From contig CANLVO010000001.1 of NCBI GenBank assembly GCA_947494645.1, positions 2,046,001 to 2,110,000 of the forward strand: a stretch of 64,000 nt of DNA, given 5' to 3'. Position 1 is the stretch's first letter, and each line of letters begins with the position of its first letter. The DNA is from an uncultured Litoreibacter sp. GTDB lineage: Bacteria; Pseudomonadota; Alphaproteobacteria; Rhodobacterales; Rhodobacteraceae. Shown here one piece after another: positions 1-64,000 of this stretch. A model generated the notes under the pieces. The model did no database searches. It had not been told where the DNA came from and worked only from the letters and a program-made list of their open reading frames with translations. Position numbers and translations under genes: made by a program.

Positions 1-349
1 GACCGAGCCGGATCTCCATGTCTTGCGCCCAATGCCAGCACAGCCCACGCGGTTTCACCCCGTTATTGACCTTGATGTTGTGGATCAGCGGCCCGTCCGT
101 GATCTGGTATTCGCGCCGCAGCTGGGCGGTATAGCTATAGGCAATGCGGGCCGCACGGGCGGCCTCCTCTGGATCAACCGCGGCGCCGAGGCTCATGATC
201 TTTTCGGTCAGGGCGGCAACCTTGCCGGGCTCGACCTGATCGGCCTGCACAGACAGCGCCGGACCGCTTGCGCGTTGTGTTTGCGGCCCACCGCAGGCCG
301 CCAATGCAGCCACCAAAGCCAATGCCAAAACCGATTTTGAACCCGTCAT
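1..349 (-). CDS. putative lipoprotein, 3' end outside the window
   Basis: The reading frame runs leftwards off the window, so only the first 116 residues are visible. It opens with a short hydrophobic signal ending in the lipobox LAAC (Cys at about residue 20), so the product is probably an outer- or inner-membrane lipoprotein. The rest is Ala/Glu-rich, then contains a stretch around residues 80-115 with LCWHWAQDM, which looks like a folded domain I do not recognise. It is divergent from the aldo/keto reductase to the right. The frame is clear and the start is well supported; no function can be assigned. Confidence 0.75.
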   Translation of the reverse strand, partial: MTGSKSVLALALVAALAACGGPQTQRASGPALSVQADQVEPGKVAALTEKIMSLGAAVDPEEAARAARIAYSYTAQLRREYQITDGPLIHNIKVNNGVKPRGLCWHWAQDMEIRLG

Positions 350-519
350 CGCGCGTGTCTTCCTTTATGTCTGGCGAAACAGGTAACCCGCCCCCATTGC
401 CTTGTCGAGCAGGCCGCGGGACCTGCCGCCCAATCACGGCCCCGTGGGTGCGGGCGGGCCACAATCCCGCCCCCACCTTCGCGCTTCACCCTGCCTGCGT
501 TCTCTGGCACCATCGCGTC

Positions 520-1452
520 ATGACACAATTGAAAACCCGCTCTGGCAGCCCCGCCTCCGCCCTTTGTTTTGGCACCATGCAATTCGGCTCGACCGCCGAC
601 CACACGGCGTCAAAAGCGCTGTATGCGGCCTGCCGTGACGCAGGTATCAACTTCTTCGACACTGCCTACGCTTATAACGACGGCACGTCCGAGCGGTATT
701 TGGGCGCGTTCGCTGCCGATGAGCTGGACGACGTGATCCTTGCCTCGAAAGTGTCTTTCGACGCGCCGCACACGGCGAGCAATATCAAAGCCAGTGTCGC
801 GACCTCCCTTGAGCGGCTGGGCATGGACAGCGTCGATTTGATGTATCTGCACCGCTGGGACGGCGAGACCCCGCTGCACGAAACCTTCGAAACGCTCGCC
901 AACCTGAAATCCGCGGGCAAATTCCGCTATGTCGGCGTGTCGAACTTCGCCGCATGGCAGGTGGTCAAAGCCTGTCACGTCGCGGCGCAGTTCGACCTGA
1001 AAATCGACGTGCTGCAACCGATGTATAACCTCGTCAAACGCCAAGCCGAGGTAGAGATCATCCCCGCCTGCGCCGACCAGGACGTGGCCGTGGTGCCCTA
1101 CTCGCCTTTGGGCGGCGGCTTGCTAACCGGCAAATACGCGCAAGGCGCGGGCGGACGCCTGAAAGACGTGGAGATGTATACCAAACGCTACAACGTCGAC
1201 TGGATGCACGACGCCGCTGCCGCCCTGCCCGCGCTGGCCGCCAAACATGGCACCGAGGCCGCGACGTTGGCCGTGGCATGGGTCGCGCATAATTCAGGGA
1301 TCACCGCGCCGATTATCTCTGCCCGCTCGGTCGAACAATTGCAGCCGTCGCTGGCCGCTCTGGACTTCAAAATGTCTGAGGCGCTTTACGCAGAGATGGC
1401 CGCGATGACCCCTGCGCCGCCGCCCGCCACGGACCGCCTCGAAGAAGCATGA
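520..1452 (+). CDS. aldo/keto reductase
   Basis: A 310-residue NAD(P)H-dependent aldo/keto reductase. The (beta/alpha)8 family signature is visible: the DTAYAYNDGTSE segment carries the catalytic Asp and Tyr, LASKV the Lys and YLHRWD the His. The C-terminal part holds the usual cofactor-binding stretch with PIISARS. I take the start as the ATG at 520 because the upstream in-frame sequence (from 268) is low-complexity and overlaps the divergent lipoprotein gene. It overlaps the next oxidoreductase by 4 nt (ATGA), so the two are translationally coupled. Substrate unknown. Confidence 0.88.
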   Translation: MTQLKTRSGSPASALCFGTMQFGSTADHTASKALYAACRDAGINFFDTAYAYNDGTSERYLGAFAADELDDVILASKVSFDAPHTASNIKASVATSLERLGMDSVDLMYLHRWDGETPLHETFETLANLKSAGKFRYVGVSNFAAWQVVKACHVAAQFDLKIDVLQPMYNLVKRQAEVEIIPACADQDVAVVPYSPLGGGLLTGKYAQGAGGRLKDVEMYTKRYNVDWMHDAAAALPALAAKHGTEAATLAVAWVAHNSGITAPIISARSVEQLQPSLAALDFKMSEALYAEMAAMTPAPPPATDRLEEA

Positions 1453-2519
1453 CGGATATCCTCGTGATTGGCGGGGGCATTGCCGGATTGTCCGCCGCCG
1501 CACGGCTGGCCCCTCTGGGCAAAGTTGTCGTGCTGGAGGCCGAAGACGCGCTGGGCACCCATGCCACTGCGCGCTCTGCTGCCATGTTCCTGCGGGACTA
1601 CGGCAACGCGGTGGTACGCGCGCTGAACTATGCCTCCGACGCCTATCTGCAAGAGGCGGACCTGCTGACCCCGCGCTCCATGATGCTGCTGGCCCGCCCC
1701 GACCAGCGCGACGCGTTCGAGGCCGAATACCCCGCCTTCAACATGCAGACGATCAGCGTGGCGGAGGCGCAGCAGAAGTTTCCGATCCTGAACACCAAGT
1801 CGACCGGGTTCGTGGGCTACCGCGAGGGGATCTACGACCTCGACACCGACCGAATGGTGCAGGGCTTCGTGAAAACCGCAAAATCCCATGGCGCATCTCT
1901 GATCACCGGGGCCCGGGTGGATGCCATCACAAAGACGCCCTCAGGCTGGCGCGTGAAAGCGGCAGGCACCACTTATGAGGCCCGTATGCTGGTCAACGCC
2001 GCAGGCGCCTGGGCTGACGCGGTTGCGCGGCTTGCCGGTGTGGCCCGGCTTGGCATTCAGCCGTACCGCCGCTCTTTCGCGCAACTGGCTGCGCCAGATG
2101 GGCTTGATGTCAGCGACTGGCCCTTTGTCGACGGGGTCGAGGAAGCCTGGTACGCCAAGCCCTCTGCCGGAAAGTGGCTGGTCTCACCATCTGAGGAGGA
2201 CCCGATGTCGCCCTTTGACGCTTATGCTGATGATATGGTGCTGGCCGAAGGCCTCGCCCGCTACGAGGAAATGGTAACGACCCCGGTCACGCGGCCCGAA
2301 ACCACATGGGCGGGGTTGCGCAGCTTTGCCCCTGACCGGGCCCTCGTGTTGGGCCGCGACCCAAAGCAGCCTGACTTTATCTGGTGCGCAGGCCAAGGCG
2401 GCTACGGGTTCCAGTCAGCCCCTGCCGCCAGCGCCTTACTGGCCGACCTCATTGCTGGGCGCACGCCTGCATTGGAGCCTGCAACAGTCGCAGCGCTTTC
2501 GCCCGCGCGATTTGGCTAA
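1449..2519 (+). CDS. FAD-dependent oxidoreductase (DAO family)
   Basis: A 356-residue flavoprotein of the D-amino-acid-oxidase/glycine-oxidase type. The N-terminus has the dinucleotide-binding Rossmann motif GGGIAGLSAA, and the C-terminus has the second FAD-contact region with WCAGQGGYGFQSAP. Proteins of this kind oxidise amines, amino acids or glycerol-3-phosphate-like substrates; the substrate cannot be read from sequence. It starts inside the stop region of the aldo/keto reductase gene (4-nt overlap), so the two probably form one transcript and may act on the same metabolite. Length is normal for the family. Confidence 0.88.
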   Translation: MTDILVIGGGIAGLSAAARLAPLGKVVVLEAEDALGTHATARSAAMFLRDYGNAVVRALNYASDAYLQEADLLTPRSMMLLARPDQRDAFEAEYPAFNMQTISVAEAQQKFPILNTKSTGFVGYREGIYDLDTDRMVQGFVKTAKSHGASLITGARVDAITKTPSGWRVKAAGTTYEARMLVNAAGAWADAVARLAGVARLGIQPYRRSFAQLAAPDGLDVSDWPFVDGVEEAWYAKPSAGKWLVSPSEEDPMSPFDAYADDMVLAEGLARYEEMVTTPVTRPETTWAGLRSFAPDRALVLGRDPKQPDFIWCAGQGGYGFQSAPAASALLADLIAGRTPALEPATVAALSPARFG

Positions 2520-2558
2520 AACATTGATTTAAGGGCCAAGGCCCCCTATCTGGGCGGC

Positions 2559-2957
2559 ATGATGGCAAGTGATCCACAGCGCGAGATGCCCGCAGCCCAC
2601 AAGGGCAAAACCAGCCCCAGCGGGCTGACCCCAAGGCAGCGCGCCCGGCTGCGGCTTGACCGTCAATTCGACGCAATCAGCCGTCAAATCCCGATATTGC
2701 GCCGCCCGCTTGCCGCGATCCGCGCACGGGGCTGGTGGATCATCCGGCTGCCCATCGCGCTGCTCTTCATCGCAGGCGGCCTTCTGTCGATCCTGCCCTT
2801 TCTGGGTCTTTGGATGCTGCCGGTGGGCCTGCTTTTGCTGGCGGTCGACCTGCCATTGCTGCGTGCGCCTTTGTCCAACGGCATGATCCGAACCCGCCGC
2901 CGCTACGACATCTGGCGTCGTGCGCGCCGCAACAAAAGCCGCAAGACCCGCCGCTAA
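2559..2957 (+). CDS. small membrane protein with basic tails
   Basis: A 132-residue protein. The first 60 residues are polar and basic, one hydrophobic block at about residues 65-105 could form one or two membrane helices, and the last 25 residues are Arg/Lys-rich (RRRYDIWRRARRNKS). The layout resembles small PGPGW-type membrane proteins, but I do not recognise the family securely. It starts with a double ATG, 40 bases after the FAD oxidoreductase, and may be the third gene of that transcript. It is followed 6 bases after its stop by a copy of the 22-bp repeat core. Confidence 0.7.
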   Translation: MMASDPQREMPAAHKGKTSPSGLTPRQRARLRLDRQFDAISRQIPILRRPLAAIRARGWWIIRLPIALLFIAGGLLSILPFLGLWMLPVGLLLLAVDLPLLRAPLSNGMIRTRRRYDIWRRARRNKSRKTRR

Positions 2958-2963
2958 CCCCCC

Positions 2964-3012
2964 ATCATTGCTTCAAAAATACTCCGGGGAGTTTGAGGGG
3001 CAGAGCCCCTCA
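2964..3012. repeat. intergenic repeat copy A: 22-bp core plus hairpin
   Basis: The core at 2964-2985 contains TTGCTTCAAAAATACTCC. It is followed by a perfect hairpin at 2994-3012 (arms TGAGGGGC and GCCCCTCA, loop AGA). It lies between two convergent genes. Read from the minus strand, the hairpin comes first after the dehydrogenase gene, then GGAGTATTTTT. The same core recurs at 10787, 26452 (complement) and 32935. Confidence 0.85.
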
Positions 3013-3046
3013 TCAAAACATCACGCGTGCGCAGCACCCCTTTGGG

Positions 3047-5533
3047 TCATCCATCCACGCGAATGGTCGCGTTCTTGGGATCATAGGGGCTGTCTTCGAC
3101 AATCTCGGCATCCCACAGCTTGCGCTGCATCCGCACTTTCAGCTTGGTTCCCACAGCCGCCTGCGCAGGCGAGACATATCCCATCCCAATGCTCTTGCCG
3201 AAGGCCACGGAATAGCCGCCGGAGGTCAGACGACCGACCTTCACATCGCCTGCGTAAAGCGCCTCGCGGCCCCAAGGATCAGCATCTTCCGGCCCGTCGA
3301 TCAGCAGGGTCACACATTTCGACCGGATCCCAATAGCTTGCATGGCGTCCTTGCCACGGAACTCCTTCTCCAGATCAACAAAGCGCGGCAGATCAGCTTC
3401 AAGTGGGGTCGCATCCCGGCCCAGCTCGGTGCCAAAGGCGCGGTAGCTTTTCTCCTGGCGCAGCCAGTTCTGCGCCCGCGCGCCGACCAGCTTCATCCCA
3501 TGCGGCTCACCTGCCTTTTCCAGCAGATCAAACAGGTAGTTCTGCATCTCGATCGGGTGGTGCAGCTCCCAACCCAGCTCGCCGGTATAGGCCACTCGGA
3601 TGGCGTTGACGGGGCACATGCCCAGCTCGATCTGCTTGGCCGAGAGCCACGGGAAGCGTTTGTTGCTGAGCGCGGTTGCGGGGTCTGCATCCTTGATCAC
3701 GGCCCCCAAAACCTCGCGCGATTTCGGGCCGGCAATGGCAAAGACGCCCCATTGGGTCGTGACATCCTGGCATTCGATCCGGCCAAACTCGGCCTCTTTA
3801 TCGGCGATGGATTTCTTCAGGTAATCGGCGTCATAGGCCGTCCAGGCCCCGGCGGAGACGAGGTAGAACTCTTCCTCCCCCAGCCGCACAATCGTGTATT
3901 CCGTGCGCGTCGTGCCCGCATCGGTCAGCGCGTAGGTCAGGTTGATGCGGCCCACGCGGGGCAGCTTGTTGGTGGTGAACCAATCCAGAAACGCCGCCGC
4001 ACCGGGGCCTTTGACGATATGTTTGGTAAAGGCTGTCGCATCGATTAGGCCCACGCCTTCACGGATCGCCTTGGCTTCCTCGACCGCATATTGCCACCAC
4101 GCGCCGCGCCGGAAAGACCGGCTGTCATGGTCGCTGAACCCCTCGGGCGCATAGTAATTCGGGCGTTCCCAGCCATTCACCCACCCAAACTGCGCGCCGC
4201 GCGCGGCTTGCCGATCATAGGCCGGAGAGGTCCGCAGGGGGCGCGCCGCCGGGCGTTCCTCATCCGGATGGTGCAGGATGTAGACGTGGTCGTAGCATTC
4301 CTCGTTCTTGCGGGCCGCGAACTCCGTGGTCATCCAGCTACCGTAGCGTTTCGGGTCAAGAGAGGCCATGTCGATCTCCGCCTCGCCCTCGACCATCATC
4401 TGGGCAAGGTAATGGCCCGTGCCACCTGCGGCCGTGATGCCGAAGCTGAACCCTTCCGCCAGCCACATATTGCGCAGACCCGGCGCGGGGCCGACCAGTG
4501 GGTTGCCGTCTGGCGTGTAGCAGATCGGCCCGTTGAAATCGTCTTTCAGACCGCTTTCTTCGCAGGACGGGATGCGGTGGATCATCGCCAGATATTGCTG
4601 CTCGATCCGCTCCAGATCGAGCTGGAACAGGTCGGCGCGGAAGCTGTCAGGCACCCCGTATTCAAACCGCGCAGGCGCGTTTTTCTCGTAAACGCCAAGA
4701 ATCCAGCCACCGCGTTCCTCGCGCACATAGCTTTGCGCGTCCGCGTCGCGAATGACCGGGTGCTCAGGGTTGTTCTTGCGCCATTCCACCAGCGCGGGGT
4801 CGCTGTCCATAACGATAAACTGGTGCTCGACCGGGATCGCGGGGATCTTAATCTTCAACAGCTCTGCTGTGCGCTGGGCGTGGTTGCCCGTGGCAGTGAC
4901 CACATGCTCCGCTGTGATCACCTGCTGCTCGTCGGAGGCCACAAGGTTGCCGCCCTTTTCCACCATTTTTGTGACAGTGACCCGCCACTCGGAGCCGGTC
5001 CATTCATAACCGTCGACCTGCCATTTCCGCTCGATCGTGACGCCGCGTTGCCGCGCGCCTTTGGCCATCGCCATGGTGACGTCGGCGGGGTTAATGTAGC
5101 CATCCGTAGGGTGGTAAATCGCGCCTTCCAGATCCTCCGTACGGATCAGCGGCCAGCGGTCCTTGATTTGCGCAGGGGTCATCCATTCGTAAGGCACACC
5201 CACCGTTTCGGCCGTGGCGCCGTAAAGCGCATATTCGTCCATCCGCTCCTTGGTCTGCGCCATGCGCAGGTTGCCGACGACAGAGAAGCCCGCGTTCAAC
5301 CCGGTTTCTTCTTCCAACGTTTTATAGAACTTGATGGAGTAGTCATGGATATGGGTCGTGGCGTAGCTCATGTTGAAATAGGGCAAGAGCCCCGCCGCAT
5401 GCCATGTCGAGCCCGAGGTTAGCTCGTCGCGCTCCAAAAGCATCGTGTCCCAGCCTGCCTTGGCCAGGTGATAGGCCACTGACGTGCCCACGGCACCGCC
5501 CCCGACAACCAATGCTTTGACATGTGTTTTCAT
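3047..5533 (-). CDS. sarcosine/dimethylglycine dehydrogenase-like flavoprotein with GcvT domain
   Basis: An 828-residue protein. The N-terminal half is a DAO-type FAD oxidoreductase: Rossmann motif GGGAVGTSVAYHL near residue 10, and GSTWHAAGLL near residue 42, where the His corresponds to the one that binds FAD covalently in this family. The C-terminal half is an aminomethyltransferase (GcvT) tetrahydrofolate-binding fold, with GELGWELHHP and the EADLPRFVDLEKEF region. The family demethylates N-methylated glycines and passes the one-carbon unit to tetrahydrofolate. Roseobacters carry many paralogues, so the exact substrate is uncertain. The start at 5533 begins directly with the Rossmann fold. 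Confidence 0.88.
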   Translation of the reverse strand: MKTHVKALVVGGGAVGTSVAYHLAKAGWDTMLLERDELTSGSTWHAAGLLPYFNMSYATTHIHDYSIKFYKTLEEETGLNAGFSVVGNLRMAQTKERMDEYALYGATAETVGVPYEWMTPAQIKDRWPLIRTEDLEGAIYHPTDGYINPADVTMAMAKGARQRGVTIERKWQVDGYEWTGSEWRVTVTKMVEKGGNLVASDEQQVITAEHVVTATGNHAQRTAELLKIKIPAIPVEHQFIVMDSDPALVEWRKNNPEHPVIRDADAQSYVREERGGWILGVYEKNAPARFEYGVPDSFRADLFQLDLERIEQQYLAMIHRIPSCEESGLKDDFNGPICYTPDGNPLVGPAPGLRNMWLAEGFSFGITAAGGTGHYLAQMMVEGEAEIDMASLDPKRYGSWMTTEFAARKNEECYDHVYILHHPDEERPAARPLRTSPAYDRQAARGAQFGWVNGWERPNYYAPEGFSDHDSRSFRRGAWWQYAVEEAKAIREGVGLIDATAFTKHIVKGPGAAAFLDWFTTNKLPRVGRINLTYALTDAGTTRTEYTIVRLGEEEFYLVSAGAWTAYDADYLKKSIADKEAEFGRIECQDVTTQWGVFAIAGPKSREVLGAVIKDADPATALSNKRFPWLSAKQIELGMCPVNAIRVAYTGELGWELHHPIEMQNYLFDLLEKAGEPHGMKLVGARAQNWLRQEKSYRAFGTELGRDATPLEADLPRFVDLEKEFRGKDAMQAIGIRSKCVTLLIDGPEDADPWGREALYAGDVKVGRLTSGGYSVAFGKSIGMGYVSPAQAAVGTKLKVRMQRKLWDAEIVEDSPYDPKNATIRVDG

Positions 5534-5654
5534 GGCGAACTGACCCCTTGGCTAAACCTGCACTTTCATTGCTGGTTTTTTCAACGGCAAGGGCAAAGGA
5601 GCCGACCTTTTGGCGACAATTGCGACCTTCACAACTGTGGTGAGGTGCGTGGTG

Positions 5655-6689
5655 CTATTCTTCTTTGGGGAAGACGCAGCGTTTGTAGCCTTGCTGAATC
5701 GTGCAGACCATGCGCTTGCGCTCTTCCTCTTCGCTTTCTGCTGAGCCACCATTGGAGGCAAAGAGGTCGCCAAGTTTCTTCAAGAAGGAGGCGGTTTTCT
5801 CGCCCCCATCAAGATGCGCCGTCTCGGCTTGAAGCGCGGCATAGTCGGCCTGCGTGGGAAGCTTTTGCTCTGCCTCGGTCGCTTCAGCCGTGGGGGTCTC
5901 ATTGGCATTTGCCTCAGCCGGGGCTTTCTTCGCCGGGCCCTGCGCTTTCAGCGTCGCATAGACGTAGTCTTCCAACAGCGCGTAATCGACCTGTTCCAGA
6001 ACTGCGCTGACCGCCGCGTCATCTGCGTTGGTGAACACGAAGATATCGAACAAAGCGCCGAAATTCCCCTCCATCCTTCGGTAGGAAACGGGGGTTTCAT
6101 CACGGCTGAAGTAGTTCAGCGAGAGCTGTGGCAACAGCTCGAACTGCGTGTCGCCAATGGTCGCCCAACCGGGGTTCGGAGGCGTGATGCCATCGACGAC
6201 CGAGTTCATCCTGATCGCCAACGCGCCTTCCAGACTGGTCGGATCAGGTGCTTTGCGCTTCTTGATTTTCAACGCCACGATCTGGTCGCCATTGATATAG
6301 CTGGCCACTGCCCCGAGGCGCTTTTTACGCTGGACCAGACGAAACGCGTCTTGAATTGATTTTTCTGTGTCTTTGACGATTGCGCTGGGCTCGAATGTGA
6401 CGCCGGTGATCGCCTCCCCGTGCGCGACCTCGTATTTGGCGCGGGTCCAACCCTCTGGCGCGTCGGGCAAGGCTTTCGCAATGCTCATCTCGCGCACCGC
6501 GGCCTCGACCGCGCGTTTTTCCTGATAAGCGGCAAAGCGGTTGCGGATATATTCAACCGGCCCAAGCTCTTCGGTACCGAATGATTTCGCGCCAATCTGG
6601 TGCTTTTGATATTCCACCACAGTCACCGCGCCGAGCGCAATGAACGCCATAAAAACAGGTACAAGTATGAAGGCAATGCGATTTGCCAT
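5655..6689 (-). CDS. hypothetical membrane-anchored protein
   Basis: A 344-residue protein of unknown function. The ATG at 6689 is preferred over the one 66 bases upstream because it is followed at once by a hydrophobic segment (IAFILVPVFMAFIALGAVTV), probably an uncleaved membrane anchor, and is preceded by AAGGGG. The body is mixed alpha/beta. An Ala/Glu/Thr-rich linker (about residues 240-275) leads to a charged C-terminal tail with two Cys (MVCTIQQGYKRCVFP). The gene lies upstream of the sarcosine-dehydrogenase-like gene on the same strand, 121 bases away. I do not recognise the family. Confidence 0.75.
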   Translation of the reverse strand: MANRIAFILVPVFMAFIALGAVTVVEYQKHQIGAKSFGTEELGPVEYIRNRFAAYQEKRAVEAAVREMSIAKALPDAPEGWTRAKYEVAHGEAITGVTFEPSAIVKDTEKSIQDAFRLVQRKKRLGAVASYINGDQIVALKIKKRKAPDPTSLEGALAIRMNSVVDGITPPNPGWATIGDTQFELLPQLSLNYFSRDETPVSYRRMEGNFGALFDIFVFTNADDAAVSAVLEQVDYALLEDYVYATLKAQGPAKKAPAEANANETPTAEATEAEQKLPTQADYAALQAETAHLDGGEKTASFLKKLGDLFASNGGSAESEEEERKRMVCTIQQGYKRCVFPKEE

Positions 6690-6907
6690 GTTTATCGAGC
6701 CCCTTAATGCTGACCCAGCAATGACGGACAAATTGGGCAGATTTACGACCGCCACTGGAAATTTCCATGCCGCCGCGTTTCAAATTTCCAACAAATGAAG
6801 GAGAATTGGCTGAAGTTGCCTGCCCTCAGACGGGTTTCCCCTTTGCCTGACCCGGCATCTCGCATAACCTTTGCCAAGTGATTGATTTTCGACCCGGGGA
6901 GAGCCAC

Positions 6908-7717
6908 GTGCCTGTATTTAAACATTTATTCTTAGCCGCCGGCCTGAGCGCCATCTGTGCAACCGGGGCGTTTGCGGCCCAATGCGGCAATAATGCTGGC
7001 GGGTTTGGTGCGTGGAAGCAACAATTTGCCCCTGAAGCCTCCGCCGCCGGGATCGGCCAACGTGGGCTGCAGGCCTTGGCGAGCGCCAGCTATTCGCAGA
7101 GCACAATCAACGCCGACCGCAACCAAAAAGGCGTGAGATATTCGCTCGACCGCTTCATCAAGATCCGGCTCGGGTCACTGGACGGCTTTGCCGCATCGGC
7201 CCGCAAACGCAAGAACGCCAATGCAGGGTTCTATCAGTCTCTTGAACAAAGATACGGCGTGCCCGCAGGCATTTTGCTGGCCATTCACGGGATGGAAACC
7301 GGCTTTGGCCGCAACATGGGCAACACGCCCGTGATCGACAGCATTCTGACCGTTGCCTATGACTGCCGCCGCTCGGCATTCTTCACACCTCACGCGCTGG
7401 CCGCCCTTAGCATGGTTGATCGCGGCATCCTGTCACCGGGGCAGCGCGGCGCCGCCCACGGCGAGCTGGGCCACACCCAGTTCCTTCCGGGCAACGCGCT
7501 GAAATACGGGGTGGATGCCACCGGCGACGGGCGCGCGGATTTCTACAACCAAGCCGACGCGCTGGCCTCAACGGCCAATTTCCTGCGCGCGAAAGGCTGG
7601 CAGCCGGGCCAGTCCTACCAACAAGGCAGCGCCAATTTTCGGGTGCTCAACGAATGGAACGCGGCCACGGTCTACCAGCAGGCCATCGCCCTGTCTGCCG
7701 AGCGCATCGACCGGTAA
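6908..7717 (+). CDS. lytic murein transglycosylase (SLT_2/MltB type)
   Basis: A 269-residue periplasmic enzyme that cleaves peptidoglycan glycan strands to 1,6-anhydro-muropeptides. The GTG at 6908 is chosen because it is preceded by GGGGAGAG and gives a clean signal peptide ending GAFA before QCG. The catalytic region is HGMETGFGRNMG, containing the Glu, followed by the family's GELGHTQFLPGNALKYGVDATGDG segment. A longer ATG start at 6878 is in frame but would put ten polar residues before the signal peptide. Divergent from the hypothetical membrane protein. Confidence 0.88.
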   Translation: MPVFKHLFLAAGLSAICATGAFAAQCGNNAGGFGAWKQQFAPEASAAGIGQRGLQALASASYSQSTINADRNQKGVRYSLDRFIKIRLGSLDGFAASARKRKNANAGFYQSLEQRYGVPAGILLAIHGMETGFGRNMGNTPVIDSILTVAYDCRRSAFFTPHALAALSMVDRGILSPGQRGAAHGELGHTQFLPGNALKYGVDATGDGRADFYNQADALASTANFLRAKGWQPGQSYQQGSANFRVLNEWNAATVYQQAIALSAERIDR

Positions 7718-7802
7718 ACCGCTCGGCGCGCTCGCTTTTTCGGGAATTCACTTGGGCAAGAGCTGGCCCCAGCAGATCGGCAGGCCTTAAAGTCTTGCCG
7801 TT

Positions 7803-8201
7803 CTAGGGATATTGCCGTGCGCGTGCCGTCGTTGCCAGCTTGCCACCGGATTTCGACTTCTGAGCCGTCGCGCGCCATTCATAAGTATGCTTACCATTCG
7901 GAGGGCATGGGCTTTTATACTTGAACTGACCCGGCGCAATCACCTTGCCACCATTATAGGCCACCACCCCGCCGCCATGGTTGTAGTTCGGGACGTCACG
8001 GTCGACCAGCTTGAACCGGATGTATTTGGTGCCCGCAGGCACGTTGCGTACCGCGAAAGCCGGGCTCTTGACGGTGTTTGGATTGCCCGAGGTACACAGT
8101 TTCAACCCATCGAAGGTGAAGTTGATCTCAAAGGCGTGTGCGTGCCCCGCTGCCAGCCCAAGCCCGGCAATCAGCGCCATACGTGTGAAAAATTTGGTCA
8201 T
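7803..8201 (-). CDS. periplasmic PEBP/YbhB-like protein
   Basis: A 132-residue secreted protein: signal peptide MTKFFTRMALIAGLGLAAGHAHA followed by a small beta-rich domain. The segments LVDRDVPNYNHGGG and CPPNGKHTYEWRATA match the layout of the ligand pocket in phosphatidylethanolamine-binding (YbhB/YbcL, Raf-kinase-inhibitor-like) proteins, whose forms are DPDAP and GxHRYxF. It is shorter than the typical 150-180 residues, so this is a distant match. The start at 8201 was chosen over the upstream ATG because it opens the signal peptide. Confidence 0.72.
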   Translation of the reverse strand: MTKFFTRMALIAGLGLAAGHAHAFEINFTFDGLKLCTSGNPNTVKSPAFAVRNVPAGTKYIRFKLVDRDVPNYNHGGGVVAYNGGKVIAPGQFKYKSPCPPNGKHTYEWRATAQKSKSGGKLATTARARQYP

Positions 8202-8293
8202 CTCTGGTCTCCCGATACATTGCGTTTGCATCCATAGGTCGGGCCAGAGCGGCAAACGGTTCAATCTTTCTCAGACCGGCCCCCCGGGTGACC

Positions 8294-9280
8294 TTATAGC
8301 ATACCCGGCACGACCTGATCCGGCGGCCGGTGGCCATCGTCAAAAGTCTTGATGTTCAGCAGCACCTTCTCGCCCATCTCCACCCGGCCCTCTTCGGTGG
8401 CCGAGCCCATATGCGGCAGCGCCACGACCTGATCCATATCGCGCAGCCGCGGGTTGATGTCGTGGCCCCGCTCAAACACGTCGAGCCCGGCGCCCGCCAG
8501 CTCTCCCGCGCGCAACATGCGCGTCAGGGCGTTTTCGTCGATCACCTCGCCCCGCGACGTGTTCACGATCACCGCCGAAGGCTTCATCAGCTTTAACCTG
8601 CGCGCATTCAGCAGATGGTAGGTCGAGGGCGTATGTGGGCAGTTCACCGACACGATATCCATCCGCGCCAGCATCTGGTCGAGGCTTTCCCAATAGGTCG
8701 CCTCCAGCGCGTCCGCGATGCCCTGATGAACAGGGGTGCGGTTGTGGTAGTGTATTTGCATGCCAAAGACCCGGGCGCGCCGCGCCACCGCCTGCCCGAT
8801 CCGTCCCATGCCCAGAATACCCAGCCTGCGCCCTGAAATGCGCCCGCCCATCAAGGCGGTGGGCGACCAGCCGTCCCAATCGCCCGATTTCAACCGCGCC
8901 AGCCCTTCGGGGATGCGGCGCGTCACGGCCAGGATCAGCGCCAGCGTCATATCCGCTGTGTCTTCCGTCACGGCTCCGGGCGTGTTGGAGACCAGAATGC
9001 CCCGTTGGCGTGCGGTGGCCACGTCAATATGGTCCACCCCCGCGCCGTAATTGGCGATCAGTTTCAGCCGGTCCCCCGCCTGCCCCAACAGACCTGCATC
9101 GATCTTGTCGCTCAGTGTCGGAACGATCACATCCGCCTCACGCATGGCAGCCGCCAGCTCGTCGCGGGTCATCGGGGCGTCGGTCAGCCGCAGCTTGGTG
9201 TCGAACAGCTCGCTCATCCGGGTCTCGACCGCATCCGGCAACCGTCGCGTGACAACAACACTCAGCTTCTGTCTTGCCAT
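8294..9280 (-). CDS. D-2-hydroxyacid dehydrogenase (glyoxylate/hydroxypyruvate reductase type)
   Basis: A 328-residue NAD(P)-dependent dehydrogenase. The nucleotide-binding motif LGILGMGRIGQAVARRA and the family signature with VNTSRGEVIDE are present, as are the Arg and the His (PHMGSA) of the catalytic Arg-Glu-His set. ANYGAGVDHIDVATARQRGI is typical of glyoxylate and hydroxypyruvate reductases. A second, related enzyme is encoded at 52381-53331. The C-terminus is slightly longer than usual (PPDQVVPGML). Confidence 0.88.
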   Translation of the reverse strand: MARQKLSVVVTRRLPDAVETRMSELFDTKLRLTDAPMTRDELAAAMREADVIVPTLSDKIDAGLLGQAGDRLKLIANYGAGVDHIDVATARQRGILVSNTPGAVTEDTADMTLALILAVTRRIPEGLARLKSGDWDGWSPTALMGGRISGRRLGILGMGRIGQAVARRARVFGMQIHYHNRTPVHQGIADALEATYWESLDQMLARMDIVSVNCPHTPSTYHLLNARRLKLMKPSAVIVNTSRGEVIDENALTRMLRAGELAGAGLDVFERGHDINPRLRDMDQVVALPHMGSATEEGRVEMGEKVLLNIKTFDDGHRPPDQVVPGML

Positions 9281-9405
9281 GTCCCGCTCCCCGGCGCTGG
9301 AAATCTCTGTCTTATGATGACAAGATCATGCGTGAAGGGGCAAGTTCAATAAGCCCCGCGATTGGCAAAAATGCAGTCAGAGCAATACAGTCAGGCAGGC
9401 GGTCT

Positions 9406-9906
9406 ATGAAATTCAGTCTTTTGTGCGCCCTCTCAGGCGCCCTTATCGGTGTGATCCTGGCCACGGCCGCCGCAGCCGAACGCGGCCCTGTCACCAACCT
9501 GCCCATGCCCCGTTTCGTGTCGCTGAAGGCTGCCAAAGGCAATGTCCGCCGGGGGCCGTCGCTGACGCATCGGATTGACTGGGTGTTCACCCGCCGCAAC
9601 ATGCCGTTGCAGGTGGTGGCCGAGCATGGCCATTGGCGCCGGGTCGAGGACCGGGACGGCGCAGGCGGCTGGGTGCATTACTCGCTGCTCTCAGGGGTGC
9701 GCACCGTGCTGATCGAGACCGACATGGCGCCTATTCACAACGTGGCCGACGAAACCGCGCCGGTGAATGCCTATATCGAAGCTGGTGCCATCGCCCGGCT
9801 GGGAAAATGCGAGGCCGGGTGGTGCAAGGTGTCCGCTGAAGGTGAACGAGGCTGGATCAAACGCGACGCGTTCTGGGGCATGATGCCCGGCGAAGAGCGG
9901 CCCTAG
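9406..9906 (+). CDS. secreted SH3-domain protein
   Basis: A 166-residue exported protein with signal peptide (MKFSLLCALSGALIGVILATAAAA) and two bacterial SH3-like repeats. The first carries GNVRRGPSLTHRIDWVF and the second ends WCKVSAEGERGWIKRD, the pattern of the SH3_4 family common in alphaproteobacterial periplasmic proteins. Such domains usually bind cell-wall peptides. The start at 9406 is set by the signal peptide; 44 in-frame residues upstream have no such character. Its stop overlaps the end of the convergent phosphatase gene by 4 nt. Confidence 0.82.
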   Translation: MKFSLLCALSGALIGVILATAAAAERGPVTNLPMPRFVSLKAAKGNVRRGPSLTHRIDWVFTRRNMPLQVVAEHGHWRRVEDRDGAGGWVHYSLLSGVRTVLIETDMAPIHNVADETAPVNAYIEAGAIARLGKCEAGWCKVSAEGERGWIKRDAFWGMMPGEERP

Positions 9907-10730
9907 CTGGCGCCAAACAGCTCCGACAACTGCTCCCATAGCCGCTCCGAGGCGGCGGTGAGCAGATGGCCCTTGCGCATCGCAGGCTTGTAGGACCGCC
10001 CGTCCAAAAGCCGCGCCACGCCACCGGCTTCCTGGTAGATCAAAACGCCGGCTGCATGGTCCCAGACGTTGAGCATCCCATTGAGGCAGAACTGCGACGA
10101 CCCTTGCGCCAGCAACCGGTATTCATGGCATGAACAGCGCAGCGTGGTGGTCCGGCGAAACGCAGGCAGGGTCGCGGCGATCTGGGCTTGGCGTTCCTGA
10201 TTGAACAGATAGAGCCCGACAAAGCCAAAGCAGTCAGACAGGTTTTCGGGCGCCGGGGCCAATAGCAATTGCCGCTTGGTACCATCCGCACGGCAGAAAA
10301 ACGCCCCCTCGCCTGCGCGGGCCATGATCCAGTCGTCATAGCTGGGGTCGTAAAGCAGGCCAAACACCGTCTCGCCATCGCGGATCACGGACAAGATCAC
10401 GCCATAAGTGGCGATCCCGTTGGCGTAGTTCCAGGTGCCGTCAATCGGGTCGATCACCACCACCAGCCCCGGCTCTTTCACGCGGCCCAGCACGGTCTTG
10501 TCAGCCGCAACCGCCTCCTCGCCGACAATGGCGGCGTCAGGCAATATGTCATGCACCGCTTTCGAAATCGCCAGTTCGGCGGCGCGGTCGGCGATGGTCA
10601 CCAAATCATCAGGTGCCGATTTGGCGTCGATCTGGCCCAGCTCAAGATTGCGGAAATGCGGCACGATCTCGGCGCGCGCCACTTGCCGCACCGTTTCAAT
10701 CAGCGCGTCGATCTGTTGGTCGTCCATCAT
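9903..10730 (-). CDS. inositol monophosphatase family protein
   Basis: A 275-residue Mg-dependent phosphatase of the IMPase/CysQ/HisN superfamily. All metal-site motifs are visible: GEEAV (Glu), DPIDGTWNYANG (the DPxDGT motif) and WDHAAGVLIYQEAGG (the WDxAA motif). Substrate could be inositol phosphate, histidinol phosphate or 3'-phosphoadenosine 5'-phosphate; sequence alone does not decide. It starts with a double ATG (10730 or 10727). It is the last gene of a minus-strand run that also holds the M3 peptidase and the ABC components. Confidence 0.85.
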   Translation of the reverse strand: MMDDQQIDALIETVRQVARAEIVPHFRNLELGQIDAKSAPDDLVTIADRAAELAISKAVHDILPDAAIVGEEAVAADKTVLGRVKEPGLVVVIDPIDGTWNYANGIATYGVILSVIRDGETVFGLLYDPSYDDWIMARAGEGAFFCRADGTKRQLLLAPAPENLSDCFGFVGLYLFNQERQAQIAATLPAFRRTTTLRCSCHEYRLLAQGSSQFCLNGMLNVWDHAAGVLIYQEAGGVARLLDGRSYKPAMRKGHLLTAASERLWEQLSELFGAS

Positions 10731-10786
10731 GCACTTTCCCCAAAGTCCAGACCCCCTCAGACCATCCACGCGCGCGCAATGCAACC

Positions 10787-10843
10787 ATCATTGCTTCAAA
10801 AATACTCCGGGGGAGGAGCGTCAGCGACGGGGGCAGAGCCCCC
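10787..10843. repeat. intergenic repeat copy B: 22-bp core plus hairpin
   Basis: The core at 10787-10808 is identical to copy A. It is followed by a hairpin at 10829-10843 (GGGGGC and GCCCCC around AGA). It lies between the 3' end of the M3 peptidase gene and the start of the phosphatase gene, both on the minus strand. In peptidase-gene direction the order is stop codon, hairpin, GGAGTATTTTT. Confidence 0.85.
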
Positions 10844-10879
10844 TAAATCAACAAGAACTGCGCCGCAGGCACATTTGGA

Positions 10880-12898
10880 TCACGCCACCTTGTCGAGACC
10901 CCGCCCTTTCAGTAAAGCCGCCACGCCCGGCATCTTGCCGCGGAAGGCCATATAAAGCGCGTCCGCCTCCTGCGACCCGCCAGTCGACAGGATATGCCGT
11001 TCAAGTTTCTCCGCCATAGCAGGATCAAACGCGCCGCCCTCCTCCTCAAAGGCTTCGAACGCATCGGCATCCATCACCTCGGACCACATGTAGGAATAAT
11101 ACGCGCTGGAATAGCCGTCGCCTGCAAAGACGTGGGCAAAATGCGGAGTCGCATGGCGCATGCGGATGGCATGCGGCATGCCAAGCCCATCGAGGATGTC
11201 GCGTTGCCGGGCCATGATGTCATCCGGCACAGGGCCGTTGTGAAACTCCAGATCGACCAGCGCAGATGCCACATATTCCACCGTCGCAAAGCCCTGATCA
11301 TAGGTGGCGGCATTTAGCATTTTCTCCAACAGATCGCCGGGCATGGCCTCGCCGGTCTTGTGATGCGTCGCATGGGCGCGCAGCACCTCGGGGACCTCCA
11401 GCCAATGCTCATAAAGCTGGCTCGGCAACTCCACGAAATCACGCGGCACGGAGGTGCCGGAGATCATCTCATAAGTCACATCCGACAGCATCTGATGCAA
11501 TGCGTGGCCAAATTCGTGAAACAGGGTCCGCGCGTCGTCATAGGACAAAAGCGCCGGGTCGCCCTTGGCGAAATTGCACACGTTGATCACATGCGGGCGG
11601 ATATCGCCTTTCAGCTTTTGCTGGCTGCGCAACGCAGAACACCACGCGCCAGACCGTTTGCCGGACCGCGCAAAGTAATCACCGATAAACACCGCAACAT
11701 GTTGCCCGTCACGAGTGACCTCCCACGCTTTCGCATCCGGGTGATGCAGCGGCACATCAAGCGGCGCGAAGCTGAGGCCAAACAGCCGGTTGGCGCAGTC
11801 AAACGCGGCCTCGATCATGTTGTCGAGTTGCAGATAGGGCTTCAGCGCGGCCTCATCGAGGTCATGCTCCACCGTGCGGCGCTTCTCCGAATAATAGCGC
11901 CAATCCCACGGCTCCAGCCGACCATTGACGCCGTCCTCATGCATCATTGCTTCCAGCTTCTCGCCGTCCAGCGCGGCCTGCGCTTTGGCAGGCTGCCAAA
12001 CCTGCATCAACAGATCGCGCACATTTTCAGGTGTCTTGGCCATCTCCGTGACCAGCTTGTAATCGGCAAATGTCTCGTGCCCCAGAAGCTGCGCCCGCTC
12101 GCGACGTAACTGCAATGTCTCAAGGGCAATCTCGCGGTTGTCAGTTTCGCCACCGCCCGCCCCGCGCGCGGTCCAGGCCTCATAGGCTTTTTCGCGCAGA
12201 TCGCGCCGGTCGGAATATTGCAAGAACGGCACAATGATGGAGCGAGACAGGGTGATTACATAGCCCTCGACGCCTTTCTCTTGAGCTGCTGCTTTGGCGG
12301 AGGCCACGATGAAATCCGGCAATCCGCCAAGATCATCGGCGCCGATTTCCATGAACCAGTCGCGCTCATCGGCCAGCAGGTTTTGCGTAAACTGCGTGCC
12401 GATCACGGCGAGACGGTTCTTGATCTCTTTCAGCCGCTCATAATCAGTGCCTTCAAGCGCTGCGCCTGCGCGTTGAAAGCTGCGGCGTTGCAGGAAGAGG
12501 ACGCGGTGTTGTTCGTCGCTCAACCCGAGGCTGTCGCGATCCTGCCAGAGGGTCTCCACCCGGGCGGCCAGCGCCCGGTTCATCATCACCTCAGAGCCCC
12601 ATGCGGCCAGCTTTGGCGAAAACTCCCGCATCAGCGCTTCGCGTTTCGGGTTCGATTCCACGCCCGCCAGCAAATAAAACGGCGACAATGCCTTCTCCAT
12701 CCCCTCGCCCATCAGCGCGAGCGCGTCGATTGTATTGGCGAATGTCGCGGGCTCAGGGTTGTCAGCGATGCTCGCCAGTTGACTGCGGGCCTCCTCCAGC
12801 GCCTGCGCGAAGGCGGGCTCGAAATCATCATCCGAGATCGCATCAAAAGGTGGCAGCTCGAACGGCGTGTTCCAAGGGGCGAGAAGCGGGTTGGTCAT
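10880..12898 (-). CDS. M3 family oligopeptidase (PrlC/Dcp type)
   Basis: A 672-residue zinc metallopeptidase. The HEFGHALH motif (about residue 460) supplies two zinc ligands and the catalytic Glu; a downstream Glu in the following helix completes the site. Family members (oligopeptidase A, dipeptidyl carboxypeptidase) degrade cytoplasmic peptides of up to about 20 residues. The ATG at 12898 is preferred to the frame's earlier start because AGGAGA lies about 10 bases upstream and homologues begin with a similar NPLLAPW segment. The gene follows an amino-acid ABC permease by 55 bases, hinting at peptide or amino-acid turnover. Confidence 0.9.
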   Translation of the reverse strand: MTNPLLAPWNTPFELPPFDAISDDDFEPAFAQALEEARSQLASIADNPEPATFANTIDALALMGEGMEKALSPFYLLAGVESNPKREALMREFSPKLAAWGSEVMMNRALAARVETLWQDRDSLGLSDEQHRVLFLQRRSFQRAGAALEGTDYERLKEIKNRLAVIGTQFTQNLLADERDWFMEIGADDLGGLPDFIVASAKAAAQEKGVEGYVITLSRSIIVPFLQYSDRRDLREKAYEAWTARGAGGGETDNREIALETLQLRRERAQLLGHETFADYKLVTEMAKTPENVRDLLMQVWQPAKAQAALDGEKLEAMMHEDGVNGRLEPWDWRYYSEKRRTVEHDLDEAALKPYLQLDNMIEAAFDCANRLFGLSFAPLDVPLHHPDAKAWEVTRDGQHVAVFIGDYFARSGKRSGAWCSALRSQQKLKGDIRPHVINVCNFAKGDPALLSYDDARTLFHEFGHALHQMLSDVTYEMISGTSVPRDFVELPSQLYEHWLEVPEVLRAHATHHKTGEAMPGDLLEKMLNAATYDQGFATVEYVASALVDLEFHNGPVPDDIMARQRDILDGLGMPHAIRMRHATPHFAHVFAGDGYSSAYYSYMWSEVMDADAFEAFEEEGGAFDPAMAEKLERHILSTGGSQEADALYMAFRGKMPGVAALLKGRGLDKVA

Positions 12899-12953
12899 GG
12901 GGGCAAGTCTCCTTTGTCTATAAGCTAGCCTTGGCCAAGCCGGGCACAAGGGC

Positions 12954-13748
12954 TTAGGACGGGCGGTCGCGCATTTGTTTCTCGAGCCGCCGCAGGCCTA
13001 GCGACAACACCAGCGTCAGGGTCAGATACATCAGCGCCACCACGTTATAGGTCTCGAAATACCGAAAATTGCCGGCCGCGGTCACCTTGCCCAGCTGCGT
13101 GATGTCGGACACGCCCAAGACGGAGACGAGCGAGCTGTCTTTGACCATGGCCACAAAATCATTGCCCAGCGGCGGCAGGATCGTGCGGATCGCCTGAGGA
13201 AAGACGATGCGGCGGAACCGATGCCAACGGCCCAACCCCAGCGCCTCTGCGGCCTCGATCTGCCCCGGCTCCACCGATTGGATGCCAGCGCGAAACACCT
13301 CGGCGATGAAGGCGGAATACCCAATGGCCAGCGCCAGTGTGGCCCGCCACAGCAAGGGAAAGTCACGCGTGCGCCACGGGTCCGCGCCCAATGGCTCCAA
13401 CGCCCAATTGGCCAATGCAACAATGCCGGGGGCCACCACGAAGGCCACATATAGCAGCAGCACAATGATCGGGATGCCCCGCACCAGCTCAATATAAAAG
13501 CGTGCAATCTGGCGGGCGATGATCGAGCGCGACAGCGACATCACCGCCAGCAACAGCCCCATCGCGGAGGCCGACGCGAAGCCCACCAGCGTCACGAGCA
13601 CCGTGATTTGCACACCACGCGACAGCGTGCCCATCACCTGCGTATAAAGGTCATTGGCCCAGATCTGATAGAACATCCATGCAATCAGCCCGCCCAAAAG
13701 GACGAGCCAATACGGGAAATCCTGATCTGGTTTGGACGGCCCGATCAT
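12954..13748 (-). CDS. amino-acid ABC transporter permease (HisM/GlnP type)
   Basis: A 264-residue inner-membrane permease with about five transmembrane segments. The EAA loop that docks the ATPase is clear: EAAEALGLGRWHRFRRIVFP. The polar amino acid transporter pattern continues in IRTILPPLGNDFVAMVKDSSL. It starts 15 bases after the gene for the substrate-binding protein, so the two are one operon. No ATPase gene is present in this cluster, so the energising subunit must come from elsewhere. The product was probably named from glutamine/histidine-type relatives; the real substrate is unknown. Confidence 0.88.
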   Translation of the reverse strand: MIGPSKPDQDFPYWLVLLGGLIAWMFYQIWANDLYTQVMGTLSRGVQITVLVTLVGFASASAMGLLLAVMSLSRSIIARQIARFYIELVRGIPIIVLLLYVAFVVAPGIVALANWALEPLGADPWRTRDFPLLWRATLALAIGYSAFIAEVFRAGIQSVEPGQIEAAEALGLGRWHRFRRIVFPQAIRTILPPLGNDFVAMVKDSSLVSVLGVSDITQLGKVTAAGNFRYFETYNVVALMYLTLTLVLSLGLRRLEKQMRDRPS

Positions 13749-13763
13749 AGCCGTGCGCCGGTC

Positions 13764-14549
13764 TTAGCCGCCCAGCTTGTAATCAAGGAACCACTTCGTG
13801 TTGAGCGCATCGATGGTGCCGTCTTTCTGCATATCGGCAATCGCCGCGTTGATTGGCGCGACAAGATCAGAGCCCTTGGGGAAGATGAAGCCGAAATCCT
13901 CGGTCCCCAGCTTTTCGCCGACAATCTTCAGGGCGCCGTCAGAGGCCGACACATACCCGTTGCCCGCCGTGCCATCGGTCAGAACCAAATCCACGTCGCC
14001 AGACCGCAGAGCCGCCACGCCTGCGCCGAAGGTCTCGAACTTGATGATGCGCGGGTTGGCTTCGTCACCGTCCAGCACGTCATAAACGCCCACATAGAAC
14101 GGCGTGGTGCCGGGTTGCGCCGCCATCAGCAGGTCCGCATCTGCCGCGAAAGAGGCAGCATCCGCAAAGCGGTCCTCGTCGCCGCGCACCAGCATGACCA
14201 TCTCGGAGGTCATGTATTTATCGGAGAAATCGACCTTTTCTTTGCGGTCGTCCCGGATGGTAATGCCGGTCATGCCGAGATCATATTGCCCCTCGCTGAC
14301 CGCCGAGATCATCGCGTCCCAGCTGGTGTTTTCATAGACGACGGTGATGTTGATCCGCTCCGCAATCTCGGCCATCGCGTCATATTCCCAGCCAATCGCG
14401 TTGCCCGTGCCGGGTTCGACAAATTGCAGCGGAGGGTAGGCGTTTTCGGTCACGACCACGACCTCGCGGCCTTCAAGATTTGGCAAATGGCCATCGGCTA
14501 AAGCCGTTGTGGCAAGGCAGATGGCGGCGAGTGTTGTGAGAAGTTTCAT
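13764..14549 (-). CDS. periplasmic amino-acid-binding protein of ABC transporter
   Basis: A 261-residue family 3 solute-binding protein. Signal peptide [18 protein letters not shown], then the hallmark opening [17 protein letters not shown] and the lobe segments [21 protein letters not shown] and SDKYMTSEM. These bind polar or aromatic amino acids in the periplasm and hand them to the cognate permease encoded immediately downstream. First gene of the minus-strand run that continues with permease and M3 peptidase; its promoter must lie in 14550-14738, shared with the divergent aquaporin gene. Confidence 0.9.
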
Positions 14550-14738
14550 CGGTCAGGCTCCCGTTGATGCAGATGTTTGCGCAGATACTGGGTCGAGTAT
14601 GAGGGCTACGCCACAGTTTGCAATGGGGCCTGCAGCGTCATATCGCGCGGTTTATTCCCCATGATTGACGCCACCCGCTTTGGCTAGGGTCCATTCACAC
14701 AGACTAGAATTCTTAGATTTAATGGGAGGGGACACCCA

Positions 14739-15464
14739 ATGAATAAGATGCTCGCCGAATTTATCGGCACTTTCACACTGGTTTTTCTTGGATGCGGCTC
14801 AGCCGTTTTGGCGACGGTCAATCCTGATCTTGGCCCGGGCCTCGTTGGCATCAGCCTCGCCTTTGGCCTTGCACTCATCGGCATGGCTTACGGCATCGGC
14901 GCTGTTTCCGGCTGCCACATCAACCCGGCGGTGTCGCTGGGTGCAATGCTCGCAGGCCGCATGGAAAGCGGCGAGATGTTCAAATATTGGGGCGCGCAAA
15001 CTGGCGGCGCGATTGTCGGGGCGCTGATGCTGGTCTTGATCATGAGCGGCAAAATTGGCGGCTATGACGGCGGATACGGGGCCAATGGCTGGGGCGAAGG
15101 CTATTTGGGCGAGTATGGCCTGATCTCGGCCTTCGTGTTCGAGGTTGTGGCGACCTTCCTCTTTGTGGTCGTCATCCTGGGCTCTACCGGCAAAGGTGCC
15201 GCGACCGCCATAGCTGGTCTGGGCATTGGCCTGATGCTGGTGGTGATCCATATCGTGGGCATCAATGTCACCGGCGTGTCGGTGAACCCTGCGCGGTCCA
15301 TTGGACCCGCACTGTTTTCGGGGGGCACCGCCATGGCGCAGCTTTGGCTCTTCATCGTGGCCCCAATGATTGGCGGCGCGGCAGCGGGTATCTTGTTCAA
15401 GACAGGGATGCTTGATGCCGAGGACGCTCCGGCCACAGACGTGCAGGTTGACGCCAAGGGCTAG
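14739..15464 (+). CDS. aqpZ: aquaporin Z-type water channel
   Basis: A 241-residue major intrinsic protein with six membrane helices. Both pore motifs are present: SGCHINPAVSLG (first NPA, His-lined) and VSVNPARSIGPALF (second NPA followed by the selectivity-filter Arg). The Arg and aromatic/His filter residues fit water-specific AqpZ rather than glycerol facilitators, which have Asp after the second NPA. A GGGAGGGG sequence precedes the ATG. It is closed by a strong terminator at 15485. Confidence 0.92.
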   Translation: MNKMLAEFIGTFTLVFLGCGSAVLATVNPDLGPGLVGISLAFGLALIGMAYGIGAVSGCHINPAVSLGAMLAGRMESGEMFKYWGAQTGGAIVGALMLVLIMSGKIGGYDGGYGANGWGEGYLGEYGLISAFVFEVVATFLFVVVILGSTGKGAATAIAGLGIGLMLVVIHIVGINVTGVSVNPARSIGPALFSGGTAMAQLWLFIVAPMIGGAAAGILFKTGMLDAEDAPATDVQVDAKG

Positions 15465-15484
15465 CCTTGCGCGCTATCAAACGC

Positions 15485-15518
15485 AAAAAGGGCGGGGTCT
15501 CATGGCCCCGCCCTTTTT
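15485..15518. terminator. bidirectional Rho-independent terminator
   Basis: Perfect stem GGGCGGGG (15490-15497) and CCCCGCCC (15506-15513) flanked by AAAAA on the left and TTTTT on the right. It can stop both the aquaporin gene on the plus strand and the ubiK-like gene on the minus strand. Confidence 0.92.
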
Positions 15519-15556
15519 CTATACCGATGCTGCCGCAGTCTAGCGCGGGGTCGCCC

Positions 15557-15820
15557 TTAGCTTTTCTTCGCCGCGGGCTTTTTCTTGGTCTCCATCGCGT
15601 CGAGACGGGCTTTCAGAGCCTCATTCTCTTCGCGGGCCTTCTGGGCCATGGCGCGGACCGCGTCAAACTCGTCGCGGGTCACAAAATCACGGTCGGCCAG
15701 CCAGCGGTCCATCATGGATTTCATCGCGTTTTCGGCCTCTGACTTGGCGCCTTGTGCCACGCCCATAGCGTTGGTCATCAGCTGCGACATGTCGTCGAAA
15801 AATCTGTTACGGGTTTGCAT
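15557..15820 (-). CDS. ubiK: UbiK family accessory factor (YqiC/BMFP)
   Basis: An 87-residue coiled-coil protein. The N-terminal [19 protein letters not shown] and the middle [20 protein letters not shown] are characteristic of the UbiK/YqiC family, which trimerises, binds lipid and assists aerobic ubiquinone biosynthesis. The C-terminus is a short Lys/Ala tail. The ATG at 15820 is chosen because GAGG stands 9 bases in front; a GTG 15 bases upstream is also in frame. Divergent from lgt. Confidence 0.88.
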
Positions 15821-15916
15821 GATCTCGTACCTCACGTTTCGTTACCTTCTATATGGGGGTCCCCGCCCGGTTTCTCAAGGTTGACAACGCCGCAGGGCCG
15901 TCGCACTCAACAGATC

Positions 15917-16819
15917 ATGATCGCTTTGACCCTTCCTTTCCCCGATATCGGTCCCAATATTTTCGCCTTCGAGGTGATGGGCCGCGAGATTGCGCTGCGC
16001 TGGTACGCCATGGCCTATATCGTGGGCATTCTGATTGGCTGGTGGATGGGCACGCGGCTGCTGAAACGCGAGATCGCGTGGCCGCGCAACGACCCGCCCA
16101 TGACCTCCGAGACGCTGTCTGACCTGATCACATGGATCATACTGGGCGTGGTGCTCGGCGGTCGGCTGGGCTTTGTGCTGTTCTACCAGCCTGCATATTA
16201 CGCCCGAAACCCCGGTGAAATTCTGCAGATCTGGCAAGGCGGCATGTCCTTCCATGGCGGCGCGTTAGGCGTGTTGCTGGCAGGGCTGATCTTTTGCTGG
16301 CGCAACCGCATCTCGCCGCTGAGCGTGGGTGACCTGATCGTCGTATGCACCCCGCCTGCCCTGCTGCTGGGCCGGCTCGCCAATTTCATCAATGCCGAGC
16401 TGTGGGGGCGTCAGACGGACCTGCCTTGGGGCGTTATCTTCCCCGGCGACGCGGCGCAGGCCTGTGCCACTGTTGAGCAGATGTGCGCCCGCCACCCCTC
16501 CCAGCTTTATGAAGCATTGTTGGAAGGACTGGTACTTGGCGTTGTTCTGCTGTGGCTGGTGCTGCGCAAACACTGGTTCAAGACCCCCGGTGCGTTGATC
16601 GGCGTCTTTCTGGCGGGCTACGGCATCGCACGGTTCGCCGTGGAGTTTGTGCGCCAGCCAGATGCGCATTTCGCCTCTGAGACAAACCCGCTGGGCTATG
16701 CTTTGCAGCTGGGTGAGTTTGGGCTGACCATGGGGCAACTGCTGTCGACCCCGATGATCATTGTGGGGCTGCTGTTTATCTGGGTGGCCCGCCGCCGTCC
16801 GCACCACCCGCGCAGATGA
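15917..16819 (+). CDS. lgt: prolipoprotein diacylglyceryl transferase
   Basis: A 300-residue inner-membrane enzyme that transfers diacylglycerol from phosphatidylglycerol to the lipobox Cys of prolipoproteins. Recognised by the order [28 protein letters not shown], the [12 protein letters not shown] block and [14 protein letters not shown], which includes the essential His and Arg region, and [12 protein letters not shown] near the end. The ATG at 15917 starts the first membrane segment; the 55 in-frame residues before it overlap the divergent ubiK region and are not homologous to Lgt. Overlaps midA by 4 nt. Confidence 0.94.
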
Positions 16820-17889
16820 GCCTGAAGGCGCAGCTTCTCCGCCGCATTGCGGTGGACGGCCCGCTGAGCCTGTCTGACTACATGCAGGCCTGCCTGCTGG
16901 ACCCGGAACACGGATATTACGCCACCCGCGACCCGCTCGGCGCGGCAGGCGACTTCACCACCGCACCCGAGATCAGCCAGATGTTTGGCGAATTGATCGG
17001 CTTGGCCTTGGTGCAGGCTTGGCAAGATCAGGGCGGCGGCGCATGCGTGCTGGCAGAGCTGGGCCCCGGACGCGGCACGTTGATGGCCGACATGCTGCGT
17101 GCCTGCGCTCAGGTGCCGGGCTTTGCGCCTGACGTGCATCTGGTCGAGGCCAGCCCGGCGTTGCGCGACGTGCAGGCTGCGACCCTGAGCACGCATGAGG
17201 TGACATGGCATGACGATGTCTCCACCCTGCCCCAAGCGCCGTTATTTCTGGTGGCCAACGAGTTCTTCGACGCGCTTCCCATTCGCCAGTTTGTGCGCGC
17301 CGGTCGTGGCTGGAGCGAGACCCGTATTGGCGCAGAAGGCGACACATTGAAACTCGGCCTAACTGAGCCCACCCCGATGGAGGCGCTCGCAAACCGGCTG
17401 GCCGACACCGCCGACGGTGATGTGGTAGAGCAAAGCCCCGCCTCAGGAGCAATCATCGCGCAAGTGACAGAGCGTATTGCGACCCATGGCGGCGCGGCAA
17501 TTGTCGTGGATTACGGGGACTGGCGGTCGAAAGGAGATACGTTTCAGGCGGTGCGAGACCACACGCCTTGCGACCCGCTGGCTGACCCCGGCATGGCTGA
17601 CCTGACGGCCCATGTGGATTTCGAGGCTCTTGCAAGGGCCGCGCAGTGCAAGGCCACCGCAATGATCGAGCAAGGCACGCTGCTGCACCGGCTGGGCATT
17701 GGGCCACGGGCGCAGGCACTGGCAGAACGGCTCGATGATCAGGGCAGCGAGGATGCCTTGCAAAGCCATCTGGCCGCGTATCGACGCTTGACGGAGCCCT
17801 CAGAAATGGGGACCCTTTTCAAAGCCATCGCCTTTCACCCCAGCGCGGCCCCACCGCCGCCGGGTTTTGAAATCGGAGTGCCGTCATGA
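16816..17889 (+). CDS. class I SAM-dependent methyltransferase, MidA/NDUFAF7 family
   Basis: A 357-residue protein of COG1565. Diagnostic stretches are [38 protein letters not shown], the SAM-binding [16 protein letters not shown], and [15 protein letters not shown]. The mitochondrial homologue NDUFAF7 methylates an Arg in a complex I subunit, so a role in respiratory complex I maturation is plausible here. Start and stop overlap lgt and pgeF by 4 nt each, so the three genes are co-translated; this set is recurrent in alphaproteobacteria. Confidence 0.9.
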
Positions 17890-18638
17890 CCCTCGAGATC
17901 ATCACCGCCGACGTGCTGTCTGACTTCCGCCACGGGTTCTTCACCCGCCGCGGCGGTGCGTCTTCAGGCGTTTTCGAAGGGCTGAATTGCGGCTATGGCT
18001 CGTCAGATCAAAAGGACGCTGTGGCCACGAACCGTGCACGGGTGGCAAAGGCCATGGAGGTCGAGCCTTTGGCGTTGGTGGGTGTGCATCAATACCACTC
18101 TGCAGAGGTCGTCACTGTCACAGAACCAAGCGAGGTGCGACCCAAAGCGGACGCGATGGTGACCGCGACACCGGGGCTGGCGCTGAGCATTCTGACCGCA
18201 GATTGCCAGCCCGTATTGTTTGCCGACCCCCACAACAGAGTGATTGGCGCAGCCCATGCGGGTTGGGGCGGCGCGCTGGGCGGCGTTCTGGAAGCCACTA
18301 TCGACGCTATGGAAACACTCGGTGCAAAGCGCGACACCATTCAGGCTGTGATCGGGCCCTGCATTTCGCAGGCCGCCTATGAAGTTGGCCCCGACTATAT
18401 GGACCGCTTTCTGGACGAAGATCCCGAAAACGCTCGCTTCTTCGCGCAGGGCCGCGCCGACCGGGTGCAGTTCGATCTGCCGGGCTACGGGCTGAAACGG
18501 CTGAGAGGGGCTGGCGTGGCGGCGGAATGGACGCGCCATTGCACCTATAGCGACCCGGATCGGTTCTTTTCCTACCGCCGCTCGGTACATGGCAAGGAGG
18601 CTGATTACGGCCGACTCATCGCGACAATCCGCATGTGA
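17886..18638 (+). CDS. pgeF: peptidoglycan editing factor PgeF (laccase-domain, YfiH family)
   Basis: A 250-residue multicopper-like domain protein. The family marks are the N-terminal HGFFTRRGGASSGVFEGLNC, the zinc/copper-site HQYHSAEV and ADCQPVLFAD, AAHAGWGGALGG, and GPCISQAAYEVGPD. E. coli PgeF corrects L-serine misincorporation in peptidoglycan stem peptides; other family members act on purine nucleosides. Last gene of the lgt-midA-pgeF set, joined by a 4-nt ATGA overlap. Confidence 0.9.
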   Translation: MTLEIITADVLSDFRHGFFTRRGGASSGVFEGLNCGYGSSDQKDAVATNRARVAKAMEVEPLALVGVHQYHSAEVVTVTEPSEVRPKADAMVTATPGLALSILTADCQPVLFADPHNRVIGAAHAGWGGALGGVLEATIDAMETLGAKRDTIQAVIGPCISQAAYEVGPDYMDRFLDEDPENARFFAQGRADRVQFDLPGYGLKRLRGAGVAAEWTRHCTYSDPDRFFSYRRSVHGKEADYGRLIATIRM

Positions 18639-18945
18639 AGCGTGATTGTTTCGCAGATCGTGACAATTTCCGGGCAATTTGGGCCGTAAAGCTGCCTTAA
18701 AACGTCCGTGACTTGCGTGCGTTTTCAGAAAATTTCTCATAAATTTCAGGTAAATACGCGCGACTGGCCGGAAGGCGCCGACGGCGCAAATGCACCGCGA
18801 TATTTTTCTGGCCCAGCCACGCTGATGCCCGATTGGCTTTCCATACAGGTGAGGCTCCTTGTCTTGGGGCGAACATAACCGGCTCGGACCAAAGGCTGTA
18901 CTCGAAGGCAGCAGGTTCGGGCCGATCTGACAAAGGATGGCCACC
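18639..18945 (+). other. 307-base gap: probable promoter and leader of the small protein gene
   Basis: No gene longer than about 20 codons reads through with a usable start. The left part (18640-18760) is A+T-richer and probably holds the promoter of the downstream small gene; the right part contains G+C-rich inverted segments (for example GGCGCCGACGGCGC at 18773-18786) that could fold in a leader RNA. No known riboswitch pattern was recognised. Confidence 0.4.
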
Positions 18946-19116
18946 ATGGCGAAGCAGAAACGCTGGATCATTGCTGCGATTGAAGAGAGCGCAACTTGCA
19001 ATGTTGTTATGCCGTGGACCCGTGGCACCACGCCCCTTTGGAAGACCCGTTTTGTCTGCAAGGCTCAGGCGTTCAGGACTCCCCCCCTGAAGAAACCAGA
19101 AATGGTTTCTGCCTAA
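18946..19116 (+). CDS. small conserved-looking protein, 56 residues
   Basis: A short ORF beginning MAKQKRWIIAAIEESATC and ending at TAA 19114-19116. AAAGG stands 9 bases before the ATG (18932-18936), and a terminator follows 28 bases after the stop, so the unit looks like a complete small gene. The sequence is basic, with a VMPWTRG motif in the middle and a Lys/Pro-rich end. From memory, proteins opening with MAKQKRWI and carrying PWTRG recur in Rhodobacteraceae as unannotated hypotheticals; I cannot check this here. An in-frame ATG three codons upstream is less well placed. No function known. Confidence 0.7.
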   Translation: MAKQKRWIIAAIEESATCNVVMPWTRGTTPLWKTRFVCKAQAFRTPPLKKPEMVSA

Positions 19117-19143
19117 GCCATCCCATGTCGCAGACACTGAAAG

Positions 19144-19179
19144 GCGTCCGCATGTCCCCCCACATGCGGGCGCTTTTTT
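19144..19179 (+). terminator. Rho-independent terminator
   Basis: A 12-bp stem GCGTCCGCATGT / ACATGCGGGCGC (19144-19173, one G-U pair) with a CCCCC-type loop, followed by six T (19174-19179). It ends the small gene at 18946. Its T tract overlaps the stop codon of the convergent sulfotransferase gene. Confidence 0.9.
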
Positions 19180-20833
19180 ATTCCGCGCCGTAGCGCTCCC
19201 AAAACGGGGCCATCTCCGCCTCGTGCCGCTTCCATGCCCCAACGGACGAGCTGTAAATTGGCTGGCGCACTTGTGTGCTTGAGAGCGTGTCGACCTTTCG
19301 CGCCGTCTCATAGAAAGACAGGCAGGCATCCTGCCAATCCAACCCCGCATTGGCGACCAAAGCCCGCGTTTGTGCCTCAGGCTCTGCGATCAGCGCCTCA
19401 TAGGATTGCTCTGAAAAGGCATCTGGCAGCTTATCGCGCCAGCTTGCGATCTGGCTCTCGAACAGCTGCATAAACTGCGCGATATCGCCCAGGTTCGCGG
19501 CGTAGCGATGCGTGCCAAAGGCGAACAGGTTCTTGTAGAGGGAAAGCGCATTGTCACCCGGATCCCGGCGCACCACGATGATCTTGGCCTGCGGCAGCGC
19601 ATGGCGGATGAAGCCGATCAGGCTGTAGCTGCTGATCGACTTGTCGGTTACAAACCGTGCGCCCGGAAACCGCGCGCGCAGCGTTTCAAGATACTGCGCC
19701 CCTGCGGTGCGCAACCCTTCGGACAAGGACGCCGCATCCGCGTGTTCTTGTGCCAACACGTCACCGATCAGCTTGCCCAAGACCGATAGCTCGCCCGCGC
19801 CTTCGCACTCTGAATGGGATGCGAGGATCTGCTCGATAAGCGTAGTGCCCGAACGCGGCATCCCGGTGACAAAGATCGGGGTGGGGCCATCGCTTTGTGT
19901 CGTCTCAGGCACCTCCGCCTCGGCCAGTATCTGCCACTTGGCCTGCCAGGCTTCGGCCTGCGCGGCATCTGCTGCCGCGTCATAGGGATGGGTTTTGGCC
20001 AGTTGGGCATTGGCCAGCTCAAGGTAGCGAAACATCTCCGTATGTTGACCGGTGTCTTCCATCGCCTTGGCCAGCGCATGGCCCAGATATATCCGGCCCG
20101 GATCGGTCTTGGGGGTCCGCTTCAACACGTCCTCCATCTGGGAGATCATCGGGTCATCCGCCTTCATCTTCGCGATGGATGCGTAGGCGTGGTAGTGTGC
20201 GCCCTTCTTTGGAGCAGCCTTGATCGCTTCCTTCGCCGCCTCAAGCGCCTCGTCGGTGCGGCCAATATCGCGCAGGAGCCCTGCCTTGCGGGACAAGGCG
20301 AAGTCATAGCTTGGGGCCAGCTTCAAAGCGGCATCAAATGCGGCAAGGGCCGCGTCCGGATCCCCTAAAGCCGCTTGCGCCATGCCGAGTTCGACTTGCG
20401 CCCGCGGCGATTTGAGCCCCTTGTCCAGCGCCTCTGCGATATGGGTCTGAGCGTCCTTTGGCTGATTGCGCCGCGCCGCGATGAGGCCTTTGTAGAACGC
20501 CACCTCCGCGAACCGGTCCAATCCTGCGCCACCGCGCGCCAGAAGCTTTGCGAGGTTGTCCACATTGGGATGACGCGACGCCATATCGAGATAGGCGAGC
20601 CAAATCGCGGGCTCCTGAGGCTTGAGCTTCAACGCAGCCTCAAAATGTCCGGCGGCCTCCGAGATCTGGCGCAAGCCGGCGGCGACCCGGCCCATATTGA
20701 ACTGAACCTCGGCAAGGTTCGGGTTGGTCTTTAATATCCGCGCGTAGCCTTTTTGCGCCTCGGTGAGCCGTCCGGACTGTTGCGCCGCCAGCGCCTTCGC
20801 GTAGGTCTTTTTGATCATCTCTGGGGTCATCAT
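19178..20833 (-). CDS. TPR-repeat sulfotransferase family protein
   Basis: A 551-residue two-part protein. Residues 1 to about 260 are tetratricopeptide-type helical repeats (for example YARILKTNPNLAEVQFNMG and FEAALKLKPQEPAIWLAYLD). Residues about 290-520 are a sulfotransferase domain with the 5'-phosphosulfate loop FVTGMPRSGTTLIEQIL and the 3'-phosphate region IIVVRRDPGDNALSLY. Such enzymes transfer sulfate from PAPS to an acceptor; the acceptor is unknown. The PAPS-forming sulfate activation enzyme is encoded about 3.5 kb to the right, though not in one operon. The stop codon falls in the T tract of the convergent terminator. Confidence 0.88.
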   Translation of the reverse strand: MMTPEMIKKTYAKALAAQQSGRLTEAQKGYARILKTNPNLAEVQFNMGRVAAGLRQISEAAGHFEAALKLKPQEPAIWLAYLDMASRHPNVDNLAKLLARGGAGLDRFAEVAFYKGLIAARRNQPKDAQTHIAEALDKGLKSPRAQVELGMAQAALGDPDAALAAFDAALKLAPSYDFALSRKAGLLRDIGRTDEALEAAKEAIKAAPKKGAHYHAYASIAKMKADDPMISQMEDVLKRTPKTDPGRIYLGHALAKAMEDTGQHTEMFRYLELANAQLAKTHPYDAAADAAQAEAWQAKWQILAEAEVPETTQSDGPTPIFVTGMPRSGTTLIEQILASHSECEGAGELSVLGKLIGDVLAQEHADAASLSEGLRTAGAQYLETLRARFPGARFVTDKSISSYSLIGFIRHALPQAKIIVVRRDPGDNALSLYKNLFAFGTHRYAANLGDIAQFMQLFESQIASWRDKLPDAFSEQSYEALIAEPEAQTRALVANAGLDWQDACLSFYETARKVDTLSSTQVRQPIYSSSVGAWKRHEAEMAPFWERYGAE

Positions 20834-21137
20834 AATTGTCGCCTATCATGGCAAATGACCCTGAGCCAGCGCCCTGTCAGGCCGAATTTGATTCGCAGGC
20901 CTTTCAGACCGAGCGCTCCCACCCGCCTGACCCTAGGGCAGCAATTGTGGCGAAACTCTTTCTGCGCCAAGAAACAATCCACGTTTAGACGGTCCATTGG
21001 TGACAACGCATCGTCTATTGACCTCATTTCATTGACTTTTAACCGGTAATCGCCCCCATTGTTGGGCACACACACTCAAAACATACTGCATAACGGTGGG
21101 GACCGTGCAGGCTTGCAAGACCTTAAAAGGACAGCGC
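20834..21137 (+). other. 304-base gap between divergent genes
   Basis: Contains the outward promoters of the sulfotransferase gene (minus) and the Hint-domain gene (plus). TTGAC-type hexamers occur at 21018 and 21032, but no well-spaced -10 follows either. I see no RNA gene or additional ORF. Confidence 0.4.
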
Positions 21138-21914
21138 ATGACCTATTCCCGCACCGTGCGACGCAGATGGCCTGTTGGCCATCGGGCTGACGCTGCGACC
21201 TCGTCCCCGCCCCTGCGCCACTCCACCCCTACGATTGCATGCGACGTCAGCTGGTTGAATGCGGACGGAACGGTTGGCACCTCCAACATCATGGCCCCCG
21301 CTCTACCGATGATCGAAGCCGCTTGCGGCAATGTCGCGCGCGGGACGCTGATTTCGACCAGTGACGGCCCGATAGCAGTAGAGGACCTGACCCCCGGCAC
21401 CCGTATCCTGACCAGCGAATATGGCCCCCTGCCGCTGCAATGGGTGGGCTCCACCTTGCATCTGCCAAATGACGCGCCGGGGCAGGAAGGCAACAAGCTT
21501 TTTCGGGTGACCGCCGACGCCTTCGGTCTGGCCAAACCCTCCGCAGACCTGATGCTGGCACCGCGCTCCCATATTCTGATGCGCCATGCGGCCTGTCGCG
21601 AGCTGTTCGGGGTTGATCTGGCATTTGCCCCGATCCGGGCCTTTGAAGACGGGCTGCAGGTTGTGGCAATCACGCCAATCTCGGGCATTCAGCTCTACAA
21701 CCTGGCCTTTGACCGGCAGGCGACGATCATCGCCAACGGGGTCGAGCTGGAAAGCTTCCACCCCGGTCCTTTCGCTGAGACGCTTCTGGACAAAGACCTG
21801 CTCGGTAGCTTGCTACGGCTGTTCCCACAGGCGCGGGAGATGGCGGATTTCGGGCCGCAACTTACTCAGCGCCTGACTTCCTTCGAGGTCCGTACCCTGC
21901 GAAACGGGGCCTGA
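21138..21914 (+). CDS. Hint-domain (Hedgehog/intein-type) protein
   Basis: A 258-residue protein. After a 60-residue polar N-terminal part comes a Hint_2-type domain: ARGTLISTSDGPIAVEDLTP, PGTRILTSEYGPLPLQWVGS, then LMLAPRSHILMRH and FDRQATIIANGVELESFHPG. Roseobacters carry many such proteins, often secreted, whose role is poorly known. In typical members the domain opens CFxxGT; here the aligned position is Asn65 (NVARGT), with a Cys two residues earlier, so the self-processing nucleophile may be missing. AAAGGA stands 7 bases before the ATG at 21138. Confidence 0.82.
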   Translation: MTYSRTVRRRWPVGHRADAATSSPPLRHSTPTIACDVSWLNADGTVGTSNIMAPALPMIEAACGNVARGTLISTSDGPIAVEDLTPGTRILTSEYGPLPLQWVGSTLHLPNDAPGQEGNKLFRVTADAFGLAKPSADLMLAPRSHILMRHAACRELFGVDLAFAPIRAFEDGLQVVAITPISGIQLYNLAFDRQATIIANGVELESFHPGPFAETLLDKDLLGSLLRLFPQAREMADFGPQLTQRLTSFEVRTLRNGA

Positions 21915-21923
21915 ACCCGTTTT

Positions 21924-22424
21924 CTAGGTGATCTGGCTCAGCCGGTCCTCGACCACATCGAACGGTACACCTGGCTCGTCTTTTGAGCCGCGAATGACCA
22001 GCGAGGTTTTCACGCTGGCCACATTGTCTGCGGAGGTCAGCTCTTCTGTCAGAAAGCTTTGAAAGCTCGACAGGTCCGGCGCGACACATTTCAGGATGAA
22101 GTCCACTTCGCCATTGAGCATGTGGCACTCGCGCACCAGCGGCCAGTCGTGGCAGCGTTGTTCGAAGGCGGACAGGTCTGCCTCAGCCTGACTTTGCAGC
22201 CCAACCATCGCGAATACCTGCACCTCGAAGCCGAGCGCGCGGGCTTCAACTTCGGCGTGGTAGCCCTTGATATAACCCGATTCCTCCAATGTCCGAACCC
22301 GGCGCAAGCATGGCGGCGCGGAAATACCGACCCGTTTGGCCAGCTCTACATTGGTCATGCGGCCATCGGCCTGCAACTCCGCCAAAATCTTGCGGTCAAT
22401 ATCATCTAGTTTTGAAATGGCCAT
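21924..22424 (-). CDS. Lrp/AsnC family transcriptional regulator
   Basis: A 166-residue regulator. The N-terminal helix-turn-helix is LDDIDRKILAELQADGRMTN followed by VELAKRVGISAPPCLRRV. The C-terminal RAM (ligand-binding) domain carries CHMLNGEVDFILKCVAPD. Family members sense amino acids and form octamers on phased DNA sites. It is divergent from trxB across 189 bases, an arrangement common in Rhodobacteraceae; it may regulate itself and trxB. The ATG at 22424 starts directly before the HTH. Confidence 0.92.
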   Translation of the reverse strand: MAISKLDDIDRKILAELQADGRMTNVELAKRVGISAPPCLRRVRTLEESGYIKGYHAEVEARALGFEVQVFAMVGLQSQAEADLSAFEQRCHDWPLVRECHMLNGEVDFILKCVAPDLSSFQSFLTEELTSADNVASVKTSLVIRGSKDEPGVPFDVVEDRLSQIT

Positions 22425-22468
22425 AACGTCCCCTTAGCTAAACAGAACTTACGCAAACGCCGACCCAT

Positions 22469-22497
22469 GCGCAACAATGTTTCACAATCGCGCAACA
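22469..22497. promoter_or_regulatory. possible Lrp-type operator repeats
   Basis: The octamer GCGCAACA occurs at 22469-22476 and again at 22490-22497, 21 bases apart, which is two helical turns. The pair lies between the divergent lrp-type and trxB genes, 45-73 bases from the regulator's start. Two copies may be chance; the role is inferred from position only. Confidence 0.3.
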
Positions 22498-22613
22498 AAG
22501 AACCTTATCCCAAAAAAGGGGCACGCGCAGCAATCGTGCAAGGATGCACTGGCACCTCCCGGCACACCGTCCTATATCGGTCTGGCTGCACTTAAAGACC
22601 TCAGGGGACCACC

Positions 22614-23555
22614 ATGGCCGAGACACGTCACACCAAAGTTCTGATCATCGGCTCCGGCCCCGCGGGCTACACCGCCGGCGTCTATGCCGCGCGTGCCATG
22701 GTAGAGCCAATTTTGGTACAAGGTATCGAGCCCGGCGGTCAGCTGACCACCACCACAGAGGTCGAAAACTGGCCCGGCGACACTGAGGTGCAGGGCCCCG
22801 ACCTGATGGTCCGCATGGAAGCCCATGCCAAGGCGATGGGCTGCGAAGTCGTTGGCGACATCATCTCCAGCATCGACACCTCGAAACGCCCTTTCACCTG
22901 CCAATCAGACAGCGGCACGGTCTACACCGCCGACGCGGTGATTTTGGCGACGGGCGCTCGGGCGAAATGGCTGGGCCTGCCGTCTGAAGAGAAGTTCAAA
23001 GGCTTCGGCGTCTCTGCCTGTGCCACCTGCGACGGCTTCTTCTATCGAGGCCAAGAAATTGTGGTTATCGGCGGCGGCAACACGGCTGTTGAAGAAGCGC
23101 TGTTTTTGACCAACTTCGCCTCAAAAGTGACCCTTATCCACCGCCGCGACGAGCTGCGAGCGGAAAAAATCCTGCAAGACCGCCTGTTCAAGAACCCAAA
23201 GATCGAGCCTTTGTGGTTCCACCAGCTGGAAGAGGTCATCGGTACGGAGAATCCGAACTCTGTCGAAGCTGTCAAAGTGCGCAATGTGCAAACTGACGAG
23301 ATCACCGAGATCCCGTGCAAAGGCGTGTTCGTTGCTATTGGCCACGCGCCGTCAAACGAGCTGGTGAAGGATGTTCTGGAAACCCATATGGGCGGATATG
23401 TGATCACCAAGCCTGACAGCACTGAAACCTCGATCCCGGGTCTGTTCGCGGCAGGCGACCTGACGGATTACAAATACCGGCAGGCTGTTACGTCTGCGGG
23501 CATGGGCTGCATGGCAGCACTGGAAGCGGAGCGGTTTTTGGCGGATGACGAATAG
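22614..23555 (+). CDS. trxB: thioredoxin-disulfide reductase
   Basis: A 313-residue flavoenzyme that passes electrons from NADPH to thioredoxin. FAD-binding GSGPAGYTAGVYAARA is at residues 13-28, the redox-active CATC at 136-139, the NADPH motif GGGNTAVEEALFLTNFA in the middle, and the C-terminal FAD segment GLFAAGDLTDYKYRQAVTSA. Length and order match low-molecular-weight bacterial TrxB. AGGGGA precedes the ATG. Confidence 0.95.
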   Translation: MAETRHTKVLIIGSGPAGYTAGVYAARAMVEPILVQGIEPGGQLTTTTEVENWPGDTEVQGPDLMVRMEAHAKAMGCEVVGDIISSIDTSKRPFTCQSDSGTVYTADAVILATGARAKWLGLPSEEKFKGFGVSACATCDGFFYRGQEIVVIGGGNTAVEEALFLTNFASKVTLIHRRDELRAEKILQDRLFKNPKIEPLWFHQLEEVIGTENPNSVEAVKVRNVQTDEITEIPCKGVFVAIGHAPSNELVKDVLETHMGGYVITKPDSTETSIPGLFAAGDLTDYKYRQAVTSAGMGCMAALEAERFLADDE

Positions 23556-23561
23556 CCCCCA

Positions 23562-24101
23562 TTACCAATACTCTTGCTTAGCCAGCGCATTTACGCATTT
23601 TGACGAGCCTTTGAATGGGGTCTGTTCCTTGCCGGTCAAGGACTGGCCAAGCCATCCTTCCGGCTGGCTCAGCGGGAGTGGGGGCGGCGCGATCTTTTGG
23701 TCTATCTGGCGAAAGCCTACCCGGCTGTAAAAGTTCGGATCGCCATAGGTCACGCAATAGGCGACGCCACGCTGGCGCAGGCAATCGAGGCCATAGCGGA
23801 TCAGCCGTTGACCGACCCCTTGTCTCTGAAAGCTAGGCGCAACAGCGACCGGTGAGAGGATGAACACCTCTCGGTCATCAGCGGCATATGACAGCCGAGA
23901 CAAAAATATGCATCCCACCATTCGCCTGTCTTCTAGAGCCGAGAAGACCGCCAAGTCTTCGTGCGGCGTTGTCTGCATCATCTCGCGAACCAAGCCCGCA
24001 ATCAGCGCGCCTTCATGCGCACCTTCCGATTGGGTGAACGTGTCCGAGAACAGCGTAACAATATCTGCCGCATGATCTTGGTGGCCTTCGAAATAGTGCA
24101 A
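23562..24101 (-). CDS. GNAT family N-acetyltransferase
   Basis: An acetyl-CoA-dependent N-acetyltransferase of the YhbS-like group. The acetyl-CoA loop is LSPVAVAPSFQRQGVGQRLI, followed by YCVTYGDPNFYSRVGF and the C-terminal PLPLSQPEGWLGQSLTG. I place the start at the TTG at 24101 (179 residues) because GAGG lies 7 bases before it and the fold begins there. An in-frame ATG at 24221 would add 40 residues that look unlike the family. If the short start is right, a 188-base divergent promoter region separates it from the sulfate activation gene. Confidence 0.82.
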   Translation of the reverse strand: MHYFEGHQDHAADIVTLFSDTFTQSEGAHEGALIAGLVREMMQTTPHEDLAVFSALEDRRMVGCIFLSRLSYAADDREVFILSPVAVAPSFQRQGVGQRLIRYGLDCLRQRGVAYCVTYGDPNFYSRVGFRQIDQKIAPPPLPLSQPEGWLGQSLTGKEQTPFKGSSKCVNALAKQEYW

Positions 24102-24240
24102 CGTTTCGCCTCGTATCTGGTTACTCTTCTCTCCCAGAACTTTATCAAAGGTCTGTAGGCGCCGAAAGTTAGCCAACAGCTTCGAGGGAAGTGGCACAGA
24201 GCGCACATTTTTCGCTCTCACTACAAGTTTGTTCTTGGCT

Positions 24241-24284
24241 GAACATAGATTTCACTCTATGCGTTCATTCGTGAACACATAGAG
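24241..24284. promoter_or_regulatory. candidate operator: nested inverted repeats before the wHTH-Sat-CysC gene
   Basis: Outer arms CTCTATG (24255-24261) and CATAGAG (24278-24284) and inner arms GTTCA (24263-24267) and TGAAC (24272-24276) form a 30-bp palindrome with one internal mismatch pair. A third related half-site, GAACATAGA, is at 24241-24249. The palindrome ends 5 bases before the start codon at 24290, so a bound protein would block translation start or a promoter here, and an RNA hairpin could mask the start. A possible promoter is TTGGCT (24235) with TATGCG (24258) 17 bases on. Binding by the downstream wHTH domain is inference. Confidence 0.7.
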
Positions 24285-24289
24285 AATCC

Positions 24290-26359
24290 ATGCAGCCCAC
24301 CAATGCCAATCAAGAAGAGGAAGACCTGCTCTTCCGGCTCTTGCGCCAGCTCGATCTGGCGTCAGACGCGTCGCAACGTGCGACTGCGGCGGCTTTGGGC
24401 ATCTCGCTCGGACGGCTCAATGGGCTGCTCAAGATGGCTGCGGCCGCCAAATTCATCAAGATCACCGAACGCGCAGGCACGGATAGACGCAAGCGCTTTG
24501 CCTACTCCCTCACTCCGCGCGGTGCGTCGGAAAAGAACCGACTGACAACTGCCTTTCTGACCCGCAAATTTGCGGAATATGACGCGCTTCATGCCGAATT
24601 AACCGGCACCAATACCGGACTTACCCCTTTCAGTGACAGGACCAAACTGATGCAAAACAACCTCGCCCCTATCCCGGAGCTTTTTGTCTCCTTCGACAGT
24701 GCGCAGAAAATGAAGGCGGAGGCGGCTGAACTGACCTCCCACGACCTGACGCCGCGCCAGATCTGCGACCTCGAGCTGCTGATGAACGGCGGCTTCAACC
24801 CGCTGAAAGGCTTCCTGACCGAGGAAGACTATAACAGTGTCGTCGACACAATGCGTCTGAGCACCGGCGAGCTGTGGCCGATACCGATCACGCTGGACGT
24901 GTCTGAGGATTTCGCGAATTCAGTCGAACTGGGCCAAGACATTGCACTGCGCGACCAAGAGGGTGTGATCCTCGGCACCATGACCGTGACCGACCGCTGG
25001 GAGCCCAACAAATCGCACGAGGCCGAGAAGGTTTTTGGCGCCGACGATCCGGCCCACCCGGCGGTGAATTATCTGCACAATCAAGCCGGAAAGATCTATC
25101 TGGGCGGGCCTGTCACCGGCATCCAACAACCCGTGCATTATGATTTTCGCGGCCGGCGTGACACGCCAAATGAACTGCGCGCTTACTTCCGCAAATTGGG
25201 CTGGCGCAAGGTCGTGGCCTTCCAGACCCGCAACCCCTTGCATCGCGCACATCAGGAACTGACCTTCCGTGCGGCCAAGGAAGCGCAGGCTAACCTGCTG
25301 ATCCACCCTGTGGTGGGCCTGACCAAGCCGGGCGATATTGACCACTTTACCCGCGTGCGCTGCTACGAGGCAGTGCTGGATCAATACCCGGCCTCGACCA
25401 CCTCCATGTCCTTGTTGAACCTCGCCATGCGCATGGCGGGCCCGCGCGAGGCGGTATGGCACGGTTTGATCCGCAAGAACCACGGCTGCACACATTTCAT
25501 CGTTGGCCGCGACCATGCGGGCCCAGGCCAGAACTCCGCAGGTGACGACTTCTACGGACCCTATGACGCACAAGACCTGTTTCGCGAGCATCAAGAGGAA
25601 ATGGGCATCGAAATGGTCGACTTTAAGCACATGGTCTATGTGCAGGACCGCGCCCAATATGAGCCCGCCGACGAGATCAAGGACCGCGACAACGTCACCA
25701 TTCTGAACATCTCGGGTACTGAGCTGCGTCGCCGTCTGAGCGAAGGGCTGGAGATCCCCGAATGGTTCTCCTTCCCGCAAGTGGTTACCGAACTGCGCAA
25801 ATCCCGCCCCCCCCGGGCAAACCAAGGCTTTACCGTCTTTTTCACCGGCTTCTCCGGTTCCGGCAAATCGACCATTGCCAACGCGTTAATGGTCAAACTG
25901 ATGGAGATGGGCGGACGCCCGGTTACGCTGCTGGATGGCGACATCGTGCGTAAGAACCTTTCTTCTGAACTCGGCTTCAGCAAAGAGCACCGCGACCTGA
26001 ACATCCGTCGCATTGGCTATGTCGCCTCAGAGATCACCAAGAACCGCGGCATCGCGATTTGTGCGCCTATCGCGCCCTATGCGGCAACGCGCCGCGCTGT
26101 GCGCGAAGACATTGAAGGCTTTGGCGCCTTCATCGAAGTCCATGTCGCAACCTCTATTGAGGAATGCGAACGCCGCGACCGCAAGGGGCTCTACAAGCTG
26201 GCCCGCGAAGGGAAAATCAAGGAATTCACTGGTATTTCAGACCCTTACGATGTGCCGGAGCATGCCGAGCTGGTCATCGATACCGAGAATGTGGATGTCG
26301 ACAACTGCGCCCATCAGGTGATCCTGAAGCTCGAAAGCATGGGATTGATTGCAGCCTGA
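24290..26359 (+). CDS. winged-helix (MarR/EPS type) fused to bifunctional ATP sulfurylase/APS kinase
   Basis: One 689-residue frame. Residues about 8-106 are a winged-helix domain of the EPS-associated MarR type (ATAAALGISLGRLNGLLK, then FAYSLTPRGASEKNRLTTAF). Residues 121 to about 505 are ATP sulfurylase, with QTRNPLHRAH at 312-321 and GRDHAGPG at 407-414. Residues about 512-685 are APS kinase, with P-loop GFSGSGKST at 520-528 and LDGDIVR. The enzyme activates sulfate to PAPS. The usual Sat-CysC length is about 570, exactly what is left from Met121 (ATG 24650), which has its own CAGGA 8 bases upstream; so a shorter internal product is also possible. An operator-like palindrome sits just upstream. 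Domain calls are firm; regulatory function is inferred. Confidence 0.92.
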   Translation: MQPTNANQEEEDLLFRLLRQLDLASDASQRATAAALGISLGRLNGLLKMAAAAKFIKITERAGTDRRKRFAYSLTPRGASEKNRLTTAFLTRKFAEYDALHAELTGTNTGLTPFSDRTKLMQNNLAPIPELFVSFDSAQKMKAEAAELTSHDLTPRQICDLELLMNGGFNPLKGFLTEEDYNSVVDTMRLSTGELWPIPITLDVSEDFANSVELGQDIALRDQEGVILGTMTVTDRWEPNKSHEAEKVFGADDPAHPAVNYLHNQAGKIYLGGPVTGIQQPVHYDFRGRRDTPNELRAYFRKLGWRKVVAFQTRNPLHRAHQELTFRAAKEAQANLLIHPVVGLTKPGDIDHFTRVRCYEAVLDQYPASTTSMSLLNLAMRMAGPREAVWHGLIRKNHGCTHFIVGRDHAGPGQNSAGDDFYGPYDAQDLFREHQEEMGIEMVDFKHMVYVQDRAQYEPADEIKDRDNVTILNISGTELRRRLSEGLEIPEWFSFPQVVTELRKSRPPRANQGFTVFFTGFSGSGKSTIANALMVKLMEMGGRPVTLLDGDIVRKNLSSELGFSKEHRDLNIRRIGYVASEITKNRGIAICAPIAPYAATRRAVREDIEGFGAFIEVHVATSIEECERRDRKGLYKLAREGKIKEFTGISDPYDVPEHAELVIDTENVDVDNCAHQVILKLESMGLIAA

Positions 26360-26394
26360 TCTTGGTTTCGTCGGGCCGATGGCCCGCCGACCGG

Positions 26395-26473
26395 ATGGGG
26401 GCGCTGCCCCCAGACCCCCGCCTCTCATGGGGGCGCTGCCCCCAAACCCCCGGAGTATTTTTGAAGCAGTGAT
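26395..26473. repeat. intergenic repeat copy C: two 26-bp direct repeats, hairpins and 22-bp core
   Basis: Two 26-base copies starting ATGGGGGCGCTGCCCCCA (26395-26420 and 26427-26452, one difference) each form a GGGGGC/GCCCCC hairpin. They lead into the complement of the 22-bp core at 26452-26473 (GGAGTATTTTTGAAGC), which has one change from copies A, B and D. The element lies between the convergent sulfate activation and DUF1150 genes. Confidence 0.85.
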
Positions 26474-26572
26474 AGGTAAATGGCTATCACGAGCGTGAGC
26501 CTGTCACGCATATTGGATGGGGGCTGCGCGGTCTTTTGCGGACCGGCCAGAGTACCTCGTGGCGAGGGATAC

Positions 26573-26800
26573 TTAGTGCACTGTCACGGGCGCAAAATCG
26601 TTCTGACGGGCCAAGGCAAAAGCCATCTGGCGATTGGCCACCAGTGCCAGCCGCTCGCCGTCAGGGGCATGGACCGCGTAGATGGTCTCTAACCCGCCTG
26701 ATCCGTCACGCACCTCTTGAGGCAGGTCAGCCACATCCACGGGCCGCACATAGACGATGCGCTCCGCCATTCCAGTGTTCAAATCAAATTGAGTATTCAT
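26573..26800 (-). CDS. DUF1150 family protein
   Basis: A 75-residue protein. The stretches VYVRPVDVADLPQEVRD and YAVHAPDGERLALVANRQMA are the DUF1150 pattern; the family is alphaproteobacterial and typically sits next to small heat-shock protein genes. AAAGGA precedes the ATG at 26800. It begins only 4 bases after the hsp20 stop, so it is in the same heat-shock operon. Function unknown. Confidence 0.88.
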   Translation of the reverse strand: MNTQFDLNTGMAERIVYVRPVDVADLPQEVRDGSGGLETIYAVHAPDGERLALVANRQMAFALARQNDFAPVTVH

Positions 26801-26804
26801 CGCG

Positions 26805-27218
26805 TCATCCTTTCTTGATCTTGATGGTTTGCAACACGCTCTCGGGCACGGCCCGCTCGAGGTCGATATGGAGCAATCCATTTTCGGTCATCGCGCCTGC
26901 AACATCGACGCCGTCAGCCAGCACAAAAGCCTTTTGAAACTGGCGCCCGGCAATACCGCGATGCAGAAATACCCGGCCTTCGACATCGTCGGCCTGTTTA
27001 CCGCGAATGACCAACTGCCTGTCTTCCACAGTGATCGACAAATCATCTTCGCCGAATCCGGCCACAGCTAAGGTGATACGGAAGGCGTTGCCGCCCGATT
27101 GTTCAATATTGAAAGGAGGATAGCCGTCATTGCCGGACTTTGCCGTGCGTTCTACGAGGCGTTCAAGCTGGTCAAAACCCAGCAAAAAGGGATGCGATCC
27201 CAAGGTTAGTTTCGTCAT
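26805..27218 (-). CDS. Hsp20 family small heat-shock protein
   Basis: A 137-residue ATP-independent holdase. The alpha-crystallin domain runs from about residue 35 to 125: PPFNIEQSGGNAFRITLAVAG, DLSITVEDRQLVIRGKQ and the closing GLLHIDLERAVPE. The C-terminal IKI tripeptide, which locks oligomers in IbpA-type proteins, is present (TIKIKKG). Start at 27218 is supported by AAAAGGG upstream; seven more in-frame residues exist upstream. A sigma-32-like promoter stands about 75 bases before the start. Confidence 0.92.
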   Translation of the reverse strand: MTKLTLGSHPFLLGFDQLERLVERTAKSGNDGYPPFNIEQSGGNAFRITLAVAGFGEDDLSITVEDRQLVIRGKQADDVEGRVFLHRGIAGRQFQKAFVLADGVDVAGAMTENGLLHIDLERAVPESVLQTIKIKKG

Positions 27219-27291
27219 GTCTGCAGCCCTTTTCAGCAAAGCGACTTGTCACATGCAGGCCCCGCAGCTTTTGGCGACCCGCTCGTAGAAA

Positions 27292-27320
27292 AGATGGGGT
27301 GCCGTGGCCCCGCATGCAAC
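27292..27320 (-). promoter_or_regulatory. sigma-32 (RpoH)-like promoter of hsp20
   Basis: Read on the minus strand, GTTGCA (27320-27315) is followed after 15 bases by CCCCATCT (27299-27292). This fits the heat-shock consensus of a TTGA-type -35 and a CCCCATNT -10. It predicts a leader of about 65 bases for the hsp20-DUF1150 transcript. An RpoH gene is present in this window at 58746. Confidence 0.65.
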
Positions 27321-27416
27321 CCTTTGGCGTCATAACAGTTGGTACGTGGGAAGAATCCACCTATCTTTACACCTGACCAGCCACGAAATGCCTTATCAAC
27401 GGACCTTGTCACCTCG

Positions 27417-27635
27417 ATGAACACCCCCGCCCATATGAGCCAAAACGAGGTCCTGCAGGTCAAGCTGGAGGTGCTCAAACGCGAGCACCGCGATCTTGAT
27501 GAGGCAATCACCGCCCTGCAGGAACGTGCTGTGGCCGACCAGCTGACGGTCAAACGTCTGAAAAAGAAGAAGCTTTCGCTGAAAGACCGCATTCAGGCGA
27601 TTGAAGACACGCTGACACCGGATATCATTGCGTAA
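27417..27635 (+). CDS. DUF465 (YdcH) family protein
   Basis: A 72-residue, highly charged, helical protein. LKREHRDLDEAITALQER followed by LTVKRLKKKKLSLKDRIQAIE is the YdcH/DUF465 signature, a short antiparallel coiled-coil family of unknown role. The ATG at 27417 begins the recognisable domain region; the longer frame from 27339 would run into the hsp20 promoter. It precedes purE by 63 bases on the same strand. Confidence 0.85.
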   Translation: MNTPAHMSQNEVLQVKLEVLKREHRDLDEAITALQERAVADQLTVKRLKKKKLSLKDRIQAIEDTLTPDIIA

Positions 27636-27698
27636 GCGACGCGGCTGGCTATAGTGCCGCTTCCTTTGACAAGCCTTCATACGGACAGGATTTGGGTC

Positions 27699-28187
27699 AT
27701 GAGCAAGATTGACGTGGGCATTATCATGGGCAGCCAGTCTGACTGGGCGACCATGAAAGAGGCCGCAACCCTGCTGGACGAGCTGGGCGTTTCTTTCGAG
27801 ACCCGCATCGTATCCGCCCACCGCACGCCTGACCGGTTATGGGACTATGGCAAGACCGCCGCGGAGCGCGGCCTGAAAGTCATCATCGCGGGCGCAGGCG
27901 GGGCTGCGCATCTTCCTGGCATGATGGCCTCCAAGACGCGCATCCCGGTCGTGGGCGTGCCGGTACAGACCAAGGCCCTGTCTGGCGTCGACAGCCTTTA
28001 CTCCATCGTTCAGATGCCCAAGGGCTACCCCGTCGCGACCATGGCCATTGGGGCTGCGGGTGCTGCCAATGCCGGGCTGATGGCGGCGGGTATCTTGGCC
28101 GTTAGTGATGCCGCTCTGGCCGAGCGGCTAGACGCTTGGCGCATGGCGCTCTCAGCCTCCATTCCTGAGGAGCCCCGGGATGAGTGA
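27699..28187 (+). CDS. purE: 5-(carboxyamino)imidazole ribonucleotide mutase
   Basis: A 162-residue class I PurE. It converts N5-CAIR to CAIR in purine synthesis. The signature [21 protein letters not shown] and SAHRTPDRL (catalytic His and Ser) are present, as is [16 protein letters not shown]. The start at 27699 begins the conserved sheet; ACAGGA lies upstream. It overlaps purK by 8 nt, the usual purEK operon. Confidence 0.95.
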
Positions 28188-29253
28188 ACCTCTGCCAACC
28201 GGTGCCACGATCGGCATATTGGGCGGCGGTCAATTGGGACGGATGCTCAGCGTTGCGGCTGCGCGATTGGGGTTCAAAACCTGCATCTTTGAGCCCGGCG
28301 GCGACTGCCCGGCCAGCCATGTGGCCAATTACCACTTTCAAAAGCCATATGACGACGCGGAGGCGCTGGAGGCCTTTGCGGAATCTTGCAACATCGTCAC
28401 CTATGAATTTGAAAACATTCCGACATCCGCGCTCGATATCATCGAAAAAAGCGTCCCGATCCGCCCTAATCGGCGCGCGCTCGCCACATCGCAGGATAGG
28501 CTCGATGAGAAGCGATTTCTCGAACAAATCGGCCTGAGCGTCGCGCCCTATGCAAATGTTGAAAATGTGAAAGACCTAGAAGAGGCGATTGCCAAGATTG
28601 GCACGCCGTCGATCCTGAAAACCCGCAGGATGGGATATGACGGTAAAGGTCAGGTTCGCTTGAAAGGTGGTGAGGAAGTCGCTGATATCTGGGCGCAAAT
28701 GGACAGCGCGCCTTGCGTGCTGGAGGGGTTCGTTGAGTTCTCTCACGAGGTTTCCGTCATCGGCGCTCGCGGATCAGACGGACAGGTCTCTTGTTACGAC
28801 CCAGGCGAAAATGTGCATGTCGGCGGCATCCTCGACACCACCACCGTCCCTGCAAAACTAAGCGCCTCTCAGCGTATAGATGCTGTAATTATGGCTGGCA
28901 AGATACTGAACTCACTCGATTATATCGGTGTGCTGGGTGTGGAGCTGTTTGTCACCCCAAATGGGCTTATCGTCAACGAGATCGCCCCTCGCGTTCACAA
29001 CTCCGGTCACTGGACCCAAAATGCCTGCGCCATCGACCAATTTGAGCAGCATATTCGGGCAGTTGCGGGCTGGCCTTTAGGTGACGGGGCCCGCCACGCA
29101 GATGCGGTGATGGAAAATCTCATTGGCGACGATATGGACCGCGTGCCAGAACTGGCCGCCAACCCCGAGGTTGCACTGCATCTCTACGGAAAAGCGGAGG
29201 CCAAACCGGGCCGCAAGATGGGCCACATCAACCGCATCAGCCCGAAGAGTTAG
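28180..29253 (+). CDS. purK: 5-(carboxyamino)imidazole ribonucleotide synthase
   Basis: A 357-residue ATP-grasp enzyme that carboxylates AIR to N5-CAIR using bicarbonate. Visible marks are [31 protein letters not shown], the ATP-grasp loop [17 protein letters not shown], and the metal-binding [18 protein letters not shown]. Translation is coupled to purE by an 8-nt overlap. It converges on the lipase-like gene with a 4-nt overlap of stops. Confidence 0.94.
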
Positions 29254-30035
29254 TCGCCACCCAATCCACCCTCAAGGATCGTGCCCTCGGTCACGGCGTC
29301 GGTAACGTCTTCTACGATATCGGCCAGCGACAGATCATCCTGAAACTGGCCATTTTGCAGAAACCGCACCGTCTGCCCCACCACCAAAGGCGCGTTCATC
29401 ATGAATGTATGGGTCACGGGCAGCACCACATGGTCCGCCATACCCGCAACCTTCGTGCTCTCGACGGAAACCTTGCCGTCATCCTCACCGGTGATCAGCG
29501 CCGAATAGACCGCGTTTAGCGATTGATTGCCGGCAATAACCCCCAACGGGAAGTCTACAGGGCCTAGCTGTGCAGGCAGCGATTCAGGTCCAGTGCCAAG
29601 CTGCAACCCCGCAGGACCGTTGACCCATTCAAACGGGTCAAGCACGCGCAATTCATCGACCAACTCAGAGCCTTGGTTTGGCGGCGCGAGCATAACCACG
29701 CGGCCCAATTCAGGCAGCTCATGCTCCGCCAGCCAGGCCCGGACCAGAATGCCACCCATCGAATGCGTGACAAAATGAATGGGGGTGTTCTGTGCGCACT
29801 CTTCCACCGCTCCGGGGATCGTGCCTTCTGCCAGATCTCGGATCGTGTCCGAGGTTGACGGATATCCCGGATTGACCGTCTGGTAGCCATTGGCCTCCAG
29901 ACTTTCTTCCATGACGCTCAGAGAAAAAGAGCTTCGCGCCAGCCCATGCAGCAAAATGACGCAATCAGCCATGGCCTGCGCAGGCCAAAGCACCAGAACG
30001 AAAAGAGAGAGGCGGACATGTCTCATAGCGATCAT
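29250..30035 (-). CDS. exported alpha/beta hydrolase (lipase/esterase-like)
   Basis: A 261-residue protein with signal peptide ending AQAMA before DC. The mature part opens [17 protein letters not shown], and the nucleophile elbow is [14 protein letters not shown] (GHSMG-type, here THSMG). A likely acid/His pair follows, with [13 protein letters not shown]. It resembles PGAP1-like/lipase class enzymes that hydrolyse esters in the periplasm. The start may be the ATG at 30035 (GGGGG upstream) or the in-frame ATG at 30026. Convergent with purK. Confidence 0.82.
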
Positions 30036-30205
30036 ATAACGCCCCCGCTTTCAAAATTCATCTGATAGATGCGCAATTTCCGGTGATGGTGCCGCACCGT
30101 CAATTTCGCGGCCAATACGGCGATGTTACGCCACTCGCTGTTGACAAGCCCCACATCGGGGCCACATGTATCGCCGCCAGAGCAGTTTCCAACCAGAGGT
30201 CGTAT

Positions 30206-32821
30206 ATGCCCGTCGTTGTCGTCGAATCTCCCGCCAAGGCCAAGACGATCAACAAATATCTTGGGCCCGACTATACGGTGTTGGCGTCTTACGGCCACGT
30301 GCGCGACCTACCCCCAAAAGACGGCTCCGTCGATCCCGAGGCCGAGTTCGACATGAAGTGGGAAGTCGCCTCCGACAGCAAGAAACATGTCAAAGCCATT
30401 GCAGATGCCCTGAAAGACGACAACGCCTTGATCCTCGCAACCGACCCCGACCGCGAAGGGGAAGCGATCAGCTGGCATCTGGAAGAGGCGTTGCGCAACC
30501 GCAAGGCCATCAAGAAGGACACGCCCGTCAGCCGCGTGGTGTTCAACGCGATCACCAAGGCGGCGGTGACGGAGGCAATGAAAAATCCACGGCAAGTCGA
30601 CGAACCTCTGGTTCACGCCTACCTCGCCCGCCGCGCACTGGACTATCTGGTTGGCTTCAAGCTCAGCCCCGTTCTATGGCGCCGCCTGCCCGGCGCGAAG
30701 TCCGCGGGCCGCGTGCAATCGGTCTGCCTGCGCCTGATCGTCGAGCGCGAGATGGAGATTGAGAAATTCATTGCGCAAGAATATTGGTCCGTCAAAGCCA
30801 TGCTGACCACGCCGCGCGGCAAGACGTTTGAAGCTCGGTTGACCACGCTGGCAGGCGACAAGCTCGACAAGTTTGACCTCGCCAATGAAACCGCTGCCGA
30901 AATGGCCGTACAGGCCATCTCATCCCGCGACCTCACGGTTAAATCGGTTGAGGCGAAACCCGCCTCCCGCAACCCCTCTGCGCCCTTCATGACCTCGACG
31001 CTGCAACAAGAGGCCAGCCGCAAATTTGGCATGGGTGCGCGCCAAACGATGTCCAGCGCCCAGCGCCTCTACGAGGCCGGCCATATCACTTATATGCGGA
31101 CCGACGGCATCGACATGGCGCCTGAAGCCGTCCATGCCGCCCGCGACGCGATCAAGTCCAAATTCGGCGGCGAATACGTCCCGGACAGCCCGCGGATGTA
31201 TAAAAACAAGGCTAAGAACGCCCAAGAAGCGCATGAATGTATCCGCCCCACCGACATGATGGCCGATACCGAGAGCCTGAAAATTCTCGATGCCGACCAG
31301 CGCAAGCTCTACGACCTGATCTACAAACGAACGGTCGCCTCCCAAATGGCCGCCGCCCGGATGGAGCGCACCACCGCCATCATCGGCTCAGCTGACGGAC
31401 AGGTCGAGCTGCGTGCTTCCGGTCAGGTTATGCTCTTTGACGGCTTCCTGCGTGTCTATGAGGAAGGTCGCGACGACGACGCTGTGCTAGACGATGACGA
31501 CAAGTCCCTGCCCCAGATCAACGAGGGCGAGGCCACGGACAAGCAAAGCGTCACCCCTGACCAGCATTTCACCCAGCCCCCGCCCCGCTACACAGAGGCC
31601 ACATTGGTCAAACGCATGGAAGAACTGGGCATCGGGCGGCCGTCTACATACGCCTCCATCGTCACAACGATCCAGGACCGCGACTACGTCCGCAAAGAGA
31701 AAAACCGCCTGATCCCCGAAGACAAAGGCCGCTTGGTCACGGTCTTCCTGACCAATTTCTTCCGCAAATATGTGGGCTACGAGTTCACCGCCAACCTGGA
31801 AGAAGAGCTCGACGACGTCTCTGCCGGGAACCGCAACTACAAGAACGTGCTCGACCGGTTCTGGCGTGATTTTGCCGTTGCGATCTCGGAGGCGATGGAC
31901 CTGTCGATCACCGAGGTGCTGGAAAAGATCAACGAAGCGCTCGCTCCCCATATCTTCCCGCCCAATGAAGACGGCACCGACCCGCGCCTCTGCCCCAATT
32001 GCGGCGAAGGGCGTCTGAGCATGCGCACCGCCCGCGCAGGCGGCGCCTTTATCGGCTGCTCCAACTACCCTGAGTGCCGCTACACGCGCGCCTTCGGCCC
32101 GCCCGGCGGCGACGAAGACACTGGCATCCCGCCCGAAGGCAAAATGTTGGGGCTGGATGGCGAAGATAAGATCTGGATCCATAAAGGCCGGTTCGGCCCT
32201 TACGTGCAACGCGGCGATGTCACCGAGGACAACAAGAAGCCGCAGCGCCAATCCGTGCCCAAAGACTGGCCCGAGGAAGGTTTCGCACTGGAAGACCTGA
32301 CACTGGATCATGCGCTGAAGCTCCTCTACCTGCCCCGCCTCATCGGCCAACACCCCGAGGATGGCATCAATGTCTGGTCCAATATCGGCCGCTACGGACC
32401 GTACCTGAAACATGCCGAAAGCACGTCGGAGCGTGGCGGCACAAACGCCAACCTGCCTACGATGGAAGATGTCTTTACTGTTGGCATGAACCACGCGGTT
32501 GAACTGCTTGCGGCCAAAGTGGCATCACGTGGCAATCGCGGTGGCGCGGCCAAAACGCTGAGAGACTTGGGCGAGCATCCAGATCAAGGCGGCCCAATCG
32601 CGATCATGGAGGGCAAATACGGTCCCTACGTGAAATGGGAGAAGCTCAACGCCACATTGCCCAAAGACATCGAGCCCGACGCCTTGACCATCGATCAGGC
32701 CGTCCAATTGCTTGACGAAAAAGCCGCCAAGAAAGGTACGAAACGCAAAGCGCCTGCCAAGAAGAAACCGGTGGCGAAGAAGAAGCCTGCTGCGAAGAAG
32801 AAGCCCGCTGCCAAGACATGA
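30206..32821 (+). CDS. topA: DNA topoisomerase I
   Basis: An 871-residue type IA topoisomerase that relaxes negative supercoils. The Toprim domain opens VVVESPAKAKTINKYLG and carries DPDREGEAISWHLEE; the active Tyr is in GHITYMRTDGIDM. One four-Cys zinc module (CPNCGEGRLS to CSNYPECRY) follows, then TopA_C repeats of the type GRFGPYVQRG, GRYGPYLKH and GKYGPYVKW, and a Lys/Ala/Pro-rich DNA-binding tail. The ATG at 30206 directly precedes the Toprim domain with AGAGG upstream; 41 further in-frame residues upstream are not conserved-looking. Confidence 0.95.
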   Translation: MPVVVVESPAKAKTINKYLGPDYTVLASYGHVRDLPPKDGSVDPEAEFDMKWEVASDSKKHVKAIADALKDDNALILATDPDREGEAISWHLEEALRNRKAIKKDTPVSRVVFNAITKAAVTEAMKNPRQVDEPLVHAYLARRALDYLVGFKLSPVLWRRLPGAKSAGRVQSVCLRLIVEREMEIEKFIAQEYWSVKAMLTTPRGKTFEARLTTLAGDKLDKFDLANETAAEMAVQAISSRDLTVKSVEAKPASRNPSAPFMTSTLQQEASRKFGMGARQTMSSAQRLYEAGHITYMRTDGIDMAPEAVHAARDAIKSKFGGEYVPDSPRMYKNKAKNAQEAHECIRPTDMMADTESLKILDADQRKLYDLIYKRTVASQMAAARMERTTAIIGSADGQVELRASGQVMLFDGFLRVYEEGRDDDAVLDDDDKSLPQINEGEATDKQSVTPDQHFTQPPPRYTEATLVKRMEELGIGRPSTYASIVTTIQDRDYVRKEKNRLIPEDKGRLVTVFLTNFFRKYVGYEFTANLEEELDDVSAGNRNYKNVLDRFWRDFAVAISEAMDLSITEVLEKINEALAPHIFPPNEDGTDPRLCPNCGEGRLSMRTARAGGAFIGCSNYPECRYTRAFGPPGGDEDTGIPPEGKMLGLDGEDKIWIHKGRFGPYVQRGDVTEDNKKPQRQSVPKDWPEEGFALEDLTLDHALKLLYLPRLIGQHPEDGINVWSNIGRYGPYLKHAESTSERGGTNANLPTMEDVFTVGMNHAVELLAAKVASRGNRGGAAKTLRDLGEHPDQGGPIAIMEGKYGPYVKWEKLNATLPKDIEPDALTIDQAVQLLDEKAAKKGTKRKAPAKKKPVAKKKPAAKKKPAAKT

Positions 32822-33003
32822 AGGGCGTTGCCGTCTTTTTCGGGCTCTTCCTTTTTCTGATGGCCCTCTTGCTCTGGGCCAAATCCCAACCCGCCAGCGC
32901 GGCCCCAAATCAGACCTTCGCGAAACCCACCCCCATCATTGCTTCAAAAATACTCCCGCCGGAGGCTCCCACCGCAACTCCTGAACGCGCCGCCGCTGCC
33001 TGA
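32818..33003 (+). CDS. possible small membrane protein overlapping topA
   Basis: A 61-codon frame that starts in an ATGA overlap with the topA stop. Residues 3-22 are strongly hydrophobic (FFGLFLFLMALLLWA), followed by a Pro/Ala-rich tail. Against it: codons 40-47 are formed by the 22-bp repeat core, so its C-terminal third is repeat-derived. It could be a genuine small single-span protein or a chance frame. Confidence 0.35.
   Translation: MKGVAVFFGLFLFLMALLLWAKSQPASAAPNQTFAKPTPIIASKILPPEAPTATPERAAAA
32935..32956. repeat. intergenic repeat copy D: 22-bp core without hairpin
   Basis: Identical to cores A and B, but followed by CGCCGGAGG instead of a GGGGC/GCCCC hairpin. It lies after topA on the plus strand, inside the possible 61-codon frame, with no minus-strand gene ending nearby. 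It is therefore an exception to the arrangement of the other three copies. Confidence 0.8.
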
Positions 33004-33126
33004 CACCGCCCTGCCAACAGACGCTGACCAGAATAGAAAAGTGGCGCGGAACGCGCCTCAATCCGGTCACGCCCCTTGAACCTTTGCGCATCATCCAACA
33101 CATGGAGACCAAGCAAAGGAGGCAGC

Positions 33127-33714
33127 ATGCCGACACCTACCCCCGCACCACATCAAGACGCGCTCGATTTTCTGCTGACCCGTCGCTCGCGACCTCACAA
33201 AACGCTGACCCTCCCAGCGCCGGACAAAACCGCGCTGATGCCGCTCCTAACCGCCGCCGCCCGCACCCCCGATCATGGCAAGCTGGAGCCATGGCGCTTC
33301 ATCGTCTTGGGCCCGGACGCTTTGCAAAATCTCGGCAGGCTTGCCCGGTCGCGCGGCGTAGAGCTTGGCCATGATCCGGACCAGATCGAAAAAATCGCCA
33401 CCATGTTCGAACGCGCGCCCCTTTCCGTGGCCGTCATCGCGTCTCCAAAACCATCCGAGAAAATCCCGGAGATAGAACAAACACTCTCCGCCGGCGCTGC
33501 GTGTCTGGGTCTTCTGAATGCCGCCCTTGCCGCAGGTTGGGGCGCCAATTGGCTCACCGGCTGGCCTGCCTATGACCGGGTCATGCTCACCAGCGGCCTC
33601 AATCTGGGACCGCATGAATTTGTAGCGGGGTTCATCCATCTCGGCACGGAAACCTCCAAGCCACCGGAACGCCCCCGCCCCGACCTTGAGGCTATCACGG
33701 AGTGGCGCGCGTGA
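33127..33714 (+). CDS. nitroreductase family protein
   Basis: A 195-residue FMN-dependent oxidoreductase. It begins the domain with LDFLLTRRSRPHKTLTLP and continues with the family pattern TAAARTPDHGKLEPWRFIVL, then AACLGLLNAALAAGWGANWLTGW near the C-terminus. Such proteins reduce nitro compounds, quinones or flavins with NAD(P)H; substrate unknown. AGGAGG ends 4 bases before the ATG at 33127, deciding the start. Coupled to the next gene by a 4-nt GTGA overlap. Confidence 0.9.
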   Translation: MPTPTPAPHQDALDFLLTRRSRPHKTLTLPAPDKTALMPLLTAAARTPDHGKLEPWRFIVLGPDALQNLGRLARSRGVELGHDPDQIEKIATMFERAPLSVAVIASPKPSEKIPEIEQTLSAGAACLGLLNAALAAGWGANWLTGWPAYDRVMLTSGLNLGPHEFVAGFIHLGTETSKPPERPRPDLEAITEWRA

Positions 33715-34400
33715 TCTTTGTCGACTACCTCAAGGCGCTCAGCCAAATCGGCGACAGCCGCTTCATGCGTGTGCTGGCGCTTGGCCTTGGCCTGACCATC
33801 GCGCTCCTTTTCGGCTTCACTGTGCTCTTTGCATGGACCGTTGGCCTCATCGTCCCTGACAGCTTTTCCCTGCCCTGGATCGGAGAGATCACCTGGATTG
33901 ACAACGTCGCCTCGCTGGCCGTCATCCCAGTGATGCTGGTGGCGTCCATCTTCCTGATGGTCCCGGTGGCCTCCGCCTTCACAGGCATTTTCCTCGATGA
34001 TGTGGCAGATGCGGTCGAGGCCAAACATTATCCCGGCCTGCCCCCCGTGGCCCATGTACCTTTCTCGGAAAGCATCACCGAAACGCTCAAATTTCTGGGG
34101 CTTCTCCTCGTGGTCAACCTTGCAGCCCTGATCCTCTGCCTGATCTTCGCGCCCTTCGCGCCGCTGATCTTCTGGGGGGTAAACGGCCTGATGCTGGGCC
34201 GCGAATACGCCACCCTCGTTGCCCGCCGCCGGATGAGCGCCACCGAAGTCCACGCCTTTCGCAAGCGCCATGCCACTACGATCTGGCTCGCCGGTATCTG
34301 TATGGCCATTCCGCTGACCATCCCGGTGATGAACCTGATTGTGCCAATCATCGGCGTGGCGGGCTTCTCCCATATCGTCCACCGCCTGAGCGCGACTTAA
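33711..34400 (+). CDS. EI24/CysZ-like membrane protein
   Basis: A 229-residue inner-membrane protein with about five hydrophobic segments. The overall layout (helical pair, FLDDVADAVEAKHYPGLPP after the second hydrophobic region, then two long hairpins and WGVNGLMLGREYATLVARRR) matches the EI24/CysZ family. E. coli CysZ is a sulfate channel; most alphaproteobacterial members are uncharacterised. The GTG at 33711 overlaps the nitroreductase stop and has GGAG 8 bases before it; a GTG three codons earlier is less likely. Confidence 0.82.
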   Translation: MIFVDYLKALSQIGDSRFMRVLALGLGLTIALLFGFTVLFAWTVGLIVPDSFSLPWIGEITWIDNVASLAVIPVMLVASIFLMVPVASAFTGIFLDDVADAVEAKHYPGLPPVAHVPFSESITETLKFLGLLLVVNLAALILCLIFAPFAPLIFWGVNGLMLGREYATLVARRRMSATEVHAFRKRHATTIWLAGICMAIPLTIPVMNLIVPIIGVAGFSHIVHRLSAT

Positions 34401-34414
34401 GGCCTGCCAAGAGC

Positions 34415-34690
34415 CTAGCTGTCTGGCCCAAACCGCTTGAACAGGTCGATCTGGTCAATGGTGATCCAGCCGTAGTGAATGGTCAGAATGACCGGGACGC
34501 TCAGGCAGATCGCAATCAAGGTGGTGATCCGGAATTTCCGCCGCATCTCAGGGTTCGATGGCGCCGATGCCGGGGTGCCAACAGCGACGTTCCCGTCTTC
34601 GCGTTGCGATTTGTTGCCCAGAGGCAGGATGACAAACAATGTCATAAACCAGATCACGGCGAAGACCACGCCCATTGAGGTGATTGCCAT
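34415..34690 (-). CDS. DUF1467 family membrane protein
   Basis: A 91-residue protein with two membrane helices (VVFAVIWFMTLFVILPLG and TTLIAICLSVPVILTIHYG) joined by a polar loop. The pattern is that of DUF1467, an alphaproteobacterial family of unknown role. Its ATG overlaps the stop of the upstream epimerase gene by 1 nt (TGATG), so the two are co-translated; this pair is recurrent in the group. Confidence 0.88.
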   Translation of the reverse strand: MAITSMGVVFAVIWFMTLFVILPLGNKSQREDGNVAVGTPASAPSNPEMRRKFRITTLIAICLSVPVILTIHYGWITIDQIDLFKRFGPDS

Positions 34691-35094
34691 CAGGCTTGCT
34701 CCAGCTCGACCAGGGTGCCAGTGAAATCTTTGGGATGCAGAAACAGGACAGGCTTGCCATGTGCGCCGATCTTGGGTTCGCCCGTACCCAGAACCCGCGC
34801 GCCGCTTTCCTTCAACCGGTCCCGCACGGCGAGAATGTCGTCCACCTCATAGCAAATATGGTGGATGCCACCGGCCGGGTTCTTCTCCAGAAATCCGTTG
34901 ATCGGGCTGTCGTCGCCAAGCGGGTGCAGCAGCTCGATCTTGGTGTTCGGCAGCTCGATAAAGATAACAGTCACGCCGTGGTCGGGTTCAGGCTGCGGCG
35001 CACCGACATTCGCGCCCAGCACATGGCGGTATTGATCTGCAGCGGCGTCGAGGTCCGGCACGGCGATGGCCACGTGGTTGAGGCGTCCGATCAT
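34690..35094 (-). CDS. mce: methylmalonyl-CoA epimerase
   Basis: A 134-residue glyoxalase-fold enzyme interconverting the D and L isomers of methylmalonyl-CoA in propionate catabolism. It starts MIGRLNHVAIAVPDLDAAAD; metal ligands are the first His, the Gln/Glu region, GGIHHICYEV and the terminal LVELEQA Glu. The ATG at 35094 is chosen because homologues begin there; 31 extra upstream codons are not family-like. Co-translated with the DUF1467 gene. Confidence 0.93.
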   Translation of the reverse strand: MIGRLNHVAIAVPDLDAAADQYRHVLGANVGAPQPEPDHGVTVIFIELPNTKIELLHPLGDDSPINGFLEKNPAGGIHHICYEVDDILAVRDRLKESGARVLGTGEPKIGAHGKPVLFLHPKDFTGTLVELEQA

Positions 35095-35279
35095 GGGGCG
35101 ATTCCTGTCTGTATCACTTGTCCCGCCCCTTATGCGCAGACCAGCCGCCGTTGCAAAGAGGCCGACATGCCGCAGCCCGTTCGCCAACCTGCGCCCTGAC
35201 GGCGTTCATGAACTGTTAGGCAAGTTGCGCGACACTTCTCTGCGTTAGGGCGACTCGCCCCCGAATTGGAGCATCTGCC

Positions 35280-36005
35280 ATGCCTGAAGACCTCGGCCAA
35301 TTGTCCATGAACATCCATCCCACCGCCATGCGCCCGCTTTTGGGACTGACCGTGCTGGTGGTCGAAGACAGCCGCTTCGCCTCAGAGGCCGTGCGGCTTT
35401 TGTGCATCCGCTCCGGCGCCCGCATCCGCCGCGCCGACAGTCTGACCGCCGCGCACCGGCATCTGCAGCTTTACAGGCCTTCCGTGGTGATCGTCGACAT
35501 CGGCTTGCCTGATGGCAGCGGCATCGATCTGGTCCGCGAAATGACCCAGGCCGAGCTTGCCGACCGCCCCGTCATCCTGGCGACGTCTGGCGCTGACGGC
35601 GAAGGGTTAGAGCAAGAGGCGCTGAAGGCAGGCGCGGATGGCTTTCTGGCCAAACCCATCGACACTGTCAGCGCGTTCCAGCAGGCCATTCTGGCCCATA
35701 TGCCGCCCGACATGCGCCCTTCCGGTCCGCGTCTGGTCAGCGACGAGGTGATCCAGCCTGACACGCTGTCTCTGCGTGAAGACCTCTCCCATCTTGACGA
35801 ATTGCTCCGTACTGAGCCCAACCAGCTGTCTTATGTGGCTCCGTTCTTGCAAGGTCTGGCGCGTCTGGCAGGTGATCAGCAACTCAAAACCGCATCAGAT
35901 GCGCTGTCTGAAGCTTGCACCGCAGGCAAGGATGTGGCCTCCCCCATCGCCGAGATCCGCGCGCTGATCCAATCCCGGCTCGAAGGTCCCGTCCCTGTCG
36001 TATAG
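35280..36005 (+). CDS. response regulator receiver protein
   Basis: A 241-residue protein. The receiver domain is residues about 20-140: VLVVEDSRF (acidic pocket), VVIVDIGLPDGSG (phospho-acceptor Asp), ILATSGAD (Thr/Ser) and GADGFLAKPID (Lys). The remaining 100 residues are helical and do not show a DNA-binding domain or GGDEF/EAL; they include a SHLDELLRTEPNQLSYVAPF segment reminiscent of a helical bundle. No histidine kinase gene is nearby. Output and partner unknown. Confidence 0.85.
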   Translation: MPEDLGQLSMNIHPTAMRPLLGLTVLVVEDSRFASEAVRLLCIRSGARIRRADSLTAAHRHLQLYRPSVVIVDIGLPDGSGIDLVREMTQAELADRPVILATSGADGEGLEQEALKAGADGFLAKPIDTVSAFQQAILAHMPPDMRPSGPRLVSDEVIQPDTLSLREDLSHLDELLRTEPNQLSYVAPFLQGLARLAGDQQLKTASDALSEACTAGKDVASPIAEIRALIQSRLEGPVPVV

Positions 36006-36017
36006 CCTCATGCGCGC

Positions 36018-36728
36018 CTAAAGCGCAGGATCGCTTGCGACACGCACTAAACCGGTCAAAGCGCCAAGCGGTTCGATCTGCTGACCGTCAGCGTCGAAAT
36101 TCGACGGTGTTAACCAAGCGGCATAGGCTTCCTTCAAAGCAGGCCAATCGCGATCAATCGCGGCAAACCACGCGGTGTCGCGGTTACGACCCTTATAGAC
36201 CGTGGCCTGCCGAAACACGCCTTCATAGCTAAGTCCAAATCGTTGCGCCGCCCGGCGCGAAGCCATGTTGAGCGCGTCACATTTCCATTCAAACCGCCTG
36301 TAGCCCGCCTCGAAAGCCCAGGACATCAACAGAAAAATGGCCTCCGTCGAGGCCGCGCTGCGCTGCAGCTCAGGCGCGATATTAATATGCCCTACCTCAA
36401 TCGAACCCGCCTCAGGCGCGATCCGCAGGTAGCTGGCGACACCGCCGCAATGACCTGTATCATTGCTGCGAATGGCCCAGAAAAGCGGGTCCGTTCCGGA
36501 CGCGACCTCTCGCACCCAGCGATAGTAACTTGGTGCAGAAGGGAAAGGACCGTATGGCAGATAGTCCCAGATCGTGTCATCCACGCTATTCGCACGATGC
36601 AAATCCGCCGCATGCAAATCCGCGTCAAGTGCTTCAAGGCAAACGAAATTACCCTTGAGCGGGGTCATGTCGGGACGCCGTGGCGGTGTCCAATCCGGTA
36701 GAGTATCCCCAAACTGTTTCGCGCCCAT
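36018..36728 (-). CDS. GNAT family N-acetyltransferase (RimJ/RimL-like)
   Basis: A 236-residue acetyltransferase. The RimJ/RimL-type sequence has FPSAPSYYRWVREVASGTDP, IEVGHINIAPELQRSAASTEA and RRFEWKCDALNMASRRAAQR, with RFGLSYEGVFRQATVYKGR. Homologues act on N-terminal or small-molecule amines. The ATG at 36728 starts the family-like region (GAKQFGDTLPDW); 55 upstream in-frame residues are not. Convergent with the response regulator gene. Confidence 0.85.
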   Translation of the reverse strand: MGAKQFGDTLPDWTPPRRPDMTPLKGNFVCLEALDADLHAADLHRANSVDDTIWDYLPYGPFPSAPSYYRWVREVASGTDPLFWAIRSNDTGHCGGVASYLRIAPEAGSIEVGHINIAPELQRSAASTEAIFLLMSWAFEAGYRRFEWKCDALNMASRRAAQRFGLSYEGVFRQATVYKGRNRDTAWFAAIDRDWPALKEAYAAWLTPSNFDADGQQIEPLGALTGLVRVASDPAL

Positions 36729-36916
36729 CTCTGCCCCTCTTGCCGTTACGGCACCTATCCACCCCAAAATCGGCGGTTTCCGCTTCAAAATGTCCGTGAA
36801 ATCACCCCTAGTCGAGCGCGAAATTGACGCATTCTTGCCCAGTTTCCTCTGCAACACTGGACGCAGACCAAGTAACGGGAATGTGCTCAACAAACTTCTG
36901 GGCGGAGAAATTAAAA

Positions 36917-37105
36917 ATGAAAAAAGCTATTTTGACCTTTTTGGCCCAAGAAGATGGGGCAACTGTCGTAGACATGACCATGCTGATGGCCGCCCTTGTT
37001 GGGTTGTGCATCGCAGTGACCACTTTGGTCACCAACGGTATGAGCGATCTGTCCGGTGAGCTACAAGACACCGTCATTGCACAGGATGCAGGCCCCGCTT
37101 GGTAA
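36917..37105 (+). CDS. Flp-type pilin-like protein
   Basis: A 62-residue type IVb pilin-like protein. After a short Lys-rich leader comes FLAQEDGATVVDMTMLMAAL followed by VGLCIAVTTLV, the Gly-Ala cleavage site and hydrophobic spine of Flp pilins. A short polar end follows (SDLSGELQDTVIAQ). Tight-adherence assembly genes are not in this window, so it may be processed and assembled by a cluster elsewhere. GGAG stands 10 bases before the ATG. Confidence 0.75.
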   Translation: MKKAILTFLAQEDGATVVDMTMLMAALVGLCIAVTTLVTNGMSDLSGELQDTVIAQDAGPAW

Positions 37106-37147
37106 CCAGCGGCGTCTGACCGGACGCAAGCACCCCCCTGCAAGATC

Positions 37148-37181
37148 AAAAAAGCCCGCCCCTTTGTGCAAGAGGCGGGCT
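37148..37181 (-). terminator. Rho-independent terminator of aspS
   Basis: Stem AGCCCGCC (37153-37160) and GGCGGGCT (37174-37181). On the minus strand the stem is followed by six T, 24 bases after the aspS stop codon. On the plus strand no T tract follows, so it mainly serves aspS. Confidence 0.88.
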
Positions 37182-37204
37182 CGATCTATTCTAAGACCAA
37201 GGTC

Positions 37205-38980
37205 TTAGTCTTGCGGGATCACGCGCAAGCCCAATTCCATCAGCTGATCAGGAAGAGGCTCCGACGGTGCCGCCATCATCAAGTCTTCGGCCCGCTGGTT
37301 CATCGGGAACAGGATAACTTCACGGATATTGGCCTCATCAGCCAGCAACATCACGATGCGATCAATACCGGCCGCGCAGCCGCCGTGGGGCGGCGCACCG
37401 TATTTGAACGCGTTCACCATACCACCAAACCGCTTGCGCACCTCGTCTTCGCCATATCCTGCCAGCTCAAACGCCTTGAACATGATCTCAGGCTTATGGT
37501 TCCGGATCGCGCCTGAAATCAGCTCATAGCCGTTACACGCCAAATCATATTGATACCCCAGCGCATCCAGTGGATCGCCCTCAAGCGCGGCCATCCCACC
37601 TTGTGGCATCGAAAACGGGTTATGCGAGAAGTCGATCTTGCCGGTTTCCTCATCCGCCTCATACATCGGGAAATCCACGATCCAGGCAAAAGCAAAGCGA
37701 TCTTCGTCGATCAACTTCAGCTCCGTGCCGATCTCGGTGCGCGCGCGCCCTGCGACCCCTTCAAAGGAGGACGGCTTGCCGCCGAGGAAAAACGCCGCAT
37801 CGCCGACCTCAAGACCAAGCTGCTGACGGATCGCTTCCGTGCGCTCCGGTCCAATGTTCTTGGCCAAAGGCCCTGCGGCCTCCATCCCTTCGCCCTGATC
37901 GCGCCAGAAAATGTAACCCATCCCCGGCAGACCTTGCTTTTGCGCAAAAGCGTTCATCCGGTCGCAGAACTTGCGCGACCCGCCGCCCGGCGCCGGGATG
38001 GCGCGAATTTCAGTGCCGTCCTGCTCCAGAATTTTCGCAAAGATTGCAAAGCCTGAGCCCGCAAAATGCTCGGACACCACCTGCATCTTGATCGGGTTGC
38101 GCAGGTCGGGCTTGTCAGTGCCATACCACAACGCCGCGTCCTTATAGGAGATCTGTTCCCACGTTTCATCGACTTTCCGACCGCCACCGAACTCCTCGAA
38201 AATACCGCCAATCACAGGCTGGATCGTATCAAACACGTCCTGCTGCGTGACAAAGCTCATCTCAAGATCAAGCTGGTAGAAGTCAGTGGGGGAGCGGTCC
38301 GCCCGCGGGTCTTCATCCCGGAAACACGGCGCGATCTGGAAATATTTGTCGAAGCCCGACACCATCAACAGCTGCTTGAATTGCTGCGGCGCTTGCGGCA
38401 GCGCGTAGAATTTGCCCGGATGCAGCCGCGACGGCACCAGAAAATCGCGTGCGCCTTCAGGGCTGGAGGCGGTGATAATCGGCGTCTGATACTCGCGGAA
38501 CTCCTGATCCCACATCCGTTTGCGAATGGAGGCCACCACGTCGGAGCGCAGCTTCATGTTCTTCTGCATCGCTTCCCGTCTCAGGTCGAGGAAGCGGTAT
38601 TTCAGCCGGGTTTCTTCGGGGTATTCCTGATCGCCAAACACGATCAATGGCAGCTCGTCTGCCTTGCCCAGAACCTCGAGGTCGCGCACGAACACTTCGA
38701 TCTCGCCTGTAGGGATCTTGTCGTTAACCAGTTCCGCGTCGCGGGCTTTCACGGTGCCGTCGATGCGGATGCACCACTCCGAGCGCACCGCCTCCATCTG
38801 CGTGAACACGGGACTGTCCGGGTCGCACAAAAGCTGGGTCACGCCATAGTGGTCCCGCAGGTCGATGAACAGCACGCCGCCATGGTCGCGCACCCGGTGG
38901 ACCCAGCCCGACAGGCGCACGGTATCGCCCACATTCGATTTGTTCAGCCCGGCACAGGAATGGCTACGGAACTCATGCAT
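37205..38980 (-). CDS. aspS: aspartate--tRNA ligase
   Basis: A 591-residue class II synthetase. The anticodon-binding OB domain ([20 protein letters not shown]) is followed by motif 2 ([20 protein letters not shown]), the bacterial insertion domain in the middle, and motif 3 ([14 protein letters not shown]). The ATG at 38980 begins [12 protein letters not shown], the family's usual opening; 15 further in-frame codons exist upstream. The organism may use it to charge tRNA-Asn as well, but sequence alone does not decide. Ends in the terminator at 37148. Confidence 0.95.
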
Positions 38981-39140
38981 GCTATCAACCCTTTTGGCGG
39001 CAAATTCTGTCGGGTCGATACACATGTGCTGACGCGGGAAGTCAAGCCGTACTCACCTTTGCGCGAATATATGCTGGCCCACTTGCCGAGAAACTTGATC
39101 TGCTGAAAGTTTCGGGGAACCATGCTTCGGGGGGTATGCA

Positions 39141-40346
39141 ATGCTGGCGAATATTCTTGTTAAGGTCCTGGACCGCTTCTTCTCTTTCGGCGCGTTGGAG
39201 ATCACCTTCGCCGACGGGGCCGTACACCGTTTCGGTGAGCCTGACATCGAGCCCTTCCGCGTCCGCTTCACCGACGCCGCATTGATCCGCGAGTTTCTGT
39301 TCAACGCTGACATGGCATTGGGCGAAGGTTATGTCGACGGCCGCATTCTTCTGCAAAACGACGATCTTGAGGGGTTCATGGACCTGATCTTGCGCAACCG
39401 CGCCAACGCGCAGGGCCACTATTTCATGAAGCTGCGCACCATTCGTCATATCTTTCGGCGCCTGTGGTTGCGCAACCCGATCGGGAAGGCCCAGAAAAAC
39501 GTCGCCCATCACTACGACCTTCAAGCCGACCTGTATGATCTGTTTCTGGACGATGACAAACAATATTCCTGCGCCTACTTCGAATACCCTGAACAGTCGC
39601 TGGAAGACGCTCAAACCGCCAAAAAACGCCATATCGCCCGCAAGCTATGCCTGACGCCCGGCATGCGCGTCCTCGATATTGGCTGCGGTTGGGGCGGTAT
39701 GGCGATCACATTGGCCAAGGAATACGGCGCACAGGTTGTGGGCGTGACCCTGTCGGTCGAGCAGCACAAAATCGCAACCGACCGGGTCAAAGCGGCAGGG
39801 TTGGAGGACAAGGTCGATATTCGCTTGCAAGATTACCGCCACGTCACCGAAAGCTTCGACCGCGTTGTTTCTGTGGGCATGTTCGAGCACGTAGGCCCCG
39901 CGCATTACCGCGAATATTTCGAGCATATTGACCGGATACTGTCACCAGACGGGGTCGCGTTGATCCACACCATTGGCGATACTGGTCTGCCACATCTGAC
40001 CTCCACCTGGATCACCAAATACATTTTCCCCGGCGGCCACATCCCGTCGCTCACCGAATTCATGGCTGATATCGAGCGCACAGAGCTGGGTATGACCGAT
40101 CTTGAAGTCTTGAGGCTGCACTACGCAGAAACCCTGCTCCATTGGAAAAACCGTTTCATGGCCAACCGGGACAAGGCCGAGGCGCTCTATGACGCCCGCT
40201 TCGTGCGGATGTGGCGCTATTACCTTTTGGCCTGCGAACTGACCTTCAGACACGATGATCAAGTCGTGTTCCAGTTGCAGCTGTCGCGACGCAAGGAAAG
40301 CGTGCCAATCACGCGAGATTATTTATACGCGCAGGAGCCATCTTGA
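39141..40346 (+). CDS. cyclopropane-fatty-acyl-phospholipid synthase family protein (first copy)
   Basis: A 401-residue SAM-dependent lipid methyltransferase. The N-terminal domain (residues 1 to about 110) precedes NVAHHYDLQADLYDLFLDDD, the SAM loop VLDIGCGWGGMAITLAKEYG and the conserved FIFPGG-type segment (TKYIFPGGHIPS). Such enzymes methylenate unsaturated acyl chains of membrane phospholipids. A paralogue follows 185 bases downstream in the same direction. The two share the motif order throughout but differ in length and detail. Confidence 0.9.
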   Translation: MLANILVKVLDRFFSFGALEITFADGAVHRFGEPDIEPFRVRFTDAALIREFLFNADMALGEGYVDGRILLQNDDLEGFMDLILRNRANAQGHYFMKLRTIRHIFRRLWLRNPIGKAQKNVAHHYDLQADLYDLFLDDDKQYSCAYFEYPEQSLEDAQTAKKRHIARKLCLTPGMRVLDIGCGWGGMAITLAKEYGAQVVGVTLSVEQHKIATDRVKAAGLEDKVDIRLQDYRHVTESFDRVVSVGMFEHVGPAHYREYFEHIDRILSPDGVALIHTIGDTGLPHLTSTWITKYIFPGGHIPSLTEFMADIERTELGMTDLEVLRLHYAETLLHWKNRFMANRDKAEALYDARFVRMWRYYLLACELTFRHDDQVVFQLQLSRRKESVPITRDYLYAQEPS

Positions 40347-40530
40347 TATTGTGATCACCCAGCCCAATCGATCGCATTGACGCGGGATAGAAAACAGCGC
40401 AGACAGCTTTTTCTTAAAAAAGTCTTTGGTTAACGAATTTTGAACTTCCGCCGGTTCGCGCATGCATGCTGGATGGGTTTTGCACATGAATGCCCGCTAA
40501 ATTAACACGGGTAAAAGACAAGAGACGCCT

Positions 40531-41784
40531 ATGTGGGACCGAATATTTGTGGCGATGGTCCGCCACCTTCTCAAGAAAGGCGACCTCACGCTCCGCATGC
40601 CTTCGGGGGAAGTGATCCACGCTGGCGATGGCAGCGCCCCTTCGGTGAGCGTAACGCTGAATGATGCGACGCTGCCCCGCAAACTGATCCTGAATCCAGA
40701 GCTTGCCATGGGCGAGGCCTATATGGACGAGCGGCTGACAATTGACGGCGACAACGTGCGCGGCTTCCTGACGCTGATCGTGCGCAATTTCCAGCAGGGC
40801 AACCTGCCATTGAGCCAGAAGATCGCTCGCGCGGTGCGGATCTCCAAACGCAAATGGGATCAGTACATCCCGCTCAAGACTGCCAAGTCGAATGCGGAGC
40901 ATCACTACGACATCTCGACGCCCTTCTATTACCTCTTTCTTGACGAGGATAAGCAGTACACTTGCTCCTACTTTAAGGACCCGTCCTACACCCTTGAAGA
41001 AGCCCAGATTGCCAAGAAGAAGCACATTGCCGGCAAGCTGCTGATCAAGCCTGGCATGAAAGTGCTAGATATCGGGTCCGGCTGGGGCGGATTGGCGATC
41101 ACATTGGCCAAGGAATATGGCGCACAAGTTGTGGGCGTCACCCTGTCTGACGAACAGCGCAAGGCCGCGACGCTCAGAGCCGAAGAGGCAGGCGTCTCCC
41201 ATCTCGTCGAATTTCGCCTGCAAGACTATCGCCACGTGACCGAGCAGTTCGACCGCATTGTGTCCGTGGGCATGCTGGAGCATGTGGGTGAACCGCAGTA
41301 CCCCACGTATTTCAAGCAGATAGAGAAGAACCTTAAAGAAGACGGGGTGGCGCTGATCCACTTCATCGGCCGCACCGGCCCGCCTGGCAACCTCAGCCCG
41401 TGGTTCCAAAAATATATCTTCCCGGGCGGCTACACCCCGGCATTGTCCGAAGTCGTAAAGGTTGTTGAGAAGACGTCGTTGGAAGCCGCCGATATCGAGG
41501 TCTGGCGCACGCATTATGACCGCACGCTCTATGAATGGTTGATCCGGTTCGAAGACCGCCTCGATGAGGTGCGCGAGATGGGCTACGACGAGCGCTTCAT
41601 CCGCATGTGGCGCTACTACCTGATCGCGTCTGAGCTGAGCCTGTCTGACATGCCGCATGTGCTCTACCATGTGCAGCTGCACAAACATCAGACCACAGTG
41701 CCAATCACCCGTGACTACCTTTATATCGAAGGCGCGCTTGAGCCGCATTCCAGCTTCCCGGAAGGCTTCGTTCCGCGAAAATAG
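40531..41784 (+). CDS. cyclopropane-fatty-acyl-phospholipid synthase family protein (second copy)
   Basis: A 417-residue paralogue of the preceding gene: NAEHHYDISTPFYYLFLDED, VLDIGSGWGGLAITLAKEYG and QKYIFPGGYTPALSEV. The C-terminus has about 15 extra residues. The 184-base gap in front holds a TTAA-7N-TGAA sequence at 40430-40444, close to the CtrA box. This suggests its own promoter rather than simple read-through; that is inference. Chemical product (cyclopropane, methyl branch or other) not resolved. Confidence 0.9.
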   Translation: MWDRIFVAMVRHLLKKGDLTLRMPSGEVIHAGDGSAPSVSVTLNDATLPRKLILNPELAMGEAYMDERLTIDGDNVRGFLTLIVRNFQQGNLPLSQKIARAVRISKRKWDQYIPLKTAKSNAEHHYDISTPFYYLFLDEDKQYTCSYFKDPSYTLEEAQIAKKKHIAGKLLIKPGMKVLDIGSGWGGLAITLAKEYGAQVVGVTLSDEQRKAATLRAEEAGVSHLVEFRLQDYRHVTEQFDRIVSVGMLEHVGEPQYPTYFKQIEKNLKEDGVALIHFIGRTGPPGNLSPWFQKYIFPGGYTPALSEVVKVVEKTSLEAADIEVWRTHYDRTLYEWLIRFEDRLDEVREMGYDERFIRMWRYYLIASELSLSDMPHVLYHVQLHKHQTTVPITRDYLYIEGALEPHSSFPEGFVPRK

Positions 41785-41912
41785 CTCTGCTGCGGGGCTG
41801 CTCCATTTTTGCCGCACCCCGCACGGCTCAAAGCAACATCGGAACCTTGGATGTAGCCGGGCTGCACCCGGTCGCCTAAGTTCGCTCAAAAAACTGCGAG
41901 CAGGACCGAGAC

Positions 41913-43142
41913 ATGACCGAAAAACAACGCGCTTGGATCGTGGCCATTGTGCTTTGGGTTCTATTGTTGGTGCTGCTGCAAATCGGTCAGGCCAATGACT
42001 TCTTTGCCGTCTACCTCGCGGGCAAAGCTTTCTCGATGGGTGATTTCGCCAGCGTGTACGGCCCGCCGACAGAAATGTTCAGCCTCGACGCCCCTGCTGC
42101 CTGGTCGGCGATCGTAGACGATCTGGGGATCAACCCGGACATGACGCTTTACCCCTATATTTACCCGCCGATATGGGCAGCTCTCTCCGCCGTGACCTTG
42201 TCGCAGATTGACCCCGACGTCCTTCTGCCTTTCGTCAGTGGGATCAACATCGCCATGTTCATCGGCATGGTCGCTCTTGCATGGCGCGTCACACGCACGC
42301 AGCAGCCCATGTCTATCTGGCTGCTGGTTGGCGTGTTGTTTCTGGCAAGCAGCACATTTGGCTTCGTGCCTATTCGGCAGGGCCAATGGCAAATCCTGAC
42401 CTCCTTCCTGATCATACTGTCCCTCGAACGCGCCCGTGCAGGGGCACATCATCAGGCAGGTATCGCGCTGGCCTTTGCCACCTCGATCAAGCTTTACCCA
42501 CTTCTTTTGCTGGTCCTCTGGCTGGCACGTCGCGACCAATGGCGCAACATCCCCGCCTTCGTCGTCACCCTTACGGCCATCGGCGTAGCCTCCGTCGTGA
42601 TGGCGGGCACTGATCTGAACATGCAATTCATCGACCGTATCACCACGATTTCCGGCAGCGTGCTCTACACATTGCTGAGCTATAATTTCACCGTGCTGCT
42701 GGACGGCTGGACCATCACCGGCAGCCCGGACGAGATCGGCGTGAAGCTCACCACCCCGTGGATCAGCGTGCTCAACAAAGTCCTGCTGCTGGCCTCGGCC
42801 GCCGTCGCATTCTGGGCCGCCCGCCGCGCCTCCCCCGATCAGTTTTACTGCGCCATTGTGCCGATCTGGCTGGTGGCCATGTCCTATTTCAGCCCGCTGA
42901 GCTGGAGCTACCATTTCATGACCGCCATGGCCTTCGCGCCGTTGCTGCTCCGTAGCCGGGCAGGCATCCTTGGCTATCTCGCCATCTTCGCGCTGACCTT
43001 CGTCGGCAGTGCGATCATTATCACGAGGATTGCTCCGACGGGCATGCTACTGGTCTGCACCGGATCGCTGTCTTTGTTGATATTGGTGGTGATGCTCTAC
43101 CTGCAGCGCTCTCAGAAGGGCCGCACCACATTGCCCGAGTAG
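41913..43142 (+). CDS. GT87-type membrane glycosyltransferase (first copy)
   Basis: A 409-residue polytopic protein with about ten membrane helices, of the DUF2029/GT87 family. The first periplasmic loop has FFAVYLAGKAF and the conserved LYPYIYPPIW; a later QGQWQILTSFLIILSLERA and FATSIKLYPLLLLVLW follow the family pattern. Related enzymes transfer mannose or arabinose from polyprenyl phosphate on the periplasmic side. A second member is encoded at 43926. Its 3' end overlaps the convergent CPBP gene by 31 bases. Confidence 0.88.
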   Translation: MTEKQRAWIVAIVLWVLLLVLLQIGQANDFFAVYLAGKAFSMGDFASVYGPPTEMFSLDAPAAWSAIVDDLGINPDMTLYPYIYPPIWAALSAVTLSQIDPDVLLPFVSGINIAMFIGMVALAWRVTRTQQPMSIWLLVGVLFLASSTFGFVPIRQGQWQILTSFLIILSLERARAGAHHQAGIALAFATSIKLYPLLLLVLWLARRDQWRNIPAFVVTLTAIGVASVVMAGTDLNMQFIDRITTISGSVLYTLLSYNFTVLLDGWTITGSPDEIGVKLTTPWISVLNKVLLLASAAVAFWAARRASPDQFYCAIVPIWLVAMSYFSPLSWSYHFMTAMAFAPLLLRSRAGILGYLAIFALTFVGSAIIITRIAPTGMLLVCTGSLSLLILVVMLYLQRSQKGRTTLPE

Positions 43143-43768
43143 AAATACGTCCCCATCCCAACCGCAAATAGCACCACGCCCGCAACGCTATGGGCCAACA
43201 CGGCCTCGGGGAAATTGCTGCGCCGCTCATAAGACCACGCAAACAACCAGCCGCCGACAAAGGTCATCGCGGCCACGACCCAGCTCCAGTACATCAGATG
43301 CGCCAGCGAGAAGACCGCCGCATTCACCCAAAGCCCCCAGCGCGGGAACAACGAGCCGTATCGGCGAAAAAACAGCGGGCGGAAGACCAGCTCCTGCGGC
43401 AGCGCCGAGACAAACGGGTAGAACAGTACAATGAGCCAGATGACCGGCCACCCCAGCGCCGTCCGTGGCGCGTCAGGCCCAAGCAGCTGAAACAAACGGT
43501 TCGGCTGCCAAATCGCCATGACGCCGTAGCTGACCACAAATGTCCCCATCGCCACGCCCAAGATCAGCAGCCAGGAAATGCGGTCCAACCCCTCGATCAA
43601 AGAGCCCCAGCGAAACCCTTCGGTCAGATACAAAAGTACCAGCCCCAGCCCGGTCAGCGTAAACAATGCCGGGAACACCATCGACGGCGGTAGCAGCACA
43701 GCAATGCCCACTGGCAATGCCAGAAAGAACACAAACCATTCCAGTTGAAGCTGAGTCCGGCGGGTCAC
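43112..43768 (-). CDS. CPBP family intramembrane protease-like protein
   Basis: About 218 residues with six or so membrane segments. The CPBP (CAAX/Abi) core is visible: ALPQELVFRPLFFRRYG, VNAAVFSLAHLMYWSW and EAVLAHSVAGVVLFA. The family motif EExxxR is present as QELVFR, so the first Glu is Gln. The start is unsure: GTG at 43768 (GGAG 13 bases upstream) opens just before the first helix, while an ATG at 43867 would add 33 residues with no family character. It is convergent with the first GT87 gene and divergent from the second. Confidence 0.78.
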   Translation of the reverse strand: MTRRTQLQLEWFVFFLALPVGIAVLLPPSMVFPALFTLTGLGLVLLYLTEGFRWGSLIEGLDRISWLLILGVAMGTFVVSYGVMAIWQPNRLFQLLGPDAPRTALGWPVIWLIVLFYPFVSALPQELVFRPLFFRRYGSLFPRWGLWVNAAVFSLAHLMYWSWVVAAMTFVGGWLFAWSYERRSNFPEAVLAHSVAGVVLFAVGMGTYFYSGNVVRPF

Positions 43769-43925
43769 GGTATGCAGAATTCTCCAGCTGTGCGGGCTTG
43801 CGCGTTGACAGGGAAGCGCCGTGCATGGCGCATTGCGCAAAAAGGCCTCGTTAGAGTTTTGTGACATAGCGCCCGCGCTGGTTACCGCAAGACCAAAATG
43901 TAGGGCTCAACAAGGCAGTATATCC

Positions 43926-45200
43926 ATGCAGAACGCCCTCACGCCGCAACGCGACCTGATCTTGACCCTCGCGGTGCTGGGGATTGCCGCATGGATGGCC
44001 TATCTCAGCTTCACGCCGATCTGGCCCCCCGATCTGTCTGCAATCTACTTCGCTGCGTGGTTCTACGCCGACGGCCAGCTGGATCAGGTCTATGCCGCAC
44101 CGGAGCACTTCTTTTCGGTCCCTGAGGCACCGGGCTGGCGTGCGCTGGCCGAGCAGTTGGGCCACCCAGACGCTGACATCCTGCCCTATCTATACCCACC
44201 CCTCTGGACGATGGTTCTGGCACCGCTCGCCAAAGCGCTGCCCCCCTTTGCCTTCTTCAAGCTGATCTTCGTGGTACAAATCATCGCCCTTGCGGCTTCG
44301 ATCCTGCTGGCCCGGCGTATCATGGCACCTACGAAGGTCCCGGCGGTGCTTTGGGCATTGTTCTGCGTGGCTATGTTGTTCTTTTCGACCATCGGGATCA
44401 CCACGCTGTATCACAACCAGCCGCAGATCTTCGTCTCTTTCCTTGTCCTCTTCAGCATCGAGCGGCTGCGCTATGGCGCGCCAATCTCGGCCGGCCTGCT
44501 TCTGGCTTTGGCCGCCGCACTGAAATTAACACCGCTGCTCTTCGTGCTTCTCTTCATCGCAGAGCGGCAATGGCGTGCCATAGCCGTCATGATCGCAGCG
44601 CTCGCAGTGTTCTGTCTGGTCAGCTGGGCCATGGTCCCAACCGAACTGCAAACCGTATTCTTCGAACGCCTTGCACAAGTGCAATCCGTCCTGCCGATGA
44701 TGCATATCAACTTCTCGCTGCAGTCGCTTCTGGGTTGGTTTATCGCAGGCGATCAATTGCAACAGCTCTTTGTCCATGAGGACGTCTTGGTCTGGGCAAA
44801 ACCCGGCTGGGTTAGCCCGACAGGCATGCTCATCATGTTTGCATGTCTGGCGTGGGTCTGGTGGGTGACCCGCAGGCTTGAGACGCCCGATCGCTACCGC
44901 ATCAACGTATTGGCACTTTTCGTACTGATCCATCTATGCGGCCCACTCAGCTGGGCACATTACTTCGCACCACTCATCCTGTTCCTGCCGGGTTTGGCGA
45001 CGCTTTTTTCAATTCCAACCGCCCTCGTCCTGATCGCAGCGTTTTCGTTGGCATGGACCTCAAACGTTCAAAGCTACCTCAAGGGATTGGGCTCGCTCAA
45101 TTTCTACACCGTACAGTGGAATGTCGCGGTGCTGGTTGCCTTCTTCCTCTGTCTGATGGCCGCCGCCCATAGCCGCAAACGGCTTCCCGCAGCGCTTTAG
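43926..45200 (+). CDS. GT87-type membrane glycosyltransferase (second copy)
   Basis: A 424-residue paralogue of 41913-43142 with the same plan: [64 protein letters not shown] and [20 protein letters not shown]. Likely a polyprenyl-phosphate-sugar-dependent transferase acting in the inner membrane. Start at 43926 is chosen because it opens the first hydrophobic segment; 35 more codons upstream would overlap the CPBP frame. No lipid carrier or other polysaccharide gene adjoins. Confidence 0.88.
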
Positions 45201-45318
45201 CTGCTTCGCACCTCATCGGGCCTTGCACCCCACCGGACGACTCCTTAAACCCCTGATAATTTGTGTGGCGCGGCGCTTTCGCTGCGCCAGGATTTGCGCG
45301 AACTTGGGGACTGGGATC

Positions 45319-48300
45319 ATGCCAAAAAGAACCGATATCAACTCGATCATGATCATCGGCGCCGGTCCCATCATCATTGGCCAAGCGTGCGAGTTTGACT
45401 ACTCCGGCGCACAAGCCTGCAAAGCCCTGCGCGAGGAAGGCTACCGGGTCATTCTGGTGAACTCCAACCCCGCTACGATCATGACCGACCCCGAGATGGC
45501 GGATGCCACCTATATCGAGCCGATCACGCCGGACGTCGTCGCCAAGATCATCGAAAAAGAACGCCCCGACGCACTACTGCCGACCATGGGCGGTCAGACC
45601 GGCCTGAACACCTCGCTGGCGCTCGAAGAAATGGGCGTGCTTGAAAAATTCAACGTCGAGATGATCGGCGCCACCCGCGAAGCCATCGAAATGGCCGAGG
45701 ACCGCAAGCTATTCCGCGAAGCCATGGACCGCCTTGGCATCGAAAACCCCAAAGCCACCATCGTCACCGCGCCCAAGGACGAAAACGGCAAATACGACGT
45801 CAAAGAAGGCGTTAAAATCGCCCTTGACGCGTTGGAAGAAGTGGGCCTGCCCGCCATCATCCGGCCTGCCTTTACCATGGGCGGCACTGGTGGCGGCGTG
45901 GCTTACAATCGCGACGACTATGAAGCGATCTGCCATTCTGGCCTCGATGCTTCCCCCGTAGGACAAATCCTTGTAGATCAATCGCTTCTCGGTTGGAAAG
46001 AATACGAGATGGAGGTCGTGCGCGACCACGCCGACAACGCCATCATCGTCTGCGCCATCGAAAATGTGGACCCGATGGGAGTACACACGGGCGACTCTAT
46101 CACCGTCGCCCCGGCCCTGACGCTGACTGACAAAGAATACCAGATCATGCGCAACCACTCCATCGCCGTGCTGCGCGAGATCGGCGTGGAAACCGGCGGT
46201 TCCAACGTACAATGGGCGGTGAACCCCGCCGATGGCCGCATGGTGGTAATCGAGATGAATCCACGTGTGTCGCGTTCCTCCGCGCTGGCATCGAAAGCCA
46301 CGGGTTTCCCGATTGCCAAGATCGCCGCCAAGCTGGCCGTGGGCTACACGCTGGACGAGTTGGACAATGACATCACCAAGGTCACGCCCGCCTCGTTCGA
46401 GCCGACCATCGACTACGTCGTCACCAAGATCCCCCGCTTCGCGTTCGAGAAATTCCCGGGCTCCGAGCCCTATCTGACGACAGCCATGAAATCCGTGGGC
46501 GAGGCCATGTCCATCGGCCGCACCATCCACGAGTCGATGCAAAAGGCGCTCGCCTCCATGGAAACCGGCCTGACCGGGTTCGACGAGATCGACATTGACG
46601 GTATGCCCGGCGTTGACGCCGTCACATGGGGCCCCGCCGCCGAAGGCGACATCATCCCCCGCATAGTCGTGGGCAAGGACGCGACCGCGCAGGAGGCCAT
46701 CGACAAGACCCTCACCCGCGAGCTGTCCAAGCAAACGCCGGACCGGCTGCGCGTCATTGCGCACGCCATGCGCTTCGGGTTCTCCAACGACGAGATCAAC
46801 GAGATCAACCAGTTCGACCCATGGTTCCTGGCCCGCATCCGCGAAATCATCGCCGCTGAGGCGACCGTCGCCCGCGACGGCCTGCCCATGTCCGAGGAAG
46901 GCCTGCGCGAGCTGAAAATGCTGGGCTTCACCGACGCGCGGTTGGCCAAACTGACCGGCCGCGATGAGAAAGACGTGCGCACCGCCCGCCACAACCTCGG
47001 TGTCGTCGCCTGCTTCAAACGCATCGACACCTGCGCCGCCGAGTTCGAGGCGCAAACTCCCTACATGTACTCCACCTACGAAGCCCCGATGATGGGCGAA
47101 GTCGAATGCGAGGCGCGCCCCACCGACCGCAAAAAGGTCGTCATCCTCGGCGGCGGCCCCAACCGCATCGGCCAGGGGATCGAGTTCGACTATTGCTGCG
47201 TGCACGCCTGCTACGCCCTGACCAAGGCGGGCTACGAGACGATTATGATCAACTGCAACCCGGAAACCGTGTCGACCGATTACGACACCTCCGACCGCCT
47301 CTATTTCGAGCCGCTCACCTTTGAGCACGTCATGGAAATCCTCCGTGTCGAGCAAGAAAACGGCACGCTCCACGGCGTCATCGTCCAATTCGGCGGCCAG
47401 ACCCCGCTTAAAATCGCGCAGGCGCTGAATGACGAAGGCATCCCCATCCTCGGCACCACCCCCGATGCCATCGACCTGGCCGAGGACCGCGAACGGTTCC
47501 AGCAGCTCGTGCAATCCCTGAACCTCAAGCAGCCCCACAACGCGCTCGCCCATTCCGACGCCGAAGCCTTTGAAAAGGCCAAAGAAATAGGCTTCCCCCT
47601 CGTCATCCGCCCCTCCTACGTGCTGGGCGGCCGCGCCATGGAAATCGTCCGCGACCAGGCCCAGCTGGAACGCTACATCTCCGAGGCCGTCGTCGTCTCC
47701 GGCGACAGCCCGGTGCTGCTCGACAGCTACCTCTCCGGCGCGGTCGAGCTTGACGTCGATGCGCTCTGCGACGGCGAACAGGTCCACGTCTCCGGCATCA
47801 TGCAGCATATCGAAGAAGCCGGCGTGCATTCCGGCGACTCAGCCTGCTCCCTGCCGCCCTACTCGCTCGATGACGACGTCATCACGGAGATCCGCCGCCA
47901 GACCGAAGCGCTCGCCAAAGCCCTCCACGTCGTGGGCCTGATGAACGTGCAATACGCCATCAAGGACGGCCAGATTTACCTCATCGAGGTCAACCCCCGC
48001 GCCTCCCGCACCGTGCCTTTCGTGGCCAAGGCCGTCGGCTCCCCCATCGCCGCCATCGCCGCCCGCGTCATGGCAGGCGAAAAGCTCAAAGACTTCGACC
48101 TCGTCGACCCGATGATCGACACCTTCGCGGTGAAGGAGGCGGTCCTCCCCTTCGCCCGCTTCCCCGGCGTCGACACGATCTTGGGTCCCGAAATGCGCTC
48201 CACTGGGGAGGTCATGGGCTCCGACCCCACCTTCGCACGCGCCTTCCTCAAGGCGCAGATGGGCGCAGGCACGGAGCTGCCGCAAAACGGCGCGGGCAAG

Positions 48301-48681
48301 GTCTTCATCTCCATCCGCAACGAGGACAAGACCCCCGCCATGCTGCAAGCCGTGCAAACGGTCGCAGCGCTCGGCCACAAACTGCTCGCCACCCGCGGCA
48401 CCGCCGCTTGGCTCACCAAAGCAGGTCTGGAAGTCGAAACCGTTAACAAGGTCTACGAGGGCCGCCCCTCCGTGGTCGATCAGCTCAAAGACGGGCTCAT
48501 CTCACTGGTCTTCAACACCACCGAGGGCGCCCAGGCCGTCGAAGACAGCCGCGACATCCGCTCCATCGCGCTCTACGACAAAATCCCCTACTACACGACC
48601 GCCGCCGGCTCCCAAGCCGCCGCCATGGCCATGCAGGCAAGGGTTGAGGGGGATGTCGGGGTTATGGCGTTGCAGGGGTAA
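45319..48681 (+). CDS. carB: carbamoyl-phosphate synthase large subunit
   Basis: A 1120-residue two-module ATP-grasp enzyme that builds carbamoyl phosphate for arginine and pyrimidine synthesis. Module 1 has [17 protein letters not shown] and [16 protein letters not shown]; module 2 has [20 protein letters not shown] and the second ATP-grasp ([16 protein letters not shown]). The C-terminal MGS-type allosteric domain ends about [14 protein letters not shown]. The ATG at 45319 opens [13 protein letters not shown], as in homologues. The small subunit gene is not adjacent. Its last 20 bases overlap the convergent gene at 48662. Confidence 0.96.
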
Positions 48682-49117
48682 TGGGGCGACCTTCTTCGTC
48701 TTCTAGAACGACTAGCAGTTCATTAAGCTTGGTCCATTCACCCTCGTCGATAGCGCCAAAAAGTTCATAAGTGCCGCTCGTCTTGAATGCGACAAGTCGT
48801 TTGTCAATCGGCAGTGGCACGGAAACAGCTCTATCGCCAAAAAGCATATGAAAGTCCTGGGTCCGCTCAACTTCCAAAACCCCCTTGATGGCGAATAGTG
48901 GTTTTTCTTCACCCTGTATCTGCAATTTGAACGAAAATTTGGTTTCTTGGCTTACCACTGCCTCAGCATAAACTGACAGAAATTGCTTGGGGTATTCACC
49001 CTTCTCAACAACAAAAGGTGTGACACCTCCATAAACACCTACAAGCAGAAATTTGCCGTTAGCCTCTTGCCTAATGTCATCGCAGAACACTGCGTTAAGA
49101 AATCTAGCTTCTTGCAT
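48662..49117 (-). CDS. DUF6941-like protein, third gene of an A+T-rich cassette
   Basis: A 151-residue protein whose opening ([20 protein letters not shown], then [12 protein letters not shown]) fits the DUF6941 pattern of a short beta-sandwich protein. Middle part [20 protein letters not shown]. The family is little studied. It starts within the last 14 bases of the upstream HTH gene, so the two are co-translated, and its end overlaps carB by 20 bases. Codons and base composition are A+T-richer than carB. Role unknown; family match from memory. Confidence 0.7.
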
Positions 49118-49562
49118 CCGTCGCCTCTTCAAGCTTGAGCTTGAACAGTGGGTTAGCAGACCTTCGCGCTTTAGTTGGCGTTGGTTTGGCAATTCCTACA
49201 CCATTTTCGAGGTCGTGCACAAATTTCATAACAAGCCAGTCCGAGGAGAGCTCTGGATGGCACCTCGAATTAACTGCAACTTGGGGGATATCAGTAAGTT
49301 CGCATCCTTCTACAGTCATCCGCTGCCCAACAGCACGCATAATACGAGCTGCTGTCTTGAATGTCATATTGGTTTTCTTACCATTTACGATTCTGGACAG
49401 AGCCGAAGGATCAATGCCGCTAATTGAAGCGATTTCAGCATGAGTTAAACCGTCACCCAAGGAAGAGTCATATATTCCTTGAATAGCCTCCATTGCCTTA
49501 CGGACATCTTTGTCCACACTGAGCAAGAATTTGATGTTCTTTTCCTTTAGACCTGAACTCAT
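49104..49562 (-). CDS. helix-turn-helix (XRE-like) protein, antitoxin-like
   Basis: A 152-residue protein. Residues about 40-85 form a helix-turn-helix: LTHAEIASISGIDPSALSRI then VNGKKTNMTFKTAARIMRAVG, typical of Cro/CI or HigA-like regulators. The N-terminal 30 residues are charged and the C-terminus is polar. ATG at 49562 overlaps the stop of the preceding toxin-like gene (ATGA), and its own end overlaps the DUF6941-like gene by 14 nt. The HTH suggests it represses the cassette; that is inference. Confidence 0.75.
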   Translation of the reverse strand: MSSGLKEKNIKFLLSVDKDVRKAMEAIQGIYDSSLGDGLTHAEIASISGIDPSALSRIVNGKKTNMTFKTAARIMRAVGQRMTVEGCELTDIPQVAVNSRCHPELSSDWLVMKFVHDLENGVGIAKPTPTKARRSANPLFKLKLEEATDARS

Positions 49563-50071
49563 GCCAGCCTCCAATTTGTGAATGCTTCGTCCGGTGCTCC
49601 GCTTGGGAATAAGTTGGGTTTCTCCGCCAAAGGGCTTCTCCAACTTCTCCAAATCGAAAGCGTTTCTGCTACTGATTTAGCCCAGTGGAGACCCTTCCTT
49701 GGCTGGATAACCAGTCCAAGAAAAACATCCTTCTCAGGTATCACACCAAGAATACGATACTCCATCGGCTCTCGGAACCTCACCTGCCAAACACAATTGG
49801 TTATTGGCTTAAGGCCTTTCAAGTCGCCGTCCGATCCACCACGATCTGGCACGCTGATCGTCAACTTGTCTCCGCGCACAAATGCGCCAAGCTGACCGTG
49901 TATACCAACCAGCTTGTCTTCGGGTATTTGAGACTTTTCTAGATCGATAGTCGACATCACGTTTGGCCGCAGAAGAACACACCTTGATTCCTCATCGTCA
50001 GGGTCTTTGAAAATGGGGTCATATCTAACGAGGCCGCCTTGCCGCTCTATTACTTGGAGAAATGCAGTCAT
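49559..50071 (-). CDS. first gene of the cassette, RelE/HigB-like possibility
   Basis: A 170-residue protein of unknown family. Its region CVWQVRFREPMEYRILGVIP followed by FLGLVIQPRKGLHWAK has the beta-strand layout and Arg-rich character seen in RelE/HigB-type toxins, but the protein is longer than those and the match is weak. Starts at ATG 50071 (or ATG 50086). It overlaps the HTH gene by 4 nt. The unit is about 42-50 percent G+C in the lines counted, against 67 percent in carB. Confidence 0.65.
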   Translation of the reverse strand: MTAFLQVIERQGGLVRYDPIFKDPDDEESRCVLLRPNVMSTIDLEKSQIPEDKLVGIHGQLGAFVRGDKLTISVPDRGGSDGDLKGLKPITNCVWQVRFREPMEYRILGVIPEKDVFLGLVIQPRKGLHWAKSVAETLSIWRSWRSPLAEKPNLFPSGAPDEAFTNWRLA

Positions 50072-50294
50072 GGACTTTAAAGTCAACGCCTTAATAATCA
50101 GTTATGTCAATAATTTCACGACATGGTGAACGAAAAACGAACAAACGTCGACAAATATCTGGATTGTCAGAGCAATCGATACAGAGTTATCGTGATCTTT
50201 CTAAGAAACTCGCGGCTACAAGATCAGATTTACGTCATTACCGCCCCAAAACCATGCTAAACTCCCCCACATTACCCGCCAAAGGAGTTTACCC
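50072..50294. other. A+T-rich upstream region of the cassette with a short remnant-like frame
   Basis: About 35 percent G+C in the line at 50101. A 64-codon plus-strand frame from 50104 (RRQISGLSEQSIQSYRDLSK in its middle) has no recognisable RBS and runs into the lipoprotein start; its first 45 codons look gene-like, so it may be a truncated remnant. The cassette promoter must lie here on the minus strand. Confidence 0.4.
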
Positions 50295-50588
50295 ATGATA
50301 CGCCCATTGATCCCCCTCGCTGCCGCAATGACCCTCGCCGCTTGCGCCCAGCCAGAACCCGTCTCCGGCACCACACTGCCCTTCTTCGGGGACGGGTATC
50401 GGATCAAGGGCGATGCCTGTCGCCGCGTCGGTGAGGACGACTTCACCAACCAATTCCTCGACGATGCCGCCGACCTTGTGGGCTGCCCGGAAGATGCAGA
50501 GAACCTGGGTGTTTTTGTCACCGACACCGGCGCCATCGAGGTGGCCAGAAAAGATGGCTTCATCCTCTATTCCGTGCCCCGCCGGTAG
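50295..50588 (+). CDS. small putative lipoprotein
   Basis: A 97-residue exported protein. The signal peptide MIRPLIPLAAAMTLAAC ends in a lipobox (LAAC, Cys17). The mature part is acidic and carries two further Cys (GDACRRVGEDD and LVGCPEDAEN), which could form a disulfide. AAGGAG stands 8 bases before the ATG. It is not in the A+T-rich style of the cassette to its left. I do not recognise a family. Confidence 0.75.
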   Translation: MIRPLIPLAAAMTLAACAQPEPVSGTTLPFFGDGYRIKGDACRRVGEDDFTNQFLDDAADLVGCPEDAENLGVFVTDTGAIEVARKDGFILYSVPRR

Positions 50589-50623
50589 CGCGTTACTCTA
50601 ACCTGACACGGGGCCGCAGCCGC

Positions 50624-51022
50624 TCAGATGCTTTCGAACAGTTTCTCCGTGTCGCCGATCTGCGGACGGCGGGGATAGTCAATCCCATCGACATAGTCGC
50701 GGTACCGCGTGGTGTCCTTGATCATTTCAGACAGCCGCGCGTGCATGTAGCAGCGCAAAACGTCGTTCATCCGGGTCTGAAACCCCCTGCCCGTGCCCCG
50801 GAAGAATTTCACCACGTCGCTGTCCAGCCGCAGCGTCATGCGTTCCTTCACCCCGCGTTGCGGCTCGTCCGCGATCGACTGCCAGCCCTCGGGCAGCACG
50901 AAAAGCTCGGCCTGCATCTGGTGGTGCAGGTCGTAGCTCAGCTCTTTCATCAGATCGACGAGGAAGTAGTGATGCCGCATCTGCCGTGCTGTCATCTTGG
51001 CCCGGACCGTCTCTTCATGCAT
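50624..51022 (-). CDS. BrnA-type antitoxin-like protein without BrnT
   Basis: A 132-residue protein. The C-terminal half has RMTLRLDSDVVKFFRGTGRG then FQTRMNDVLRCYMHARL, a ribbon-helix-helix pattern of the BrnA family, which binds and represses its own promoter and neutralises the BrnT ribonuclease. No BrnT-like gene is adjacent on either side. The N-terminal 60 residues are His/Met-rich and not typical of BrnA (about 80-100 residues). ATG at 51022 is preceded by a run of G. A 16-bp palindrome and three phased repeats lie upstream. Confidence 0.78.
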   Translation of the reverse strand: MHEETVRAKMTARQMRHHYFLVDLMKELSYDLHHQMQAELFVLPEGWQSIADEPQRGVKERMTLRLDSDVVKFFRGTGRGFQTRMNDVLRCYMHARLSEMIKDTTRYRDYVDGIDYPRRPQIGDTEKLFESI

Positions 51023-51057
51023 GGATTGCCCCCCTTTTGCTGTGCAAGACAAAACAG

Positions 51058-51073
51058 CTTTTCGCGCGAAAAG
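51058..51073. promoter_or_regulatory. perfect 16-bp palindrome upstream of the BrnA-like gene
   Basis: CTTTTCGCGCGAAAAG is its own reverse complement. It lies 36 bases before the ATG of the BrnA-like gene, where an autoregulatory operator would be expected. Ribbon-helix-helix antitoxins bind such palindromes; binding here is inference. Confidence 0.6.
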
Positions 51074-51120
51074 GTTAACGGGCCGTCACACCACCGTTGC
51101 GCACAGCGCGTCACGACGCA

Positions 51121-51153
51121 TTGTGTACGGGATGTGTACGCTTTGTGTACCGG
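51121..51153. repeat. three direct repeats of TGTGTAC with 11-bp period
   Basis: TGTGTAC occurs at 51122, 51133 and 51144, exactly 11 bases apart, so each copy is on nearly the same face of the helix. It lies about 100 bases upstream of the BrnA-like gene. This looks like a cooperative protein-binding array. Confidence 0.7.
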
Positions 51154-51198
51154 GGTTTTGAGCGGGCGCGGCCGGGTTAACGCTGACCACAGGAGGCC

Positions 51199-51660
51199 TC
51201 AGGCGCCCGCGGATTCCTCTTCCAGATGCAGCTTCATTTCAACCAGCACCTTCTGAAGGGCGAGGGTTTCTGTGAGCATCCGTTTGGCCTCGTTGGCCGT
51301 GATGACCCCGTCCTCGATCGACAGGTTATATTCCCCCATCAACAGCGCAAACCGCTGGGCCAAAGCCACGATGTCAGAATTCACACTTTCGCTGTTGCGG
51401 TTACGATTACCCTTTGAAGACAAGGTGTTACCGTTGACCTCTGCCAAGGCCGTTGTCACATGGGGATAGCTGGCAGCGGCCTCCAAAGCGACCACAGCGT
51501 CAATTGGCATATAGCGGTCGGTATGCTCCAGATTGTCGGAGTAATACCGCCCCAAAGTGGCTTTGGAACGGCCCGTCAGCTTGCACGCCGCCTCGATGCC
51601 CACATCCTTGACCAACGCCTCAGTGTGCTTCTTCAGATACTTGAAATGCGACGACATCAT
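51199..51660 (-). CDS. HTH protein resembling phage CII-type regulators
   Basis: A 153-residue protein. The start MMSSHFKYLKKHTEALVKDV is followed by a helix-turn-helix (GIEAACKLTGRSKATLGRYY) and DRYMPIDAVVALEAAASYPHV, the layout of phage regulatory CII-like proteins. The C-terminal half is helical (ANEAKRMLTETLALQKVLVE) and may mediate oligomers. It sits alone upstream of the BrnA-like gene on the same strand, 176 bases away. No other phage gene is nearby. Family match is tentative. Confidence 0.65.
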   Translation of the reverse strand: MMSSHFKYLKKHTEALVKDVGIEAACKLTGRSKATLGRYYSDNLEHTDRYMPIDAVVALEAAASYPHVTTALAEVNGNTLSSKGNRNRNSESVNSDIVALAQRFALLMGEYNLSIEDGVITANEAKRMLTETLALQKVLVEMKLHLEEESAGA

Positions 51661-51800
51661 TACCCCTTTATCGCATCATTATCATTAGCTTAAAGGCCAT
51701 AGCACTATTCCATTCAACCTGCCAAGACATGACAACCCTCGCTTGACGCAGGGGCAACCCCCCGTTGAAAACCCCCTGAAACGGCGCTAAACGGCGAGGC

Positions 51801-52379
51801 ATGGCCAAGCTGCATTTTCACTACTCCACAATGAACGCCGGCAAGTCGACCTTGCTGCTGCAAGCCGCGCATAACTATCAGGAAATGGGGATGGAGTGCC
51901 TGCTGCTCACCGCCAATTTCGACGACCGCGCAGGAACGGGCCAAATCGGCAGCCGGATCGGCTTCGCCAAGCCCGCCACCACCTACGGCGCTGAGGATGA
52001 TCTGTACAAGATCATCGAGGCCCGCATCGCCCAAGGCCCCATCGCCTGCGTGATGGTGGACGAGGCACAATGGATGTCGAAAGCGCAGGTTTGGCAACTG
52101 GCCCGCGCGGTCGATGATCTTAATGTACCGGTCATGTGCTACGGGCTGCGCGTCGATTTTCGCGGAGAGCTTTTCCCCGGCTCAGCAACCCTATTGGCCC
52201 TAGCAGATGAGATGCGGGAAGTGCGTACTATTTGTCGTTGCGGGCGTAAGGCCACGATGGTGATCCGTAAAGGCGAAGACGGCAAAGCGGTAACCGACGG
52301 AGCTCAGGTGCAAGTTGGCGGGAATGAGACCTACGTCTCGCTTTGCAGGCGCCATTGGCGCGAGGCGACCGGACATTAG
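51801..52379 (+). CDS. tdk: thymidine kinase
   Basis: A 192-residue type II thymidine kinase that salvages thymidine with ATP. The P-loop STMNAGKSTLLLQA is near residue 9, the catalytic VDEAQWMS near 86, the substrate lasso region FRGELFPGS, and zinc ligands in ICRCGRKATM and SLCRRHWR. The start at 51801 gives the usual MAKLHFHYSTMNAGK opening. Confidence 0.95.
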   Translation: MAKLHFHYSTMNAGKSTLLLQAAHNYQEMGMECLLLTANFDDRAGTGQIGSRIGFAKPATTYGAEDDLYKIIEARIAQGPIACVMVDEAQWMSKAQVWQLARAVDDLNVPVMCYGLRVDFRGELFPGSATLLALADEMREVRTICRCGRKATMVIRKGEDGKAVTDGAQVQVGGNETYVSLCRRHWREATGH

Positions 52380-52380
52380 A

Positions 52381-53331
52381 TCAGACCGGATTGGGCACCA
52401 GCTTGCCAGCGAAAAACGCATGCAGATTGGCCAGCGCCATGCGCCCCATATCCTCGCGGACTTCCAAGGCGTTCGTGCCCAGATGGGGCAGCAGAGTGAC
52501 ATTTTCCATCTTGCGCAAAGCATCAGGAACCGCAGGCTCATGCTCGTACACATCCAGCCCGGCACCTGCCAGTTGACCGGCTTGAAGGGCGGCAATTAGG
52601 GCGGTTTCATCAACCACGTCACCACGGGAGATGTTTACGAGAATGGCATGGGGCTGCATAGCGTTTAGCACATCCGCATCGATCAGGTGACGTGTCCCGG
52701 GGCCGCCCGGGGTTGCGACGAAAACAACATCCGCTGCTTGCGCGACCGCCCGCATGGAGCCAAGCTGCTCGGCGTTCGGCACATCCTTCTCGGACCGGTT
52801 CGCATACACGACATTGCATCCGAAACCGCCAGAACAACGCTGCGCGATGGCTTGCCCAATGCGACCCATTCCGATGATCCCTATCGTCTTGCCGCTCACA
52901 TGCAGGCCCAGCATCTGCGTGGGCTGCCAACCGCTCCACTGCCCGGAGCGGACCAGCCGTTCTCCTTCCCCAGCACGCCGTGCAGTCATCAGCATTAGGG
53001 CAATCGCGATATCCGCCGTAGCATCGGTGACCGCGCCGGGCGTGTTGGTTACGACCAGTCCCCGGGCTTTGGCAGCTTCCACATTGATATGATTAAACCC
53101 GACCCCGAAATTGGCGATAATCTTGGCGCGAAGATCGTCGCATCCCGCAATTGCCACGTCTGAGATATCGTCCCCCAGCGTCGGCAAAATCGCGTCATAT
53201 GCCCCTAGTGCGGTTGAGACCTCTTCAGCATTCATGGCCTCCTCCGTCTCTCGGAGCGTGACATCGTAGTGCGCACGCGCCTCCGACAACACGCTGTCAG
53301 GCAAACGTTTCGAGATCAGAACCTTCTTCAT
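52381..53331 (-). CDS. D-2-hydroxyacid dehydrogenase (glycerate dehydrogenase type)
   Basis: A 316-residue NAD(P)-dependent dehydrogenase. Motifs: ANFGVGFNHINVEAAKARGL, nucleotide loop IGIIGMGRIGQAIAQRC, VNISRGDVVDE and the catalytic His in LLPHLGTNA. It is a paralogue of 8294-9280 but with a different C-terminus (AFFAGKLVPNPV). ATG 53331 overlaps the csaA-like stop by 1 nt (TGATG). Last gene of the ybjN-proC-csaA operon; likely reduces hydroxypyruvate or glyoxylate. Confidence 0.9.
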   Translation of the reverse strand: MKKVLISKRLPDSVLSEARAHYDVTLRETEEAMNAEEVSTALGAYDAILPTLGDDISDVAIAGCDDLRAKIIANFGVGFNHINVEAAKARGLVVTNTPGAVTDATADIAIALMLMTARRAGEGERLVRSGQWSGWQPTQMLGLHVSGKTIGIIGMGRIGQAIAQRCSGGFGCNVVYANRSEKDVPNAEQLGSMRAVAQAADVVFVATPGGPGTRHLIDADVLNAMQPHAILVNISRGDVVDETALIAALQAGQLAGAGLDVYEHEPAVPDALRKMENVTLLPHLGTNALEVREDMGRMALANLHAFFAGKLVPNPV

Positions 53332-53663
53332 CAATAAAGCCTTCCGCCAAGCGGCACGTCCTTATCCGGGACCAACAGAACCACCTCATCATCTTCATCC
53401 GGCACGCCCAAAACCAGGACTTCAGACATCACTGGACCAATCTGGCGAGGTGGGAAATTTACCACCGCCATCACCCGCCTTCCGGGAAGATCCTCCGGCG
53501 CATAATGGCGTGTGATCTGGGCAGAGCTTTTCTTCTCCCCCAACTCTGGTCCAAAATCGACCCAGAGCTTGATCGCGGGCTTGCGGGCCTCTGGAAAAGG
53601 CTCTGCGCGCGTGATCTGGCCCACGCGAATATCGACCTTCAGGAAATCGTCAAAACTGATCAT
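53331..53663 (-). CDS. csaA: tRNA-binding (CsaA-like) protein
   Basis: A 110-residue OB-fold protein. It opens FLKVDIRVGQITRAEPFPEA and has the tRNA-binding-domain pattern KLWVDFGPELGEKKSSAQIT with VMAVVNFPPRQIGPVMSEVL. Family members bind tRNA and act as export chaperones in Bacillus; the role here is unknown. Its start overlaps the proC stop by 4 nt and its stop overlaps the next gene by 1 nt, so all three are co-translated. Confidence 0.92.
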   Translation of the reverse strand: MISFDDFLKVDIRVGQITRAEPFPEARKPAIKLWVDFGPELGEKKSSAQITRHYAPEDLPGRRVMAVVNFPPRQIGPVMSEVLVLGVPDEDDEVVLLVPDKDVPLGGRLY

Positions 53664-54469
53664 CCGCGCAGCTCCTGACTCCGCCTCGTTGCCGCAGCAA
53701 CAGCACGGCCGACCAGATCAGGAAAGCCAGTTCCCTCATCCATCAAAACCTCAAGAGCAGCTTGCGTGGTCCCGTTTGGGCTGGTGACATTGATGCGCAA
53801 TTGTGTGGGGTTGTCATTGGCCTGCATTGCCAACTGCCCGGCCCCTGCGACTGTGGCCTTGGCCAGCTTCATGGACAGCTCAGCCGACAGACCCTGCGCC
53901 TCGCCTGCTGCGGCCATGGTTTCAATGAGGTGAAACACGTAAGCCGGACCCGATCCGGACACACCGGTCACCGCGTCAATCTCTTCTTCATTATTGAGCC
54001 GTACAACCTCGCCCACGGCACTCAGCAGCGCCTCGGCCAAATCCAGATCAGCCGCGCTTGTCTCTGCATTGCCCACAATCGCCGTGATGCCCTTCCCAAT
54101 CGCCGCCGGTGTGTTCGGCATCGACCGGATGATCCGGGCCGAGGCACCGAACGCATCTTCAAAAGCGGAAATCGGTGTGCCCGCCGCAATCGAGAGAAAA
54201 ACCGTATCACCGTCAAACCCCTGAAGGGATGGCAGCGCGTCGCCCATCATCTGTGGCTTGACCGCTATCAAGACCAGGGCGGGGGCGTCTGGCAAAGTGC
54301 CATTCACGTGCACGGCTTGAGCCATCAACCAATCCGACGGTTTCGGATCAATTACATGTACGGAGCCCGCATCCACGCCTTGCGACAGCCAACCTTCTAG
54401 AAGAGCAGAACCCATCTTTCCGCACCCAAGCAAGACCAGCCCACGGGCGTTAATCGTTGATAAATCCAT
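53660..54469 (-). CDS. proC: pyrroline-5-carboxylate reductase
   Basis: A 269-residue enzyme that makes proline from pyrroline-5-carboxylate. N-terminal Rossmann LVLLGCGKMGSALLEGWL; mid part IRSMPNTPAAIGKGITAIVG; C-terminal signature GVSGSGPAYVFHLIETMAAA followed by GAGQLAMQ. ATG at 54469 has GGGGAA upstream; the frame is open for 88 more codons but those lie in the neighbouring gene and do not resemble ProC. Confidence 0.94.
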   Translation of the reverse strand: MDLSTINARGLVLLGCGKMGSALLEGWLSQGVDAGSVHVIDPKPSDWLMAQAVHVNGTLPDAPALVLIAVKPQMMGDALPSLQGFDGDTVFLSIAAGTPISAFEDAFGASARIIRSMPNTPAAIGKGITAIVGNAETSAADLDLAEALLSAVGEVVRLNNEEEIDAVTGVSGSGPAYVFHLIETMAAAGEAQGLSAELSMKLAKATVAGAGQLAMQANDNPTQLRINVTSPNGTTQAALEVLMDEGTGFPDLVGRAVAAATRRSQELRG

Positions 54470-54498
54470 CGCTATTCCCCAATTTCTTGGGGCAAAGA

Positions 54499-55002
54499 CT
54501 AGGCGCGGCCATAGGCCTCTGCAATGGCTACCTGCATGGCCTCGGCGGGGGTCCGGTCCCCCCAGCACACAAGCTGAAACGCTGGGTACAACCGCTCGGA
54601 AGCAAGAACTGCCGCGCTCAGCATCCGGTCGATCTGATCGGCCCCGGCACCTGCGCCGCCAGACAAGAGCAACCCATAGCGATAGACCATCAGCTTTTGC
54701 GCCCGCCAATAGCTGAACGCCCCAGTCCAGCAAGTGTCATTGGCACGATTCAGGATTTCGTAGAGCGCAGGCAGACGTTCCACTGGGGGCTCCATCTCAA
54801 ACGTAGAGACCATGCGCAATGTCTCGTCATAGCTCGACCAGGCCAGTGTGATGGAATAAGTCCGCCACTGCCCCTCAATGGCCATCGCGATCTGGTCTTC
54901 GGCCACACGGTCGAAATCCCATTCATGTTGCTCTGCAAGGGTCTCCACCAGATCAATCGGGTGCAGGTCCTCAGTATCAAGGAAATGTTCCAGCTGCGTC
55001 AT
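54499..55002 (-). CDS. YbjN domain protein
   Basis: A 167-residue protein. EWDFDRVAEDQIAMAIEGQW then YSITLAWSSYDETLRMVSTF, ALYEILNRANDTCWTGAF and LMVYRYGLLL give the YbjN/SRP-chaperone-like fold. E. coli YbjN influences stress tolerance and motility; the alphaproteobacterial protein is uncharacterised. It is 29 bases upstream of proC and appears to be first in that operon. Confidence 0.85.
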   Translation of the reverse strand: MTQLEHFLDTEDLHPIDLVETLAEQHEWDFDRVAEDQIAMAIEGQWRTYSITLAWSSYDETLRMVSTFEMEPPVERLPALYEILNRANDTCWTGAFSYWRAQKLMVYRYGLLLSGGAGAGADQIDRMLSAAVLASERLYPAFQLVCWGDRTPAEAMQVAIAEAYGRA

Positions 55003-55195
55003 ATGCGGCCCCTAGCTGCTCTGGTGCCTGTGACGTTGATCGCCACTAAGCACTGGGTCCAAATCAAAGAGTGGCTTACGTTTCGCCGCTCCATACCAAA
55101 TATGGTGTGCGCTGCGGGCTTGTCTGTAAAGGTCTTATTTCGCGTTACCCACAACAGATTGTGGTTTTGCACAGGAAAGGCGCTAGAGACGCAAC

Positions 55196-56239
55196 TTATC
55201 CACTGGAGCCGCAGACGGCGCAATCAGCGCGTTTGGCGGCCTTGATGACGCGGCTTTCTCCATAGAGCAGATCATAGATCATCACCCGCCCTTGCAGCGT
55301 TTGGCCAGCGCCAGTGATCCACTTGATCGCCTCGCCCGCCATCATAGCGCCCATCACACCCGGCAACGCCCCGACCACGCCGGCCTCCGCGCAAGAGGGC
55401 GCCAGTTCCGGCGCCGGAGCATTGGGAAAAACACAGGCGTAGCAGGGCGCATCCGCGCTTGGATGGTAGAGGCTGATTTGCCCTTCCCACTGCGTGATAG
55501 CCGCCGAAATCAAAGGCTTACCAGCGGCTACGCAGGCCGCATTCACCGCATAGCGCGTGTCGAAATTGTCCGTGCCGTCAAGCACGATGTCGTACTCTGC
55601 GGCAAGCTCGGTGGCCTCTTCAAGACCCAGACGGCGTTGGTAGAGCTTGAGCTCCACAAAGGGATTCTGCGCCCGGATCGCATCCGCGGCGGACTGGGTT
55701 TTAGGCCGGTCAATATCCTTATCCCGGTGGATCACCTGCCGCTGCAAGTTACTGGCGGAGACCGTGTCATCGTCAACGATCCCGATGGTCCCCACTCCTG
55801 CCGCCGCCAGATACTGCAAAGCAGGCGCACCCAGCCCTCCGGCACCAACCACTAAGACCTTGCTGAGTTTAAGTTTCTTCTGTCCGGGCCCACCAATTTC
55901 TCGCAGCACAATATGGCGCGCGTAGCGGTCCAGCTCTGCCTCGCTAAAGCTTCCCTTGGGGGTGAACTCAGTCGTCTCAGTCCGATCATGACGGGCGCGT
56001 AATTTCGACAACCCGAAGCTGTAGACAAGAACCAGAGCGGCAATGCCCAGCACCACCAACCAATTGCCGAGGGACCCGCCGGTCGCTTCTTTCAACGGGT
56101 TGCCCACAGGCAAGGTGGCTTGGATGATGACAATCGCCAAGATCAGCAATCCCGGCAGCAATAATCGCGCGACCTGTGACACCCCCATCACCCGGCCCAG
56201 CAGATAGAGCCCAGCGGCCAAAAGCAGCACAAAGCCCAT
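55196..56239 (-). CDS. HesA/MoeB/ThiF family protein with N-terminal membrane region
   Basis: A 347-residue E1-like enzyme. Residues 1 to about 65 hold two hydrophobic segments (FVLLLAAGLYLLGRVMGVSQ; LLLPGLLILAIVIIQ), unusual for MoeB. The E1 domain has ALQYLAAAGVGTIGIVDDDT and an Arg-Gln-rich ATP site; the zinc Cys pairs are PCYACVF and CAVCGSS. These enzymes adenylate the C-terminus of a ubiquitin-like sulfur carrier (MoaD or ThiS). Which carrier it serves is unknown. ATG at 56239 overlaps the dut stop by 1 nt. Confidence 0.88.
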   Translation of the reverse strand: MGFVLLLAAGLYLLGRVMGVSQVARLLLPGLLILAIVIIQATLPVGNPLKEATGGSLGNWLVVLGIAALVLVYSFGLSKLRARHDRTETTEFTPKGSFSEAELDRYARHIVLREIGGPGQKKLKLSKVLVVGAGGLGAPALQYLAAAGVGTIGIVDDDTVSASNLQRQVIHRDKDIDRPKTQSAADAIRAQNPFVELKLYQRRLGLEEATELAAEYDIVLDGTDNFDTRYAVNAACVAAGKPLISAAITQWEGQISLYHPSADAPCYACVFPNAPAPELAPSCAEAGVVGALPGVMGAMMAGEAIKWITGAGQTLQGRVMIYDLLYGESRVIKAAKRADCAVCGSSG

Positions 56240-56697
56240 TAGTCGGTCCCGGTGGAGCCAAAACCACCTGCCCCACGCACGGTGTCATCAAGCAGCGCGA
56301 CCTCCTCGAACCGGGCTTGCACAACCGGGGCAACAACCATCTGCGCGATGCGGTCGCCATGGGCGATCACAAATGGTGCGTCCCCGTGGTTGATCACAAT
56401 CACACCCAACGGCCCGCGATAATCGCTGTCGATTGTTCCAGGGGTGTTCGGCAGACTGATCCCGTGCTTCAAGGCCAGCCCAGAGCGCGGTCTTATCTGC
56501 ACCTCGAACCCCTGCGGAAGTGCCAGCTTCAACCCGGTCGGCACCAGCGCACGTGCCCCCGCTTCAAGCGTCAGTGAGGCCTTGTCTGCAAGGTTCGCAC
56601 GCAGATCTGCGCCAGCCGCACCTTCTGTCTCATAGGCTGGCAATCCAAGCGTTTGATCCGCTCCTTCAACCCAGCAGAACTGCACTGTCACGCTCAC
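56239..56697 (-). CDS. dut: dUTP diphosphatase
   Basis: A 152-residue trimeric dUTPase. All family blocks are present: [47 protein letters not shown] and the C-terminal [12 protein letters not shown] arm that closes over dUTP. It prevents uracil entry into DNA and provides dUMP. Overlaps coaBC by 4 nt and the ThiF-family gene by 1 nt. Confidence 0.95.
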
Positions 56698-57887
56698 GCC
56701 AGCGCATCCGCAATCAGCGCCGCAATCCGTGCCGCTACTTGAGACTTGCTCATCCGAGGCCAGCTTTCTGCACCGGTCTCAGAGATGACGGTCACCGCGT
56801 TCTCAGCCCCACCCATAATGCCGGTTTCGGGGCTTACATCATTGGCGATGATCCAGTCACAGCCTTTGCGGTCGCGCTTGGCCGTCGCGTTATCAATGAC
56901 GTTTTGCGTTTCAGCGGCGAAACCCACGACAAGCGCAGGACGGCCCTTTTTCATTTGCGATACCGTCGCCAGAATGTCGGGATTCTCTGCAAATTCGAGC
57001 TTGGGCAGACCGCCCTTGGTTTTCTTGATCTTATTGTCCGAGGCGCTGGCCACTTTCCAATCCGCCACTGCCGCTGCAAACACAGCCGCATCCACAGGCA
57101 AAGCCGCGTTGGCAGCCTTCAACATCTGGTCTGCGGTCTGCACCTCGACGACCCTGACGCCTTCGGGCGGCGCAACATCCGCCGGGCCCGTCACGAAGGT
57201 GACCTCCGCCCCTAAGGCTGCCAACGCCCGCGCCAAAGCCGTCCCTTGCGCCCCAGATGAACGGTTCGCGATATAGCGCACCGGGTCAATTGGCTCATGC
57301 GTCGGCCCGGAAGTCACCAGAATTTTCTTGCCCTTCAACGGCCCATCTGCCAGTGCGGCAGACACCGCATCTACAATGGCCAAAGGCTCGGACATGCGGC
57401 CCGGCCCATATTCTCCACAAGCCATGTCCCCCTCATCCGGCCCAGTGACAAGAATGCCATCGTCTTTGAGCGTCACCAGATTGCGCTGTGTCGCCGGATG
57501 CTCCCACATGCGCACATTCATCGCAGGCGCGATCAGAACCCGCTTGTCAGTCGCAAGTAGCAAAGTAGATGCAAGATCATTGGCTAGGCCGCTTGCCATC
57601 TTCGCCATCAAATCCGCCGTCGCAGGCGCAACCACCACAAGGTCGGCAGCGCGGCTCAACTCGATATGGCCCATTTCAGCCTCATCAGTCAGATCAAAGA
57701 GATCGCGGTAGACTTTTTGGGCCGACAGCGCAGAGGCGCTAAGCGGTGTCACAAATTCTTCGGCTGCCTTGGTCAGAACCGGCGTCACCTGCGCACCTTG
57801 CTCGCGCAGCTTGCGGATCAGGTCGAGCGATTTGAACGCGGCGATACCACCTCCAATGATGAGAAGAACGCGTTTTCCAGCGAGCAT
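56694..57887 (-). CDS. coaBC: bifunctional phosphopantothenoylcysteine synthetase/decarboxylase
   Basis: A 397-residue enzyme of coenzyme A synthesis. The N-terminal CoaC half has [20 protein letters not shown], the catalytic His region [19 protein letters not shown] and [17 protein letters not shown]. The C-terminal CoaB half has [20 protein letters not shown] and [22 protein letters not shown] 57887 starts the fold; the frame extends 52 codons further upstream without family resemblance. Overlaps dut by 4 nt and follows the chaN-like gene by 61 bases. Confidence 0.94.
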
Positions 57888-57948
57888 ATGAGCAATCCTT
57901 GAGCCGTCGAGCGCCTTGATAGGTAAGGGGAAACCCGCTTTGGGGCAA

Positions 57949-58761
57949 TCACTTGCTTTGAAATGAAGCGCAAGGGTCACTTGACTGCGGAGGTGCAAGG
58001 GAGCGCAAAACGACATCCGCTCCATCGGCCTTTGCTTCACCATAAAGCTGGGAAACTGCCACTGTCTTCACCTCAGGCGCGGCCAACTCCAAAGCGCGCG
58101 GCATACCCCATTGGACCACATGCCCATTGCCAGTAATGACCGCGACAGGACTACCATGGGTTTGCAGGGCTTTCAGTGTCGCATGGGCGAAACGCGCGTC
58201 TCGAAACCTTTGGGCCTCAACAAAACCCGGCAGAAGCTCGGCAGGCAAGGCGTTGCAATGAACCTCGTCTTGCAGCTTTTCCCGGTTTGACTGCTCTTTG
58301 GGGTCAAGCGCGACGGTCAGTCCGAATTGCGCAGCGTCAGCGCCAAACACCTGCGCAGCACCGTCTTCGATGGCTTGACGCACCTCGTCTTCAGGCGGGG
58401 CCATACCGACGATATCTGCGTCTGGCGCTGCTAGAAAAATCGGATGGTAAAGCGCAAAATCTGGCCAGCCGCCGCTCGACCAACCTAAAGCCGCATCCAG
58501 TGCATTGGCATCACCAACGGGCCGCTTTGTGGCATCAAGTTGAAACGTGTCAGGCAGCATTTCGAATACAAGGGTTGTGGGAGATAGTCGCTCCACGATC
58601 TCCGCTTGTCTGAGATGATGCGCTGCGTCGTCATGTACCTCGCCGAGCAGGTAGATATCTGCGTCGCCGGGAATGCCGTCTATGTCACCGGCGACCACCG
58701 GAGCGGAAGCCAGAAAGAGCCCGAGTGCAGTGGCAAGCCGCGACGTTAATGCGCCAGAAAT
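57949..58761 (-). CDS. ChaN family (haem-binding) exported protein, non-canonical start
   Basis: About 270 residues. The ChaN family core is DIYLLGEVHDDAAHHLRQAE, FEMLPDTFQLDATK and the C-terminal AVITGNGHVVQWGMPRALE. ChaN-type proteins bind haem and may handle iron at the envelope. The signal-like segment SGALTSRLATALGLFLASAP lies right at the rpoH stop codon, where no ATG, GTG or TTG is in frame. An ATT at 58761 is preceded by AGAGG 7 bases away; the only upstream ATG in frame (58872) is deep in rpoH. I therefore propose ATT, but the start is unproven. Confidence 0.72.
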   Translation of the reverse strand: MSGALTSRLATALGLFLASAPVVAGDIDGIPGDADIYLLGEVHDDAAHHLRQAEIVERLSPTTLVFEMLPDTFQLDATKRPVGDANALDAALGWSSGGWPDFALYHPIFLAAPDADIVGMAPPEDEVRQAIEDGAAQVFGADAAQFGLTVALDPKEQSNREKLQDEVHCNALPAELLPGFVEAQRFRDARFAHATLKALQTHGSPVAVITGNGHVVQWGMPRALELAAPEVKTVAVSQLYGEAKADGADVVLRSLAPPQSSDPCASFQSK

Positions 58762-59627
58762 TCGTGCACCTCTGACGCGTCCGTCTCCAGCGATTTGCGC
58801 ATCTTGGCAAAAGCTGCGGCTTCCAGCTGACGGACCCGCTCTTTGCTGAGACCAAGCTCGTTGCCCAGACATTCTAGCGTACGCGGTGTCTCCCGCAATT
58901 TGCGCTCACGAATGATAAACTGTTCACGGTCGTTAAGTTTCGTCATCGCGGTCACAAGCCAGCCGCGCAGAGCATCAATGTCATGCTTGAACGCGACTTT
59001 TTCCTCTGCCTGCGGGCCTTCGTCTTCTAGGGCGTCGATCCATTCGCGCCCTTCATCTTCGGTAGACTGCGTCGCATTCAGCGAGAAGTCAGATCCAGAC
59101 AACCGACCCTCCATCATTTCCACGTCATGCAACGGCACGCCCACCTCGACGGAGATCATCTCCCGCATCTGGTAACGATCTAGCGCTTCGCCTCTCTGCG
59201 CGGCCTCGCGTTCCAGCCGCGCCTGTACCCGGCGCATGTTGAAAAACAGTGACTTCTGAGACGACGTTGATCCGGTACGTACCATCGACCAATTGCGCAT
59301 CACGTGGTCTTGTATTGATGCCTTGATCCACCACACCGCGTAGGTCGAGAACCGCACACCACGGTCTGGATCGAACTTGTCGGCGGCTTTCATTAGGCCC
59401 AGCCCCGCTTCCTGAATAAGGTCATTCATCGGAGCGCCGTAGCGTTTGAACTTGGCAGCCATTGAGATAGCCAACCGCATATAGGCGGTGATCAGGCGAT
59501 GCAGCGCTTCCTCGTCACGCTCGTCGCGCCAAGCATAGGCCAGCTTCAGCTCTGTTTCGGCATCCAACAACTCGGCCTTCATGGCCGTCCGTGACAATGT
59601 GCGGTCGTAATTTGCATCCAGCGCCAT
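58746..59627 (-). CDS. rpoH: RNA polymerase sigma-32 factor (RpoHII type)
   Basis: A 293-residue sigma factor. Region 2 reads LQ-rich DLIQEAGLGLMKAADKFDPD and FSTYAVWWIKASIQDHVMRN; the RpoH box is SSQKSLFFNMRR. Region 4 has LKLR-type helix ERKLRETPRTLECLGNELGL then SKERVRQLE. The N-terminus LLDAETELKLAYAWRDERDE is like RpoHII of Rhodobacter. RpoHII in that genus responds to singlet-oxygen and heat stress. It is the first gene of the chaN-coaBC-dut operon. Confidence 0.92.
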   Translation of the reverse strand: MALDANYDRTLSRTAMKAELLDAETELKLAYAWRDERDEEALHRLITAYMRLAISMAAKFKRYGAPMNDLIQEAGLGLMKAADKFDPDRGVRFSTYAVWWIKASIQDHVMRNWSMVRTGSTSSQKSLFFNMRRVQARLEREAAQRGEALDRYQMREMISVEVGVPLHDVEMMEGRLSGSDFSLNATQSTEDEGREWIDALEDEGPQAEEKVAFKHDIDALRGWLVTAMTKLNDREQFIIRERKLRETPRTLECLGNELGLSKERVRQLEAAAFAKMRKSLETDASEVHEFLAH

Positions 59628-59699
59628 GTCATATCCCCCTACTCAGAATTGCGTGGTGATTTGCTTGGTTGTCGTGTTCATTACGGTTGAAGCCAGAAA

Positions 59700-60263
59700 A
59701 TGGATCAAAGGAAATTCGAAGTGGGCCAACTTCCACGTGTGACAATGGTGATCGGAGGGGCAGCCTCTGGCAAATCAGATTTTGCTGAACGGCTCGTGAT
59801 CGACAGCGAACTGCCCCGCGCCTACATCGCGACCGCGCAAGCGTTCGATGACGAGATGCGCATGAAAATTGACCGCCACCGGAAAACGCGTTCGGGCTTT
59901 GGGTGGCACACAATCGAAGAGCAAGTGGATTTGCCCAAAGCACTTTCTTTGGTTCCGTCCAATTCTGCGATCTTGCTTGATTGCGCGACACTCTGGCTGT
60001 CCAATCTTTTGCTGTCAGAGGCCGACATCGAAAAGGCATCTAACCAAGTTTTCGCCCTGCTTGAACAACGCGCAGAACCAATCGTTATCGTCACCAACGA
60101 ATTGGGCCATGGAATTGTTCCCGAAAATAAAATGGCACGCGAATTCGTTCAGATCCAAGGCCGGTTCAACCAACGCCTAGCGCACCAAGCCGACCTCGTT
60201 ATCCAAGTGACGGCCGGACTACCACTTGTGCTCAAAGGCCAGATGCCAGAGGCCGGGGAATGA
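59700..60263 (+). CDS. cobP: adenosylcobinamide kinase/guanylyltransferase
   Basis: A 187-residue bifunctional enzyme (CobP/CobU) that phosphorylates adenosylcobinamide and transfers GMP. P-loop GGAASGKSDFAERLV near residue 20; ATAQAFDDEMRMKIDRHR; and the catalytic-His region WHTIEEQ. DCATLWLSNLLLS and TNELGHGIVPENKMAREFV complete the family signature. Start at 59700; divergent from rpoH. Overlaps the phosphatase gene by 4 nt. Confidence 0.93.
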   Translation: MDQRKFEVGQLPRVTMVIGGAASGKSDFAERLVIDSELPRAYIATAQAFDDEMRMKIDRHRKTRSGFGWHTIEEQVDLPKALSLVPSNSAILLDCATLWLSNLLLSEADIEKASNQVFALLEQRAEPIVIVTNELGHGIVPENKMAREFVQIQGRFNQRLAHQADLVIQVTAGLPLVLKGQMPEAGE

Positions 60264-60835
60264 CCCGCTGGTGGTGGGTCCGCCATGGGCCAACCCATGA
60301 AAAAGCCTTCACGGGATGGCGCGATGTCCCGGCTGACCTCAGCGACACGCAACAAATCGAAAGGCTGAAAGATCATCTGCCCGATGCTGCTGTTTTGATT
60401 AGCTCGGACCTTCAACGCGCGGCAGCAACGGCGGACGCGATCCAGACCAAACAGCACCGCCTGCCCCACGAACCCCGCCTCCGTGAGATGCATTTTGGCG
60501 TCTGGGACGGGATGATGTTCGAAAAAGTCGCGGCCCGCGACCCCGAGCTGTCCCGGCAATATTGGGAGGCCCCCGGTGATGTTCGTGCCCCGGAGGGCGA
60601 AAGCTGGAATGATGCTGCCGCCCGCGCGCGCAAAGTGGTGGATGCGCTGAATGACGAAGGACATCGCGATATTATCGCCGTGGCTCACTTCGGCATCATC
60701 TTGACACAGCTGCAACGCGCCTCAGGCAAGACTGCCTATGACACGCTCGCCCACACCATCGATCCTCTTTCTGTCACCGAACTGCACTATGATAACGGTC
60801 AGTGGCGGGTTGGTGCGATCAATCACACTCCGTGA
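60260..60835 (+). CDS. histidine phosphatase family protein (alpha-ribazole phosphatase-like)
   Basis: A 191-residue histidine phosphatase. The phosphorylated His lies in WWVRHGPTHEKAFTGWRDVP; Glu and Arg follow at LISSDLQRAAATADA and REMHFGVWDG, and AVAHFGIILTQL carries the second His. Because it overlaps cobP by 4 nt, a CobC-like role (removing phosphate from alpha-ribazole phosphate in cobalamin assembly) is likely; family membership alone would not prove it. Confidence 0.88.
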   Translation: MTRWWWVRHGPTHEKAFTGWRDVPADLSDTQQIERLKDHLPDAAVLISSDLQRAAATADAIQTKQHRLPHEPRLREMHFGVWDGMMFEKVAARDPELSRQYWEAPGDVRAPEGESWNDAAARARKVVDALNDEGHRDIIAVAHFGIILTQLQRASGKTAYDTLAHTIDPLSVTELHYDNGQWRVGAINHTP

Positions 60836-60894
60836 TGATCCGCGTCATAAATCACCATTTCTTTGTCTCTGCCAATAGGAGCTAACTTGGTCCC

Positions 60895-61770
60895 ATGACC
60901 TATGACCTTTATCTTGGTGACCGAAGCTATTCGAGCTGGTCCCTGCGCGGCTGGCTGGTGTTCGAGAAGTTCAACATCCCGGTACGCACCCATTTTGTGG
61001 ACTTCAACAAAGCGGAAGGTGTCGCGGCGCAATTGGCCGAAATTGCCCCTGCTAGGACAGTTCCTGCGTTGAAACTGGAGGATGGCATCGTGGTTTCAGA
61101 GTCGCTGGCCATTGCCGAAGAAATCGCCTCCCGCCATGCAAACGCCGAGCTTTGGCCAACGGACCCGAATGGCCGTGCGGTGGCACGAAACCTGTCCTCC
61201 GAAATGCATGCAGGATTTGGCCCGTTACGGGAATTTTGCCCGATGAACCTGCGGGTGGCTTACAAAGATGTCGTAACCCCTGAAGACGTCGAACGTGATC
61301 TACGCCGGCTTGAAGCAATCTGGTCAGAAGCACGAGACGCAACCAAGCCAGACGGGCCATGGCTTGCTGGTGACTACTCCATCGCAGACGCATTCTACGC
61401 CCCTGTAGCAGCGCGGATTGCTGGATATGGTTTGCGAGTGAACGCCAACGCGCAGGCCTATGTGGCGGCCCATTTGGCGGACCCGGCCTTTCGACGGTGG
61501 AGAGCAATGGGCTTCGCTTCGGGGGAAATTTTGGAGTGGTATAAACGACCGCATAACACCACGGACTGGCCTGGACCGGCACCGCTCGAGGCCCACGCAA
61601 TCGAGAACGGCACACCCGAAAACGCACTCTGTCCCTATTCCCAAAAACCAGTGACCCATCTGGCCAAGGTCGAAGGTCGCATCTTTGGGTTCTGCAACGC
61701 GTTTTGCCGCGACAAGACCGTTGCCGACGCTGAAGCATGGCCGGATTTCATGGCCATTTACCGTTCATAA
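60895..61770 (+). CDS. glutathione S-transferase with C-terminal Cys-rich extension
   Basis: A 291-residue protein. Residues 1-80 are a thioredoxin-like GST N-domain (YLGDRSYSSWSLRGWLV; a Ser site; VVSESLAIAEEIA), and 90-210 the helical C-domain with DYSIADAFYAPVA. Residues about 235-291 are an added region, LCPYSQKPVTHLAKVEGRIF then GFCNAFCRDKTVADAEAW, with four Cys spaced like YHS/TRASH metal-binding modules. Length is about 60 residues above a standard GST. Substrate unknown. Confidence 0.88.
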   Translation: MTYDLYLGDRSYSSWSLRGWLVFEKFNIPVRTHFVDFNKAEGVAAQLAEIAPARTVPALKLEDGIVVSESLAIAEEIASRHANAELWPTDPNGRAVARNLSSEMHAGFGPLREFCPMNLRVAYKDVVTPEDVERDLRRLEAIWSEARDATKPDGPWLAGDYSIADAFYAPVAARIAGYGLRVNANAQAYVAAHLADPAFRRWRAMGFASGEILEWYKRPHNTTDWPGPAPLEAHAIENGTPENALCPYSQKPVTHLAKVEGRIFGFCNAFCRDKTVADAEAWPDFMAIYRS

Positions 61771-61785
61771 ACCATACCCGCTTAG

Positions 61786-61805
61786 CCGTTAACTCGCTTT
61801 AACGG
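61786..61805. promoter_or_regulatory. inverted repeat before comM
   Basis: CCGTTAA (61786-61792) and TTAACGG (61799-61805) are perfect 7-bp arms around a 6-base loop. It also contains two TTAAC direct repeats 10 bases apart, similar to a CtrA box (consensus spacing 11). It ends just before the GAGG of the comM RBS. Confidence 0.4.
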
Positions 61806-61819
61806 TTGAGGAATGGGCC

Positions 61820-63322
61820 ATGGTGTCTCGGACATATACGGTTGCCTTTGAGGGGATCGAGGCGCGGATGGTCGAGGTGCAATGTGCGGTCTCAGCCGGC
61901 CTGCCCTCGTTCTCGATTGTGGGGCTGGCTGATAAGGCGGTCAGCGAGGCCCGTGACCGCGTTCGTAGCGCGCTGACCTCCATGTCCATCGCAATGCCCT
62001 CAAAGCGCATCACTATCAACTTGTCGCCCGCCGATATGCCGAAAGAAGGCTCGCATTTCGACCTGCCGATCGCGCTGTGCCTTCTGGCAGCGCTTGAAAT
62101 TTTACCGCAGGACGAGGTGCAGCGCACCGTGTCATTGGGGGAGCTGTCTTTGGACGGCTCACTCGTTCCCGTTATCGGTACCTTGCCCGCCGCACTTGCG
62201 GCGGCTCAGGAAGAATGCACGCTTCTTTGCCCCGACGCCTGTGGTCCGGAAGCCGCCTGGGTCGACAGCACGCGCGTTCTGGCGGCTTCCTCCCTGCATG
62301 CCTGCATCCACCATTTCAACGGGAACGCCCCCCTCCAGCCATCTACCCCCGGCGAGGTCGCCCGCGCTGGCCACTCAAAATGCCTGCGCGACGTGAAAGG
62401 GCAAGAGCGGGCCAAACGGGCCTTGGAGATTGCGGCGGCCGGGCGACACCATCTGCTGCTGGTCGGCACGCCGGGCTCGGGAAAATCGATGCTGGCAGCA
62501 CGCCTACCCGGCATTCTGCCGCCGCTCATGCCCGAAGAAGCGCTGGAGACGTCAATGATCCACTCGCTCGCCGGGCTTTTGGATGAGGGAGGTATCTCTC
62601 GCGATCGGCCTTACCGGACCCCGCATCACACGGCTTCAATGGCTGCAATCGTGGGCGGCGGGCGCGGCGCCAAACCCGGCGAAATTTCATTGGCCCACAA
62701 CGGCGTGCTCTTTATGGATGAGTTCCCCGAATACCCCCGCGCCGTGCTTGAAACGCTACGCCAGCCAATCGAAACAGGCGACGTCGTCGTGGCCCGCGCC
62801 AATGCGCATGTGAAATACCCATGCAAGTTCATGTTGGTCGCCGCCGCCAATCCCTGCCGCTGTGGCTACATGACAGACGCGGCCCGCGCTTGCCCGCGCG
62901 CGCCCAATTGCGGGGACGATTATATGGGCCGCATCTCTGGGCCCTTGATGGACAGGTTCGACCTGCGCATCGATGTGCCACCGGTGGCGTATACTGACCT
63001 TGACCTGCCTGCCTCGGGTCGCAGCTCGGAAGAGATATCTCAACGCGTCGCGGACGCCCGAGACAGGCAAACAGAACGCTATGCTGGCGTCGATGAGGTC
63101 CGCGTGAACGCTGATGTCGATGGGGAGATGCTCAAAGAGGTGACGTCCTTAGACACCGACGGCGCGGCGCTTTTGGCTCGCGCGGCAGAGCATTACCGGC
63201 TTTCTGCGCGCAGCTACCACCGCGTGCTCCGCGTCGCTAGAACGGTGGCCGACTTGGCAGGAAGCGATGCGGTTCTGCCCAATCACGTGGCTGAAGCGGT
63301 CAGTTACCGCGTTGCCAACTAG
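61820..63322 (+). CDS. comM: YifB/ComM family AAA ATPase (Mg-chelatase-like)
   Basis: A 500-residue ATPase that promotes branch migration of imported DNA during homologous recombination. The N-terminal Lon-protease-like domain (SFSIVGLADKAVSEARDRVR, INLSPADMPKEGSHFDLPIA) is followed by Walker A LVGTPGSGKSMLAARL, Walker B GVLFMDEFPE and a Mg-chelatase C-terminal domain with AANPCRCGYMTD and a four-Cys feature. GAGG lies 8 bases before the ATG. Usually precedes gshB convergently in this family, as here. Confidence 0.94.
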   Translation: MVSRTYTVAFEGIEARMVEVQCAVSAGLPSFSIVGLADKAVSEARDRVRSALTSMSIAMPSKRITINLSPADMPKEGSHFDLPIALCLLAALEILPQDEVQRTVSLGELSLDGSLVPVIGTLPAALAAAQEECTLLCPDACGPEAAWVDSTRVLAASSLHACIHHFNGNAPLQPSTPGEVARAGHSKCLRDVKGQERAKRALEIAAAGRHHLLLVGTPGSGKSMLAARLPGILPPLMPEEALETSMIHSLAGLLDEGGISRDRPYRTPHHTASMAAIVGGGRGAKPGEISLAHNGVLFMDEFPEYPRAVLETLRQPIETGDVVVARANAHVKYPCKFMLVAAANPCRCGYMTDAARACPRAPNCGDDYMGRISGPLMDRFDLRIDVPPVAYTDLDLPASGRSSEEISQRVADARDRQTERYAGVDEVRVNADVDGEMLKEVTSLDTDGAALLARAAEHYRLSARSYHRVLRVARTVADLAGSDAVLPNHVAEAVSYRVAN

Positions 63323-63324
63323 GT

Positions 63325-64000
63325 TTACGATTTACTTGCGACCCGGCCCTCAATCGCTTCCCAAAGCTTCGCCGTGACGTTCACGCCGTCAAACCGCTCC
63401 AGCTCTTGAAGCCCGGTAGGTGACGTCACGTTGATCTCCGTCAGCCAACCGCCAATCACGTCGATACCAACGAAAACTTGCCCGCGATCCTTAAGGTCTT
63501 TGCCGATACGGGCGCAGATCTCGAGATCGCGCTCGGTCAGGGTCGTCTTCTCTGCTCGGCCGCCGACATGCATGTTCGACCGGGTCTCACCCGCCGCAGG
63601 CACTCGGTTGATGCCACCCACAGGTTCCCCGTCGATCAGGATGACACGCTTGTCCCCTTTGGCGACGTCCGGCAAAAACTTCTGCATGATCAGCGGCTCG
63701 CGGTTGATGCCTGCAAACAGCTCGTGCAGCGAGTTGAGATTGCGGTCGTTCTCATCCAGCTTGAACACCCCCGCGCCGCCATTGCCATAGAGCGGCTTGA
63801 GGATCACCGCACCATGCGCCTCTTTAAAGGCTTTCAGTGTACCCAGATCCCGCGCAATCGCAGTTGGGGGTGTCAGGTCAGGGTAATCCAGCACCTTCAG
63901 CTTCTCGGGCCAATTGCGCACCCATGTAGGATCATTCACTACCAAAGTGTCGGGATGAATGCGGTCTAAGAGATGTGTCGTCGTTATATAGCCCATGTCA
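63325..64000 (-). CDS. gshB: glutathione synthase, 5' end outside the window
   Basis: The C-terminal about 225 residues of an ATP-grasp glutathione synthase, of which full length is about 310. The part visible opens [20 protein letters not shown] and has the ATP-grasp loop [20 protein letters not shown] and the metal-site [20 protein letters not shown]. It ligates gamma-glutamylcysteine and glycine. It is convergent with comM, whose stop lies 2 bases beyond its own. The start is beyond base 64000. Confidence 0.93.

Follow-up and report, generated by a model that had tools for sequence, protein, structure and literature searches.

Does a single bacterial gene join a DNA-binding regulator to the enzyme that activates sulfate, and if it does, what would such a protein do? 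The locus that raises the question lies in the window, by which we mean the whole 64 000-nucleotide stretch of uncultured Litoreibacter sp. DNA that was analysed. A first-pass annotation of the window had read there a winged-helix domain of the EPS-associated MarR type that runs, over a short linker, into a full-length bifunctional ATP sulfurylase/APS kinase (Sat-CysC). If true, sulfate activation, the step with which sulfur assimilation and sulfation begin, would have a regulator-enzyme. The one-frame arrangement held up: the MarR/EPS-type domain (residues 10–105) and the linker (residues 106–120) are followed by the enzyme with no stop between them. The features of the locus are these.

24231–24244, no strand: second (distal) operator-like palindrome, GTTCTTGGCTGAAC
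24263–24276, no strand: main operator-like palindrome, GTTCATTCGTGAAC, within a larger inverted repeat at 24255–24284
24290–26359, plus strand: full-length MarR-Sat-CysC, 689 aa, 77 kDa, open from ATG to TGA
24317–24604, plus strand: MarR/EPS-type winged-helix domain, residues 10–105 (TIGR04176 below cut-off; structure model)
24605–24649, plus strand: linker, residues 106–120, carrying the candidate internal Shine-Dalgarno; mostly low model confidence
24638–24641, plus strand: candidate internal Shine-Dalgarno AGGA, made of the Arg117 codon AGG and the first base of the next codon
24650–26359, plus strand: from the predicted internal start ATG (Met121), a free Sat-CysC of 569 aa and 64 kDa; the same start as in unfused orthologues
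24674–25126, plus strand: PUA-like domain of ATP sulfurylase, residues 129–279 (Pfam PUA_2)
25157–25801, plus strand: ATP sulfurylase catalytic domain, residues 290–504 (Pfam ATP-sulfurylase)
25823–26281, plus strand: APS kinase domain, residues 512–664, P-loop GFSGSGKST intact (Pfam APS_kinase)

The enzyme part is full length, as had been claimed. All three Pfam domains were found, and the NCBIfam model NF004040 (bifunctional sulfate adenylyltransferase/adenylylsulfate kinase) matches residues 119–688 with 1032.4 bits against a curated cut-off of 669 bits, covering model positions 4–571 of 572. The NF004040 and PRK05537 enzymes match the fused protein only from residue 119, and annotation by that family name would mask both the switch and the predicted second start. 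The sulfurylase and kinase motifs are intact: QTRNPLHRAH, GRDHAGPG and the P-loop G-SGSGKST are invariant in a 39-row alignment. Among proteins of known structure, the fungal ATP sulfurylases 1i2d and 1m8p and the bifunctional SAT/APS kinase 2gks come closest in sequence; among the matches listed, no PDB sequence match covers the MarR part. One paper relates the fungal ATP sulfurylase to the Rhodobacterales enzyme and gives CysN/CysD as absent from Rhodobacterales (PMC2275785). CysN was found above its cut-off in none of 21 same-genus genomes (weaker matches below the cut-off in all 21), and because of this and of the reported lack of CysN/CysD, the fused Sat-CysC may be the sole entry to sulfate activation. 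A CysH-like reductase, below the APS-reductase cut-off, is present in 19 of the 21.

For the regulatory part, the model TIGR04176 (MarR_EPS) aligns at residues 10–105 with 77.0 bits on the whole protein and 81.7 bits on the N-terminal piece, which misses its curated cut-off of 88 bits; all 37 of the aligned family members match it. The TIGR04176 regulators are of the same domain family, but would be expected as separate genes beside exopolysaccharide genes, while the domain in the window is fused to Sat-CysC and lies under the cut-off, and the fused domains have a branch of their own. A structure model of the N-terminal piece has a winged helix and a long C-terminal helix, with block pLDDT of 87–93 over residues 11–100 but 75 at residues 61–70. 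It gave 27 PDB matches at E ≤ 0.001, to MarR proteins, with moderate TM-scores of 0.40–0.54. As modelled, the N-terminal domain has the MarR superfamily fold, and by analogy with that fold the MarR part would dimerise. The full-length structure model, with a mean pLDDT of 49, was too poor to be of use.

The fusion is real and no assembly error, because the same stop-free fusion is found in at least 90 of 394 sampled Rhodobacteraceae genomes. These match a profile of the MarR part and junction to its end with at least 202 bits (own genome included; G052 and G400 are cut by contig ends), and none of the 90 full matches has a stop in the matched junction stretch, where the search reads through stops and counts them. 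A missed stop or an assembly fault is thereby ruled out across genus and family. Relatives do not always keep two genes with a stop between them, and the architecture that the first-pass annotation proposed to look for in other Rhodobacteraceae turned out to be widespread and not particular to the genome of the window. Matches below 202 bits are standalone MarR genes (the best with 109 bits) and one diverged fusion in G315 with 98 bits. Within the genus 13 of 21 genomes are fused (11 complete and two cut by contig ends), seven carry a Sat-CysC that has no MarR match closer than 1.5 kb, and one (G009) was counted as neither. The order sample yielded 47 fused genomes among 121, all 121 belonging to Rhodobacteraceae, and the class sample three among 387, again all Rhodobacteraceae; no fusion was found outside that family in the 387-genome class sample, where the best match from other families was a standalone MarR with 104 bits. 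The best 80 named fused records come from Phaeobacter, Leisingera, Shimia, Octadecabacter, Roseovarius, Tateyamaria, Pelagimonas and uncultured Litoreibacter, among others. Of these 80, 19 share an identical 240-nt stretch with the set of 102 fused loci used below and 61 do not; the 102-locus set leaves out L111, which is fused but was removed by the start filter. One contig titled Nocardioides marinus (L206) carries the fused gene and shares sequence with a locus from the family (L063), so the title is probably wrong.

The upstream palindrome to which the annotation had drawn attention also exists, with 13-nt arms at 24255–24267 and 24272–24284 around a 4-nt loop. Its core, GTTC-N6-GAAC, stands within 250 nt upstream of the MarR domain in 101 of the 102 fused loci, and in the one remaining locus (L056) a contig end cuts the sequence short. 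There is hardly any variation among the ten core bases; the usual form is GTTCAnnnnTGAAC, with A as the fifth base in 100 of 101 loci, and the median distance from the end of the palindrome to the first in-frame start codon is 19 nt. GTTCAN4TGAAC was found in 78 of the best 80 named fused loci and upstream of none of 46 unfused orthologues, among which the looser form occurs once; the 46 include one locus with a broken MarR part (L123) but not the fused L111. At sequence level, then, the claim that the enzyme is tied to control of its own transcription was borne out. A second palindrome is present in 27 of the 102 fused loci, the window included, at a commonest spacing of 32 nt (14 of 27), or about three helix turns. 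CTTT and T/AT blocks are conserved before the palindrome in fused loci and could be −35 and −10 elements, which would put the operator over the transcription start and so suggests repression; a generic promoter scan gave no sigma-70-like promoter on the plus strand.

The same palindrome (GTTCAnnnnTGAAC, GTTCAN4TGAAC) lies within 300 nt upstream of seven of 22 standalone EPS-type MarR genes (L216–L235, L023 and L024), and may be the operator for part of that family. The exact palindrome occurs in two places in the own genome, as does a reversed control; the second place is between a MarR-like gene and an oppositely directed gene (names read from the translations). Seventeen other same-genus genomes have 0–7 copies each against 0–4 for the control, with 1–7 in the ten fused and 0–7 in the seven unfused. 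A wider regulon found no support, though further targets beyond the own promoter may exist; that the exact palindrome is no commoner than the reversed control across the own genome counts against self-regulation through this site. A random-window rate of 3.8% was set aside, since the operators themselves raise it.

We consider it quite probable that two proteins are translated from the gene and that its full-length product is a sulfate-activation enzyme which regulates itself, comparable to BirA or NadR. The 77-kDa protein would pair through its MarR/EPS winged helix, and the paired helices would bind GTTCAnnnnTGAAC, a putative operator just before the gene's own start codon; from the position of that site, binding would most likely repress the own promoter. 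Ribosomes would start again at Met121 by means of the AGGA in the linker, giving a 64-kDa Sat-CysC that lacks the DNA-binding domain, as the enzyme of unfused relatives does. The cell would then hold free enzyme and a share that bears the switch, probably in mixed oligomers, and transcription would depend on how much enzyme there is and possibly on its bound substrate or product, APS or PAPS. The reading brings together four things established from sequence: the fusion, the operator-like site, the fact that this site goes with the domain, and an internal start that is conserved. The traits of a regulator-enzyme are present as predicted features: one chain with a DNA-binding domain and an enzyme, and an operator-like site in its own promoter region.

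Known systems resemble parts of this scheme, and BirA and NadR show that an enzyme can be coupled to regulation in this way. NadR has an HTH domain, an HxGH-type nucleotidylyltransferase and a P-loop kinase in one chain, and is regulated by its pathway's own nucleotide; its HTH is of another family, however, it serves NAD and not sulfate metabolism, and it acts on other genes. The BirA-type biotin ligase/repressors also consist of a biosynthetic enzyme with an N-terminal DNA-binding domain, and to our knowledge no internal start is known in BirA, while MarR-Sat-CysC has a predicted one. Like Sat-CysC, BirA has relatives without the DNA-binding domain, the alpha- and betaproteobacterial ones having lost it according to PMC5343134. 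BirA differs in that its enzyme and pathway are unrelated, and the conserved target of MarR-Sat-CysC is predicted to be its own promoter. AerR of a purple bacterium has long and short isoforms that differ at the N-terminus and act differently, but AerR is a photoreceptor whose isoforms differ by 41 residues, and no enzyme that occurs once with a DNA-binding domain and once lacking it (PMC6199135). Judged by titles and abstract openings, none of the papers listed in the literature searches describes a MarR–ATP sulfurylase fusion or another regulator-enzyme for sulfate activation. The regulator-enzyme is an existing type, and the MarR-Sat-CysC version with its second start appears to be new.

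Under plain dosage control, a narrower form of the same explanation, the full-length protein would always repress its own promoter and would sense no ligand. This we put a little short of an even chance. It agrees with the finding that the exact site occurs in the own genome only at this promoter and one other place, and with the statement in PMC5343134 that negative autoregulation is common for bacterial transcription factors. Dosage control needs no enzyme in the same chain, however, and joining the two is what one would expect if the occupancy of the enzyme matters. The fullest form of the self-regulating enzyme is more tentative still, and we would sooner doubt it than rely on it: mixed oligomers would turn APS/PAPS occupancy into operator binding, with a gain set by the ratio of the two starts, in a system that would have come from an exopolysaccharide regulator and been dropped again and again along with its operator. 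The switch is missing from many relatives and is therefore dispensable.

The annotation had spoken of a one-protein regulatory enzyme. The fusion stands, but the description is incomplete, since the linker holds a conserved internal start and the gene most likely yields two proteins, of 77 and 64 kDa. The evidence lies mainly in one codon. Arg117 is encoded by AGG in 100 of the 102 fused loci, although AGG makes up only 50 of 5338 Arg codons (0.94%) elsewhere in the same genes; this column has a codon bias of 6.6 bits, and none of the other 580 of 581 scored columns exceeds 1.4 bits. The family loci are related, so that these counts are of non-independent events; members of the genus differ from one another by a median dS of some 1.0 to 1.5, and a rare AGG would therefore not be kept by inheritance alone. 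An alternative is that only the full-length protein is made, and that a rare codon where the domain ends holds up the ribosome, giving the MarR part time to fold first. Ribosome pausing just past a domain can help folding, AGG is both rare and just past a domain, and the pairing energy at the internal site is unexceptional. We nevertheless regard this as unlikely. In 100 of 102 loci AGG is followed by an A, though the residue there varies (Thr, Ser, Asn, Ile, Met), and four codons past Arg117 all 102 loci have a start codon (ATG 97, GTG 4, TTG 1). The best 80 named loci behave alike, with AGG in 80, A as the next base in 79, and ATG in 72 and GTG in 8 at the start position, again a start codon in every one. 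There are two exceptions at Arg117: L104 reads CGGA (CGG, with GGA kept), and L114 has GAGGA shifted by a few bases, before ATG. Unfused orthologues begin at the position equivalent to Met121, and the Shine-Dalgarno/start pair survives in L123, where the MarR frame is broken. The codons at Arg117 and Met121 were read from stop-to-stop frames, while the count of junction stops comes from the profile search.

Other signs of initiation are weaker. In 95 of 101 loci the internal site has a stronger pairing energy than the site of the first start (medians −4.0 versus −2.2 kcal/mol), but 29% of random Sat-CysC positions pair as well as the internal Shine-Dalgarno, and GTG at Met121 is weak evidence alone because GTG makes up 40% of Val codons in these genes. 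Since energy and start codon alone prove little, the case is built on the conservation of AGG. Were the separate products all that the cell needed, nothing would be lost by a stop in the linker, yet all 90 full matches have an open junction; were the fusion all that it needed, the Shine-Dalgarno and the start codon would wear away, yet both are maintained. Because the open junction, the selection on the MarR part and the Shine-Dalgarno/start pair are all kept, both products probably matter. Read in this way, the linker offers an unusually clean case of selection for an in-frame internal start, one that the choice of codons is enough to reveal.

In a tree of MarR domains one branch, with support of 97/97, splits the 22 standalone domains from 103 fused ones (L114 included), which fits a single fusion event without proving it; the tree program flagged the small number of columns and the length of the branches. 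A tree of Sat-CysC (99 fused and 24 unfused, leaving out six short rows) has the two forms interleaved, with 16 parsimony changes, at least three of them forced by well-supported branches, and both forms are present within several genera. In the window the neighbours are an Lrp-type regulator, trxB, GNAT, hsp20 and purE. Among same-genus loci trxB is upstream in 10 of 11 complete fused and six of seven unfused loci, and the downstream neighbour, where found, is hsp20 or purE in fused and unfused alike; judged by these neighbours, the two forms mostly share one chromosomal place within the genus. Natural relatives with and without the switch, mostly in the same place, make its purpose directly testable. 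Among the 46 unfused loci, with flanks of about 1 to 2 kb, trxB was found in 28 and was missing from 18. The simplest reading is repeated loss of the MarR part together with its operator; spread of the fused allele by recombination may be another source of the interleaving. One locus looks like such a loss caught midway: in L123 (genome G177, listed as 80% complete) the MarR frame is disrupted and the palindrome has disappeared, while AGGACAAAACTGATG is retained and the Sat-CysC frame of 592 aa is open. L114, the diverged fusion in G315, has a strongly changed MarR part, two palindromes and the shifted internal Shine-Dalgarno.

Genome G805 has an unfused Sat-CysC (L274) and a second copy (L273, 277–4489) behind a separate MarR_EPS gene. 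That gene encodes 107 aa, scores 155 bits (over the cut-off), has its own stop, and is preceded by GTTCAN4TGAAC, in the form GTTCAACTGTGAAC, about 100 nt upstream of the domain; beside these genes are a divergent RfaH/NusG-like gene and a UDP-N-acetylglucosamine dehydratase-like one. This is a two-gene version in a polysaccharide-type cluster and may show how the fusion began, as a model of the origin and not as a direct ancestor, because its MarR is only 44% identical to that of the window. None of the 22 other standalone MarR loci has a Sat-CysC beside it in the stretches examined, and nine of them have a NusG-like neighbour. A link between sulfate activation and sulfated exopolysaccharide is plausible.

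Could the join be a passive read-through of the old two-gene layout, with the enzyme in use and the MarR part no working regulator? The two-gene layout of G805, the decayed MarR part of L123, the commonness of unfused forms (7 of 21 in the genus) and the faster evolution of the MarR part all lean that way: over same-genus pairs median dN/dS is 0.127 for the MarR part (48 of 55 pairs), 0.27 for the linker, 0.045 for Sat and 0.024 for CysC. We find it very improbable all the same, since a ratio of 0.127 still means purifying selection, by which the MarR part is evidently kept as protein, since palindrome and domain have stayed together in 101 of 102 fused loci while GTTCAN4TGAAC is missing from 46 of 46 unfused ones, and since the junction frame stays open in the 90 full matches. 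Instead of a protein operator, the palindrome could also be a hairpin of the leader RNA (riboswitch or attenuator), and in the window it can fold into a 4-nt loop on a stem of up to 13 positions. We give this hardly any credence: the ten core bases are nearly invariant and not covarying, no Rfam family was found at the leader (the only listed match is a sub-threshold snoRNA at 24700–24761), and the same core precedes seven of 22 standalone MarR relatives, its presence tracking the MarR domain. The self-regulating enzyme with two products is our preferred reading.

Two further genes of the window lie to the left of the locus. At 19178–20833 on the minus strand, TPR repeats are fused to a sulfotransferase domain (PF13469). 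The annotation had linked this gene to the fusion, a link that the comparison did not support: a homologue was found in two of the best 80 named loci (flanks up to 5 kb) and in two of 98 compared loci, whereas trxB is within the available flank in 95 of those 98 (91 fused, seven unfused), and a sulfotransferase operon was ruled unsupported. At 21096–21914 on the plus strand a Hint-domain protein (PF13403) adjoins the Lrp-type regulator, and a homologue of it occurs near 43 of the 98 compared loci.
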